This document shows, in pieces, positions 1 to 44,082 of a stretch of DNA of 44,082 nucleotides. Under the pieces are notes generated by a model. The model saw only the letters and a program-made list of their open reading frames with translations, was not told where the DNA came from and searched no databases. The number at the start of each line of letters is the position of its first letter. The stretch's first letter is position 1. This stretch comes from Methylobacteriaceae bacterium (GTDB lineage: Bacteria; Pseudomonadota; Alphaproteobacteria; Rhizobiales; Beijerinckiaceae): contig JAEULW010000104.1 in NCBI GenBank assembly GCA_016793505.1, positions 1 through 44,082 of the forward strand, read 5' to 3'. The translations under genes were made by a program, and so were the position numbers.

Positions 1-1
1 G

Positions 2-550
2 GTCGAGGACGCGCGCTTCTGCGTGCGCGCGGTGCGTGCGGAGTCGCCGAAATCCGGCGGCCTGCACGGCGTCGGCATGCGTCGGGACGTCGGCATTCTG
101 CGTGACATCGGCAATCAGGCTTTCGTCGACGCGCTCGACGACGTCGTTGTCGCCCTGATGGTGGAGAAGCGCGAATGCGTCGAGGATATCGAGGCCATTC
201 TCGCGGCGCCCGGCGTCGACATGGTGCAGTTCGGGCCGGCCGACTATGCGATGAGCGTCGGTCTGACGGGCCAGTTCGCGCATCCCGAGGTCAGGAAGGC
301 GGAACGGCGCACGATCGAGGCTGCGCTGGCGCAGGGCGTGGCGCCGCGTGTCGAGCTGTTCGACGCCGCCGATGCGCCGCGCTACATCGAGATGGGCGTC
401 AAGCACTTCTGCATCGGCTGGGACGTGACGATCCTGAAAGCCTGGTGGCAGGCTCATGGCGCGAAAATGCGCGCGCAGCTCGGCGGCGAGGCCGCCGCGC
501 ACGCGGAACGTCCGACAACCTACGGCGCGCCGGGCGGCGCCGCGGGCTGA
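2..550 (+). CDS. HpcH/HpaI-family aldolase, C-terminal part (5' end outside window)
   Basis: The reading frame is open from the first bases of the window, so the N-terminus is missing; about 182 residues remain. The remaining part carries the family segment around 'FGPADYAMSVGLTGQ', which in HpcH/HpaI enzymes follows a conserved metal-binding Glu/Asp region, and then 'HFCIGWDVTILKAWW', the usual end of the barrel. These are class II, divalent-metal-dependent aldolases that cleave or form 4-hydroxy-2-oxo acids and release pyruvate or a related 2-oxo acid. The substrate cannot be told from this part. A Gly/Ala-rich tail follows the last helix. It faces the nap operon tail to tail, so it belongs to whatever lies upstream. 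The family call is fairly sure, the exact reaction is not. Confidence 0.8.
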   Translation, partial: VEDARFCVRAVRAESPKSGGLHGVGMRRDVGILRDIGNQAFVDALDDVVVALMVEKRECVEDIEAILAAPGVDMVQFGPADYAMSVGLTGQFAHPEVRKAERRTIEAALAQGVAPRVELFDAADAPRYIEMGVKHFCIGWDVTILKAWWQAHGAKMRAQLGGEAAAHAERPTTYGAPGGAAG

Positions 551-562
551 CGCCCGCGGCGC
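537..562. terminator. GC-rich hairpin over the aldolase stop codon
   Basis: Positions 537-547 and 552-562 are a perfect 11-bp inverted repeat with a 4-base loop that contains the stop codon. No T-run follows, so it is only a candidate terminator or mRNA 3'-end stabiliser between two convergent genes. Confidence 0.35.
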
Positions 563-595
563 GGTTCAGACCCGCGCCGGGCGCAGCGTCAGACC

Positions 596-1306
596 TCAGC
601 GCTTGGCCGCCTTGGCCTTCTCGACGTCGGCGTCCTGCAGGAAGTCGATGACGCGCTGCACGGCGCCGACCTTGTCGATGTTGTCGAGCATCTCCTGATA
701 GGCGACCTGCGCGTGCTGGGGCAGCTTGTGAGCGACGCCCTGATGGCAGTCGATACAGGTCTTGCCCTGCGTCCAGGCGTCCGGATGGATGCGGGCGGGG
801 CGCGGCTCCTGCTTGGCGTAATCCATCGACTCGAACTTGTGGCAGTTGCGGCACTCGCGCGAGTCGGTGGTCTTCATCGCGCGCCAGACGCTCTTCGACA
901 TCGTCAGGCGATGGTCGGAGAATTTCTGCGGCGTGTCGATCGTGCCCATGGCCTTGTGCCACAGCTCGTTGGTCGCCTGAATCTTGCGGACGACCTTGTG
1001 GCCCCATTCCTTGGGCACGTGGCAATCGGGGCAGGTGGCGCGCACGCCGGTCTTGTTCGAGTAGTGCGCCGTGTTGCGATACTCGGCGTAGACGTTGTCC
1101 TTCATCTCATGACAGGAGATGCAGAAGGCTTCCGTATTGGTGGCCTCCATCGCCCAGTTGAATCCGCCCCAGGCGAGGATGCCGATGACGAAGGAGGCCA
1201 TCGCGATCAGGCCCCACGCGATTTTCGAGCGCGAGAAGAACCAGCGCCACAGACGCTTCAGCGCGCCGGGCCGCTCTTCAGGAGCGGATGCGGTCGTATC
1301 GATCAT
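596..1306 (-). CDS. napC: NapC/NirT-type tetraheme c-type cytochrome
   Basis: This 236-residue protein passes electrons from the quinol pool to the periplasmic NapAB nitrate reductase. It has a short cytoplasmic N-terminus, one membrane anchor (about residues 25-47, 'IAWGLIAMASFVIGILAWGGF') and four CXXCH haem sites: CISCH, CPDCH, CRNCH and CIDCH. That is the standard NapC arrangement. An ATG lies further upstream in frame, but starting at MIDTT gives the normal N-terminus and leaves only 8 bases after napB. It is the last gene of the napFDAGHBC operon. The C-terminus runs on with a Lys/Ala-rich helix of unknown role. Confidence 0.95.
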   Translation of the reverse strand: MIDTTASAPEERPGALKRLWRWFFSRSKIAWGLIAMASFVIGILAWGGFNWAMEATNTEAFCISCHEMKDNVYAEYRNTAHYSNKTGVRATCPDCHVPKEWGHKVVRKIQATNELWHKAMGTIDTPQKFSDHRLTMSKSVWRAMKTTDSRECRNCHKFESMDYAKQEPRPARIHPDAWTQGKTCIDCHQGVAHKLPQHAQVAYQEMLDNIDKVGAVQRVIDFLQDADVEKAKAAKR

Positions 1307-1314
1307 GGCGCGTC

Positions 1315-1773
1315 TCACTTCACCTGGATGGCGTTCTGGAAGGCGTTGCCGACGAGCGGCTTGGCGTCGATCTGCGGCACGTGGCACTGGTTGCAGAAGT
1401 AGCGGGTGCCGGCGACCTTATCGAGCCGCGCGCCGGCGCGGTCGACATAGTGCGTCTCGGAGATCTTCGGCGCGTTGAAGCGGCTGTTGCCCGGCCAGTC
1501 GTGACACTCCATGCACTTGTTGTTGTTGAGCGTCACTTCGTAGCCGTCGATGTTGTGGGGAATGAGCGGCGGCTGCTGGCGATAGGCGCGGCCGAAGCCG
1601 GCGGTCGGCGTCGACTGGCGCAGGACGTCGGGCGCAGGGGCCGTCTCGGTCAGCGGAGTTTCGCGCAGCGTCTTGGGCGCGCGCGCTTCCTGCGCCTCGA
1701 CGAGAGCGGCGAGCGGCAGGGCTGCGAGCAGCAGCGCGATCGGCGCGGCTTTGGGGATGAGGCGAGCGATCAT
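1315..1773 (-). CDS. napB: Periplasmic nitrate reductase diheme cytochrome subunit NapB
   Basis: NapB is the small electron-transfer subunit that takes electrons from NapC and hands them to NapA in the periplasm. From the chosen start (MIARLIPKAAP) it has 152 residues, close to the usual size, with a Sec signal peptide of about 27 residues and two CXXCH haem sites (CMECH and CNQCH). The extra His residues around 'LIPHNIDGY' and 'ISETHYVD' fit the bis-His haem ligation of the family. The start at 1773 has an AAGGA ribosome site seven bases upstream. An alternative in-frame ATG at 1815 overlaps the napH stop as ATGA and would add 14 residues, so the start is not settled. Confidence 0.93.
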   Translation of the reverse strand: MIARLIPKAAPIALLLAALPLAALVEAQEARAPKTLRETPLTETAPAPDVLRQSTPTAGFGRAYRQQPPLIPHNIDGYEVTLNNNKCMECHDWPGNSRFNAPKISETHYVDRAGARLDKVAGTRYFCNQCHVPQIDAKPLVGNAFQNAIQVK

Positions 1774-1811
1774 GGGCTGATCCTTCTTGGCGATGGTCTT
1801 GCGCGGGCGGT

Positions 1812-2729
1812 TCATGCGGCGCGCGCCTTCGGGCGCGAAACGGTCGGCTCCGACGTGTCCGCAGCAGTCGCGAGACGGTGGTCGAAGCGGTGGGTGAAGG
1901 CGAAGACTTTTTCCGGACAGACGTCGACGCAGGCGCCGCACAGCGTGCAATCGCCCGACAGGATCACCGGCGAGGCGCCGGTGCGTTCGCCGCGCAGCGC
2001 CGGGGTGATGACATGCGGCTCGGGGCAGACGGCGAAGCAGTCCATGCAGTCGTCGCAGGCGGCGCGCGCCGGCGCGGCGACGCGGGCGATCGAGGCCTTG
2101 CCGATCGCCCCGTAGCAGGCGCCGACCGGGCACAGATGGCCGCACCAGCCATGCTTGGCGACGAGCAGATCGAAGGTGAAGATGGCGAGCGCCGGAACGA
2201 GGCCGAACCAAAGGCCGAACACCAGCGCGCGATGGAAGGCGGTGACCGGATTGACCAGCTCCCACGCGACGACGCCAGAGATCGCCGAAACGACGATCGC
2301 GGCGCCGGCGATCCAGTTGCGCAGCTCCGGACGAATCTTCGCGGTCTGACGGATGTCGAATCTGCGCCGCAGGAAGGCGGCGAAATCGGCGACCGGATTG
2401 AGCGGGCAGACCCAGGAACAGAAGCTGCGGCCGCCGAGCAGCAGATAGGCGCCGAGCACGATGGCGGCGCCGGTCAGCGCGGTCGCCTCCGGCCAGTGAC
2501 GGGCGGCCAGCGACTGCGCGAGGATGAACGGATCGGTCAGCGGCAGCACGTTGAGGGTCAGCGACGAGGCGAGCGTGCCCTTGGCGATCCAGACGCCCAG
2601 AAGCGGGCCGGTGAGGAACAGCGCGAGGAAGGCAAGCTGCGCGGCGCGACGCAGGACGCCGAAGCGATGCGCCCGCCAGACGCCCTTGCGCTCGCGCGCC
2701 TCGACATAGGGATGAACGTTGGCGGTCAT
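1812..2729 (-). CDS. napH: Quinol dehydrogenase membrane component NapH
   Basis: NapH is a polytopic inner-membrane iron-sulfur protein that, with NapG, gives a second quinol-oxidising route into Nap. The 305 residues hold four predicted membrane helices, two Cys-rich cytoplasmic loop motifs typical of the NapH/NosR family ('CSWVCPLNP' and 'CGHLCPVGACYG'), and two C-terminal 4Fe-4S ferredoxin motifs, CDDCMDCFAVCP and CTLCGACVDVCP. The start ATG overlaps the napG stop codon (ATGA), which decides it over longer upstream frames. The stop in turn overlaps an alternative napB start, so napG, napH and napB are probably translationally coupled. Confidence 0.94.
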   Translation of the reverse strand: MTANVHPYVEARERKGVWRAHRFGVLRRAAQLAFLALFLTGPLLGVWIAKGTLASSLTLNVLPLTDPFILAQSLAARHWPEATALTGAAIVLGAYLLLGGRSFCSWVCPLNPVADFAAFLRRRFDIRQTAKIRPELRNWIAGAAIVVSAISGVVAWELVNPVTAFHRALVFGLWFGLVPALAIFTFDLLVAKHGWCGHLCPVGACYGAIGKASIARVAAPARAACDDCMDCFAVCPEPHVITPALRGERTGASPVILSGDCTLCGACVDVCPEKVFAFTHRFDHRLATAADTSEPTVSRPKARAA

Positions 2730-3505
2730 TTTTTCGGCCCTCCGGGGAGGGTGACGCCTTCGGGCAGTCGCGTCGGCAGTTTCACCGGCGCGTCGACCAG
2801 AGCCTCGCCGGCCTTGCCCTTTTCGATCCAGCCGCGGCGGTAGTGGGCGTCCTGCGCCAGCGAGGCGACCTCGAGCGGCAGCACCTTGATCGCCGCCTCG
2901 GTCAGCACGCAGCTCTTCTCGCATTTGCCGCAGCCGGTGCAATGCTCGGCGTGGACGACCGGCTCGAAGATGGCGTGTCTGGCGGTGCGGGAATTGTGCG
3001 TCGTCTCGAGCGTGATCGCCTTGTCGATGACCGGGCAGACGCGATAGCACACGTCGCAGCGCAGGCCCTGCAGGTTGAGGCAGGTCTCGCGGCTGGTGAT
3101 CACCGCGACGCCCATGCGCGCCTTCTCGATCTTCGTCAGCGAGTGATCCAGCGCGCCGGTCGGGCAGGCCTTCACGCACGGGATGTCGTCGCACATTTCG
3201 CAGGGCACGGCGCGGGCGGCGAAGAAGGGCGTGCCGATGGCCGGCCCGTCGCGCCAGTCGGCGAGACGCAGCGTGTTGTAGGGACAATCGCGCACGCACA
3301 GGCCGCAGCGCACGCAGGCGGACAGGAAGTCCTTCTCCGGCAAGGCGCCGGGCGGGCGCAGCGCCTGCGCCGGCAGGGCGCGCGACTGCTCGCCGAACGC
3401 CGCCAGCATGACGCCGCAGGCGGCGGCCGCGCCGGAAAAGCGAGCGGCGTCCTGCAACGCCTTGCGGCGTTGCGGATTGGCCGGTTTTTCGCGCGGGTCG
3501 GACAT
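2726..3505 (-). CDS. napG: Ferredoxin-type protein NapG
   Basis: NapG is a periplasmic ferredoxin-type protein that works with NapH to transfer electrons from quinol towards NapA. The 259 residues begin with a twin-arginine export signal ('PQRRKALQDAARFSGAAAA') and carry four Cys clusters for 4Fe-4S centres: CVRCGLCVRDCP, CEMCDDIPCVKACP, a CLNLQG...CDVCYRVCP motif, and CTGCGKCEKSC. This is the normal four-cluster order. It follows napA by 65 bases, a gap that contains a strong hairpin, and overlaps napH by 4 bases. Confidence 0.94.
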   Translation of the reverse strand: MSDPREKPANPQRRKALQDAARFSGAAAACGVMLAAFGEQSRALPAQALRPPGALPEKDFLSACVRCGLCVRDCPYNTLRLADWRDGPAIGTPFFAARAVPCEMCDDIPCVKACPTGALDHSLTKIEKARMGVAVITSRETCLNLQGLRCDVCYRVCPVIDKAITLETTHNSRTARHAIFEPVVHAEHCTGCGKCEKSCVLTEAAIKVLPLEVASLAQDAHYRRGWIEKGKAGEALVDAPVKLPTRLPEGVTLPGGPKK

Positions 3506-3527
3506 GCCAGGGAAGCTTCTCTCAACG

Positions 3528-3552
3528 CGCCGCGGCGGATGTCGCCGCGGCG
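3528..3552. other. Intercistronic hairpin between napA and napG
   Basis: CGCCGCGGCG at 3528-3537 and again at 3543-3552 form a perfect 10-bp stem with a 5-base loop, in the 65-base gap just after the napA stop. No T-run follows on the transcribed minus strand. It could stabilise the napA end of the message or thin out read-through into napGHBC. Confidence 0.55.
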
Positions 3553-3570
3553 TTCTGTTGGTTCATGGAC

Positions 3571-6129
3571 TCAGGCGGCGACCACCTTGCAGGCGCATTT
3601 CTTGAAGTCGGTCTCTTTCGAGATCGGGCAGGTGGCGTCGAGCGTCAGCTTGTTGGCGAGCTGGCTCTCGTCGAAGAAGGGGAAGTAGACGAGGCCGCGC
3701 GGCGGCTTGTTGCGCCCCTTGGTCTCGACGCGGGTGACGACCTCGCCGCGCTTGGTCTGGATCTTCACCGTCTGGCCGCGGTTGAGCTTGCGCGCCGCCG
3801 CGTCGTCGGGATGCATGAACAGGACCGCCGCCGGCACGGACCGGTGCAGCTCCGGCACGCGGCGCGTCATCGAGCCCGAATGCCAGTGTTCGAGCACGCG
3901 GCCCGTGCACAGCCACAGATCGAAATCCTTGTCGGGCGATTCCGCCGGCGGCTCGTAGGGGCAGAAGATGGCGCGCGCCTTCTTGTCGGGCTTGCCGTAG
4001 AAGGAAAAGCCCTCGCCGGCCTTCACGTAGGGATCGTAGCCTTCCTTGAAGCGCCAGAGCGTCTCCTTGCCGCCGACCACCGGCCAGCGCAGGCCGCGCG
4101 CCTGATGGTAGGTGTCGAACGGCGCAAGGTCATGCGCATGATCGCGACCGAAGGCGGCGTATTCCTCGAACAGGCCCTTCTGCAGATAGAAGCCGAAATG
4201 CTTCGACTCGGCGTTGTCGAACCCCTTCTGCAGATCGTCGAGCGGGAACTTGTTGACCTTGCCGTTGGCGAACAGCACGTCGTAAAGCGTCTTGCCGCGA
4301 TACTCCGGCTTCTTGGCGATCAGTTCCTCGGGCCAAACCTCCTCGACCTTGAAGTGTTTGGAGAACTCGACCGTCTGCCAGAGGTCGGATCGCGCCTCGC
4401 CGACCGGCGTAACCTGTTGACGCCAGAACTGGGTGCGGCGCTCGGCGTTGCCATAGGCGCCTTCCTTCTCCATCCACATCGCGGTCGGCAGGATCAGGTC
4501 GGCGGCGAGGGCGGTGACGGTCGGATAGGGATCGGACACGACGACGAAGTTCGCCGGGTTGCGATAGCCCGGATAGCCTTCCTCGTTCATGTTCGGCGCG
4601 GTCTGCATGTTGTTCGTGCATTGCACCCAGTAGGCGTTGAGCTTGCCGTCCTTGAGCATGCGGTGCTGCACGACCGCGTGGTAGCCGATGTTGCCGGGCA
4701 GCGTGCCTTCGGGGAGCTGCCAGAGCTCTTCGGTCAGCTTGCGATGCTGCGGGTTGGTGACGACCATGTCGGCCGGCAGGCGGTGGGCGAAGGTGCCGAC
4801 CTCGCGCGCCGTGCCGCAGGCCGAGGGCTGGCCGGTCAGCGAGAACGGGCCGTTGCCTGGCTCGGAGATCTTTCCGGTCAGCAGATGCACGTTGTAGATC
4901 ATGTTGTTGACCCACGTGCCGCGCGTGTGCTGGTTGAAGCCCATCGTCCAGTAGGAGACGATCTTCTTCTTCGGATCGGCGTAGAGCTTGGCGAGGCGCT
5001 CGAGCCGGTCCTTCGGCACGCCGGATTTCTCGTGCGCATAGTCGAGCGTGTAGGGCTCGAGCAGCTTGGCGTATTCCTCGAAGCCGATCTTGTCCTTCAT
5101 GCCGGCGGGATCGACCGCGCCGTCCTTGCCGGCCTTGTGCGAGGCGTTGACGGCCTTGGCCTCGAGCGCGTGCGTCGGCCGCAGGCCGTAGCCGATGTCC
5201 TCGATGGTGTGGGCGAACTCGACGTGCTTGCCGACGAAGTCCTTGTTCACCGCGCCGTTCTTGATGATGTAGTTCTGGATGTAGTTGAGGATCGCCAGAT
5301 CGGAGTGCGGGGCGAAGGTCAGCGCGTTGTCGGCGAGCTCGTAGGAGCGGTGCTCGAAGGTGGAGAGCACATGCACCTCGCAGCCTTCATGCGTCAGGCG
5401 CCGGTCGGTGAGGCGCGACCACAGGATCGGGTGCATCTCGGCCATGTTGGCGCCCCACAAAACGAAGGCGTCGGCATGTTCGAGATCGTCGTAGCAGCCC
5501 ATCGGCTCGTCGATGCCGAAGGTGCGCATGAAGCCGGCGACGGCCGAGGCCATGCAGTGGCGCGCGTTCGGGTCAAGGTTGTTGGAGCGGAAGCCGGCCT
5601 TGTAGAGCTTGGCGGCGGCGTAGCCCTCCCAGATCGTCCACTGGCCCGAGCCGAACATGCCGACGCCGGAAGGCCCTTGCGCCTTCAGCGCCTCCTTCCA
5701 CTTCTCGGCCATGATCTTGAAGGCGTCGTCCCAGGAGATCGGCGTGAAGTCGCCGTTCTTGTCGTACTTGCCGCCCTTCATGCGCAGCAGCGGCTTCGTC
5801 AGGCGATCCTCGCCGTACATGATCTTGGCGAGGAAGTAGCCCTTGATGCAGTTGAGGCCGCGATTGACCGGCGCGTCGGGGTCGCCTTGCGTCGCGACCA
5901 CCTTGTCGTTCTTGACGCCGACGATGACGCCGCAGCCGGTGCCGCAGAAGCGGCAGACGCCCTTGTCCCAGCGGATGCCGTCGGGCGAGCGGGCGGGCTG
6001 GGCGGCGGCCTCGCCGGTCAGCGTCACGCCGATCGAGGCGGCGGCTGCTGCGGCGGCGGTCGCCTTCAGCGCGTCGCGGCGGCTGGCTTCGAGGCGGGGT
6101 GCCGGGGTGGCGACGGTCGTGTCGGTCAT
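3571..6129 (-). CDS. napA: Periplasmic nitrate reductase catalytic subunit NapA
   Basis: NapA is the molybdenum (bis-MGD) enzyme that reduces nitrate to nitrite in the periplasm. The 852 residues match the normal length. Visible features, in order: a twin-arginine signal with the SRRDALK motif near residue 16; a 4Fe-4S site CRFCGTGCG with a fourth Cys in 'LNCIKG' (about residues 59-94); '[12 protein letters not shown]', whose Cys is the expected molybdenum ligand; '[13 protein letters not shown]'; and a C-terminal molybdopterin-binding domain ending '[16 protein letters not shown]'. It sits behind napD, its dedicated chaperone, and ahead of the napGHBC electron-transfer genes. No key residue appears to be missing. 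Confidence 0.97.
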
Positions 6130-6143
6130 GGCGGAGCCCTCTT

Positions 6144-6452
6144 TCAGAGTCGGGGTTGTTCGGAAGCGGCGGCGCGCGGCGCCGTCCGGCTGTCGGCGGC
6201 GGCGTCGCCCTCGTCGTCCATCGCGTGATAGGCGAGGGTCGTCGAAACGACGCCGGGAATGCGGTTGATGGCGGCGAGCTGATCGATCGCCATGGTCGAG
6301 TCGGTGTCGACGGCCGTGGCGACGAGGCGGCCCTGATCGGCCTCGGCGTGCAGTTCGACGCCGGGCAGCGCGGCGATGGCGGCGCGCGCCGCCTCGAGCC
6401 GTCCGGGGGCGACGTGAACCACGACGCCGCAGACATTGTGGACGCCGCTCAT
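6144..6452 (-). CDS. napD: Nap assembly chaperone NapD
   Basis: NapD binds the twin-arginine signal of NapA in the cytoplasm and holds back export until the cofactor is inserted. The 102 residues show the ferredoxin-like fold pattern of the family: '[29 protein letters not shown]', 'GRLVATAV' and '[12 protein letters not shown]'. A charged and Ala-rich tail of about 20 residues extends beyond the usual end. The start ATG overlaps the napF stop (ATGA). Longer upstream frames would run inside napF and were rejected. Confidence 0.92.
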
Positions 6453-6781
6453 GCGTCTCTCCCGAGTTCGACGAGGCCGCGAGCGAGAGCGCGCTCGGCG
6501 CGCGGCTGCAGGGCGATCGCCGAGACAGGGCAGGGCGCGACGCAATCGCCGCAGCCGGTGCACAGAGTCTCGTCCAGCAAGGGCTGCGCGCGGCCGCGGC
6601 CGATCAGTCGGAAGGCGATGGCGTTGACGTCGCAGACCTCGCCGCAACGGCGGCAGGCGACGCCCTTCGTCTCGATGCAGGCTTCGCCGATCCTGGCGAC
6701 CGGACGCTGCTCGGAGCCGGGCGCTGTCGGCGTGCGCGACAGGGCCGCGAAAAGTCCCCGCCGGGACAACGAGACGGTCAT
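6449..6781 (-). CDS. napF: Short NapF-type ferredoxin
   Basis: NapF is a cytoplasmic ferredoxin-type accessory protein thought to help mature or re-activate NapA. Here it has only 110 residues; the enterobacterial protein is about 160 and carries more Cys clusters. What remains is the N-terminal '[11 protein letters not shown]' segment, the atypical site [16 protein letters not shown] and a normal [12 protein letters not shown] site. The two N-terminal ferredoxin motifs of the long form are absent, although the frame is intact and not obviously broken. A good ribosome site (GGAGG, seven bases before ATG) marks it as the first gene of the operon. It overlaps napD by 4 bases. Confidence 0.88.
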
Positions 6782-6820
6782 TGACGCTCCTCCGGAATCG
6801 GGCCGTCTTGGTTGGGCGTC

Positions 6821-6826
6821 AACATG
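6821..6826 (-). promoter_or_regulatory. Possible -10 of the nap promoter
   Basis: On the minus strand CATGTT at 6826-6821 (3 of 6 matches to TATAAT) sits where a -10 would be if the FNR-type box at 6850-6863 were centred at -41.5. This is inference from spacing, not a strong motif. Confidence 0.3.
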
Positions 6827-6849
6827 GCCGCGATGGGCCCTTGTTCTCC

Positions 6850-6863
6850 TTGATGCATATCAA
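6850..6863. promoter_or_regulatory. Perfect FNR/Anr-type box upstream of napF
   Basis: TTGATGCATATCAA matches the FNR-family consensus TTGAT-N4-ATCAA at every fixed position. Its centre lies about 75 bases upstream of the napF start. Nap operons are commonly under FNR, Anr or FixK-type control, so oxygen-responsive activation is the natural reading. Confidence 0.8.
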
Positions 6864-6871
6864 GCCGTCGC

Positions 6872-6900
6872 ATTGCAGCGCAAGTTTGTTGCACTGCAAT
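6872..6900. promoter_or_regulatory. 29-bp inverted repeat in the nap control region
   Basis: ATTGCAGCGCAA (6872-6883) and TTGCACTGCAAT (6889-6900) are reverse complements at 11 of 12 positions, with a 5-base spacer. Each arm is itself nearly palindromic (TTGC...GCAA). It lies between two FNR-like boxes and looks like an operator for a dimeric or tetrameric regulator that I cannot name. Confidence 0.5.
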
Positions 6901-6930
6901 GTCGCCTAAACCACGAATTCATTGGGCAAA

Positions 6931-6944
6931 TTGACGAGCGTCAA
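6931..6944. promoter_or_regulatory. Second FNR/CRP-family-like box upstream of nap
   Basis: TTGACGAGCGTCAA is a perfect palindrome of the TTGAC-N4-GTCAA form used by several FNR/DNR-family proteins. It is centred 81 bases upstream of the first box. It could bind the same protein or a nitric-oxide-responsive relative. Confidence 0.5.
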
Positions 6945-7003
6945 GCGGCGCGCATTTTCTTGCCGTCCGGAGGCGCGACACAGGCGCTCAGGGCGCGGCG
7001 CAT

Positions 7004-8080
7004 TCAGCGCGCTGGTTCGGCCTGGGGCGCGGCGGCGAGGCCCGGCCGGTCGAGGGCTGCGTCGGCAAGGCCGGCCGCGGCCCACATCGCCAGCAGCGTC
7101 GCCCAGGACACGGTGGAGAAGACCGCCGCGCCCGAGACGCCCGCGCCGATGGCGCAGCCCGCCGCCAGCATGCCGCCGAAGCCCATCAGCAACGCGCCGA
7201 CGATGTAGCGGCGCATGCTCTCGCCGCCGTGGAAGCCCTCCAGCCGCAGTTCACGCGCGGCGGCGGCGGCGAGGAAAGAGCCGAGGAAGACGCCCGGCAC
7301 GAGGCCGATGTCGAAGTCGAAGCGCCCGCCGGGCTGCAGCACCAGCATCAGCATGTTGGCCGAGGGGCCGGTGAAGCTCAGGCTCTTGACCGGCTGCGGG
7401 TCGAAACTGGCGCTCGCCAGCTGCGCGGTGAAGGCCCAGGTCGCCGCCACCATCAGGCCGACGCCCGCCGCCCAGGTCGCCTGCCGCCAGCCGATCCGCA
7501 CGCGCCGCGCGATGGCGATCGCCGTCGCCAGAAAGATCAGCGCCAGCGGCAGGGCGAGACCCGCCGGCGCGCCGGCGAGGGTGAGCAGATTGAGCCTGTC
7601 GGCGCCGTCGATCGTCCAAAGGGCGGCGAGACTGTCGCGGGCCGGGGCGAGCAGGCCGCGCGAGGCGGCCTGCGCGGCGACGGCGAAGATCAGGCCCGAC
7701 AGCAGGGCGCGCAGATTGCCATTGGCCGACAGCACCAGCAGGCGGCTGGCGCAGCCGCGGGTCAGCACCATGCCGACGCCGAACATCGCCCCGCCGATGA
7801 TCGCGCCGGACAGCGAGCCGCGCTGATTGAGCTGGCGGATGGCGGGCAACTCGACCACGCCGGCGGCGACGAGCAGCTGCGTCGCGACGACGGCGGCGGA
7901 GAAGGCCAGCGCCCAGACCGCGACGCGCGCCGTCAGGTCGCCGCGCCAGAAATCGATCGTCGCAGCGCGCAGGCAGAAGCGGCTGCGCTGCGCGACGGCG
8001 CCGAACAACCCGCCGAGCGCCATGCCGCCGGCGAAGGAGACCCAGCCGTCGCCAAAGCGCGCCACCCATTCCTCGAGCAT
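7004..8080 (-). CDS. YeeE/YedE (TsuA-like) sulfur-compound transporter, second copy
   Basis: This 358-residue inner-membrane protein has the repeated hydrophobic segments of the YeeE/YedE family, of which TsuA imports thiosulfate. Three family cysteines are visible in the expected places: 'RSRFCLRAA' (about residue 36), 'TRGCASRLL' and 'AAGCAIGAG'; in TsuA such cysteines line the thiosulfate path. The full length means it is not the split half-size form. It lies downstream of a second YeeE gene and the soxRS pair, behind its own SqrR-like operator, so sulfur import under sulfide control is likely. The transported species (thiosulfate or another sulfane-sulfur compound) is inferred. Confidence 0.85.
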   Translation of the reverse strand: MLEEWVARFGDGWVSFAGGMALGGLFGAVAQRSRFCLRAATIDFWRGDLTARVAVWALAFSAAVVATQLLVAAGVVELPAIRQLNQRGSLSGAIIGGAMFGVGMVLTRGCASRLLVLSANGNLRALLSGLIFAVAAQAASRGLLAPARDSLAALWTIDGADRLNLLTLAGAPAGLALPLALIFLATAIAIARRVRIGWRQATWAAGVGLMVAATWAFTAQLASASFDPQPVKSLSFTGPSANMLMLVLQPGGRFDFDIGLVPGVFLGSFLAAAAARELRLEGFHGGESMRRYIVGALLMGFGGMLAAGCAIGAGVSGAAVFSTVSWATLLAMWAAAGLADAALDRPGLAAAPQAEPAR

Positions 8081-8104
8081 GCCGTCTCCTTTGGTCGCAG
8101 CGCC

Positions 8105-8110
8105 ATCATA
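8105..8110 (-). promoter_or_regulatory. -10 element of the second YeeE gene
   Basis: On the minus strand TATGAT (5 of 6 matches to TATAAT) lies about 25 bases upstream of the start codon and overlaps the edge of the palindrome at 8107-8128. No convincing -35 is seen. Confidence 0.4.
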
Positions 8111-8128
8111 TCCGAATTTTCGAATATG
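8107..8128. promoter_or_regulatory. Near-perfect 22-bp palindrome, candidate SoxR (SqrR/BigR-type) operator
   Basis: Apart from the two central bases, the halves match at 9 of 10 positions. The core is ATCC-N8-GAAT against the ATTC-N8-GAAT form I know for SqrR. It overlaps the -10 of the YeeE gene that follows, as expected for repression. A SqrR-like protein is encoded about 1.2 kb away. Confidence 0.6.
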
Positions 8129-8149
8129 GGCGCGCGGCGAATGGGCGCG

Positions 8150-9241
8150 TCAGGCGCGGTCGCGCCAGCGGGCGAGGCGGCCGGCGAGCACGTCGCGCAG
8201 CGACCCTTCCACCAGAACGGCGATGCCGAGCCGTGCGCCGAGCGCCATGCCGGCCAGCGCCAGCGGCCAGGACAGCGCCATCAGCGAGCCGGCGGTCAGC
8301 CCCTGGCCGATGGTGCAGCCGCCGGCCAGCACGCCGCCGAAGCCCATCAGCACGGCGCCGAGCAGATGTCGACGCATTTCGTAGGCGTCGTCGAAGGCCT
8401 CCCAACGGAACTCGCCGGCGCGGCGGGCGGCGAGGAAGGCGCCGAGCGCGACTCCGACGACGCTGGCGACGCCGAAGTCGGCCCAGGCCGCGGCCGACAT
8501 CAGGCCGGCATAGAGCGTCCGCGCCACGGGCGACACGAAAGTCAGGCTCTGGATGCGCCGGGCGGCGTCGAAATCGTCGAGCGAGACGGTGACGATCCAG
8601 CCGAGGATCACCGCGAGGCCGAGAACCGCCGCGGCGGTGAGCATGCGCGGCATGGCGCGCAACCGCCGGTCGGCCGCAGCCACGGCCAGCAGCCCGCCGC
8701 CTGCGGCGAGCGTCAGCGCCACGCGCAGATCGAGTCCCGTCCATGCGCGCAGCGTTTCAGGCAGCGCAGACGGCGTGTGCGGGGCGAGGCTCAGCGAGGC
8801 GCTCTCGAGGGCGACGCGCAGATCGGCGATCGCGCCGCGCAGCGTGGCGAAGGCGACGGCGCCGAAGGTCAGCATGACGACGAGGCTGCGCAGGTCGCCG
8901 CCGCCGAGGCGCGTCAGCGAGCCGAAGGCGCAGGTGCCGACCAGCGACATGCCGAGGCCGAACAGGATCGAGCCGAGCGCGATCGACAGGACGGGCAGGC
9001 GCTCGGCGACATAGGTCGTCCCGGCGGGGACGAGGAAACCGGCGAGGATCAGGGTCTGCGCGCCGACGAGCGCAAGGCCGAGGGCGAGGCCAAAAGCCTT
9101 CATCGCCCGCCAGTCGCCGCCGATCAGGGCCGATTCCGTCGCCCCGAAGGTGCACAGGCGCGCGCGGCGGACGAAGAAGCCGCAGGCCGCGCCGATGACG
9201 AAGCCGGCGGCGGCTGCGGCCCAGGCCGGCAATCCTCCCAT
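8150..9241 (-). CDS. YeeE/YedE (TsuA-like) sulfur-compound transporter, first copy
   Basis: This 363-residue polytopic membrane protein belongs to the same family as its neighbour at 7004-8080. The family Cys-containing segments are 'RRARLCTFGA', 'VGTCAFGSL' and 'AGGCTIGQG'. It follows soxR by 42 bases on the same strand and is probably in a soxS-soxR-yeeE operon. Two full-length members side by side suggest either different substrates or two subunits of one system. Location beside sox argues for thiosulfate or sulfane-sulfur transport across the inner membrane, but direction and substrate are not shown by sequence. Confidence 0.85.
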   Translation of the reverse strand: MGGLPAWAAAAAGFVIGAACGFFVRRARLCTFGATESALIGGDWRAMKAFGLALGLALVGAQTLILAGFLVPAGTTYVAERLPVLSIALGSILFGLGMSLVGTCAFGSLTRLGGGDLRSLVVMLTFGAVAFATLRGAIADLRVALESASLSLAPHTPSALPETLRAWTGLDLRVALTLAAGGGLLAVAAADRRLRAMPRMLTAAAVLGLAVILGWIVTVSLDDFDAARRIQSLTFVSPVARTLYAGLMSAAAWADFGVASVVGVALGAFLAARRAGEFRWEAFDDAYEMRRHLLGAVLMGFGGVLAGGCTIGQGLTAGSLMALSWPLALAGMALGARLGIAVLVEGSLRDVLAGRLARWRDRA

Positions 9242-9283
9242 CGTCCCTCCCCAGCGGGCCGGCGATGCGCCCGGCGGCGAGCG

Positions 9284-9649
9284 TCAGGCTTTGCGGCTCT
9301 CGCAGAAGATATCGTAGATCACCTCGATGACCCGGCGCACGTCGTCATTGGCGATCGAATAATAGACCGTCTTGCCGTCCCGCCGGGTGGCGACCAGATC
9401 GTCGAAGCGCAGGCGCGCCAACTGCTGCGACACGGTCGGCTGGCGCAGCGACAGGATCGCCTCGAGTTCGCCGACCGAACGCTCTCTCTCGGCCAGCAGA
9501 CAGAGCACCAGCAGACGGCTCTCGTGCGACAGCGCCTTCAGCAGATCGCTGGCGTCGCGGGCGTTGCGCATCAGCGCCTCGAGCCGCGGCGAGGTCTCCG
9601 GACCGGAGCCCAGATCCTCGACGATGTCTCTCGATACGATGGCGCTCAT
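9284..9649 (-). CDS. soxR: ArsR-family sulfane-sulfur sensor, SqrR/BigR type
   Basis: This 121-residue winged-helix repressor has the ArsR fold: 'LLKALSHESRLLVLCLLAE', then the recognition helix 'RQPTVSQQLARLRFDDLV' and the wing 'TRRDGKTVYYSI'. It contains two cysteines, Cys50 in 'LLVLCLL' and Cys116 in 'YDIFCES'. The spacing of 66 residues equals that of Cys41 and Cys107 of SqrR, which form a polysulfide bridge when sulfane sulfur is present and so release DNA. No metal-binding ArsR motif (CXCXXC) is seen. The start at 9649 lies one base after the soxS stop codon, so the two are coupled. Likely targets are the ATTC-N8-GAAT-like sites in this island. Confidence 0.9.
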   Translation of the reverse strand: MSAIVSRDIVEDLGSGPETSPRLEALMRNARDASDLLKALSHESRLLVLCLLAERERSVGELEAILSLRQPTVSQQLARLRFDDLVATRRDGKTVYYSIANDDVRRVIEVIYDIFCESRKA

Positions 9650-9650
9650 G

Positions 9651-10034
9651 TCATCCCTGCGCGGCGCTGGCGCCGGCCTCACGTTTCAGCATGGCGCCCA
9701 GAAGGCCCCAGAAGGTCGAGTCGTCAAGATAGCCGTTGATACGGCCAACCTCGCGGCCGTCGCGCAACAGCAGGAAGGTCGGCGTGTAGCGCACCGGCGC
9801 TTTCGCCGCCGTCGGCTGGCCGGCGGCGAGGTCATGGCGGCGCAGCGGCGCCTGCGCGCCCTCCGGCGTCTTGCCGTAAAGCGGCGCCACCTCGGCGTTC
9901 CAGCGTTGGCACCAGGCGCAGCCGGCGCGCTCGACCATGACGAGTTCGAAACCGGCCGCCTCGCCGGCGCGCGCGGGCGCCGCCAGCCAGAGGGCCAGCG
10001 CCGCGACGATGAAAGCGAGCGTCCTTGCGCGCAT
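9651..10034 (-). CDS. soxS: SoxS-like periplasmic thioredoxin-fold protein
   Basis: This small exported protein (127 residues from the chosen start) has a Sec signal peptide ending 'APARA' and the thioredoxin-fold site CAWC in 'MVERAGCAWCQRWNAEV', a pattern typical of SoxS. In Paracoccus SoxS is needed for full Sox activity, apparently by reducing or protecting the SoxYZ cysteine. A cis-Pro is seen in 'VRYTPTFLLL'. An ATG two codons upstream (10040) is possible. Neither has a ribosome site, and a plausible -10 at 10040-10045 would place the transcript start at the ATG used here, so translation may be leaderless. It is divergent from soxV. Confidence 0.85.
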   Translation of the reverse strand: MRARTLAFIVAALALWLAAPARAGEAAGFELVMVERAGCAWCQRWNAEVAPLYGKTPEGAQAPLRRHDLAAGQPTAAKAPVRYTPTFLLLRDGREVGRINGYLDDSTFWGLLGAMLKREAGASAAQG

Positions 10035-10039
10035 CGCCA

Positions 10040-10069
10040 TATATATGCATGTTTGAATGCGATTGTCAC
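10040..10069. promoter_or_regulatory. soxS promoter and overlapping SoxR operator candidate in the soxS-soxV gap
   Basis: On the minus strand GTGACA (10069-10064), an 18-base spacer and TATATA (10045-10040) form a plausible soxS promoter. Bases 10040-10061 match the palindrome pattern of 8107-8128 at 13 of 20 positions, with core ATAT-N8-GAAT. Binding there would cover the soxS -10 and lie just upstream of soxV. Confidence 0.4.
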
Positions 10070-10087
10070 CGCACGCCCGGAGGCGAA

Positions 10088-10810
10088 TTGTCGCTCGACG
10101 CCAGCCTCGCGGGTTCGGCCCTCGCCGGGCTTCTGTCCTTCCTGTCTCCCTGCGTGCTGCCGCTGGTGCCGGCCTGGCTCGCCTTCCTGACCGGCGCGGA
10201 GGGCGCGTTCGAAAGCGACGCCGCCGCGCGGCGGCGGGCGGCGGGCCGGGCGGTCGCCTTCGTCGCCGGGTTTTCGACGGTGTTCGTCGCGCTCGGGGCG
10301 ACGGCGACGACGCTCGGGCGCTTCGTCGGCCAATGGTACGACTGGCTCGCCGTCGCCGCCGGCCTCGCCATCATCGCGATGGGGCTGCATTTCCTCGGCC
10401 TGCTGCGGATCGGGCTGCTCTATCGCGAGGCGCGGCTCGAGGCGCGCAAACCGGTCGGGCTGTTCGGCGCCTATGTGGTTGGCCTCGCCTTCGCCTTCGG
10501 CTGGACGCCTTGCGCCGGGCCGGTTCTGGCGACCATTCTGATGATCGCCGGGGCGCAGGGCGAAACGGCGCGCGGCGTCGCCTTGCTGGCGGCCTATTCG
10601 CTCGGCATCGGTCTGCCGTTCATCGCCTCGGCGCTGTTCGTCGGCGCGTTCCGGCGATTTTTCGACCGGTTCAAGCGGCGGCTCGGCCTTGTCGAGAAGG
10701 GGATGGGCGTGCTGCTCGTCGCCACCGGCGTTCTGATCGCCACGGGCCGGATGGCGGAGGTCGCCAACTGGCTGCTCGAGACTTTCCCGGCGCTCGGCCG
10801 GATCGGATGA
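10088..10810 (+). CDS. soxV: CcdA/DsbD-family thiol transporter SoxV
   Basis: SoxV is an inner-membrane protein that carries reducing power from cytoplasmic thioredoxin to periplasmic SoxW. The 240 residues form about six membrane helices with the two redox Cys motifs of the CcdA family, 'SPCVLPLVP' in helix 1 and 'TPCAGPVLA' near the middle. I chose the TTG start because GGAGG sits just before it and helix 1 begins directly after; an ATG at 10049 has no ribosome site and would add an unlikely Cys-rich leader. soxW follows within 12 bases. Sure of family and role; start less sure. Confidence 0.9.
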   Translation: MSLDASLAGSALAGLLSFLSPCVLPLVPAWLAFLTGAEGAFESDAAARRRAAGRAVAFVAGFSTVFVALGATATTLGRFVGQWYDWLAVAAGLAIIAMGLHFLGLLRIGLLYREARLEARKPVGLFGAYVVGLAFAFGWTPCAGPVLATILMIAGAQGETARGVALLAAYSLGIGLPFIASALFVGAFRRFFDRFKRRLGLVEKGMGVLLVATGVLIATGRMAEVANWLLETFPALGRIG

Positions 10811-10821
10811 GGAGACGCGAG

Positions 10822-11412
10822 ATGAGGGAGTTCGATCATCGCCCGACGCGCCGCGCCGCGCTCGCGGGCCTCGCCGCCGCGCCGTTCCTCGCGACGGCCG
10901 CGCGCGCGCAGGTTTCGCCGCCGAAGCTCGGCGACGACGGGCTGTATCACTTCGACTGGTTCCTCGAGAGCTTCCTCGATTTCCGCGAGGACCTCGAAGC
11001 GGCGCAAGCCAAGGGCAAGCGCCTCGTCATCCTGTGGAGCCAGAAGGGCTGCGTCTACTGCAAGAAGATGGCGACGGAGTATTTCGTCGATCCGAAAATC
11101 GTCGGCTATGTCCGCGACAAGTTCGACGTGCTGCATCTCGACATGCATGGCGCGCGCGAATGCGTCGATTTCGACGGCGCGAAATTCTCCGAGAAGTCGA
11201 TCGGCCTGCGCTATCAGGTGCGCACGACGCCGACGCTGCTGTTCTTCCCCGAGACCAGCGCAGGGTTGGAGAAAAAGAGCGAACTCGACCGCGAGATCGG
11301 CCGCATGCCGGGCCTTCTGCCGAAGCCGCAGTTCCTCGCGATGTTCACCTTCGTCGGCGAGAAGGGCTACGAGAAAGGCTCGTTCGCCGACTGGGTGAAG
11401 AGTCAGGGCTGA
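10822..11412 (+). CDS. soxW: Periplasmic thioredoxin SoxW
   Basis: SoxW is a periplasmic thioredoxin that receives electrons from SoxV and keeps Sox components such as SoxYZ reduced. The 196 residues start with a twin-arginine-like signal ('TRRAALAGLAAAPFLATAARA') and carry the active site CVYC in 'WSQKGCVYCKKMATEYF', followed by the cis-Pro segment 'RTTPTLLFF'. A GGAG seven bases before the ATG at 10822 supports this start; the ATG at 10807, overlapping the soxV stop, has no ribosome site. soxVW form a two-gene operon divergent from soxSR. Two palindromic repeats follow the stop. Confidence 0.92.
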   Translation: MREFDHRPTRRAALAGLAAAPFLATAARAQVSPPKLGDDGLYHFDWFLESFLDFREDLEAAQAKGKRLVILWSQKGCVYCKKMATEYFVDPKIVGYVRDKFDVLHLDMHGARECVDFDGAKFSEKSIGLRYQVRTTPTLLFFPETSAGLEKKSELDREIGRMPGLLPKPQFLAMFTFVGEKGYEKGSFADWVKSQG

Positions 11413-11455
11413 GGCGGAGGCGCCGGCGCGCCAGCCCGGTCCATGCGCCCTGTGT

Positions 11456-11565
11456 CGTCATGGCCGGGCTTGTCCCGGCCAGCCACGCCTGCATGCAGGG
11501 CGCAACGAGCCGGACGATCGCGCGACGGCGCCGCGTGGATGCCCGGGACAAGCCCGGGCATGACG
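11456..11565. repeat. Palindromic intergenic repeat, GTCATGGCCGGG type
   Basis: The outer arms 11456-11479 and 11542-11565 are reverse complements at 22 of 24 positions, and each arm contains its own smaller hairpin around CTTGTCCCGG. Elements with this look are abundant between genes in Hyphomicrobiales genomes. It lies between the convergent soxW and soxX and could also stop transcription. Confidence 0.75.
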
Positions 11566-11583
11566 GAATGGGCGCGAAGCCAG

Positions 11584-11667
11584 CCGTCATTGCGAGGCGC
11601 TCAGAGAGAAAGCAATCCATGCCGCGTCCGGCGCTCATGGATCGCTTCGCTTCGCTCGCGATGACGG
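11584..11667. repeat. Palindromic intergenic repeat, CCGTCATTGCGAG type
   Basis: CCGTCATTGCGAG at the left end pairs with CTCGCGATGACGG at the right end (12 of 13), and the inside contains AGCAATCCATG against CATGGATCGCT. This is a second common class of mobile palindromic repeat, placed 18 bases after the first. Its inner segment GCTTCGCTTCGCT is a short tandem repeat. Confidence 0.75.
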
Positions 11668-11694
11668 CGAGGGGCGCGCTGGGCCTGCGCCCGC

Positions 11695-12312
11695 CTACTT
11701 GTTCACCGGCGAGTCCGGCGACAGGAGATAGGCCATCACGTCCTTCATCTGCTGTTCGGTGAGGATCGCCTTGGCGCCGAAGCGCGGCATGTTGGAGCAG
11801 GGCACGACGGCCTGCGAGTTGTAGATCTTCTTCCACGCTTCCTTGATCGAGGCCTCGTCCTGGCGCGCCTTGCCGTAGCCCATGAGCGAGGGTCCGAGCG
11901 TGCCGTAGCTGACCTCCTTCACGTCCATCTGGTGGCAGGCGTAGCAATTGCCGCCGACATAGGTCGTCGGCTGATCGGAGAACTGCGCGCCGGTGCCGGT
12001 GTTGGCGACGCGCAGCCCGGCCTTGATGTCGCCGAAGAACTTGCCGTCGGCGGGATATTTCACGTCCTTCGATTCGCGCTCGATGATCGCGCCGACCTGC
12101 GCATTCGAAGGCTGGTTGCGAGTCTCGGTGCAGATGCGTTGCGTCTCGTCGAGCTGCATCTTCTTGCGCCAGTCCTCGGGCGCCTTTGCGAAGGCGTCCG
12201 TGAGCAGCTTGTCGAAGACGGCGCGGTCGACCGGGGCAGCCTTGTCCTGCGCGAGGGCAGGGGAGACCGCGAACGACAGGGCCGCGGCGGCGAGGAGCTT
12301 GATGATCTTCAT
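11695..12312 (-). CDS. soxX: Sulfur-oxidation c-type cytochrome SoxX
   Basis: SoxX is the small haem subunit of SoxAX, which couples thiosulfate to the SoxY cysteine in the periplasm and accepts the electrons. The 205 residues begin with a Sec signal ('MKIIKLLAAAALSFAVSPALA') and have a single CYACH haem site near residue 133. Met residues in 'CSNMPRFGAKAIL' provide the probable sixth ligand. The N-terminal half contains the extra helical region seen in longer SoxX forms. It follows soxA by 14 bases on the minus strand, so the order soxA-soxX here is transcribed as one unit. Confidence 0.93.
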   Translation of the reverse strand: MKIIKLLAAAALSFAVSPALAQDKAAPVDRAVFDKLLTDAFAKAPEDWRKKMQLDETQRICTETRNQPSNAQVGAIIERESKDVKYPADGKFFGDIKAGLRVANTGTGAQFSDQPTTYVGGNCYACHQMDVKEVSYGTLGPSLMGYGKARQDEASIKEAWKKIYNSQAVVPCSNMPRFGAKAILTEQQMKDVMAYLLSPDSPVNK

Positions 12313-12326
12313 GACGTCCTCGCTCC

Positions 12327-13160
12327 TCAGCGCTTGATCGAGGGAACGACGAGCTCGCCGCCCGCCGCCTGCTTGTTGAGATAGGCGTGCAGCGCGGTCA
12401 CGACCTCCGAGGCGTAGGCCGGCTCGGCGAGACGCTGCTGGCGGAAGCAGTCCCACATGCGGTGCTGCATGGTGCGCAGCGCGCTCTGCGAGACGCGATA
12501 GGTCGGCCATGAGCCCATCGCCTCCTGCGGCGGCTTGCCGGGCCTGGACAGGTCGGGGAGCCCCTGCAGGCGGATGCGCTTGCCCGATTCGCCATGGCAG
12601 GAGGAGCAGGAATAGTCGTACTGGCCGGCGCGCATGTGGAACACGGCCTCGCCCAGCGCCGCCATCTCCTTCTCCTTCGGATGGGAGAGCTGGGGCTCGA
12701 TCTTCATGTTGCTCGACTTGTTGGCGATGAAGGCGACGAGATCCTCCATGTCCGAGGCGCGGCCCGGGCCGGAGAAGCGACGACGAATCACGTCGGCGGT
12801 GTCGAGGCCCTGAATCTTGTCCATGCACCAGAGCAGGCGCTGCTCGATGTCCATGACCTTGTCGGCGTCGGCGAAGAAGCGCGGCAGCTTGGCATAGGCG
12901 CCCTCGAGCTTGCCGGCGCCTTCGCCGAGGTCGCAGGTCTCCAGCGAGGCGTTCTTCGTTCCCCGCTTCTGCGACCACAGAGCCTCGCCGCGATCGACCG
13001 CCAGGAAGCCGGGATTGGCCATCGGGTCGCTGATCATCGCGCGATAGCGCTCGATTTCCTTCTCGCCGTCGTCCTGCGCCGTCTGCGCGGACGCGACGGC
13101 CGCCGAGGCGGCGAAGGCGAGGGCGGCGAGGCCCGCCTTCCAAAGTGACGATCGCTGCAT
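12327..13160 (-). CDS. soxA: Monohaem-type SoxA, catalytic subunit of SoxAX
   Basis: SoxA is the catalytic subunit that joins thiosulfate to SoxYZ. The 277 residues show a Sec signal ending 'AVASAQ', one haem site (CSSCHG) and, further on, '[10 protein letters not shown]', whose Cys is the expected active-site persulfide haem ligand. In the N-terminal domain, where diheme SoxA has another CXXCH, there are single cysteines in 'LETCDLGEG' and 'RLLWCMDKI', which in monohaem SoxA form a disulfide. So this is the one-haem class. A GGGAGG ribosome site precedes the ATG. It diverges from soxY across a 177-bp gap containing face-to-face promoters. Confidence 0.94.
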
Positions 13161-13230
13161 GTCTCCTCCCTCTGCGGCCCGTTCTGGCCGTTTCGACGCC
13201 GGCGATCCGCAGATTCCCCTTTCGGACCGC

Positions 13231-13259
13231 TTTACATTCATGAAATCGCATATCATGAT
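13231..13259 (+). promoter_or_regulatory. Promoter of soxYZB...
   Basis: TTTACA (13231-13236), a 17-base spacer and CATGAT (13254-13259) give 5 of 6 and 4 of 6 matches to the sigma-70 consensus, about 80 bases upstream of soxY. The candidate SoxR site at 13233-13254 covers its spacer. Confidence 0.5.
13233..13254. promoter_or_regulatory. SoxR operator candidate in the soxA-soxY gap
   Basis: The site has the core ATTC-N8-GCAT and matches the palindrome pattern of 8107-8128 at 12 of 20 positions. It overlaps both the soxY and soxA promoter candidates, so one bound repressor could shut off both directions. Confidence 0.45.
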
Positions 13260-13268
13260 GTTTGTGAA
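13240..13268 (-). promoter_or_regulatory. Promoter of soxAX
   Basis: On the minus strand TTCACA (13268-13263), a 17-base spacer and TTTCAT (13245-13240) give 5 of 6 and 4 of 6 matches to the sigma-70 consensus. It overlaps the opposing soxY promoter, so the two would be mutually exclusive or jointly repressed. Confidence 0.4.
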
Positions 13269-13337
13269 GGGGCGAGGCGGAATTTTCCCGTCGCCGACCG
13301 ATCCGAGGCGAAAACGCCGCCTCATGGAGGAAACCGG

Positions 13338-13799
13338 ATGGACATGAACCGCAACCTGTCGCGGCGCGCCGCGCTCGCTTCCGGAGCGCTCGCCGCGCTC
13401 GCCGCGGCGCTCGCGCCGCGCTTCGCCCTGGCCGACGAGAAGATGGTCGCCGACGAGATCGCCAAGCTCTACGCCGGCAAGAAGATGGATGCGGGCAAGA
13501 TCAAGCTCGACGTGCCGCAGATCGCCGAGAACGGCCTCGTCGTGCCGGTCTCCGTCGACGTCGAGAGCCCGATGACCGACGCCGACTTCGTCAAGGCCGT
13601 GCATATCTGGGCCGACGGCAACCCGCAGCCCGGCATCGCCTCGTTCTATTTCTCGCCGGACTGCGGCAAGGCCTCGGCGGCGACGCGCATGCGGCTCGCC
13701 CAGACGCAGAACATCGTCTGCGTCGCCGAGATGTCGAACGGCGCGCTGTTCACCGCCAAGGCGGAAGTGAAGGTCACCATCGGCGGCTGCGGCGGCTGA
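13338..13799 (+). CDS. soxY: Sulfur carrier subunit SoxY
   Basis: SoxY carries the sulfur intermediates of thiosulfate oxidation on its C-terminal cysteine. The 153 residues start with a twin-arginine signal ('[18 protein letters not shown]') and end in GGCGG, the swinging-arm motif with Cys151 as the attachment point. Two more cysteines ('SPDCGKAS', 'NIVCVAEM') lie in the body. A GGAGG ribosome site seven bases before the first ATG supports this start over the Met at residue 3. It is the first gene of a long soxYZBCDE-dsrE-soxF operon and has a promoter and operator candidate directly upstream. Confidence 0.96.
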
Positions 13800-13840
13800 C
13801 GCCCCGCGCCCAGCGATCACATCGACATCAGGAAACGACC

Positions 13841-14167
13841 ATGGCCAATCCGACCCCCCGCGTGCGCGTGCCGAAATCCGCCAAGAAGGGCGAGATGATC
13901 GAGATCAAGACGCTCATCTCCCATGAAATGGAGAGCGGCCAGCGCAAGGATTCCGCCGGCAAGACCATCCCGCGCCAGATCATCAACAAGTTCGTCGCCG
14001 AGTTCAACGGCAAGCAGGTGTTCGCCGCGGACTGGCATCCGGCGATCTCGGCGAATCCGTATCAGTCCTTTTTCTACAAGGCCTCCGAATCCGGCGAGTT
14101 CAAATTCAGCTGGAAGGACGACAACGGCCAGACCTACACCTCGACCGCCAAGCTCGACGTGGCCTGA
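13841..14167 (+). CDS. soxZ: SoxY partner protein SoxZ
   Basis: SoxZ forms the SoxYZ heterodimer in the periplasm and presents the SoxY carrier arm to the other Sox enzymes. The 108-residue length, the lack of its own signal (it is co-exported with SoxY) and the segments '[22 protein letters not shown]', '[19 protein letters not shown]' and '[10 protein letters not shown]' are typical. It follows soxY by 41 bases. Downstream, before soxB, lie two 39-base tandem repeats. Confidence 0.96.
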
Positions 14168-14181
14168 CGGCGTCGGCGCAA

Positions 14182-14259
14182 CCGGGCCGCGGCGCGGCCC
14201 GTTCTCGACAGGAATGCAAGCCGGGCCGCGCGGCGGCCCGCTCTCGACAGGGATGAAAG
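14182..14259 (+). repeat. Tandem 39-bp repeat with hairpins between soxZ and soxB
   Basis: Units 14182-14220 and 14221-14259 match at 34 of 39 positions. Each has a GGGCCGC/GCGGCCC-type hairpin followed by CTCGACAGG and an ATG-like end. The second unit supplies the ribosome site for soxB, so the duplication doubled a hairpin plus a translation-start region. Confidence 0.75.
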
Positions 14260-14260
14260 C

Positions 14261-15958
14261 ATGATCAGCCGCAGGCAATTCCTGCAGGCGACGGCGGCGG
14301 CTGGCCTTCTGGTCGGCGCCGCCGGCGCCGGACCGCTCGGCCGCCTCGCCGCGCAGCAAAGACTGTCGCAGACCGATCTCCTGCGCTTCGAGAAGCCGGG
14401 CACGGCGACGATTCTCTACGTCACCGACATCCACGCCCAGCTCGTGCCGCTGCATTTCCGCGAGCCCTCGATCAATCTGGGCGTCGGCCCGGCGAATGGC
14501 CGGCCGCCGCATCTGACCGACGAGGCGTTCCGCAAGCATTTCGGCGTCGCCGCCGGCTCGGCCGACGCCTTCGCGCTGACCTCGGACGATTTCGCCGCGC
14601 TGGCGAAGACCTACGGCCGCATGGGCGGCATGGACCGCCTCGCGACGCTGATCGGCGCGATCCGCGCCGAGCGCGGCGCCGACAAGGTGCTGCTGCTCGA
14701 CGGCGGCGACACATGGCAGGGTTCGTGGACCTCGCTGAAGACCAATGCGCAGGACATGGTCGACATCCAGACCGCGCTCGGCGTCGACGCGATGACCTCG
14801 CACTGGGAGTTCACCTTCGGCGAGGCGCGCGTGAAAGAGATCGCCGACAAGGCGCCTTTCGCCTTCCTCGCCCAGAACGTGCGCGACAAGGAGTTCGGCG
14901 ACGAGGTCTTCAAGCCGCGCGCGGAGTTCGAGAAGGGCGGCGTCAAGATCGCGGTGATCGGCCAGGCCTTCCCGCGCACGCCGATCTCCAATCCCGCCTG
15001 GATGATCGAGAAGTGGGAATTCGGCCTGCGCGAGGACGAGGTGCAGAAGCAGGTCGACGAAGCGCGCGCCGGCGGCGCAGCGGTCGTCGTGCTGCTCTCC
15101 CACAACGGCTACGACGTCGATCACAAGATGGCGGGGCGCGTGAAGGGGCTCGACGTCATCCTCGCCGCGCATACGCATGACGCGATCCCGACGACGCAGC
15201 GCGTCGGCGAGACGCTGATCGTCGCGGCGGGCTCGCATGGCAAGTTTCTCGCCCGGCTCGATCTCGACGTCGCCGGCGGCAAGGTGACCGGCCACCGCTT
15301 CCGGCTCATTCCGGTGTTCTCCGACGCGATCGCGCCGGACCCGACGATGAAGGCGCTGGTCGAGAAGATCCGCGCGCCCTACGCGAAGGACCTTGCGCGC
15401 GAACTGGCGCGCACCGAATCGCTGCTCTACCGCCGCGGCAATTTCAACGGCACCTTCGACGACCTCATCTGTCAGGCGATGCTGAAGGAGCGCGACGCGG
15501 AGATTTCGCTGTCGCCCGGCTTCCGCTGGGGCGGCACGCTCATCCCCGGCGACGCGATCACCTTCGAGGCGCTGGCGAACGCCACGGCGATGACCTATCC
15601 CGCCTGCTACCGGCAGGAGATGACCGGCGCGCAGCTGAAGGCGATTCTGGAAGACGTCGCCGACAACATCTTCCACCCCGATCCCTATTTCCAGGGCGGC
15701 GGCGACATGGTGCGCGTCGGCGGCGTCGGCTACACGATCGATGTCGGAAAGCCCGTCAACCAGCGCATTTCCGGCCTCACCGAACTGAAAACCGGCAAGC
15801 CGCTCGACGCCGATCGCATGTATGTCGTGGCGGGCTGGGCGAGCGTCAACCGGGCCACCGAAGGGCCGCCGATCTGGGAGGTGGTGGAAAAGCACCTCGC
15901 CGCGGTCAAGACGGTGAAGCTCGAACCCAACACATCCGTCAAAGTCGTCGGAGCCTGA
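14261..15958 (+). CDS. soxB: Thiosulfohydrolase SoxB
   Basis: SoxB releases sulfate by hydrolysing the terminal sulfonate from SoxY-bound intermediates in the periplasm. The 565 residues begin with a strong twin-arginine signal (SRRQFLQATAAAG). The metallophosphoesterase-like core is visible as 'YVTDIHAQL', 'LLLDGGDTWQGS', 'SHWEFTFGEARV', 'LLSHNGYDVD' and 'ILAAHTHDAIP', which hold the dimanganese ligands. The C-terminal 5'-nucleotidase-like domain follows from about residue 360. Length and motif order are normal. It is preceded by the 39-bp tandem repeat and followed by soxC after 6 bases. Confidence 0.97.
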   Translation: MISRRQFLQATAAAGLLVGAAGAGPLGRLAAQQRLSQTDLLRFEKPGTATILYVTDIHAQLVPLHFREPSINLGVGPANGRPPHLTDEAFRKHFGVAAGSADAFALTSDDFAALAKTYGRMGGMDRLATLIGAIRAERGADKVLLLDGGDTWQGSWTSLKTNAQDMVDIQTALGVDAMTSHWEFTFGEARVKEIADKAPFAFLAQNVRDKEFGDEVFKPRAEFEKGGVKIAVIGQAFPRTPISNPAWMIEKWEFGLREDEVQKQVDEARAGGAAVVVLLSHNGYDVDHKMAGRVKGLDVILAAHTHDAIPTTQRVGETLIVAAGSHGKFLARLDLDVAGGKVTGHRFRLIPVFSDAIAPDPTMKALVEKIRAPYAKDLARELARTESLLYRRGNFNGTFDDLICQAMLKERDAEISLSPGFRWGGTLIPGDAITFEALANATAMTYPACYRQEMTGAQLKAILEDVADNIFHPDPYFQGGGDMVRVGGVGYTIDVGKPVNQRISGLTELKTGKPLDADRMYVVAGWASVNRATEGPPIWEVVEKHLAAVKTVKLEPNTSVKVVGA

Positions 15959-15964
15959 GCGACC

Positions 15965-17218
15965 ATGTCAGACAAGACCGTCAATCGTCGCGCTTTCATG
16001 ACCGCTGCGGGCCTTGCCGGCGCGGCCGTCGCGACGGGCGCGCGGGCGCAGACGCCCGATCCGCTGATCACAGAAGTGCAGCCCTGGAACAAGCAGCTCG
16101 GCGACGGCGTGCAGGCGAACCCTTACGGCTCGCCCTCGAAATTCGAGAAGCACGTGGTTCGCCGCGATGTCGAGTGGTTGACGGTGAGCCGCGAATCCTC
16201 GGTGAACTTCACGCCGCTGCACGAACTCGACGGAATCATCACGCCGTCGGGCCTGTGCTTCGAGCGCCATCACGGCGGCGTCGCCGAGATCGAGCCGGGC
16301 AAGCACCGGCTGATGATCCACGGCCTCGTCGACAAGCCGCTCGTCTACACGATGGACGATCTCAAGCGCTTCCCCGGCCGGATCAATCGCGCCTATTTCC
16401 TCGAATGCGCCGCCAACAGCGGCATGGAGTGGAAGGGCGCGCAGCTCAACGGCTGCCAGTTCACGCATGGCATGGTGCACAATGTCTGGTACGCCGGCCT
16501 GCCGCTGAAGGCGCTGCTCGATCAGGCGGGCGTGAAGACCAACGGCAAGTGGCTGCTCGCCGAGGGCGCGGATTCGGCCGGCATGACGCGCTCGATCCCG
16601 ATCGACAAGGCGATGAAGGACTGCATGGTCGCCTGGAACATGAACGGCGAGGCGCTGCGCCCGGAACAGGGCTATCCGCTGCGCCTCGTCGTGCCGGGCT
16701 GGGAAGGCAACATGTGGGTGAAGTGGCTGCGCCGTCTCGAGATCGGCGATCAGCCCTGGCACCATCGCGAGGAGACGTCGAAATACACCGACCTGCTCGC
16801 CGACGGCCGCTCGCGCCGGTTCACCTGGATCATGGACGCCAAGTCCGTCGTCACCAATCCGTCGCCGCAGGCGCCTTTGCGCGCCAAGGGGCCGAATGTG
16901 CTGACCGGCCTCGCCTGGTCCGGCCGCGGCGCGATCAAGCGCGTCGACGTGTCGCTCGACGGCGGCCGCAACTGGACGACGGCGCGCATCGAGGGGCCGG
17001 TGCTGCCGCTGTCGCTGACGCGCTTCTATCTCGATTTCGACTGGGACGGGCGCGAACTGCTGGTGCAGTCGCGCGCCATGGACGACACCGGCTACGTGCA
17101 GCCGACGAAGTCGGAGTTGCGGGCGGTGCGCGGCGTCAACTCGATCTACCACAACAACGGCATCCAGACCTGGCTGGTGCGCGGCGACGGAGAGACGGAA
17201 AATGTCGAGATTTCGTGA
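15965..17218 (+). CDS. soxC: Sulfane dehydrogenase molybdenum subunit SoxC
   Basis: SoxC is the molybdopterin subunit of the SoxCD sulfur dehydrogenase, which oxidises the sulfane sulfur left on SoxY with a six-electron transfer. The 417 residues have a twin-arginine signal (NRRAFMTAAGLAG) and the sulfite-oxidase fold: 'FLECAANSGMEWKG' (candidate Mo-ligand Cys), 'RLVVPGWEGNMWVKWLRRLEI' and the C-terminal dimer domain ending 'GVNSIYHNNGIQTWLVRGDG'. Presence of soxCD predicts complete oxidation to sulfate without stored sulfur globules. Its 3' end overlaps the soxD start by 17 bases. Confidence 0.96.
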   Translation: MSDKTVNRRAFMTAAGLAGAAVATGARAQTPDPLITEVQPWNKQLGDGVQANPYGSPSKFEKHVVRRDVEWLTVSRESSVNFTPLHELDGIITPSGLCFERHHGGVAEIEPGKHRLMIHGLVDKPLVYTMDDLKRFPGRINRAYFLECAANSGMEWKGAQLNGCQFTHGMVHNVWYAGLPLKALLDQAGVKTNGKWLLAEGADSAGMTRSIPIDKAMKDCMVAWNMNGEALRPEQGYPLRLVVPGWEGNMWVKWLRRLEIGDQPWHHREETSKYTDLLADGRSRRFTWIMDAKSVVTNPSPQAPLRAKGPNVLTGLAWSGRGAIKRVDVSLDGGRNWTTARIEGPVLPLSLTRFYLDFDWDGRELLVQSRAMDDTGYVQPTKSELRAVRGVNSIYHNNGIQTWLVRGDGETENVEIS

Positions 17219-17858
17219 GCTCGTGATCGCCGCGGCGCTGCTCGCGTGCGGCCCGGCGTTCGCGCAGTCTGCGCCGCCGGTCGCGCTCGGCCGTCCCGCC
17301 CTGCCGCAGGAGATCGCGGCCTGGGACATCGACATCCGGCCCGACGGCGTCGGCCTGCCGCCGGGCAAGGGCTCGGTCAAGGACGGCGAGCAAATCTATC
17401 TCGAGCGCTGCGCCGCCTGTCACGGCGAATTCGGCGAGGGCGCGGGGCGTTATCCCGTGCTGGTCGGCGGGCAGGGCACGCTGACCAAGGACGCGCCCGA
17501 CAAGACGATCGGTTCGTTCTGGCCCTACGCCTCGACCGTGTTCGACTATGTGCGCCGCGCCATGCCGTTCGGCGACGCGCAGTCGCTGACCGCCGACGAG
17601 ACCTATGCGCTCACCGCCTATCTGCTCGCGATGAACGAGGTGGTGAAGGATGATTTCGTGCTGTCGAAGGAGAACTTCGCCTCGGTCAAGCTGGGCAATG
17701 TCGGCGCCTTCTACGACGATGACCGCGAGACGACGGAGAAGGCGTTCTGGCGCGAGCCCTGCATGAAGGACTGCGCCAGGGAGCCGGCGAAGATTCTCAA
17801 TCGCGCCCGCGCGCTCGACGTGACGCCCGACTCCAAGACGGGCCCGAAGGTCGAATGA
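17202..17858 (+). CDS. soxD: SoxD, cytochrome c subunit of sulfane dehydrogenase (monohaem form)
   Basis: SoxD accepts the electrons released by SoxC. The 218 residues have a Sec signal ending 'GPAFAQ' and one haem site CAACHG with 'YPVLVGGQGTL' and a Met ligand in 'AMPFGDAQSL'. The Paracoccus protein is clearly longer and has two haems; here only the first haem domain is present, followed by a tail with 'EPCMKDC', which may be a disulfide. The stop overlaps the next start (ATGA), and that next gene also encodes one haem domain, so the second haem could have become a separate polypeptide. Role is sure, electron path less so. Confidence 0.9.
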   Translation: MSRFRELVIAAALLACGPAFAQSAPPVALGRPALPQEIAAWDIDIRPDGVGLPPGKGSVKDGEQIYLERCAACHGEFGEGAGRYPVLVGGQGTLTKDAPDKTIGSFWPYASTVFDYVRRAMPFGDAQSLTADETYALTAYLLAMNEVVKDDFVLSKENFASVKLGNVGAFYDDDRETTEKAFWREPCMKDCAREPAKILNRARALDVTPDSKTGPKVE

Positions 17859-18193
17859 GCCGCCGCGCCGCATTCGCGCTCGCGCTGTTCGCCGCCGCCA
17901 CGGGCGCGGCGGCGCAGCAGCATGCGCAGCCGCAGGGGCCGGCCGACGGCGATCTCGAACTCGGCAAGTTCCTGTCCGAGACCTGCGTCGCCTGTCACCA
18001 GATCAGCGGCCGGATGAGCGGCGCGGTGCCGACCATCGTCGGCTTTCCGCCGCCGGCCTTCGTCGAGGCGATGCAGCAATACAAGAACGGCTTGCGTCCG
18101 AACGAAACGATGCGCACGCTCGCCGCGTCGCTGTCCGACGAGGAGATCCGCGCGCTCGCCGCCTATTTTGGCAGCGTCAAGCCGACTTATTGA
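17855..18193 (+). CDS. soxE: Small monohaem cytochrome c, SoxE/FccA-like
   Basis: This 112-residue exported cytochrome has a signal peptide ending 'GAAAQQ', a haem site CVACHQ and a Met in 'NETMRTLAASLSDEEIRALAAYF'. The segment 'GAVPTIVGFPPPAFVEAMQQYKNG' resembles the cytochrome subunit of flavocytochrome c sulfide dehydrogenase. SoxF, the matching flavoprotein, lies two genes downstream, so electron acceptor for SoxF is the likely role. Paracoccus SoxE has two haems, this one only one. A role as a detached second haem domain of SoxD is the alternative. Confidence 0.8.
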   Translation: MSRRAAFALALFAAATGAAAQQHAQPQGPADGDLELGKFLSETCVACHQISGRMSGAVPTIVGFPPPAFVEAMQQYKNGLRPNETMRTLAASLSDEEIRALAAYFGSVKPTY

Positions 18194-18204
18194 GGGAGGC
18201 CGAC

Positions 18205-18741
18205 ATGACGCAAGTGGATCGTCGCGCAGCGCTCGCCGCGCTTGCAGGGCTGGCGAGCGCCGCGCCCGCCATGGCCCAGACCGCAGCGCCTACCGCGCCG
18301 CGCGTCGCCAAGGCGGTGACGCCGCTCAAGGAGCTGCGCAAGGAGGCGGACGTCGCCTGCCTGTATCACTGCGATTTCGGCGATCCCGCGCGCTTCTCGC
18401 AGATGCTGGTCAATATCGGCAATCACTATTCGGCCTATGGGGCCGATCCTTTCGCGCTGCAGCTCGCGATCGTGGCGCATGGGCCGGGGATCAAGTTCTT
18501 CCTGTCGAGCCTCGAGGAGACGCCGTGGCGCGACGAGGCGACCGTGCCGCAGATCTGGCCGCGCGTCGAGGCGCTGTTCAAGAACGGACTGCGGGTCCAT
18601 CTCTGCGACATCACCTTCCAGCGCCAGAAGGTCGACCGGGCGCTGGCGCGCGCGCACGACAGCGTGTCGGTGACGCCGTCCGGCGTCGCCACAGTCGCGG
18701 ATCTGCAGAGCAAGGGTTTCGGCTACATCAAGATCGGCTGA
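18205..18741 (+). CDS. Exported DsrE-family protein within the sox operon
   Basis: This 178-residue protein has a DsrE/DsrF-like fold: 'DVACLYHCDFGDPARFSQMLVNIGNH', 'LQLAIVAHGPGIKFFL' and 'RVHLCDITFQRQKV'. Most DsrE-like sulfur carriers are cytoplasmic, but this one begins 'VDRRAALAALAGLASAAPAMAQ', a twin-arginine-like export signal. Cys52, Cys56 and Cys134 are candidates for persulfide binding; Cys134 sits where family members place the carrier cysteine. The start at 18205 has GGAGG five bases upstream; a TTG at 18190 overlapping soxE was rejected. Between soxE and soxF, it may carry sulfur to or from the SoxEF sulfide dehydrogenase. That role is inference. Confidence 0.82.
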   Translation: MTQVDRRAALAALAGLASAAPAMAQTAAPTAPRVAKAVTPLKELRKEADVACLYHCDFGDPARFSQMLVNIGNHYSAYGADPFALQLAIVAHGPGIKFFLSSLEETPWRDEATVPQIWPRVEALFKNGLRVHLCDITFQRQKVDRALARAHDSVSVTPSGVATVADLQSKGFGYIKIG

Positions 18742-18764
18742 CGCCGACGGGAAGGGAGGACTTC

Positions 18765-20033
18765 ATGACGATTTCACGCCGCGCCTTTGCTTTCGGCGCT
18801 TGCTCGACGGCAACCGCGCTCGCCGCGCCGATCGTGGCGCGCGCACAGGCTCGCCCGCGCGTCGTCGTCATCGGCGGCGGCCCCGGCGGCTCGACCGTGG
18901 CGAAGTATCTGGCGCGCGATTCCGCCGGCGCGATCGACGTCGTGATGATCGATCCCTCCGACTTCTACATGACCTGCTTCCATTCCAACCTGTGGGTCGG
19001 CGGACTGAAGAACCCGGGTCAGATCACCTTCAATCGCGTGCCGATCGCCAAGCACGGCGTCAAGTACGTCAAGCAGTTCGCCACGCGGATCGACCGCGAG
19101 CGCAAGATGGTGGCGCTCGCCGACGGCGCGCAGGTGCCTTACGACCGTCTCGTCGTCGCCCCTGGCATCGATCTCGACTACGCCTCGGTGCCGGGCTGGT
19201 CGAAGGCTGCAGAAGAGGCGATGCCGCATGCCTGGAAGGCGGGGCCGCAGACCGAATTGCTGATCCGCCGCATCGACGCCGTTCCGGACGGCGGCCTCAT
19301 CGTGATGATCGCGCCGCCGAACCCCTATCGCTGTCCGCCCGGACCCTACGAGCGCGTCTCGATGATGGCGGCGCGGCTGAAGGCGCAGGGCAAGACGAAG
19401 GCGCGCATCGTCATCCTCGATCCGAAGGAGAGCTTCTCCAAGCAGCCGCTGTTCCAGCAGGGCTGGGAGAAGCACTATCCGGGCGTCGTCGAATGGCTCG
19501 GGCCGAAGGTGCATGAAGGCGTGAAAAGCGTCGATCCGAAGACCGGCGAGGTCGTCACCGGCTTCGAGACCTACAAGGCCGATCTCGTCAACGTCATTCC
19601 CGCGCAGATGGCCGGCGCGATCGCGCGCGAGGCGGGGCTGACGGGAACGGGCAAGTTCTGCACGATCGATCCCGCCAACATGCGCTCGACCGTCGATCCG
19701 GCGATCAGCGTGCTCGGCGATTCCTCGATCGCCGGCGACATGCCGAAATCGGCCTTCGCCGCGAATTCGCAGGCCAAGGTGGCGGCGCAGGCGCTGCGCG
19801 CCGAGCTGACCGGCGCGCGCGCTTTCCCGGCGCGCTACGCCAACACCTGCTGGTCGCTGATCACGGCGGACGACTGCGTCAAGGTCGGCGGCGTCTATGC
19901 GCCGGCTGACGGCAAGATCGCGGCGACCAGCACCTTCGTCTCGAAGCTCGAGGAGACCGAGCAGCAGCGCCACCTGCAGACGGAGGAAAATCTCGGCTGG
20001 TATTCCGGCTTCGTCGCCGACGTGTTCGGCTGA
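18765..20033 (+). CDS. soxF: Flavoprotein SoxF, FccB-type sulfide dehydrogenase subunit
   Basis: SoxF is the FAD subunit of a flavocytochrome c sulfide dehydrogenase that oxidises sulfide in the periplasm and passes electrons to SoxE. The 422 residues begin with a twin-arginine signal (ISRRAFAFG). Domains: an N-terminal FAD Rossmann motif 'VVVIGGGPGGSTVAKYL' (about residues 33-50), a redox Cys in 'SDFYMTCFHSNLWVGG', a central 'PPNPYRCPPGPYERVSMMA' region with the partner Cys, 'VLGDSSIAGDMPKSAFAANSQAKV', and a C-terminal FccB domain with 'NTCWSLITADDCVKVGG'. It is the last gene of the operon and is followed by a strong terminator. Confidence 0.94.
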   Translation: MTISRRAFAFGACSTATALAAPIVARAQARPRVVVIGGGPGGSTVAKYLARDSAGAIDVVMIDPSDFYMTCFHSNLWVGGLKNPGQITFNRVPIAKHGVKYVKQFATRIDRERKMVALADGAQVPYDRLVVAPGIDLDYASVPGWSKAAEEAMPHAWKAGPQTELLIRRIDAVPDGGLIVMIAPPNPYRCPPGPYERVSMMAARLKAQGKTKARIVILDPKESFSKQPLFQQGWEKHYPGVVEWLGPKVHEGVKSVDPKTGEVVTGFETYKADLVNVIPAQMAGAIAREAGLTGTGKFCTIDPANMRSTVDPAISVLGDSSIAGDMPKSAFAANSQAKVAAQALRAELTGARAFPARYANTCWSLITADDCVKVGGVYAPADGKIAATSTFVSKLEETEQQRHLQTEENLGWYSGFVADVFG

Positions 20034-20062
20034 CGGCGCCGCCGGACGAGGCGCAAGACAAG

Positions 20063-20101
20063 AAGGCCGCGGCGCGCGCGGGCGCCGCGGCCTTTGATTT
20101 T
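20063..20101. terminator. Strong rho-independent terminator after soxF
   Basis: A perfect 12-bp stem (20063-20074 with 20083-20094, loop 8) is followed by TTTGATTTT on the plus strand. The stem starts with AA on the left, so it can also serve as terminator for the minus-strand DapA-family gene that ends at 20113. Confidence 0.85.
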
Positions 20102-20112
20102 GGCGTCGCGCC

Positions 20113-21039
20113 TCAGGCCGCCTTGCGGCGCGGCGCGAGCTTCAGCGGCAGCTGGGCGAGCGCCTTGTCGATCGCCGCCTTCTGATCGGCGCTGACCGGC
20201 TGCATCGGCGCGCGCGGGGCGAACATGCCGAGCCCCTGGCGGTGCTGCACATATTTGACGCAGGCCGGCAGATTGTCGTGCGTCAGGGCGTTCCACAGAT
20301 TGTTGAGGCGGCGATGCAGATCGAGCGCCGTCTTGTGATCGCCCGCCTGCACGGCGTTCCACAAATCGACGCAGACGCCGGGCACGGCGGCGGTCAGCGC
20401 GGTGATCGCGCCATGCGCGCCGAGCGCGAAAGCCGGATAGAGCAGGGCGTCGATGCCTGACAGCACGACATTGCCGGGCGCCGCGCCGCCGACGAGATCG
20501 GACACCGATTTCAGATCGCCCGAGCTCTGCTTCATGCCGACGACGCCGGGGACCTCGCGCATGATGCGCAGCATCATCTCGGCCGACAGGTAGTTCCAGG
20601 GGATGACGTTGTAGATCAGGATCGGAATGCCGGTCGCCTCGTGGATGGCGCGGAAATGCTCGATCGTGCGTTCGGCGTCCGGCTTGAACAGATAATGCAC
20701 GGGCGTGATCTGCAGCGCGTCGATCTGCAGGCCCTTCAGCATCTTCATGCGTTCGATCGCCTCGCGCGTGCTGTTGACGATCAGGCCGACGAGAAAGGCG
20801 CCGCGGCCGGCGAGCGCGCCATGCGCCTCGTGCGCCATGCGCGCGAACTCGTCGCGATCCAGCGTATGGCCCTCGCCGGTCGAGCCGCCGACGACGACGC
20901 CGGCGACGCCCTTGTCGACTGCGTGGTCGATCTGCTCGCGGATCGCCGGAAGCACGATCTCGCCGCGCGCATCGAAGGGCATGGCGAGCGGCGGCAGGAT
21001 GGCTCGGAGCTTCTTGGTGGATGGTTTCCTGGGGGCCAT
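20113..21039 (-). CDS. DapA-family (dihydrodipicolinate synthase/N-acetylneuraminate lyase) aldolase
   Basis: This 308-residue TIM-barrel enzyme belongs to the pyruvate-dependent class I aldolases. The motifs are 'GGSTGEGHTLDRDE', the Tyr in 'ILIYNVIPWNYLS' and the Schiff-base Lys in 'VVGMKQSSGDL'. Biosynthetic DapA is usually chromosomal near unrelated genes, whereas this copy faces a TctCBA transporter and a sugar-type kinase, so a catabolic 2-keto acid aldolase or dehydratase is more likely. I chose the internal ATG (MAPRKPSTKK) because the upstream part runs through the divergent control region. An IclR-type site lies 69 bases upstream. Confidence 0.85.
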   Translation of the reverse strand: MAPRKPSTKKLRAILPPLAMPFDARGEIVLPAIREQIDHAVDKGVAGVVVGGSTGEGHTLDRDEFARMAHEAHGALAGRGAFLVGLIVNSTREAIERMKMLKGLQIDALQITPVHYLFKPDAERTIEHFRAIHEATGIPILIYNVIPWNYLSAEMMLRIMREVPGVVGMKQSSGDLKSVSDLVGGAAPGNVVLSGIDALLYPAFALGAHGAITALTAAVPGVCVDLWNAVQAGDHKTALDLHRRLNNLWNALTHDNLPACVKYVQHRQGLGMFAPRAPMQPVSADQKAAIDKALAQLPLKLAPRRKAA

Positions 21040-21107
21040 GGCGGCGCGCTCCGTGAGAGGGGACGGGCGATGATGGCGGCGCCCGCGGCGTCCCGTCAAG
21101 GCGTGCA

Positions 21108-21129
21108 TTGTTCCGTAATGCGGAATGAA
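21108..21129. promoter_or_regulatory. IclR-type operator candidate, dapA-like/tctC gap
   Basis: The site has the form TTGTTCCG-N5-CGGAATGAA. TTCCG/CGGAA is a perfect inverted repeat of the kind bound by IclR-family regulators. Sixteen of 17 fixed positions recur at 25155-25176, next to the iclR gene. Confidence 0.65.
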
Positions 21130-21262
21130 TTTTCGTAACACTGCGGCGCCGACGTTGACAGCCGCGCGCGCATGCCGTCCTCTGTCGGCGGGGAGAGCGC
21201 CGCCGCCGCGGACGCTCCGGCCGGCGCAACAAGCGCGCCGGCGTCGATCAGGGAGGATCGTC

Positions 21263-22240
21263 ATGCGCATCACTCGGCGTCAGTTCTCCGCCTCCGTCGC
21301 GGCCGCGTCCGTCGCAGCCTCGGCCGGCGGCGCCTTCGCGGCCGGCTTTCCGGAGCGCGACATCACGCTGGTGGTGCCGTGGGCGGCGGGCGGCGGGACG
21401 GATGCGCTCGGGCGCACGCTCGCCAAGAACGCCAAGCAATATATCGGGGCCAATGTCGCGGTGGTGAACCGGCCGGGCGGCACCGGCGTGCAGGGCATGC
21501 AATCTGTGGCGCAGGCCAAGCCCGACGGCTACACGGTCGGGCTCGTCACCTTTCATCTGTCGAGCTACCGGCTGACGGGGCTGAGCCAGCTCTCGTATCG
21601 CGAGTTCGAGCCGATCATGCTGCTCAACCGCTCGCCGACCGGTTTTCTGGTGCGCGCGGACTCGCCCTACAAGTCGATGAAGGATCTCGTCGACTACGCC
21701 AAGGCCAATCCCGGCGTCGTGACGATCGCGACGTCCGGCGCGGGCGCGGTGCCGCATCTGTCGGCGGCGCTGCTGGCCAAGCAGCTCGGGCTGAAATTCA
21801 CCTTCGTGCCGTTCGACGGCGGCGCGCCGGCGCGCACGGCGGTGCTCGGCGGCCATGTGACGATGCTGGTCGTCAATTCCGAAGAGGCGCTGCAGTTCTA
21901 CAAGGCCAAGCAACTGCGCTTCCTGGCGCTGAACAGCGCCGAGCGGCATCCGACGTTTCCCGATGTGCCGACGATCGCCGAAGCCGGCTTCCCGCTGGCG
22001 ACGCTGCTGCTCGACTGGCGCGGCCTCGCCGTGCCCAAGGGCACGCCGCCGGACGTGATCAAGACGCTGACCGAGGGCTTCCGCAAGATGTCGGAAGACG
22101 CTGACTACAAGCGGCTGATGGACGAGATGGCGCTGCCGCGCGCCAATGCCGAGGGCGAGAAATTCACCGCGTTTCTCGAAGACATCGAGAAGGCGCTGGA
22201 GCCGGCGCTCGCCGAGGTCGGCCTGCTGAAGAAGATCTGA
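21263..22240 (+). CDS. tctC: TctC-type (Bug) periplasmic solute-binding protein
   Basis: This 325-residue protein is the substrate-capturing part of a tripartite tricarboxylate transporter. A twin-arginine-like signal (TRRQFSASVAAASVAASAGGAFA) leads into 'FPERDITLVVPWAAGGGTDALGRTLA', the hallmark of the family, followed by 'VVNRPGGTGVQGMQSVA' and 'KPDGYTVGLVTF'. These proteins bind carboxylates such as citrate, sugar acids or aromatic acids; the ligand is not predictable here. GGGAGG sits upstream of the chosen ATG, which excludes the longer upstream frame. tctB and tctA follow directly. Confidence 0.92.
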   Translation: MRITRRQFSASVAAASVAASAGGAFAAGFPERDITLVVPWAAGGGTDALGRTLAKNAKQYIGANVAVVNRPGGTGVQGMQSVAQAKPDGYTVGLVTFHLSSYRLTGLSQLSYREFEPIMLLNRSPTGFLVRADSPYKSMKDLVDYAKANPGVVTIATSGAGAVPHLSAALLAKQLGLKFTFVPFDGGAPARTAVLGGHVTMLVVNSEEALQFYKAKQLRFLALNSAERHPTFPDVPTIAEAGFPLATLLLDWRGLAVPKGTPPDVIKTLTEGFRKMSEDADYKRLMDEMALPRANAEGEKFTAFLEDIEKALEPALAEVGLLKKI

Positions 22241-22248
22241 GACCGCGC

Positions 22249-22713
22249 GTGTTGCGCCGCGCGCTGGCGGGGGACATCGTCGCCGCGCTCGTCCTGGCGT
22301 CGGGCGCGGCGGTGATCCTGCAGCAGTCGACGACATGGCCGGCGGCGGCGGACGTCGCCGGCAATCCGGTGGTGTTCCCGCGCATGGTGGCGGCGATCAT
22401 GCTCGCCGTCGCCGCGCTTCTCGTCGGGCTCAAACTGCCGGCGCCCGATCCGGACGAGGCGGGCGCCGAGGGCGCGCGGCGCATCGCGCTCGCCTTTCTC
22501 GTCACCGCGGCTCTGGCGGCGGGCCTCGATACGATCGGCCTTGTTCCCGGCGGGTTTCTTTACGTGCTGGCGATGCAGCGCATCGCCGGCGCGCCGCTGC
22601 GTCTGGCGGCGCCTTTCGCGATCGCCGCGCCGATCGTCATCTGGCTCGCCTTCGCGACGGCGCTGAAGGTTCCGCTGCCCTGGGGCCGGCTCATGCCGGC
22701 GCTCGGCTGGTGA
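22249..22713 (+). CDS. tctB: TctB-type small permease subunit
   Basis: The 154 residues form four membrane helices, as expected for the small, weakly conserved TctB subunit of tripartite tricarboxylate transporters ('GDIVAALVLASGAAVILQQSTTW', 'FPRMVAAIMLAVAALLVGL', 'IALAFLVTAALAAGLDTIGLVPGGFLY' region). The start is GTG, eight bases after the tctC stop. tctA begins eight bases after this gene. Identity rests on helix pattern plus position between tctC and tctA. Confidence 0.87.
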   Translation: MLRRALAGDIVAALVLASGAAVILQQSTTWPAAADVAGNPVVFPRMVAAIMLAVAALLVGLKLPAPDPDEAGAEGARRIALAFLVTAALAAGLDTIGLVPGGFLYVLAMQRIAGAPLRLAAPFAIAAPIVIWLAFATALKVPLPWGRLMPALGW

Positions 22714-22720
22714 GCCGGCG

Positions 22721-24214
22721 ATGTTCGATCCTGCGCTCCTCCTCGCCGGTTTCGCCTCGATCTTCAGCGTCAAGATCTTTCCGTTCCTGCTGATCGGCTC
22801 GATCCTCGGCATCGTCGTCGGGGCCATTCCCGGCCTGACCGCGACGATGGCGATCGCGCTGCTCATTCCCTTCACCTTCGCGATGGAGCCGATCGCCGGC
22901 ATCGTCATGCTGCTGGCGATCTATGCGAGCGGCATCTATGCCGGCGGCATCGCCTCGATCCTGATCCGCACGCCGGGCACGCCGGCGGCGGCGGCGACGC
23001 TGCTCGACGGCTATCCGATGGCGCAGAAGGGCGAGGCGGGTCGCGCCATCGGCATCGCGACGATCTCGTCGGGCATCGGCGGCCTGTTTTCGGCTCTCGC
23101 GCTCACGCTGTTCGCGCCGCTGCTGGCGACAGTGGCGCTGCGCTTCTCGGCGCCGGAATATTTTGCGCTGGCGGTGTTCGGCCTGTCGGTGACGATGGGC
23201 CTGTCGGGCAAGTCGCTGCTGCGCGGCTTCGCCGCCGTGCTGCTCGGGCTTTCGATCGGCATGATCGGGGTCGATCCGATCGGCGGCTTTCCGCGGCTGA
23301 ATTTCGGCTTCGCCGAAGTGTCGGGCGGGTTCAACTTCGTCGCCGTGATGATCGGCCTGTTCTCGCTGTCGGAGGCGTTCCGGCAGATCGAGCAGATGTC
23401 GATCCTGCCGCCGAAGCCGCCGGCGGTGCGTGACGTGCTGCCGAAGATCGCGGAAATCCTCGGCATGTGGCGCATCTATCTGCGCTCCTGCGTCTATGGC
23501 CTCGTCGTCGGCATCACGCCGGGCGTCGGCGCCGAGACGTCGAGCTTCCTGTCCTATGCCGAGACGAAACGGCGCGACAAGGATCCGTCCCGCTTCGGCA
23601 AGGGGGCGCCGGAGGGCGTCGCCGCGGCGCAGTCCGCCGAGAACGGCAGCACGGGCGGCGATCTGTTGCCGATGCTGACGCTCGGCGTGCCGGGCGATGC
23701 GGCGACCGCGGTGCTGATGGGCGCCCTGACGATCCACAATCTGCAGCCAGGGCCGATGCTGTTCCAGGAGCGGCCCGATCTGACGCATCAGATCTTCGCC
23801 GGCATGATCTCGGCGAATGTGATGTTCGTCGTGCTCGGTCTTCTCGGCGCGCGGCTTTTTGCGCGGATCGTGCAGATCGATCGGCGCATCCTCGCCCCGC
23901 TCGTCTGCCTGCTCAGCCTCGTCGGCGCCTATGCGATCGACAACAATCCATTCGATGTGTGGGTGACGTTCGTGTTCGGCGTGATCGGCTGGCTGATGCA
24001 GCGCGGCGGCTTCCCGGTGTCGCCGGTCGTTCTGGCGATCATTCTCGGGCCAATGATGGAGTCGAATCTGCGCCGCGCGCTGATCATGGGGCTCGGCAGC
24101 CCTGCGATCTTCCTGCAACGGCCGATCGCGCTGTTTCTGCTGGCGGTCGCGGCGATCAGCCTGTTCGCCGTGCTGCGCCGCAGCCGGCGCGAACGACGCG
24201 AGGCGGCGGCGTGA
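22721..24214 (+). CDS. tctA: TctA-type large permease subunit
   Basis: This 497-residue membrane protein is the transport channel of the TctCBA system. Visible family segments are 'GAIPGLTATMAIALLIPFTF', 'YASGIYAGGIASILIRTPGTPAAAAT', 'GFPRLNFGF', 'VVGITPGVGAETSSFLSYAETKR' and 'PMLTLGVPGDAATAVLMGAL', with about eleven helices. Length is standard. It ends 17 bases from the convergent PfkB gene. Sodium- or proton-coupled uptake of a carboxylate is the family role. Confidence 0.94.
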   Translation: MFDPALLLAGFASIFSVKIFPFLLIGSILGIVVGAIPGLTATMAIALLIPFTFAMEPIAGIVMLLAIYASGIYAGGIASILIRTPGTPAAAATLLDGYPMAQKGEAGRAIGIATISSGIGGLFSALALTLFAPLLATVALRFSAPEYFALAVFGLSVTMGLSGKSLLRGFAAVLLGLSIGMIGVDPIGGFPRLNFGFAEVSGGFNFVAVMIGLFSLSEAFRQIEQMSILPPKPPAVRDVLPKIAEILGMWRIYLRSCVYGLVVGITPGVGAETSSFLSYAETKRRDKDPSRFGKGAPEGVAAAQSAENGSTGGDLLPMLTLGVPGDAATAVLMGALTIHNLQPGPMLFQERPDLTHQIFAGMISANVMFVVLGLLGARLFARIVQIDRRILAPLVCLLSLVGAYAIDNNPFDVWVTFVFGVIGWLMQRGGFPVSPVVLAIILGPMMESNLRRALIMGLGSPAIFLQRPIALFLLAVAAISLFAVLRRSRRERREAAA

Positions 24215-24231
24215 ACCGCTTGGCGCGCGTC

Positions 24232-25143
24232 TCACGCGCCGGCGAGGAAGCGATCGAGTTCGTCGCGCGTCGGAATGCCGTAGCGTCCGCCCCAGCGCGT
24301 GCATTTCAGCGCCGCCGCGGCGGCGGCGAAGCGGCCGGCGCCTTCGACGTCGCGCCCCTCGGCGAGGCCGAGCGCGAAAGCCCCATGAAACACGTCGCCG
24401 GCGGCGAGCGTGTCGACGACCTCGACCTCGAAGGCGGGAACGCGGCGCAGGGCGCCATTGTCGAGCCAGGCGAAGCCGTCGCGCCCGAGCGTCACGCCGA
24501 CGACGCCGGCGGTGCGCGTCTGCGCGCGCCGCAGCGCCTGCTCGACATCGTCGGGACCGGCGAGGCGGCGCAGGGCGGGGGCGGAGAAGATGGCGTAGGT
24601 GGCTTCGGGCGTGAGCCGTTCGACCGCGTCGTCGGCGGTGAGATCTGCGTCGAGCACGACAGGCAGGCCACGGGCGCGGGCCATCGCCATGGCGCGCGCC
24701 GCGCCCTTCGGCCAGCGCACGTCGCAGAGCATCAGCGTCGCGCTCTCGGGCGGGGCGGGGGGGAGGAAGTCGGGCGAGGGGTCGAGCATGGGATCGGCGA
24801 ACGCATAGATGTTGCGTTCGCCGCGCGCATCGATGGCGACAGCCGAGACGGCCGAGCGCGCGCCCGGCACGCGGCGCACCTGCGAGACATCGATGCCGAT
24901 GCCCTCGGATTCGCGCAGAATGAAATCGCCGACCGCATCATCGCCGACGCGCGCCCACAAGGTCGCCGCGCCGCCGAGGCGCGCGACCGTCGCCGCGCCA
25001 TTGGCGGCGGGGCCGCCGCCGGTCTGGCGGAAGTCGGCAGCGAAATTCTTGGTCGGCTCCGGCGAGAAGCGCTCGAGCGCGAATATGTTGTCGAGCACGG
25101 CGACGCCGACGCAGAGGACATGCGCAGGGCGCGGGCTCGTCAC
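24232..25143 (-). CDS. PfkB-family carbohydrate kinase
   Basis: This 303-residue cytoplasmic kinase phosphorylates a sugar or sugar-acid. Family marks are 'RQTGGGPAANGAATVARLGG' near residue 40 (substrate-side signature) and 'VVDTLAAGDVFHGAFALGLAEG' near residue 240, where the Asp is the catalytic base and the Gly-Asp run forms the anion hole. Substrate cannot be fixed; kinases beside DapA-like aldolases often act on 2-keto-3-deoxy sugar acids or similar. It starts with GTG, 12 bases downstream of the IclR-type site, and is divergent from the iclR gene. Confidence 0.87.
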   Translation of the reverse strand: MTSPRPAHVLCVGVAVLDNIFALERFSPEPTKNFAADFRQTGGGPAANGAATVARLGGAATLWARVGDDAVGDFILRESEGIGIDVSQVRRVPGARSAVSAVAIDARGERNIYAFADPMLDPSPDFLPPAPPESATLMLCDVRWPKGAARAMAMARARGLPVVLDADLTADDAVERLTPEATYAIFSAPALRRLAGPDDVEQALRRAQTRTAGVVGVTLGRDGFAWLDNGALRRVPAFEVEVVDTLAAGDVFHGAFALGLAEGRDVEGAGRFAAAAAALKCTRWGGRYGIPTRDELDRFLAGA

Positions 25144-25154
25144 GGCGCGGACCT

Positions 25155-25176
25155 TTGTTCCGGATTTTGGAATGAA
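25155..25176. promoter_or_regulatory. IclR-type operator candidate, pfkB/iclR gap
   Basis: The site has the form TTGTTCCG-N5-TGGAATGAA, differing at one fixed base from the site at 21108-21129. It sits just upstream of the kinase start and 80 bases upstream of iclR, fitting autoregulation and control of the kinase. Confidence 0.65.
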
Positions 25177-25256
25177 AAACTAGCCAGACCGGCGCCGCCC
25201 TGTCAACATCCGGCGCGAGGCGGCAGAGGATCGGGACAGGGCAGGGCGAGGGCGAG

Positions 25257-26111
25257 ATGAAGGCGGCCAGAAATCAGGGCGTGGCGCGGCGCAAGCTCAC
25301 GAGGCCGGCGTCGAAGAAGACGTCGCGCGCCGGCGCCGCGGCGCCCGGCGAGCGCGGCGCCTTGAAGTCGATGCGCAAGCTCGTCGCCGTGCTCGACTGT
25401 TTTTCGCGCTACGACCGGGCGCTGACGCTGAGCCAGATCGCCCAGCGCAGCGGCCTGCCGAAAACGACCGCGCATCGCCTCGTCGCCAGCCTGCGCGAGG
25501 CGCGCCTCGTCGAGCAGGACGCGGATCGCGACAGCTATCGCATGGGCATCCGGTTGTTCGAACTCGGCAGCATCGTCCTGCACAATCTCGACGTGTTCCG
25601 CGAGGCGCGGCCGCTGGTCGAGCGGTTGATCGCGGCGACGGGCGTCGGCTCGCATCTGTGCGTGTTCGACGGCAGCAACATGGTCAGCGTCGAGCATGTC
25701 GAGCCGGAGGCCGGCAGCGTCAACTGGACGACGACGCTGTCGATCTCGCCGACCCATTGCACCGGCGTCGGCAAGGCGACTCTCGCGTTCCAGGACAGGC
25801 CCGTCGTCGACAAGATCATCGCCGCCGGCCTTGCGCCCTACACCGAGGCGACGATCACGGATCCAGACAGGCTGCGGCGCGAATTGAAGGCGATCGCGAC
25901 GCGCGGCTATGCGATCGACGACGGCGAGCATCAACCTCAGGTGCGCTGCGTCGCCGCGCCGATCTGCAACGCGACGGGGCGCGTCTTCGCCGCGATCAGC
26001 GCCACCGGAACGAAGGACGAGTTGCCAGAGAGCCGCGTCCCGGCCGTCGCCGCGCTCGTGGTGGCGACAGCCGACGAGATTTCGCGCATTCTCGGCCATG
26101 GCCGGCGCTGA
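25257..26111 (+). CDS. IclR-family transcriptional regulator
   Basis: This 284-residue regulator has a basic N-terminal extension of about 35 residues, a winged HTH ('MRKLVAVLDCFSRYDRALTLSQIAQRSGLPKTTAHRLVASLREARLV') and a C-terminal effector-binding domain with 'THCTGVGKATLAF' and 'YAIDDGEHQPQVRCVAAPI', the classical IclR fold. It probably senses a metabolite of the carbon source handled by the surrounding genes. Two near-identical TTCCG/CGGAA sites in the gaps beside it and beside tctC are the likely targets. Aldo/keto reductase and dehydrogenase genes follow downstream on the same strand. Confidence 0.92.
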   Translation: MKAARNQGVARRKLTRPASKKTSRAGAAAPGERGALKSMRKLVAVLDCFSRYDRALTLSQIAQRSGLPKTTAHRLVASLREARLVEQDADRDSYRMGIRLFELGSIVLHNLDVFREARPLVERLIAATGVGSHLCVFDGSNMVSVEHVEPEAGSVNWTTTLSISPTHCTGVGKATLAFQDRPVVDKIIAAGLAPYTEATITDPDRLRRELKAIATRGYAIDDGEHQPQVRCVAAPICNATGRVFAAISATGTKDELPESRVPAVAALVVATADEISRILGHGRR

Positions 26112-26139
26112 GCCTGCGCGAACCGATGGAGGCCTGACC

Positions 26140-27132
26140 ATGACGATGCGCGATCGGATCACCCTGCCGGGAACTGAGCTCAGCGTCTCGCGCATCTGTC
26201 TCGGCGGCAACCGCTTCGGCGCGACGCTCGATCAGGACGAGTCCTTCGCGCTGCTCGACGCCTTCGTCGAGGCCGGCGGCAATTTCATCGACACGGCGCA
26301 TATCTACGCCAACTGGGTGGCGAGCGCCGAGCGCAGCTCGAGCGAAAAGACGATCGGCCGATGGCTCAAGGCGCGCAGGCCGCGGGACGTCGTGATCGCC
26401 ACCAAGGGCGCGCATCCGGGCTCCGCGCCGGGGGCGACGCCGCGGCTCGATGCGGCGACGATCCTGCGCGAGCTCGACGAAAGCCTGACCTATCTCGGTC
26501 TGTCGCGGATCGATCTGCACTATGTGCACCGCGATGAGCCGGAGAGGCCGGTCGAGGAGATTCTCGCGACGCTCGAGACGGCGCGCAGGGACGGGCGCAT
26601 CCGGCACTACGCCGCCTCGAACTGGAGCGCGGCGCGGCTCGAGGAGGCCGCGCGCGTCGCCGTGCGGCGAGGCTGGCCGGGCTTCGTCGCGCATCAGCCG
26701 GAATGGAGTCTGGCGCAGCGCAATGGCGAGCCGGGCGCGCATTTCATGATGGACGCGGCGCTGATCGCCTATCACGCCCGCACCGGGCTGCCGGTCATCC
26801 CCTATTCGGCGCAGGCCAAGGGCTATTTCGACAAGGCGCGCGGCGGCGCGTCCCCCGATCGGGCCGACGATCCGGCTGCGAAGGCCTATGACAATCCGGT
26901 CAATCGCGGCCGCGCCGCCGAACTTGCGACGATCGCGGCCCGCCATGGAGCGACGCCGACGCAGGTCATGCTGGCGGCGATGATCCGCGCGCCGTTCCCG
27001 ACCATTCCGATCGCCGGCTGCCGGACGCCCGATCAGGCGCGCGCCAGTCTAGCCAGTCTCGACGTCGCGCTGGGCGAGCACGAGGCGGCGCGGCTGCTCG
27101 GCTGGGTGGGGCTCACGCCAACGCGCGGCTGA
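26140..27132 (+). CDS. Aldo/keto reductase
   Basis: This 330-residue TIM-barrel NAD(P)H oxidoreductase shows the family order: 'GGNRFGATLDQDESFALLDAFVEAGGNFIDTAHIYANW' with catalytic Asp and Tyr, 'ATKGAHPG' with Lys, 'SLTYLGLSRIDLHYVHRDEP' with His in place, and 'HYAASNWSAARLEEA'. The C-terminal 'IPIAGCRTPDQARASLASLDVAL' binds cofactor. GGAGG sits seven bases before the ATG at 26140. Placed after iclR, it likely reduces a carbonyl intermediate or oxidises a sugar in the same pathway. Members of this subgroup act on sugars or L-fucose-like lactols, but the substrate is open. Confidence 0.9.
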   Translation: MTMRDRITLPGTELSVSRICLGGNRFGATLDQDESFALLDAFVEAGGNFIDTAHIYANWVASAERSSSEKTIGRWLKARRPRDVVIATKGAHPGSAPGATPRLDAATILRELDESLTYLGLSRIDLHYVHRDEPERPVEEILATLETARRDGRIRHYAASNWSAARLEEAARVAVRRGWPGFVAHQPEWSLAQRNGEPGAHFMMDAALIAYHARTGLPVIPYSAQAKGYFDKARGGASPDRADDPAAKAYDNPVNRGRAAELATIAARHGATPTQVMLAAMIRAPFPTIPIAGCRTPDQARASLASLDVALGEHEAARLLGWVGLTPTRG

Positions 27133-27205
27133 CGGCGCGGGCGCGATTGACCGCCCGGCGCGCGCCGCGCAGTCTCGCCGCCGGTCAGCGACGGCGGGAT
27201 GGCGC

Positions 27206-28024
27206 ATGAACAACGAATTCGGCGTCTGCTTCATCGGGTTCGGCGAGGTCGGCCAGACGTTCGCGGCCGGGCTCGGCGGCCGCGAAGGCGTGCGATTGCA
27301 CGCCTATGATCGCCTGTTCGGTTCGCGGCGCGGCGCGGCGCTGGAGGCGGCGGCGGCGCGGCTCGGAGTCGCCGTCTTCGCAGACGCCGCGGCGGCGGCG
27401 CGGAGTTGCGACATCGTGTTTTCCGCGGTGACGGCGGATCAGACGCTCGCGGCGGCCGAAGAGGCGGCGGCCTATCTCGCCGCCGGCCAGCTGTTCGTCG
27501 ATCTCAATTCGGCTGCGCCGACAACCAAGCAGGCGGCGGCGGCCCGCATCGCGCCATCGGGCGGCGCCTATGTCGAGGCGGCGGTGATGGCGCCGGTGCT
27601 GAAGCCGGGGCTGCGCGTGCCGATCCTGGCGGGCGGGCCGGACGCCTGGCGCGCCGCCGAGCTGCTCAACCGGCTCGGACTGAACGTCACGCCGGCGGCG
27701 CGCGAGTTCGGCCGCGCCTCGGCGATCAAGCTGTGCCGCAGCATCGTCATCAAGGGTCTCGAGGCGCTGATGATCGATTGTGCGGCGGCCTGCGCCGCCT
27801 GGGACGTCGCCGATCCGGTGTTCGCCAGCCTGGCGGCGAGCTATCCGTCGATCGACTGGGCTGAACTCGCCCGCGACATGGGCGAGCGGGTGGCGACGCA
27901 TGGCGCGCGGCGGGCGGCGGAGATGCGCGAGGCGGCCGAGATGGCGGCGGCGGCCGGCCTCGATCCCGCACTGATCGCCGCCATCGCCGCGGCGCAGGCG
28001 CGCGGGGCGCGGCCCAAAGAGTGA
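27206..28024 (+). CDS. NAD(P)-binding dehydrogenase, 6-phosphogluconate/beta-hydroxyacid type (DUF1932)
   Basis: This 272-residue protein has an N-terminal Rossmann fold, 'VCFIGFGEVGQTFAAGL', followed by 'DIVFSAVTADQTLAAAEEAAAYL' and 'FVDLNSAAPTTKQAAAARIAPSGGAYVEAAVMAPV', the usual NAD-binding half of beta-hydroxyacid dehydrogenases. The C-terminal half 'FGRASAIKLCRSIVIKGLEALMIDCAAA' contains the catalytic Lys and matches the DUF1932 type. These enzymes oxidise 3-hydroxy acids or their phosphates to 3-keto acids. Together with the DapA-like, PfkB and AKR genes it points to catabolism of a sugar acid. Confidence 0.87.
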   Translation: MNNEFGVCFIGFGEVGQTFAAGLGGREGVRLHAYDRLFGSRRGAALEAAAARLGVAVFADAAAAARSCDIVFSAVTADQTLAAAEEAAAYLAAGQLFVDLNSAAPTTKQAAAARIAPSGGAYVEAAVMAPVLKPGLRVPILAGGPDAWRAAELLNRLGLNVTPAAREFGRASAIKLCRSIVIKGLEALMIDCAAACAAWDVADPVFASLAASYPSIDWAELARDMGERVATHGARRAAEMREAAEMAAAAGLDPALIAAIAAAQARGARPKE

Positions 28025-28100
28025 TGGCCGGCGCTTGCGTCGCGCCGCCGTCGCGTCATGCTGGCCACCCCGGCGCCGGGGCCGGGCCGAGGAGGAGCGC

Positions 28101-28508
28101 ATGACCAGCCGAGAACAGATCGCGGAGGTGATCCGCGCCGCCTACGCCGCGCGCGTGCGCGGCGACGTCGAGGCCTGCGTTGCGCAATTCGCCGATGACG
28201 CGACGTTCGGGCTCGACGCGCGAGGCGCCGGACACGAGGCGATGCTCGAGCCGGCGCGGGGCAAGGCGCAGCTGCGCGCCATGATGCAGGCGCTGGTCGA
28301 CGGATTTCAGTTCGACGAATGGCGGGAAATCGCGCTGATCGTCGAGGGCGACGTCGCAGCTCTCCACTGGCGAGCGCGCGCGACCGTGCGCGCCACAGGC
28401 AGGTCGGACGTGTTCGACACGGTCGACGTCATCCGCATGCGCGGCGACAAGATCGTCGGCTTCCACCAGAGCTTCGACACGGCGCGGCTCAACCGCCTGA
28501 TGGCCTGA
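28101..28508 (+). CDS. SnoaL-like (NTF2-fold) protein
   Basis: This 135-residue protein has the small alpha+beta cone of the NTF2/SnoaL fold: 'EVIRAAYAARVRGDVEACVAQFADDATF', 'FDEWREIALIVEGDVAALHWRARATV' and 'VIRMRGDKIVGFHQSFD'. Members act as isomerases, hydrolases or ligand-binding proteins, and the active-site residues vary, so function is not assigned. A GGAGGAG ribosome site precedes the chosen ATG. It ends 5 bases from the convergent TRAP permease gene. Confidence 0.8.
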   Translation: MTSREQIAEVIRAAYAARVRGDVEACVAQFADDATFGLDARGAGHEAMLEPARGKAQLRAMMQALVDGFQFDEWREIALIVEGDVAALHWRARATVRATGRSDVFDTVDVIRMRGDKIVGFHQSFDTARLNRLMA

Positions 28509-28513
28509 CGGCG

Positions 28514-30376
28514 TCAGAGCAGCGCCGTCGACACCCACGGCACCGCGGCGATGACGACGAGGCCGGCGAGCAGGGCGAGCAGATAGGGCCAGATCGCGCC
28601 GATGGCCTCGTCCGGCGGCACGCCGCCGATCTTGCAGGCGAGATAGAAGCCGACGCCGACCGGCGGCGTCATCAGGCCGATGTTCATCGCCGTGACGACG
28701 ACCATCGAATAGTGGATGTCGTTGACGCCGAGCGATCTGGCGATCGGGAACATCAGCGGCGCCATCAGGACGATCGCCGGCAGGCCCTCGAGCACGCAGC
28801 CGAGCACGAGGAACACGACGATCGTCAGGGCGAGATAGGTGAAGGCGCCGCCCGGCGCGTCCTTCATCACGGCGACGATGCCCTGCGCGACGCCGGCCTG
28901 GGTGATCGCCCAGGCCATCGCCAGAGCGGTGCCGAGAACGATCAGGATCGCGCCGGTGAGCGCCGCCGTCTCGACCAGCATCGCATAGGTCTTGCGCCAG
29001 CCGATGCCGCCATAGAGCACGGCGCCGATGAAATAGGCGTAGAGCACGGCGATGGTCGAGACCTCCGTCGCCGTGGCGACGCCGCCGGCCACCGTCGAGC
29101 GGATCAGGAAAGGCAGCACCAGCGCGGGCGCGGCGAAGAGCAGCGTCCTGCCGACCAGCGCGAACGGGGCGCGGCGCACGCCCGCCATGTCTTCATGGCG
29201 ACTCTTCCAGCGCGCCAGGATCGCCAGCATCAGCAGCAGCACCATGGCGATGGCGAAACCGCTGGTGAACAGCGCGGCGATCGACACGCCGGCGACGGCG
29301 CCGAGCACGATCAGCACGATCGAGGGCGGCACCGTGTCGGCCATCGCGGCGCCGGTCGCCAGCAGCGCGATCATCTCGCGCGGCGAGTGGCCGCGGCGCT
29401 TCATCTCGGGGAACAGCGCCGGGGCGACCGTCGCCATGTCGGAGACTTTCGAGCCGGAAATGCCGGAGACGACGAACAGCGAGCCGAGCAGCACATAGGA
29501 CATGCCGGCGCGCACATGGCCGAGCAGCGAGGCGAGGAAGTCGACGATCGCCTTGCCCATGCCGGTGGCGTCGAGAATGCAGCCGAGCAGCACGAAGACG
29601 GGCACCGAGAGCAGCACCAGACCGCTCATGCCCTCATCCATGCGGCCGATCATCACGAAGGTCGGCACATTCGTCGCGAAAGCCAGATAGCTCAGCGTGC
29701 CGACGCCGAAGCAGAAGGCGATCGGCACGCCGGCGGCGAGGCAGACGGCGACGATGACGACGAGAAAGAAGACGATCTTGATCGTCCCCATCTTGACGAA
29801 GACGGGCGAGGCCGCCCACAGCGCCAGCGCGACGGCGCCGACGATCGCGGTCGCAACCAGCAGGTCGCCGACGCCGCCGCGACGCCAGGCGTGGCGAACC
29901 ACCAGCGCCAGCATCAGCACGAAGCCGGTCGGAAAAGCGGCGGCGCGCCAGGTGTTGGGAATGTTCAGGGCCGGCGAGGTGATCGCCCATTCCTCGATCG
30001 CATAGTCGAAAGCGTGCCACATCAATCCGACAAGGAAGGCGGCGACGACGACATGGGCGAAGACGTCGACGAAGCGCTGCGCCCGCGGCGGCAGCATCTG
30101 CACGAACAGCGTCAGGCGCAGATGCTCGGACCGGTCGAGCGCCACGGCGGCGCCGAGCATGGCGATCCACAGAAAGCAGATCGAGGCCGCCTCGTCGATC
30201 CAGACGATCGGCAGCGAGAAGACATAGCGCGAGACGACGCCGACGAGCAGCAAAGCGACGATTGCGAGCAGCAGCGCGGCGCAGATCGCCTCGACCGGAC
30301 GCATCAGAGTCGAGCCGGCGGACGGCGCCGGCGTCGCGGCGAAGGGCGGGAGGGAAATGTCGGCTGCGGCGGTCAT
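28514..30376 (-). CDS. TRAP transporter fused permease (DctQ-DctM)
   Basis: This 620-residue membrane protein joins the small DctQ subunit (about residues 25-170, with 'IVWIDEAASICFLWIAMLGAAVAL') to the large DctM subunit (about 180-620, with 'GVPIAFCFGVGTLSYLA', 'SVPVFVLLGCILDATGM', 'SGSKVSDMATVAPALFPEMKRRG', 'TVPPSIVLIVLGAVAGVS' and 'LMTPPVGVGFYLACKIGG'). In many bacteria these are two genes. It moves the ligand delivered by the DctP protein across the inner membrane with sodium or a similar ion. It is separated from dctP by 85 bases containing a strong hairpin. Confidence 0.93.
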   Translation of the reverse strand: MTAAADISLPPFAATPAPSAGSTLMRPVEAICAALLLAIVALLLVGVVSRYVFSLPIVWIDEAASICFLWIAMLGAAVALDRSEHLRLTLFVQMLPPRAQRFVDVFAHVVVAAFLVGLMWHAFDYAIEEWAITSPALNIPNTWRAAAFPTGFVLMLALVVRHAWRRGGVGDLLVATAIVGAVALALWAASPVFVKMGTIKIVFFLVVIVAVCLAAGVPIAFCFGVGTLSYLAFATNVPTFVMIGRMDEGMSGLVLLSVPVFVLLGCILDATGMGKAIVDFLASLLGHVRAGMSYVLLGSLFVVSGISGSKVSDMATVAPALFPEMKRRGHSPREMIALLATGAAMADTVPPSIVLIVLGAVAGVSIAALFTSGFAIAMVLLLMLAILARWKSRHEDMAGVRRAPFALVGRTLLFAAPALVLPFLIRSTVAGGVATATEVSTIAVLYAYFIGAVLYGGIGWRKTYAMLVETAALTGAILIVLGTALAMAWAITQAGVAQGIVAVMKDAPGGAFTYLALTIVVFLVLGCVLEGLPAIVLMAPLMFPIARSLGVNDIHYSMVVVTAMNIGLMTPPVGVGFYLACKIGGVPPDEAIGAIWPYLLALLAGLVVIAAVPWVSTALL

Positions 30377-30407
30377 CGGGCGGCCCTGCGCCGGTCCTGA
30401 GTCTTCG

Positions 30408-30436
30408 GCCGGCGCGGCCCTTGCGGCCGCGCCGGC
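30408..30436. other. Intercistronic hairpin between the TRAP binding protein and permease
   Basis: A perfect 12-bp stem (30408-30419 with 30425-30436, loop 5) lies just after the binding-protein stop codon. No T-run follows. It probably stabilises the upstream message and limits read-through, so that the binding protein is made in excess. Confidence 0.6.
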
Positions 30437-30461
30437 GGGTTCATCTGCGGGACTGCGCCGC

Positions 30462-31478
30462 TCAGCTCAGCGGCCCCGTGTACTTTTCGAGCGTCGCCCA
30501 GGCCTCGTCGCCATACTTGCTCTTCCACTCGGCGAAGAAGCCGGCCTTCTTCAGCTTGTCGCGGAAGCTGGCCGGATCAGGCGTGTTGAAGACCATCCCC
30601 TTGGCGGCGAGATCGCCCTGCAGACCGGCGTTGAGCGCGGCGACGTCGGCGCGCTCCTTGATGCCGGCCTCGTTGATGTGTTTGGCGGCGATGGCGCGGA
30701 TGTCCTCCGGCAGACGCTCCCAGGCGCGGCGGTTGGCGAGGAACCAGAAGCCGTCCCACATGTGGTTGGTCAGCGAGCAGAACTTCTGCACCTCGTAGAG
30801 CTTGGCGGTCGAGATGATGGCGAGCGGGTTCTCCTGTCCGTCGACCACCTTGGTCTGCAGCGCCGTATAGGTCTCGTTGAAGTTGATCGAGGTCGGGGCC
30901 GAGCCGAAGGCCTTGTACATCGAGGTCCACAGCGGCGAGGGCGGGACGCGGATTTTCATGCCCTCGAGATCGGCTGCGGTGACGATCGGCTTGGCCGAGG
31001 AGGTGGTCTGGCGGAAGCCGTTGTCCCAGATCTTCTCCATGGCGAAGAGGTTGGCCTTGGCGATCTGGGCGCGCACATAGGCGCCGAGATCGCCGTCCAT
31101 CGCCTTCCAGACTGCGTCGTAATTCGGGAAGGCGAAGCCGATGCCGTTGATCGAGGCGGCGGGCACCAGCGTCGACAGGATGAGGCCGGACAGGGTGAAG
31201 AACTCGACGCCGCCCGAACGCAGCTGGCTCAGCGTGTCCGTGTCGGAGCCAAGCTGGCTGGTCGGAAAAATCTGGATTTCGAAGCGGCCCTTGGTTTCGG
31301 CCTTGATCGCCTCGACCATCTCCCTGGCGCGGATGTTGAGGGGATGGGTGAGCTGCAGGTTGTTGGCGTATTTGTAGGTGAACTCGGCGGTCTGGGCGCG
31401 GGCGACCCAGGGCGAGGCGACGAGGCCGCCGGCGAAGGCCGAGGCGCCGGCGAGAATCGTGCGGCGGGACTGCGTCAT
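30462..31478 (-). CDS. TRAP transporter DctP-type solute-binding protein
   Basis: This 338-residue periplasmic protein has a twin-arginine-like signal (QSRRTILAGASAFAGGLVASPWVARAQ) and the DctP fold: 'YKYANNLQLTHPLNIRAREMVEAIKAET', 'GRFEIQIFPTSQLGSD', 'DLEGMKIRVPPSPLWTSMYKAFGSAPTSI' and 'ALQTKVVDGQENPLAII'. The Arg in 'MKIRVP' is the conserved residue that binds the ligand carboxylate, so the substrate is an organic or sugar acid. An AGGAGG ribosome site lies upstream. With the fused permease it forms a second carboxylate importer beside TctCBA. Confidence 0.93.
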   Translation of the reverse strand: MTQSRRTILAGASAFAGGLVASPWVARAQTAEFTYKYANNLQLTHPLNIRAREMVEAIKAETKGRFEIQIFPTSQLGSDTDTLSQLRSGGVEFFTLSGLILSTLVPAASINGIGFAFPNYDAVWKAMDGDLGAYVRAQIAKANLFAMEKIWDNGFRQTTSSAKPIVTAADLEGMKIRVPPSPLWTSMYKAFGSAPTSINFNETYTALQTKVVDGQENPLAIISTAKLYEVQKFCSLTNHMWDGFWFLANRRAWERLPEDIRAIAAKHINEAGIKERADVAALNAGLQGDLAAKGMVFNTPDPASFRDKLKKAGFFAEWKSKYGDEAWATLEKYTGPLS

Positions 31479-31518
31479 GGGCTTTCCTCCTGTTCAGATC
31501 ATTTTTCGGTCCGGACGC

Positions 31519-31547
31519 GGTATAGCGGCTGGGCGACGCAAATCCAA
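31519..31547 (-). promoter_or_regulatory. Possible sigma-70 promoter of the TRAP operon
   Basis: On the minus strand TTGGAT (31547-31542), a 17-base spacer and TATACC (31524-31519) lie about 40 bases upstream of the binding-protein start. The match is moderate (3 of 6 and 4 of 6). Confidence 0.35.
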
Positions 31548-31562
31548 CGGCGCGGCTGCGCC

Positions 31563-32504
31563 TCAACGCTGGCTTGCGCGGCCGAGATGGCAGATCGCCT
31601 CGCCCGGTTTCGCCGCGGCGTTGGGAAAGATGACAAAGCCGTCGAATGGCGCGGTCACCGGCGCGCCGCCGGCGCGGCGGCCGATCACCTCGCCGGCGGC
31701 GATGCGGTCGGCGGTGCGGCGGACGCCCTCGAGCCGGTCGCCCGGGGCCTCGCAGAGGATCGTCTCGCACATGTGGATGATCGTTGCAGCGCGCGGCGGC
31801 GGGGCCGGCGCGTCGATCAGGCGCAGATGCGCCAGCGTCGCGCGGATCGCAGTCTCGCCGATCGCCGGGGCGACGGGATCGTCGTGCCGGCCGCATTCGA
31901 GCGTCACGGCGTAGCCGCCGGCAAAGCGCATGAACTCCGTCGTGCCATAGCCCTCGGTGACGGCGAGCGGCGGCAGGTCGAGCCGATTGCGCGCGGCGAT
32001 CAGCTTCTCGTAGGTCTCGAGCCAGCCGTGGATCAGCACGTCGACGCCGAGGCGCGTCGCCAGCGCGTGTTCGGCGGCGGCCTGCGCGAAAGGCTCGCGC
32101 GCGCCGTCGTTGTCGTCGGGTCCATAGAAGGCGAAGGGTGGGCCCTCGCCCTTGAAGGAATGGATGTCGAGCAGCGCGTCGTGGTCGCGCAGCAGCGCGC
32201 AGAGGCGGTTGCCGACGCGATCCTCGAAATCCAGCGGCAGCGGCTTTTCGCGCAGGTCGCGATTGAGGTTGCGGTCGCCTTCGCGGGTCGCGAGGCGAAA
32301 CGCTTTGGGATTGGCGACAGGCACGAAGGTGACGAGGCCGCGCGTGATGCGCAACATGCCGTCGCGGATGTCGCCGACGACGCGGGCGATCGCCGTCGGT
32401 CCGCAGGTCTCGTCGCCATGCACCGCGCCGAGCACGATCAGGCGCGGTCCGGGCGCATAGCCGGCGAAGGTGACGCTTTCGAGCGGGCGCTCCGGCGCGG
32501 TCAT
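31563..32504 (-). CDS. M14-family succinylglutamate desuccinylase/aspartoacylase-like deacylase
   Basis: This 313-residue zinc hydrolase splits an amide bond. The metal and catalytic motifs are 'VLGAVHGDETCGPTAI' (His and Glu ligands), 'ALLDIHSFKG' (second His) and 'AVTLECGRHDD' (catalytic Glu), and the C-terminal beta domain 'GAPVTAPFDGFVIFPNAAAKPGEAICHLG' is typical of AstE/aspartoacylase-like proteins. The start overlaps the stop of the upstream ABC ATPase gene (ATGA), so it is co-expressed with the importer and likely acts on what it brings in. Natural substrates are N-acyl amino acids; the exact one is unknown. Confidence 0.87.
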   Translation of the reverse strand: MTAPERPLESVTFAGYAPGPRLIVLGAVHGDETCGPTAIARVVGDIRDGMLRITRGLVTFVPVANPKAFRLATREGDRNLNRDLREKPLPLDFEDRVGNRLCALLRDHDALLDIHSFKGEGPPFAFYGPDDNDGAREPFAQAAAEHALATRLGVDVLIHGWLETYEKLIAARNRLDLPPLAVTEGYGTTEFMRFAGGYAVTLECGRHDDPVAPAIGETAIRATLAHLRLIDAPAPPPRAATIIHMCETILCEAPGDRLEGVRRTADRIAAGEVIGRRAGGAPVTAPFDGFVIFPNAAAKPGEAICHLGRASQR

Positions 32505-33482
32505 GCGGTCTCTCCAGCGGGCGCGAGCTCGGCGGCGCGCAGGCAGCGCACGCGATGGCCGGCGGCGATGGTCTCGAGTTGCGGCGCCGGCTCGGCGCGG
32601 CAGGCCTCGCGCGCCTCGGGGCAGCGCGGGTGGAAGCGGCAGCCGGATGGCGGGGCCAACGGGTTCGGCACCTCGCCGGTCATGCGCATCGTCCGCTTCT
32701 TCTCGAAGGGATCGGGAATGGCGGCGATGAGGGCGCGCGTATAGGGGTGGCGGGGCCGGGCGAAGATGTCGCGCCAGTCGCCGGTCTCGACGATGCGGCC
32801 GAGATACATCACCGCGACGCGGTCGCTCATGTGCTCGACGACGCCGAGATCGTGGCTGATCATGATGTAGGACAGGCCGAGCCGCTCTTTCAGGTCGAGC
32901 AGCAGATTGATGATCTGGGCGCGGATCGACACGTCGAGCGCCGACACCGGCTCGTCGAGCACGACGACGCGCGGCTCGAGGATCAGCGCGCGGGCGATGC
33001 CGATGCGCTGGCGCTGGCCGCCGGAAAATTCGTGCGGATAGCGGTCGGCGAGCTCCGGGCGCAGACCGACATGCTTGAGCATCGCCGCGATGCGGTCGTC
33101 GATCTCGCTGCCGGCGACGCCGTGCAGGCGCAGCGGCGCCTCCAGCGTGCGCCGTACGGACTGGCGCGGATTGAGCGACGAATAGGGGTCCTGAAACACC
33201 ATCTGGGCGACGCGGGCGCGGGCCTTGCGGGCGGCGCCGGCGGCCGCGCCCTCGACGCCCTCGACCAGAATGCGACCGCGCGTCGGCGGCTGCAGGCCGA
33301 GCACGGCGAGCGCCAGAGTCGACTTGCCGCAACCGGATTCGCCGACGAGGCCGAGACATTCGCCGCGCGCCAGCGTCAGGTCGACGCCGTCGACGGCGCG
33401 CACCATGCGCGGCGCGCCGAACAGGCCGCCGCCCTGCGGAAAATGCACCGCGAGGTCCTCGATGCGCAGGATGGGCGTCGAC

Positions 33483-33490
<8 letters not shown>
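32501..33490 (-). CDS. Peptide ABC transporter ATPase, DppF/OppF type
   Basis: This 329-residue ATPase powers the importer. It has Walker A '[12 protein letters not shown]', Q-loop '[16 protein letters not shown]', signature '[15 protein letters not shown]', Walker B '[13 protein letters not shown]', the H-loop '[12 protein letters not shown]', and the C-terminal Cys-rich oligopeptide domain '[17 protein letters not shown]', which binds a 4Fe-4S cluster in some members. It overlaps the DppD-type gene by 8 bases and the M14 gene by 4. Substrate is not determined by this subunit. Confidence 0.95.
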
Positions 33491-34456
<966 letters not shown>

Positions 34457-34460
<4 letters not shown>

Positions 34461-35278
34461 CGCGCCCGCGCCTCCGACTGCGGATCGAGAATGTCGCGCA
34501 GCCCGTCGCCGAGCAGGTTGAGGCCGAGCACGGTGACGAAGATGGCGAGGCCTGGGAAGACCGACACCCAGGGCGCGGTGGTGATCTGGTCGCGTGCGTC
34601 GGACAGCATCGAGCCCCAGCTCGGGAAGGGCGGGCGGATGCCGAGGCCAAGGAAGGACAGGGCCGCCTCGGCCAGCACCGCGCCGCCCATGCCGAGCGTG
34701 CCGATGACGATGATCGGGCCCAGAATGTTGGGCAGGATCTGCGTCAGCATGATGCGCAGATCGCCATAGCCGAGAATGCGCGCGGCCTGGACATAGCCGA
34801 GATTCTTCAAGGACAGAGTCGAGGCGCGCGACAGGCGGCAGGTGTAGGACCAGTTGGTCAGGCCGAGGGCGATCAGCAGGCTGGTCAGCCCCGGGCTGAG
34901 GATCGCCATGATGGCGAGCGCGAAGACGAGGCTCGGGATCGCCAGCATCATGTTGGTGAGGCCGGAGACGACATCGTCCCACCAGCCGCCCCAGTAGCCG
35001 GCGGACATGCCGAGGGCGACGCCGATCACCGTGTTGATCAGCTGCGACAGCACGCCGACGGTGAGCGAGATGCGCGCGCCGTAGAGGACGCGCGAGTAGA
35101 TGTCGCGGCCCTGGCCGTCGGCGCCGAACCAGAATTCGGCGCCGGGCGGCAGTTCGGCGTTCATCAGATTGGCGTCCATCACCGGATCGGTGTGGGCGAG
35201 CCAGGGCGCCAGCGCGCCGGCGGCGACCACCGTGGCGAACAGCGCGCCGCCGATCCACAGATTGGCGCGGAATTTCAT
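34457..35278 (-). CDS. Peptide ABC transporter permease, DppC type
   Basis: This 273-residue inner-membrane permease has an N-terminal helix '[22 protein letters not shown]', the DppC-type segment '[24 protein letters not shown]', and the EAA loop '[22 protein letters not shown]' that contacts the ATPases. Five to six helices are predicted. It follows the DppB-type gene by 13 bases. Function in the importer is certain; ligand is open. Confidence 0.94.
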
Positions 35279-35291
35279 GCGCGCGCCCCGC

Positions 35292-36227
35292 TCATGTGTA
35301 TTTGATCCGCGGGTCGATCATCGCGCAGAGCACGTCGACGACGAGATTGATGACGAGGAAGATCAGCACGATCGTCAGGATGCAGCCCTGCACCACGGGA
35401 ATGTCGCGCAGGCTGACGCTGTCGACCAGCAGCGAGCCGAGGCCGGGCCAGGAGAACAGTTTCTCCACCACCACCGCCTGGCCGATCACCGAGCCGAACT
35501 GCAGGCCGACCGTGGTCAGCACGATGACCAGCGCATTGCGCGTCAGATGCCAGCGCACGACGCGCGACTCGCTCATGCCCTTGGAGCGCGCGGTGCGGAC
35601 GAAGTCGGCGTTCATGATCTCGAGCACCGAGGCGCGCGTGGTGCGCGCCAGCAGGGCGAGCGGCGAGACGCCGAGGGCGACCGCCGGCAGCACGAGATGC
35701 TTCAGCCCGCCGTCGCCGTAGCCGAACGAGGGGAACCAGCCGAGCTTCAGCGCGAACAGATACATCAGCATCAGGCCGAGCCAGAATTTCGGCAGCGACA
35801 GGCCGGAGACGGCGGCGACCATCGACACCGAGTCGAGCAGGCTGCCCGGCCGCATCGCCGCCAGGAAGCCGAGCGGCACGCCGACGACGATCGCAAACAG
35901 CATCGAGGCGATGGCGAGCTGCGCGCTCGGCCACAGCCGCTCGGCGATCACGCCTGTCACCGGCTGGCGGGTGCGGAACGAAGAGCCGAGATCGAATTGC
36001 GCGAGCTGGCCGACATAGCGGGCAAAGCGCACATGCAACGGATCGGACAGGCCGAGCTCGCGATTCATCCGCGCCATCACGTCGGCGTCGAGCACGGCCT
36101 TGCCGTCGTCGCCGAGGGACGAGGCGAAACTGCCCGGAATGACGCTGAACAGGATGAAGATCACACCCGCCACGGCGAGCAGGATCGGGATCGTCTGGAT
36201 CAGCCGGCGCGCGAGATAGGCGAGCAT
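35292..36227 (-). CDS. Peptide ABC transporter permease, DppB type
   Basis: The 311 residues start with 'MLAYLARRLIQTIPILLAVAGVIFILF', the usual DppB/GsiC N-terminus, and contain 'DPLHVRFARYVGQLAQFDLGSSFRT', the loop 'FVRTARSKGMSESRVVRWHLTRNAL' that binds the ATPases, and 'VEKLFSWPGLGSLLVDSVSLRDIPVVQG'. Six helices are predicted. It is 46 bases after the binding-protein gene, a gap that holds a long hairpin. Confidence 0.94.
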   Translation of the reverse strand: MLAYLARRLIQTIPILLAVAGVIFILFSVIPGSFASSLGDDGKAVLDADVMARMNRELGLSDPLHVRFARYVGQLAQFDLGSSFRTRQPVTGVIAERLWPSAQLAIASMLFAIVVGVPLGFLAAMRPGSLLDSVSMVAAVSGLSLPKFWLGLMLMYLFALKLGWFPSFGYGDGGLKHLVLPAVALGVSPLALLARTTRASVLEIMNADFVRTARSKGMSESRVVRWHLTRNALVIVLTTVGLQFGSVIGQAVVVEKLFSWPGLGSLLVDSVSLRDIPVVQGCILTIVLIFLVINLVVDVLCAMIDPRIKYT

Positions 36228-36235
36228 GGTGGATG

Positions 36236-36266
36236 GGGCGCACGCCGCGGCGAGCGGCGCGCGCCC
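36236..36266. other. Intercistronic hairpin between the ABC binding protein and DppB-type permease
   Basis: Bases 36236-36248 and 36254-36266 are reverse complements at 12 of 13 positions with a 5-base loop. It directly follows the stop codon of the binding-protein gene. The same arrangement occurs after napA and after the TRAP binding protein. Confidence 0.55.
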
Positions 36267-36273
36267 GGCTCCG

Positions 36274-37857
36274 TCACTTGGCGGGCGAGGTCTCGTCGAC
36301 CCACAGATCCTCGTAATACTGGATCGCCAGCTCCGTGGCGTTGGCCTGCAGGCCGTGCAGCCACGGCTGATAGGCCATCACCGCCTTGTTGTAGTTGAAG
36401 AACCAGACCGGCGCGTCCTCCTGCAGGATGCGGTTGACCTGCTTCAGCGCGGCGATGCGCTTGCCCTGATCGTCGGTCGCGCCCGCCTCGTCGAGCAGCT
36501 TGTCAACCTGCGGATTGTTGTAGAGCACGTAGTTGCAGGCGTTCTGCGGCGTCTTCGAGTGGAAGCATTTGAGCGCCGCATAGGGGTCGGGCCCGGAGGT
36601 GTTCGACCAGATGTAGGCCTGATACTCGCCCTTGCGCACGACCTCCGACAGCACCGTGCCCTCGACCGGCTTGATCTTCACCTTGATCCCGACCCTGGCG
36701 AGCATCGGGATCACCGCCTCGACGATCGGCACGCCCCAGCTTTCATTGGCGCTGGCGGTCCATTCGAATTCGAAGCCGTCGGCGTAGCCCGCTTCGGTCA
36801 GCAGCTTCTTGGCCTTGTCCGGATCGAAGGCGTAGGGCTTCAGCGTCTCGTCATAGGCGGGCGAGGAGGTCGGCAGCCAGCTCGTGGCGCGGAACGCCTT
36901 GTCGCGCACCAGGCGCTTGATGATGAGATCGGTGTCGATCGCGTGGTTGATCGCCTGACGCACGCGCTTGTCGGCGAAGGGCTTGAAGGTCGGGTTCATG
37001 CCCATGTTGCGGGTGAAGACCTCGGCGACCTCGAGAATGTTCTTCGACAGGTTCGCGTCGGCCTTGTAGGCGACGTATTGCGCCGGTCCGAGGATCGAGG
37101 CGTCGATCTCCCTGTTGCGGAAGGCGACGTCGCGCGCCGCCGCTTCGCCCATGATCGAGATGACGAAGCGGTCGGCATAGGGCTTGCCGGGCTTGTAGAA
37201 CTTCTCCCAGCGTTCGCCGGCCATGCGCGAGCCGGGCACGTATTCGGTGAACTTGAACGGGCCGAGGCCGATCGGCTTGGCCTGGAAGCTCTCCTTCTCC
37301 GCCTCGTCGGCGGGATAGATCGACAGATAGGAGTTCATGAAGCCGAAGCCCGGCTCGATCTTCTCCTTGAACGTGATCTCGACGGTGAAGTCGTCGATCT
37401 TCTTCAGCCCCTCGATCGTCTTGGCCTCGCCCTTCTGGTAGGCCTCGGCGCCCTTGATGTCGCGCACGTAGCGCGAACCGGGATAGGCGACCTTCGGGCT
37501 CATGATGCGGGTGAAGGTGTAGATCACGTCGTCGGCCTTCAGCTGCCGGCCGTGATGGAAATAGGCGTCCTGGCGCAGCTTGAAGGTGTGGGTCATGCCG
37601 TCGGCGGAGGCGGTGACCGAAGTCGCGAGCTCCGGCACTGGCTTGTTGGCGACGGAATCCCAGTTGTAGAGCTGGCGATGGATCGCCTTGGCCCACAGCT
37701 CGTCCTGCGTGCGGTTGGAGGTGTGGATGTCCATGTTGGCGAAGGTCGAGCCGTAGGGCGCGGTGTAGCGGATCGTGCCGCCCTTGCGCGGCGTCTGCGC
37801 CTCAGCGGCGAAGGCCGCGAGCGAGATAGTGGCGACGAGCGCCAGTCTTGCGAGCAT
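36274..37857 (-). CDS. Peptide/solute ABC transporter family 5 binding protein
   Basis: This 527-residue periplasmic protein has a Sec signal (MLARLALVATISLAAFAAEA) and the SBP family 5 pattern: 'KGGTIRYTAPYGSTFANMDIH', 'HTFKLRQDAYFHHGRQLKADDVIYTFTRI', 'FKPFADKRVRQAINHAIDTDLI' and 'AYIWSNTSGPDPYAALKC'. Family members bind di- or oligopeptides, opines, nickel or glutathione. The presence of MlrC-like, M14 and amidohydrolase genes around it argues for an amide-containing organic compound. A GGGAG ribosome site precedes the start. It is the first gene of the dpp-like set after a 96-base gap. Confidence 0.93.
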   Translation of the reverse strand: MLARLALVATISLAAFAAEAQTPRKGGTIRYTAPYGSTFANMDIHTSNRTQDELWAKAIHRQLYNWDSVANKPVPELATSVTASADGMTHTFKLRQDAYFHHGRQLKADDVIYTFTRIMSPKVAYPGSRYVRDIKGAEAYQKGEAKTIEGLKKIDDFTVEITFKEKIEPGFGFMNSYLSIYPADEAEKESFQAKPIGLGPFKFTEYVPGSRMAGERWEKFYKPGKPYADRFVISIMGEAAARDVAFRNREIDASILGPAQYVAYKADANLSKNILEVAEVFTRNMGMNPTFKPFADKRVRQAINHAIDTDLIIKRLVRDKAFRATSWLPTSSPAYDETLKPYAFDPDKAKKLLTEAGYADGFEFEWTASANESWGVPIVEAVIPMLARVGIKVKIKPVEGTVLSEVVRKGEYQAYIWSNTSGPDPYAALKCFHSKTPQNACNYVLYNNPQVDKLLDEAGATDDQGKRIAALKQVNRILQEDAPVWFFNYNKAVMAYQPWLHGLQANATELAIQYYEDLWVDETSPAK

Positions 37858-37953
37858 CGAATGTCTCCCTGCCGTCCGGACGCGGTTCGCCCGCGCGCTG
37901 GGAAGGATGCTAGCGGGTTTTTCGCGCTTGTCTCCCCCCGGCGCGCAGGGGCG

Positions 37954-39579
37954 TCATGCGGCGCGGTCGTAGACGACTCGCCCGCCGAGGATCGTCAGGT
38001 CGCAGCGCGTGTCGGTCAGGATATCGTGCGGCGTCGCGGTCAGGAGATCGCGCGAGAAGACCGCGACATCGGCGAGCAGGCCGGGGGCGAGGCGGCCCTT
38101 GATCGCCTCCTGCTTCTGCGAGAAGGCGCCGAACTCGGTATAGGCCTGCAGGGCTTCGTCGATGGTGACGCACTGGCGCGCGTCCATCACCGTGCCGCGC
38201 CATGTCTTTCGGGTCAGCATGGCGTGGAAATTCGGGAACGGGTCGGGATCGCAGACCGGCGCGTCGGAGCCGGTCGAGGGTTTCAGGCCGAGATCGAACC
38301 ACGTCCGGAACGGATAGCTCGGCAGGGCGCGCTCGGGGCCGAGCACCTCGACATAGGCGTCGCCGAAATCATGGATGAAGGCCTGTTGCGGGCAGGGATA
38401 GATGCCGGCCTTCACCATGCGCGCGTGCTGGGCCGGCGTCGAAAAGCCGCAATGCTCGACGCGGTGCCTGCGGTCGGGATCGGGGTTGGCGGCGAGCGCC
38501 TTTTCGTAGGCGGTGATCAGCTGTTCGATCGCCGCATCGCCGATGGCGTGGCAGACGAGCTGGAAGCCGAGATCGTGCGCCTGCCGCACCATGCGCTCGA
38601 GTTTTTCGTCCTCGAGCATCTTCACGCCGAAATTGGCCGGCTCGCCGAGATAGGGCTGCGTCATCCAGGCGGTGCGCCCCCCGGCCGAGCCGTCGAGGAA
38701 ATATTTGACGCCGCCGACCGTCAGCATGTCGTCGCCGACTCCGGCGAGGAGGCCCGCCTCGACGCATTGCGGCACGATGCTGCGCCCCTCGTCGCCGAGC
38801 AGAGCGAGCCAGGTGCGCACCGGCAGGCGGCCGTCGCGGCGGGCGACATGGTAGGCGGCGATCTCGCGGAAGCCGGCGCGCATCCCCGCCGCCGCCTCCA
38901 TGCAACTGGTGATGCCGTAGGACAGGAGATAGCGCCCGCCGCGCTCGATCGCGGCGACGAGTTCGTCGTCGGTCGGCGCAGGCAGGATTTTCTGGATCGG
39001 CGCGCGGGCGTTCTCGGCGAGCAGGCCGGTGAGGCGGCCGCCGGCGCGTTCGATGAAGCCGCCCTCCGGCGTCGCCGAATTCTCGTCGATCCCCGCCAGC
39101 GCCAGCGCCCGCGAATTGACGATCGAGACGTGGCCGCAGGCGCGCACCAGCATCGCCGGATGGTCGGGGACGGCGCGGTCGAGATCGTCGCGCGTCGGAT
39201 GCCGGCCGGTGTCGAGCTTGGTCTGGTCGTAGCCGCGCGCCAGCACCCAGCCGCCGGGCGGCGTCGCGCCGGCGCGGGCGGCGAGGCGGCCGAGCAGGGC
39301 GTCGAGCGTCGGGGCTTTTTCGGGCCGCGCGTCGACCCAGTCCATGTTGAGGCCGAGCGGGATAAGATGCAGATGCGAGTCGTTGAGGCCGGGCGTCGCC
39401 AGACGCCCGTCGAGTTCGACGACGCGGGTGCGCCTGCCGATCAGCGGCGCGATCTCGGCTTCCTCGCCGCTCGCCAGCACGCGGCCGCCCCAGATCGCCA
39501 GGGCGCGGGCGACGCCTTCGGCGCGGCCCCGCCAGATCGGGCCGCCGCGCAGGACGATGTCGGCTTCGACGATGGCCAT
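37954..39579 (-). CDS. YtcJ-like metal-dependent amidohydrolase
   Basis: This 541-residue enzyme belongs to the amidohydrolase family 3. The metal ligands are visible as 'LNDSHLHLIPLG' (HXH), 'GGVKYFLDGSAGGRTA', 'QLVCHAIGDAAIEQL' (His), 'HRVEHCGF' (His) and 'PSTGSDAPVCDPDPF' (Asp), and the beta-sandwich ends with 'GLLADVAVFSRDLL'. Such enzymes hydrolyse exocyclic or cyclic amide bonds, including N-acyl and formamide-type substrates. The start has GGAGACGA upstream; a longer frame running into the mlrC gene was rejected. It follows the mlrC-like gene by 14 bases. Confidence 0.9.
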   Translation of the reverse strand: MAIVEADIVLRGGPIWRGRAEGVARALAIWGGRVLASGEEAEIAPLIGRRTRVVELDGRLATPGLNDSHLHLIPLGLNMDWVDARPEKAPTLDALLGRLAARAGATPPGGWVLARGYDQTKLDTGRHPTRDDLDRAVPDHPAMLVRACGHVSIVNSRALALAGIDENSATPEGGFIERAGGRLTGLLAENARAPIQKILPAPTDDELVAAIERGGRYLLSYGITSCMEAAAGMRAGFREIAAYHVARRDGRLPVRTWLALLGDEGRSIVPQCVEAGLLAGVGDDMLTVGGVKYFLDGSAGGRTAWMTQPYLGEPANFGVKMLEDEKLERMVRQAHDLGFQLVCHAIGDAAIEQLITAYEKALAANPDPDRRHRVEHCGFSTPAQHARMVKAGIYPCPQQAFIHDFGDAYVEVLGPERALPSYPFRTWFDLGLKPSTGSDAPVCDPDPFPNFHAMLTRKTWRGTVMDARQCVTIDEALQAYTEFGAFSQKQEAIKGRLAPGLLADVAVFSRDLLTATPHDILTDTRCDLTILGGRVVYDRAA

Positions 39580-39593
39580 GTCTTCGTCTCCGT

Positions 39594-41063
39594 TCAGATG
39601 TCGTCGAGCGGCCAGATCGGCCGGCGGACGCGGCGATAGGGCCGCTCCCTGAAGTTGCGCGTCGACAGGGCGCCGCCGTCGACCTCGATCACTTCGCGGG
39701 CGATCGGCTGGAAGGCGGCCCGGAAATGCTGCATCGACTTGACGAACAGCGTCGCCTTGCGCGTCGGCTCGACGCCGAGCGAGGTGAATTGCGCGAGATC
39801 CGTCGCCTGGCCGTTGTGGGTGATGACGACGATGTCGATCCCGCCGACGCGCAGCAGCGCCGACAGGCCGTAGTTGCGCCAGGCGCCGCCGCCCATCGGC
39901 CCGTGGCAGATGAAGCGGCCGTCGGTGAGCGCGACGACATGGGCGGTCAGGCGCAGCGGGCCGCCGCCCATGCGCGGATCGACCTTGCCGCCGAGATCGA
40001 GCGTCACCTCGGCGCCGGCGCCGGCCGCCGCGGCGGCGCGCGCGGCCTGCGGATCGCAGATCGCGTGGAAGGCGGCGTTCTGCAGGCCGGCCGCTATCGC
40101 CGCCGCCAGAACCCGCGTCGAGTCGCCATAGGCGCCCGAGCCCGGATTGTCGGAATAGTCGGAGATGACCAGCGGCTTGGTCGCCTCCGCCTCGCCGGCC
40201 TTCGCCTGTGCGAGCGCCTCGGCGAGCGGCGTGAAGGCGATGGTCGAGACCTTGCGCAGCTGCCAAATCTCGTCCGCCAGGCGATCGGCGATCGCCTGCG
40301 CGCCGGCGCGATCGTCGGCCGTCACCGCGACCGAGGGGCCGATGTCGTGGACGTCGGCCGAGGAGAATCCGGCCTGGATGCTGACGACATGCGCCTCGCC
40401 GGCCGCCTCGATCTCGTCGGCGCGGCGCAGCATGGTCTGCATCGCCGGCGAGGAATCGCGGCCGCCGTCGAGCGCATAGAGGATCGGCCGGCGGGCGATC
40501 GCCACCTTCGGCGCGATCTCGCCGGCCATGGCGCGGGCGAGCAGCGCGGCGCCCTGGGTGACGCGCTCATACATGTCGACATGCGGATAGGTGCGGTAGG
40601 AGATCAGCGCGTCGGCGTTGTCGGCCATCTCCCGCGTGACGGTGGCGTGCAGGTCGAGCACGACGACGACCGGGACCTTCGGGCCGATCTTTTCGCGCAG
40701 GCGCGCGAGAAGCACGCCCTCGCCGTCGTCGGAGCTTTCCGTCGCCATCGCCCCGTGCAGATGCAGAAGGGCGCCGTCGATCCCGTCGGCTGCGGCGAGC
40801 ATGTCCTGGCAGACCGCGTCGAAAGCGTCGTCGGCGACGCGGCCCGAGGGATTGGCGCGCGTCGCGACGGGGTGGATCAGCGTCCAGCCGTAGCGCGCTC
40901 CCGCGTCGAAGGCGGCGCCCATCGCGGTATGCGTGCCGCGCAGGGCGCGCGCTACGTCCTCGCCGCGCGACCAGCCGCCCGCCTCGAATGCGGCGCGATC
41001 CGTTGGCTGCACCGAAAACGTGTTGGTCTCGTGCAGGAATTCGGCGATCAGCACCCGCGCCAT
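39594..41063 (-). CDS. MlrC-like M81-family metallopeptidase
   Basis: This 489-residue protein belongs to the M81 (microcystinase C) family. Zinc ligands are expected in 'VVVVLDLHATVTREM' (Asp, His) and 'YRTYPHVDMYERV' (His), both present; other family segments are 'IAEFLHETNTFS', 'ALLHLHGAMATES' and 'DYSDNPGSGAYGDSTRVLAAAI'. MlrC cleaves linearised microcystin, but most family members occur in bacteria with no link to that toxin and probably act on other linear peptides or amides. Next to a peptide importer it is likely part of a uptake-and-breakdown unit. The ATG at 41063 gives the standard N-terminus. Confidence 0.9.
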   Translation of the reverse strand: MARVLIAEFLHETNTFSVQPTDRAAFEAGGWSRGEDVARALRGTHTAMGAAFDAGARYGWTLIHPVATRANPSGRVADDAFDAVCQDMLAAADGIDGALLHLHGAMATESSDDGEGVLLARLREKIGPKVPVVVVLDLHATVTREMADNADALISYRTYPHVDMYERVTQGAALLARAMAGEIAPKVAIARRPILYALDGGRDSSPAMQTMLRRADEIEAAGEAHVVSIQAGFSSADVHDIGPSVAVTADDRAGAQAIADRLADEIWQLRKVSTIAFTPLAEALAQAKAGEAEATKPLVISDYSDNPGSGAYGDSTRVLAAAIAAGLQNAAFHAICDPQAARAAAAAGAGAEVTLDLGGKVDPRMGGGPLRLTAHVVALTDGRFICHGPMGGGAWRNYGLSALLRVGGIDIVVITHNGQATDLAQFTSLGVEPTRKATLFVKSMQHFRAAFQPIAREVIEVDGGALSTRNFRERPYRRVRRPIWPLDDI

Positions 41064-41157
41064 GAACCGTCTCCGCCCGTTCCGGGCCGGATCATCGGCG
41101 AAGCGGCGCGGCGACGCCAGCCCGGGCGCGGCATGCGGGGCATGCGCGACGCCCGCC

Positions 41158-41796
41158 TCACCAGCGCAGCAGGCGGGCGGCGAGCAGCGCGCCGAGGCCG
41201 GAGACGGCGAGGGCGGCGAGCGAATACCAGGCAAGGACGAACAGCGGGCTGTCGTCGGTGCAGTGCGTGGCGTAGACCGCCGCCGCGACGCCTGCCGCGG
41301 CGAGGCCGGCGAAGGCGCCGGCGCGGGCCGGCCGCTCCGGCGCGCCGGCGCGCAGCGCCGCCAGCAGGGCGGCGAGCGGGACGAGCGCCATCAACGGGAT
41401 CAGCGTCAGGCAATAGACGGCGTTGGTTCCGATCAGCCGGCGCGGCCAGCCCGCGGGGCCGAGCGCGGCGAACTCCCAGGCGATCCAAAGCGCCAGCGCC
41501 GCCAGCGCGGCGGCGAGCGGCAGGGCCGCCGCGCCGGGCCGCGCGCCCGGCGCCGACAGGCGCAGCGCCAGAGCGAGGCCGCCGCCGGCGGCGAGCGCGG
41601 CGACGCCCATCTTCAATCCGGTCGCCACCGCCGCCGAGGGCAGGGCGATGTCGTGGCGGACGCCGACAAGAATCAGAAACATCAGTCCGATCAGGGCCGC
41701 CGCCGGCGCCAGCGCCATCAGGGCGCGGCCGGAGAGCGGCCGGGCCGCCTGCGGCGGATCGGCGGCGAGCGCGGCGATCAGGTCGTCAGTGCGCAT
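41158..41796 (-). CDS. nrsF: NrsF-like membrane anti-sigma factor (DUF1109)
   Basis: This 212-residue protein has six predicted membrane helices after a short polar N-terminus ('[22 protein letters not shown]'), the DUF1109 layout. In Caulobacter NrsF holds SigF inactive at the membrane and two cysteines, Cys131 and Cys181 as I recall, are needed for signal response. Here Cys129 ('NAVYCLTLI') and Cys179 ('ATHCTDDSP') have the same 50-residue spacing, and there are no other cysteines. The start overlaps the sigF end by 11 bases, so sigma and anti-sigma are made together. The likely signal is copper, chromate or thiol stress. Confidence 0.88.
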   Translation of the reverse strand: MRTDDLIAALAADPPQAARPLSGRALMALAPAAALIGLMFLILVGVRHDIALPSAAVATGLKMGVAALAAGGGLALALRLSAPGARPGAAALPLAAALAALALWIAWEFAALGPAGWPRRLIGTNAVYCLTLIPLMALVPLAALLAALRAGAPERPARAGAFAGLAAAGVAAAVYATHCTDDSPLFVLAWYSLAALAVSGLGALLAARLLRW

Positions 41797-42340
41797 CGTC
41801 GGCCTTCCTGTACAGCTCGGCGAGCTGCTTCAGCGCCCGATGCAGGGCGACGCGCACCGCGCCTTCGCTCATCTCCAGTTCGCGCCCTACTTCAGCGGCG
41901 GCGCGGCCCTCGATCGACATGGCGAGGACGATGCGGCGGCTGCGCTCGGGCAGGCGGTCGACAAGGCGGCGCACATCGGCGTCCGCATGCGGCTCGCCCT
42001 GCGGGGCGGGCAGGGCGTCGATCAGATCGTCGATCGGCACAGCGTCGCGCGCGCCGCGCCGGCGCAGCGCGTCGATCAGCTTGTAGCGCGCGATGGCGTT
42101 GAGCCAGGGGCCGATCGGCCGGTCCTCGCTCCAGGTGTCGCGCTTCAGATGGATCGCCAACAGCGTCTCCTGCACGATGTCCTCGACCTCGGCGTTGCCG
42201 CGCCCGGCGCGGGCCAGCGCGGCGCGGGCGGCGGCGCGCGCCAGCGGCGCGGCCTCGGCGAGGAAGCGCCGATAGGCCGCCTCGTCGCCCGCCCGGGCGG
42301 CGCGCATCAGGTGCGCCAGTCGTTCCTCGGCAGCTCCCAT
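41786..42340 (-). CDS. sigF: SigF-type ECF sigma factor
   Basis: This 184-residue ECF sigma factor has region 2 '[25 protein letters not shown]', '[22 protein letters not shown]', '[22 protein letters not shown]' (-10 recognition) and region 4 '[44 protein letters not shown]' (-35 recognition). Start at MGAAEERL was chosen because an upstream in-frame ATG lies on its promoter. The leader would then be only about ten bases, with no ribosome site, so translation may be near leaderless. It is followed by nrsF and diverges from the bufABC genes; both directions carry GTAACG-N16-CGAA, so SigF probably activates itself and the bufferin genes. Confidence 0.9.
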
Positions 42341-42357
42341 GCGCGTCGAATATCTGG

Positions 42358-42383
42358 TTCGGACGCGGCGCGCCATTCGTTAC
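42358..42383 (-). promoter_or_regulatory. SigF-type promoter of sigF-nrsF
   Basis: On the minus strand GTAACG (42383-42378), a 16-base spacer and CGAA (42361-42358). This fits the Caulobacter SigF form GTAACC-N16-CGAA with one change, shared with the opposing promoter. It predicts a start about ten bases before the sigF ATG. Confidence 0.75.
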
Positions 42384-42447
42384 ATCGGCGCGCCGATCAC
42401 CTGTCGCTCGCGAAACGCCGGCCCGTCTTCACGAACGCGTGCGCGCG

Positions 42448-42473
42448 GTAACGGCTCCGGCCGGCCCTGCGAA
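42448..42473 (+). promoter_or_regulatory. SigF-type promoter of bufABC
   Basis: GTAACG (42448-42453), a 16-base spacer and CGAA (42470-42473), identical in fixed bases and spacing to the sigF promoter on the other strand. It predicts a leader of about 40 bases before bufA. Confidence 0.78.
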
Positions 42474-42521
42474 AAGTCGGCATGGGTCGGACGGGCCGGC
42501 CCGCCAACGGGAGATCATCCG

Positions 42522-42830
42522 ATGTCGCACCGCCTCGACCGCCGCGCCGTTTCGCTGGCGCTCGCCGCCTCCTTCTCGACCGCGCTGGCGCTGGCCGCCG
42601 CCCCTGCCCAGGCGCAGGACGCCGGCAAGGAGAAGTGCTTCGGCGTGTCGCTGAAGGGCCAGAACGACTGCGCCGCCGGGCCCGGAACGACCTGCGCCGG
42701 CACGTCCAAGGTCGACTATCAGGGCAACGCCTGGAAATACGTCGCCAAGGGCTCGTGCGAGAAGATGGCGTCGAAGTCCTCGCCGAGCGGCTTCGGCCAG
42801 CTGAAGGAGTTCAAGGAGAAGAAGGCCTGA
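42522..42830 (+). CDS. bufA: Bufferin-1-type precursor peptide (DUF2282)
   Basis: This 102-residue precursor has a Sec signal of about 32 residues (ending 'AAPAQAQ') and a short Cys-containing domain: Cys39 in '[10 protein letters not shown]', Cys50 and Cys58 in '[15 protein letters not shown]', and Cys79 in 'KGSCEKM'. This is the BufA1/DUF2282 pattern. In characterised bufferins the peptide is modified on cysteines by a DUF692 enzyme to form heterocycles and binds copper in the periplasm. A GGGAG ribosome site lies eight bases before the ATG; upstream in-frame ATGs overlap the promoter and were rejected. The C-terminus is Lys-rich ('LKEFKEKKA'). bufB follows after 36 bases. Confidence 0.9.
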
Positions 42831-42866
42831 TCGGCCGCAAGAGCCGCCGCGCGGGGAGATCGCGTC

Positions 42867-43751
42867 ATGACGAATCGACATCCCGCGAGGGCGGCGCAGG
42901 GCCTGCCGGCCCGCGCCGGGATCGGGCTGAAGCTCGAGCACGCCCGCGCGTTGCTCGACGAGGCGCCCGATCTCGGCTTTCTCGAGGTCCATGCCGAGAA
43001 TTTCATGGGCGCGGGCGGGCCGCCGCACGCTTTTCTGACGGCGCTCCGGGCGCGCTATCCGCTGTCGCTGCACGGCGTCGGCCTGTCGATCGGCGGCGAG
43101 GCGCCGCTCGACGAGGCGCATCTCGATCGCCTGGCGGCGCTGACCGAGCGCTACGAGCCGGCGTCCTTCTCCGAGCATCTGGCCTGGTCGACGCACGATA
43201 CGGCCTATCTCAACGATCTGCTGCCGGTCGCCTATGACCGGCCGACGCTCGCCCGCGTGGTCGAGCACATCGACCGCGTGCAGTCGCGGCTGCGGCGGCC
43301 GATGCTGCTCGAAAACCCCTCGACCTACGTCGCCTTCGCGGCGAGCGAGATGGACGAGATCGACTTCATCGCCGAGGCGGCGCGGCGCAGCGGCTGCGGG
43401 CTGCTGCTCGACGTCAACAACGTGCAGGTGAGCTGCGTCAATCACGGGCGCGACCCGGTCGCCTATCTACAGGCCTTTCCGGTCGAACGCGTGGGCGAAA
43501 TCCACCTCGCCGGCTACGCCGAGGATCGCGACGACGCCGGCGACAGGCTGCTGATCGACGCGCATGACCGGCCGGTCGGCGAGGACGTCTGGAAGCTCTA
43601 CCGCCGCGCGCTACGCCGCGTCGGGCCGGCAGCGACGCTGATCGAATGGGACAATGACGTGCCGGCGCTGCCGGTCCTGCTGGCCGAGGCGGCGAAGGCG
43701 GAGGCGGCGCTCGGCGAGGCGTCGGATTTCAACCGGCGGCGGGCGTCATGA
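42867..43751 (+). CDS. bufB: DUF692 multinuclear iron enzyme, bufferin synthase BufB
   Basis: This 294-residue TIM-barrel enzyme belongs to DUF692, the family of MbnB, which uses a multi-iron centre and oxygen to convert cysteine in a peptide into a heterocycle. Metal-ligand segments are '[11 protein letters not shown]', '[10 protein letters not shown]', 'LLENPSTYV', '[16 protein letters not shown]', '[10 protein letters not shown]', '[10 protein letters not shown]' and 'TLIEWDND'. It would act on the cysteines of BufA in the cytoplasm before export. It sits directly after bufA and overlaps bufC (ATGA). Confidence 0.92.
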
Positions 43752-44082
43752 ACCGCGCCTTCGCCGCCGCGCTGCTCAGCCCCGGCGCGCCGGCGCCGCC
43801 GGGCCTGACGACGTGGAACGGCTCCGACCCGGCGCGCCGTTTCGCGGTGTATCGCAACAACGTCGTCGTCTCGCTGATCGAGGCGCTGTCCGGGGCGTTT
43901 CCGGTGACGCGCGAACTCGTCGGCGAGGAGTTCTTCCGGGCGATGGCGCGGGAATTTGCGCTCGGCCATCCGCCGCGCTCGCCGGTGATGGCCCGCTTCG
44001 GCGAGGAACTTCCCGGCTTCATCGCGGCCTTCGCGCCGGCGCGCGAGTTGCCGTGGCTCGCCGACGTGGCGGCGCTCGAGGC
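43748..44082 (+). CDS. bufC: DUF2063 partner protein BufC (3' end outside window)
   Basis: Only the first 111 residues are present. '[59 protein letters not shown]' is the N-terminal half of DUF2063, the protein that partners DUF692 enzymes and is thought to bind and present the precursor peptide, like MbnC for MbnB. The start overlaps the bufB stop (ATGA), so both should be made in equal amounts. A bufD-like DoxX membrane gene often follows in known clusters; this cannot be checked here. Confidence 0.9.

Follow-up and report, generated by a model that had tools for sequence, protein, structure and literature searches.

PhaR, also called AniA, has its boxes in phasin promoters, among them those of phaP1 and phaP4 of B. 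diazoefficiens and those of S. meliloti; the box of R. sphaeroides reads CTGCN3GCAG. Nap is often considered to dispose of surplus reductant, and in some α-proteobacteria nap expression tracks how reduced the carbon source is. PhaR is reported to repress phasin genes, to form mainly tetramers in solution and to bind PHB, a storage plastic whose granules titrate it (PMC10888616, PMC12542648). The B. diazoefficiens consensus TGCRNYGCASMA, established by footprints and EMSA, contains the core TGCRNYGCA (PMC6201568), and the S. meliloti motif has the same palindromic core (PMC12542648).

Mutants of two species bear on the relation between PHB and nitrate reduction. Deletion of phaR in B. diazoefficiens raises the transcripts of napEDABC/napE and nirK, and the effect on nap is discussed as an indirect one, via FixK2 and NnrR (PMC6201568, PMC10888616). 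In S. meliloti, the napB protein is higher in a phbC phaR strain than in a phbC strain; the authors conclude that the link of PHB to fixK-associated genes does not go through PhaR (PMC12542648). PHB-cycle mutants of the same species have altered expression of regions with nap, nir, nor and nos genes (PMC5596199). In our analysis, these PhaR and PHB mutant data fit a general link from PHB to nap. No PhaR site in a nap promoter was found in the literature covered, most subscription papers being outside its scope.

Here we analyze a candidate site of this type upstream of the nap operon of a Methylobacteriaceae bacterium, located in a window of 44,082 nucleotides, which is the whole stretch of DNA analyzed (Table 1). 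Reading frames and domain matches give the operon order napF-napD-napA-napG-napH-napB-napC, where the napD reading frame has no Pfam match. Since the intergenic region 6782-7003 separates the napF start from the end of the same-strand yedE gene, nap is the only obvious target of an element in this region. With regard to FNR/FixK/NnrR control of nap, the repeat stands between two boxes with a perfect fit to TTGAY-N4-RTCAA, and its own unit, the 11-bp TTGC-N3-GCAA, differs from the 14-bp FNR-type box. The first-pass annotation had placed the repeat exactly between these boxes. It does lie between them, but not midway, as the gaps are 8 bp on the proximal side and 30 bp on the distal side. The absence of an adjacent regulator gene, also claimed there, holds for the immediate neighbours, and an ArsR-type regulator gene is found about 2.4 kb away at 9284-9682. 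This gene appears to be part of a putative sox (sulfur oxidation) cluster, so named from translations, from which two YedE-type sulphur transport genes lead to nap. The window holds four other TGCRNYGCA cores (2363, 4617, 22574, 24174), none of them in the sox-like region, and a scan of the window with the 29-mer of positions 6872-6900 gave nothing above 18/29 except its own reverse complement; an operator for SoxR or ArsR from the neighbouring cluster was therefore rejected.

Table 1. The nap promoter region, its boxes and the adjoining genes. Positions refer to the window.
Feature	Position	Strand	Details	Basis or annotation
napA	3571..6129	-		Molybdopterin oxidoreductase, MoCo-binding and Fe4S4 domains
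napF-like ferredoxin gene	6449..6781	-	First nap gene, presumed target	4Fe-4S dicluster families over cut-off
Proximal FNR/FixK-type box TTGATGCATATCAA	6850..6863		Centre 6856.5, ~75 bp upstream of napF start codon	Perfect TTGAY-N4-RTCAA
Inverted repeat, full extent	6871..6901		13-base arms, 12/13 pairs, 5-base spacer	Repeat search
PhaR-like box 1, TTGCAGCGCAA	6873..6883		Core TGCAGCGCA 6874-6882	Left arm; near-palindrome; TGCRNYGCA 9/9
Spacer GTTTG between both boxes	6884..6888			Sequence reading
PhaR-like box 2, TTGCACTGCAA	6889..6899		Core TGCACTGCA 6890-6898	Right arm; TGCRNYGCA 9/9
Distal FNR/FixK-type box TTGACGAGCGTCAA	6931..6944			Perfect TTGAY-N4-RTCAA
YeeE/YedE-type sulphur transport gene	7004..8080	-	Upstream; stop codon bounds intergenic region	PF04143

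The element had been annotated as a 29-bp inverted repeat with arms complementary in 11 of 12 bases and a 5-base spacer, and the letters confirm this. Positions 6872-6900 read ATTGCAGCGCAA, then GTTTG, then TTGCACTGCAAT, with arms at 6872-6883 and 6889-6900; in the longest form the arms extend over 6871-6883 and 6889-6901. A single 29-bp operator is nevertheless not the best description, since the arms are themselves palindromic and tandem 11-bp copies fit better. The sequence TTGCA-C-TGCAA is an exact palindrome, and TTGCA-G-CGCAA has one inner pair broken; box 2 is palindromic except for its centre base. Because each arm is a palindrome around one base, we consider the 11-mer TTGCRNYGCAA in two copies, with centres at 6878 and 6894 (16 bp apart), as the natural unit. 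Any palindrome in two copies automatically resembles one longer inverted repeat.

Outside both palindromes the symmetry continues for two further bases (CA..TG), which would suit an element acting as RNA, that is, a 3' end or a processing or stability element of the same-strand yedE transcript, or a hairpin in the nap 5' leader. The nap-sense strand could fold into a stem of 13 pairs (one of them G-U) with a loop of 5 bases, at -23.1 kcal/mol and a z-score of -4.7; equal stability was reached in 0 of 200 shuffles, and the position, about 100 bases past the yedE stop codon, is suitable as well. The G-U wobble is weak evidence, since any single transition mismatch in a stem necessarily appears as G-U on one of the two strands. 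An intrinsic terminator is contradicted by the nap strand, which has no T run after the stem, and by a terminator scan, which made no call. No Rfam match was found in the window, and a hairpin leaves both the arm palindromes and the location among FNR boxes unexplained. We regard an RNA element as improbable.

An inverted repeat by itself is not rare, because the 44-kb window contains 11 distinct places with 12-base arms, at least 11 pairs and a spacer of 3-8 bases. The remaining ten are G+C-rich. At 20063-20094 of the window, a G+C-rich hairpin is followed by TTTGATTTT and is likely an ordinary terminator. When the 222-bp intergenic region was shuffled, a comparable inverted repeat appeared in 8 of 2000 shuffles. 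One TTGCRNYGCAA was present in 13 of 20000 shuffles of the same region, and two were present in none. The single motif occurs 13 times in the own genome (4.12 Mb), with 11 of these sites outside the window, and a reversed control pattern occurs 12 times. Since single sites are thus at genome background, the unusual trait is their pairing, and the pair of boxes in the nap promoter region is unlikely to be a chance product. A dispersed repeat element was rejected, as the TTGCRNYGCAA pair is present only once in the own genome.

Both boxes match the PhaR core. Compared with the published 12-mer TGCRNYGCASMA, box 1 agrees in 9 of 12 letters in either orientation, and box 2, read on the nap strand as TGCAGTGCAACA, agrees in 11 of 12; the published PhaR sites are themselves relaxed at the last three letters. 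The own genome encodes one PhaR with both the DNA-binding and the PHB domains (PF07879, PF05233), one PhaC (PHA synthase) and one phasin. The promoter of the phasin gene (contig C63; L050, 1360-1500) has a TTGACA element flanked by TGCGGTGCA and TGCATCGCA, together with a TATAAG element, and this matches the two-site arrangement described for phaP1 of B. diazoefficiens (PMC6201568, PMC10888616). The upstream regions of the own phaR and phaC genes contain no core. Two complementary searches of the own genome for core pairs with gaps of 2-30 bases returned three places, namely the nap region, the phasin promoter and the interior of a 665-codon reading frame, read as nuoL from its translation.

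In the group as a whole, the operator of the PhaR type is well fixed, because 28 of 30 phasin loci (29 relatives and the own genome) have a core within 300 bp upstream, and the phasin upstream regions (8,970 bp) contain 53 core matches, as against 0-1 for each of six control patterns. Two cores 30-33 bp apart are found in 23 of the 30 loci. The nap boxes are like these phasin boxes in that both have the full core of 9 letters, are paired and occur in a genome with phaR and PHB genes. They differ from them in spacing, the nap pair being 16 bp apart, in context, as the pair precedes an FNR-type box and encloses no visible -35 element, and in the target, here nap instead of a PHB gene.

We constructed a profile of 21 positions, flanks included, from 51 phasin sites of relatives, whose own scores run from 14.5 to 33.7 bits, with the 10th percentile at 22.9. 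With 13.0 bits for box 2 and a value under 6 bits for box 1, both nap boxes fall short of this training range. The outer flanks of both nap boxes (CAT...ATG) are devoid of the A/T bases typical of phasin sites, and because of this A/T-poor flanking sequence we term the nap boxes PhaR-like and not proven members. The -35 and -10 letters of the phasin promoters themselves may form part of the flank signal of the profile. A PhaR-like core with a high profile score is also found inside napA (4611-4631), and the napA genes of relatives have it at the corresponding position. The site overlaps the codons of the conserved stretch WVQCTNN; it probably arises by coding coincidence and is thus a trap for motif scans.

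Among 397 genomes of the order, tight TTGCRNYGCAA pairs were found at 20 places in 19 genomes, and the reversed control at none. For nine of the 18 loci outside the own one, neighbours were assigned: phasin genes in four (L213, L214, L216, L225), an SDR gene in one (L219), DeoR genes in two (L211, L220), a LacI gene in one (L227) and an aldolase II gene in one; the sites of L211, L220 and L227 are at 1501-1532. The start of the SDR gene resembles that of the SDR gene beside the own phaR. In the phasin and SDR loci (sites at 1501-1530) the boxes are 18-19 bp apart, which represents a second, tighter spacing class compared with 30-33 bp. The palindrome is not exclusive to PhaR, because the same tight pair adjoins DeoR and LacI genes; TTGCRNYGCAA may be common to different regulator families.

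The nap repeat could accordingly be the operator of another palindrome-binding regulator (DeoR, LacI or other), possibly encoded at a distance, which would add some other signal to nap. The pairs at DeoR and LacI genes and the poor match of the box flanks to the phasin-derived PhaR profile point in this direction. However, the phasin promoter is the only other promoter of the own genome with such a core pair, the neighbours examined include no LacI or DeoR gene, and the sox-like region next door has no similar core. On balance, such a regulator seems unlikely to us, though less so than an RNA element.

The conservation of the element was examined in 126 nap loci, of which 46 came from whole genomes and 80 from named genome contigs, a number that counts the duplicates L053 = L105 and L076 = L100; six of the 46 whole-genome loci were compared with the 80 named ones for duplication. 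Locus L053 (G053) shares 5,514 identical bases with a contig labelled Beijerinckiaceae bacterium, which suggests this family for the own genome as well. Of the 126 loci, 58 carry a perfect FNR box in the 1500 bp before napA, the own locus and duplicates included. A core within 120 bp of the FNR box is present in five of these 58 (the own locus, G135, L106, L121 and L168), and the control patterns gave 0-4 loci. Conservation of the repeat in close relatives that keep the FNR box, by which the first-pass annotation had proposed to judge it, did not materialize: the box pair is absent from all six closest nap relatives (G135, G286, G168, G053, G001 and G070), three of which (G135, G053 and G001) keep perfect FNR boxes. 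An ancestral nap element is therefore ruled out, which leaves room for a lineage-specific operator. The survey led us to reject a general conservation of the repeat at nap.

The closest relative by NapA (G135, 88% identity) has one site, TGCGGCGCACCA, that matches the PhaR consensus in 12 of 12 letters and lies 25 bp from the FNR box, a suggestive support for PhaR at nap. The nap promoters of two Paracoccus, of Cereibacter and of S. meliloti contain no perfect core. The B. diazoefficiens nirK gene has the predicted site TGCGCTGCAACA (PMC6201568, Table 2), so that both systems show a PhaR-like site at a nitrogen-oxide reductase gene, and box 2 shares its last three letters; the nirK site is single, whereas nap here carries two boxes. 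A PhaR-like core was found in the nirK upstream regions of 0 of 30 loci, which led us to reject PhaR as a general regulator of denitrification in the group. The own genome has no clear Cu-type NirK, the best match (E 1.4e-7) being below the cut-off.

The absence from the closest relatives would also suit a non-functional palindromic sequence or a decaying site, as would the background frequency of single motifs in the own genome and the abundance of inverted repeats of such length in the window. Two perfect boxes never arose in the region shuffles, and the 20 tight pairs in the order have no counterpart in the reversed control, both of which speak against chance; we find this explanation quite improbable.

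The case for PhaR thus builds on the match of both arms to TGCRNYGCA, on arm palindromes that neither a plain repeat nor an RNA hairpin requires, on the presence of PhaR, PhaC and phasin in the same genome, with a core at the phasin gene and core pairs rare elsewhere, and on the phasin-adjoining pairs of other genomes, the nap data of phaR mutants and the G135 site. The case against it builds on the flank scores, the 16-bp spacing, the lack of a pair in close relatives, the nirK result, the DeoR- and LacI-adjoining pairs, the missing core upstream of the own phaR and phaC and in four other nap promoters, the indirect route in B. diazoefficiens and the conclusion on fixK genes in S. meliloti. 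Judged from sequence, the most likely reading, to which we give about even chances, is that the repeat serves PhaR as a twin operator specific to this lineage, so that the FNR-type nap promoter would be a new target of a known type of regulator. Somewhat more tentatively, as a possibility short of even, we suggest that PhaR could be wired directly into the FNR-dependent nap promoter via the two boxes, with periplasmic nitrate reduction gated by both carbon storage and oxygen. Such a direct cis-link to nap would contrast with B. diazoefficiens, where PhaR is thought to act via FixK2 and NnrR.

An additional layer on top of oxygen control, as the first-pass annotation proposed, is still the best reading of the element, given its promoter position and the improbable pair of boxes. 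Nitrate or molybdate, named there as possible signals, found no backing, as nothing ties the repeat to either; we know of no nitrate or molybdate site type that is recognisable in it. Redox control, the third suggestion, could be indirectly right, because PHB is a sink for both reductant and carbon.

We speculate that at low PHB levels PhaR would occupy both boxes and hinder the FNR-type activation of nap. If a class II start is placed near 6815 from the proximal FNR box, the twin boxes would be located at about -63 to -79. A PhaR tetramer at the boxes could block the FNR-type activator, the contacts of the RNA polymerase alpha subunit, or an interaction of one FNR box with the other. Once PHB builds up, its granules would pull PhaR from the DNA and nap would be released, so that nitrate reduction could serve as a second outlet for reductant under carbon excess. 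If PhaR does act directly on such an operator at nap, carbon storage and nitrate reduction would be joined by a concrete molecular link that can be tested.

Follow-up and report, generated by a model that had tools for sequence, protein, structure and literature searches.

A Buf1 bufferin locus with facing SigF promoters in a Methylobacteriaceae bacterium, and the promoter dialects of its ECF16 relatives

The right end of the 44,082-nt window, the whole stretch of DNA that was analysed (C168:1-44082), very probably carries a Buf1 bufferin locus under the control of an ECF16 sigma/anti-sigma pair, with a copper-binding peptide as its output. The genes, the paired promoter sites, their conservation and the match between a SigF residue and the promoters are all observed at this locus. 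Family matches, the recurrence of the promoter pair in many genomes, the agreement of SigF residue 163 with the sixth promoter base and experiments on homologues all support the core reading of Buf1 genes governed by SigF-NrsF. The points against it are that bufC is incomplete in the assembly, that the flanks of the bufA promoter are untypical, that signals beyond copper have been reported for ECF16 systems and that sigF autoregulation in Caulobacter was weak under dichromate.

Gene content of the locus

The locus consists of two divergent gene groups. On the minus strand, nrsF, encoding a membrane anti-sigma factor (41158-41796; PF06532, E=1.6e-44), overlaps sigF, which runs in the same direction and encodes an ECF16-type sigma factor (41786-42340; PF08281/PF04542, with NCBIfam NF009165 above cut-off). 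On the plus strand lie bufA, a Buf1 bufferin precursor of the DUF2282 family (42522-42830; PF10048, E=8.3e-25, above cut-off); bufB, the MNIO (DUF692) bufferin maturase (42867-43751; PF05114, E=9e-105; 380.8 bits against the NCBIfam model MNIO_BufB, NF050167, whose cut-off is 310); and bufC, encoding the DUF2063 partner protein and cut by the contig end (43748-44082; PF09836, E=2.3e-28). These profile matches put all five genes in the places and families given by an earlier sequence-only reading, which had set sigF-nrsF opposite bufABC. NrsF, whose only cysteines are C129 and C179, scores under the cut-off of the narrow NCBIfam equivalog NF042994. The cysteines of BufA, at 39, 50, 58 and 79, are C-terminal to a Sec-type signal peptide read from the sequence, and SigF carries Arg at residue 163, in the region 4 recognition helix. 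Within the genome bufA is the sole copy detected and bufB the sole MNIO gene, and no second bufferin set was found.

The right edge of the window is the end of the contig, and the bufC frame stays open through the last base. The BufC match to DUF2063 covers the N-terminal half alone (43748-44080), and a search of the assembly did not recover the other half; an open frame with the rest absent from the assembly fits an interruption by the contig end. The same lone half, with no second piece in the assembly, could instead mark a genuinely truncated gene in a decaying locus, but a frame open to the contig's last base and the intactness of all remaining genes make this very improbable. Because the contig stops within bufC, the earlier description of the unit as self-contained is not demonstrable and was not upheld. 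It had also been placed beside a peptide-degradation locus rather than other metal genes. The left flank carries M81 peptidase, amidohydrolase and oligopeptide-type transporter genes; the contrast with metal genes does not stand, with one flank only in the contig. Elsewhere in the window, a Sox-type sulfur-oxidation cluster (14261-20033), with SoxB and SoxC above NCBIfam cut-offs, continues with a cytochrome c and then a flavoprotein resembling sulfide dehydrogenases.

Facing promoters in the intergenic gap

Between the sigF start codon (42340) and that of bufA (42522) lie 181 bp (42341-42521), the gap length given earlier, and motif search confirmed the claim that GTAACG-N16-CGAA occurs in it once per strand. 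The minus-strand site at 42358-42383, GTAACGAATGGCGCGCCGCGTCCGAA, is preceded by a T at 42384 (TGTAACG-N16-CGAA) and is assigned as the SigF promoter of sigF-nrsF, which would then have an expected leader of only ~11 nt. The plus-strand site at 42448-42473, GTAACGGCTCCGGCCGGCCCTGCGAA, is assigned to bufABC. Both spacers are N16, and the sites stand back to back with 64 bp separating their -35 boxes. The ECF16 form (T/C)GTAAC-N17-CGAA matches both, the bufA copy without the leading T/C, and the same form and spacing occur in Caulobacter, in line with the proposed match to the known SigF promoter form. The bufA site has more unusual flanks than the sigF site, with G replacing T before GTAAC and A following CGAA.

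How informative are such sites? The window holds no GTAACG-N16-CGAA beyond these two, and none of 100 shuffles contained two copies of the motif. A search of the whole genome (a 4.12-Mb draft), which the sequence-only reading had proposed, gave 3 sites in total, the window's two included, against 5 for the reversed control; a lone site is therefore uninformative, whereas the pair is informative. This chance-level count of lone sites is what favours the view that both copies are fortuitous and that bufA is transcribed via another sigma factor. However, one site per strand within the gap has a chance expectation of ~5e-9, and the pair is conserved among relatives picked independently of the pattern, so that a fortuitous origin is barely credible. 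The paired sites support instead the reading that a single SigF would recognize both facing promoters, and Arg163 together with G as the sixth base of both fits one SigF serving the two.

The third genomic site (C221:2953-2978, L004) lies directly before an OpgC-type gene, in a promoter-like placement, and is probably a chance occurrence. A wider SigF regulon was considered and rejected, as strict motif searches returned the two window sites and isolated ones only, one beside OpgC and one antisense where a CoA-transferase gene begins. The genome also holds an MsrP-like molybdopterin gene (C94:1-741, L166), cut by a contig end, and no SigF-like site was found upstream of this fragment (best score 6/9); in Caulobacter, SigF does control msrP (PMC3511200, PMC8224329).

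Conservation and exchange of partner genes

A species-level genome collection was scanned for mirrored promoters with C or G as the sixth base and 44-74 bp apart, and at least 119 stretches carry the pair. Among the matches listed, sigF adjoins the pair in at least 92 stretches, nearly always together with nrsF; at least 44 of these sigF-adjacent pairs face buf genes and at least 48 face other genes. Representatives of the latter are cytochrome b561 with an MsrP-like molybdoprotein, MXKDX methionine-rich peptides, MsrB and DUF1223. Within the window's order, the pair is present in 4 of 199 genomes, its own genome counted, and the reversed control gave 0.

Because pair scans select for the pattern itself, a pattern-free sample of SigF relatives was drawn by protein similarity from 385 genomes of the class. 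All twelve of the SigFs closest to the window's (L168-L179) have BufA on the opposite strand, with promoters scoring 8-9/9 on both strands, and the facing arrangement is thus the rule for this SigF lineage. On the SigF tree the type of partner facing sigF changes 11 times: the facing genes have been swapped repeatedly between bufferin and methionine-repair sets.

Several loci depart from the common layout. SigFs of the Arg163 type stand opposite BufA2 (Buf2) genes at L031:3910-4296, L056:3607-3981 and L081:1025-1419; DoxX/HvfX comes next in L031 and L056, and neither of these two loci gave a BufB match. A survey of bufferin clusters reported sigma/NrsF genes in Buf1 and not in Buf2 (PMC12452194). 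In another variant the promoter pair separates bufA from divergent bufBC (L044:3814-3910, L054:4752-4860, L090:2042-2159, L095:4883-4999) and sigF-nrsF lies farther downstream on the bufA strand, which puts precursor and maturase on opposite transcripts. Two buf clusters flank the pair in L120.

Distances between facing promoters peak near 45, 56 and 68 bp (L010-L128; at least 92 loci, among the matches listed), which may reflect increments of roughly one turn of the helix. Helical phasing was nevertheless set aside: the search spanned 44-74 bp only, the fitted period was 11.75-12, and neither the spacing in the window (64 bp) nor the 38 bp of Brucella, taken from published coordinates, falls on a peak.

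SigF residue 163 and promoter dialects

Residues in region 4 of sigma factors determine -35 specificity. In the 93-row set, among the matches listed, all 19 loci whose promoters both have G encode Arg163, and the remaining loci that cover the site encode Lys163. The pattern-free sample, with 49 distinct SigFs, gives the same division: a purine (G/A) is the sixth base of the -35 element in 27/27 promoters of Arg163 SigFs, a pyrimidine (C/T) in 30/31 of those with Lys163, and the rule is kept in 57/58 promoters altogether. The sixth base is equal in both promoters in 83 of 92 relatives among the matches listed. The Lys/Arg switch maps once on the SigF tree, so that the match reflects a single evolutionary event preserved since then, not repeated co-evolution. 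Sixth-base co-variation was accordingly dropped as independent evidence, as one switch leaves too few independent pairs.

Compared by promoter sequence, published sites divide in the same way: GTAAC(g/a) is the form recognized by Bradyrhizobium EcfF (PMC3420878) and GTAACA that of the S. meliloti RpoE7 sites (PMC6180224), while those of Caulobacter (PMC3511200) and Brucella (PMC8315932) are GTAACC. The residue 163 result offers a residue-level test of promoter choice by ECF16 sigma factors, and makes SigF targets (GTAACR or GTAACY) predictable from the sigma sequence.

Could SigF-NrsF and its facing promoters be an interchangeable sensing module for sulfur stress in the periplasm, re-coupled to one sulfur-rich payload after another, with a single dialect split into Lys163 GTAACY and Arg163 GTAACR? 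We offer this tentatively, as a possibility rather than an expectation. If true, the payloads would be Buf1 or Buf2 bufferins, methionine-rich peptides and Msr enzymes, and the dialect split would insulate the two SigF lineages from each other.

Proposed mechanism and inducing signal

On the model of homologues, the locus may work through SigF release, autoregulation, BufA modification and copper binding. NrsF at the inner membrane would keep SigF bound until its periplasmic cysteine, by homology C179, was damaged or bound metal, which would set SigF free. Free SigF would then act on both back-to-back GTAACR promoters, yielding the bufABC transcript as well as more SigF/NrsF, which would supply both gain and reset. 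At the central cysteines of BufA, C50 and C58, BufB and BufC would introduce the thiooxazole modification expected of a Buf1 cluster, and the modified peptide, once exported, would bind excess copper in the periplasm. With NrsF made alongside SigF, the loop would be both positive and self-limiting. The positive loop proposed by the sequence-only reading agrees with homologues (S. meliloti, Brucella, Bradyrhizobium, and Caulobacter under copper), with the qualifications that autoregulation was weak in Caulobacter under dichromate and that NrsF adds negative feedback.

Work on Caulobacter argues for copper. In minimal medium copper raises sigF and nrsF ~16-fold or more (log2 4.2-4.7) and induces both buf operons, and the sigF mutant is copper-sensitive (PMC8224329); Kohler et al. 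reported sigF autoregulation that is weak to modest under dichromate (PMC3511200). The Buf1 peptide is cysteine-modified, on its central cysteines, chelates copper and aids growth under copper (PMC12452194). Published ECF16 signals are varied: copper, chromate and cadmium for Caulobacter SigF (PMC3511200, PMC8224329), hypochlorite in Brucella (PMC8315932) and peroxide in Bradyrhizobium (PMC3420878), while the RpoE7 promoters of S. meliloti respond to neither peroxide, cadmium nor chromate (PMC6180224).

The oxidants among these signals favour a different reading, in which the main role of the locus is protection from oxidants (hypochlorite, peroxide, thiol damage) and not from copper, with SigF-NrsF as a sensor of sulfur damage in the periplasm and BufA as a cysteine-rich sink comparable to the methionine-rich MXKDX peptides of other ECF16 loci. 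It also gains from the fact that the same sigma/anti-sigma pair and mirrored promoters face MXKDX, MsrP-like, cytochrome b561, MsrB or DUF1223 genes across numerous genomes, and from how often the partner type has switched along the SigF tree. Set against it are the copper chelation and improved copper growth conferred by the Caulobacter Buf1 peptide and the copper sensitivity of the sigF mutant, and we regard a mainly anti-oxidant role as unlikely, if worth keeping in view beside the preferred copper-binding output.

Comparison with known systems

The closest parallels are published. In S. meliloti, RpoE7 drives its own gene and divergent DUF692/DUF2063 genes; like the window, the rpoE7-ecfR7/SMb20530-20527 locus has a divergent small membrane-protein gene with DUF692 and DUF2063 genes, and ECF16 promoters for both directions whose sixth base is a purine (there GTAACA); the S. 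meliloti pair is autoregulated (PMC6180224). It differs in having a fourth gene; the window's contig stops before bufC is complete. Caulobacter vibrioides sigF-nrsF and CC3254-3257 (buf1), which have adjacent gene numbers, resemble the window in gene families, promoter form and spacing (PMC3511200, PMC8224329); the SigF regulon, promoter constructs and NrsF cysteines have been studied there, and SigF controls CC3254-3257 (PMC3511200). However, the Caulobacter dialect is GTAACC and SigF has extra targets, a second buf operon and msrPQ, whereas the window's genome has one bufA, one MNIO gene and no SigF-like site at its MsrP-like fragment.

The bcrS-abcS/bcrXQP locus of Brucella melitensis likewise has an ECF16 pair and two facing promoters, both of them mapped there, and is autoregulated, but its partners are a methionine-rich peptide and MsrPQ, its signal is hypochlorite and its sites are GTAACC (PMC8315932). 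Autoregulation is also reported for Bradyrhizobium EcfF, and C179 of OsrA is needed for the response (PMC3420878); C129 and C179 of the window's NrsF coincide with the cysteines found important in OsrA (PMC3420878) and conserved in Brucella AbcS (PMC8315932). Buf1 clusters in general carry sigma and NrsF genes (PMC12452194).

The facing architecture, with both promoters and autoregulation, is already published for S. meliloti, and the window's locus is an ordinary further example rather than a new architecture. As one more ECF16-bufferin locus, it extends the gene pairing and twin promoters to another alphaproteobacterium. What is new are the residue 163 dialects, the repeated exchange of partners and the SigFs that face BufA2 bufferins, and the comparative link between residue 163 and promoter is more useful than the added locus itself.
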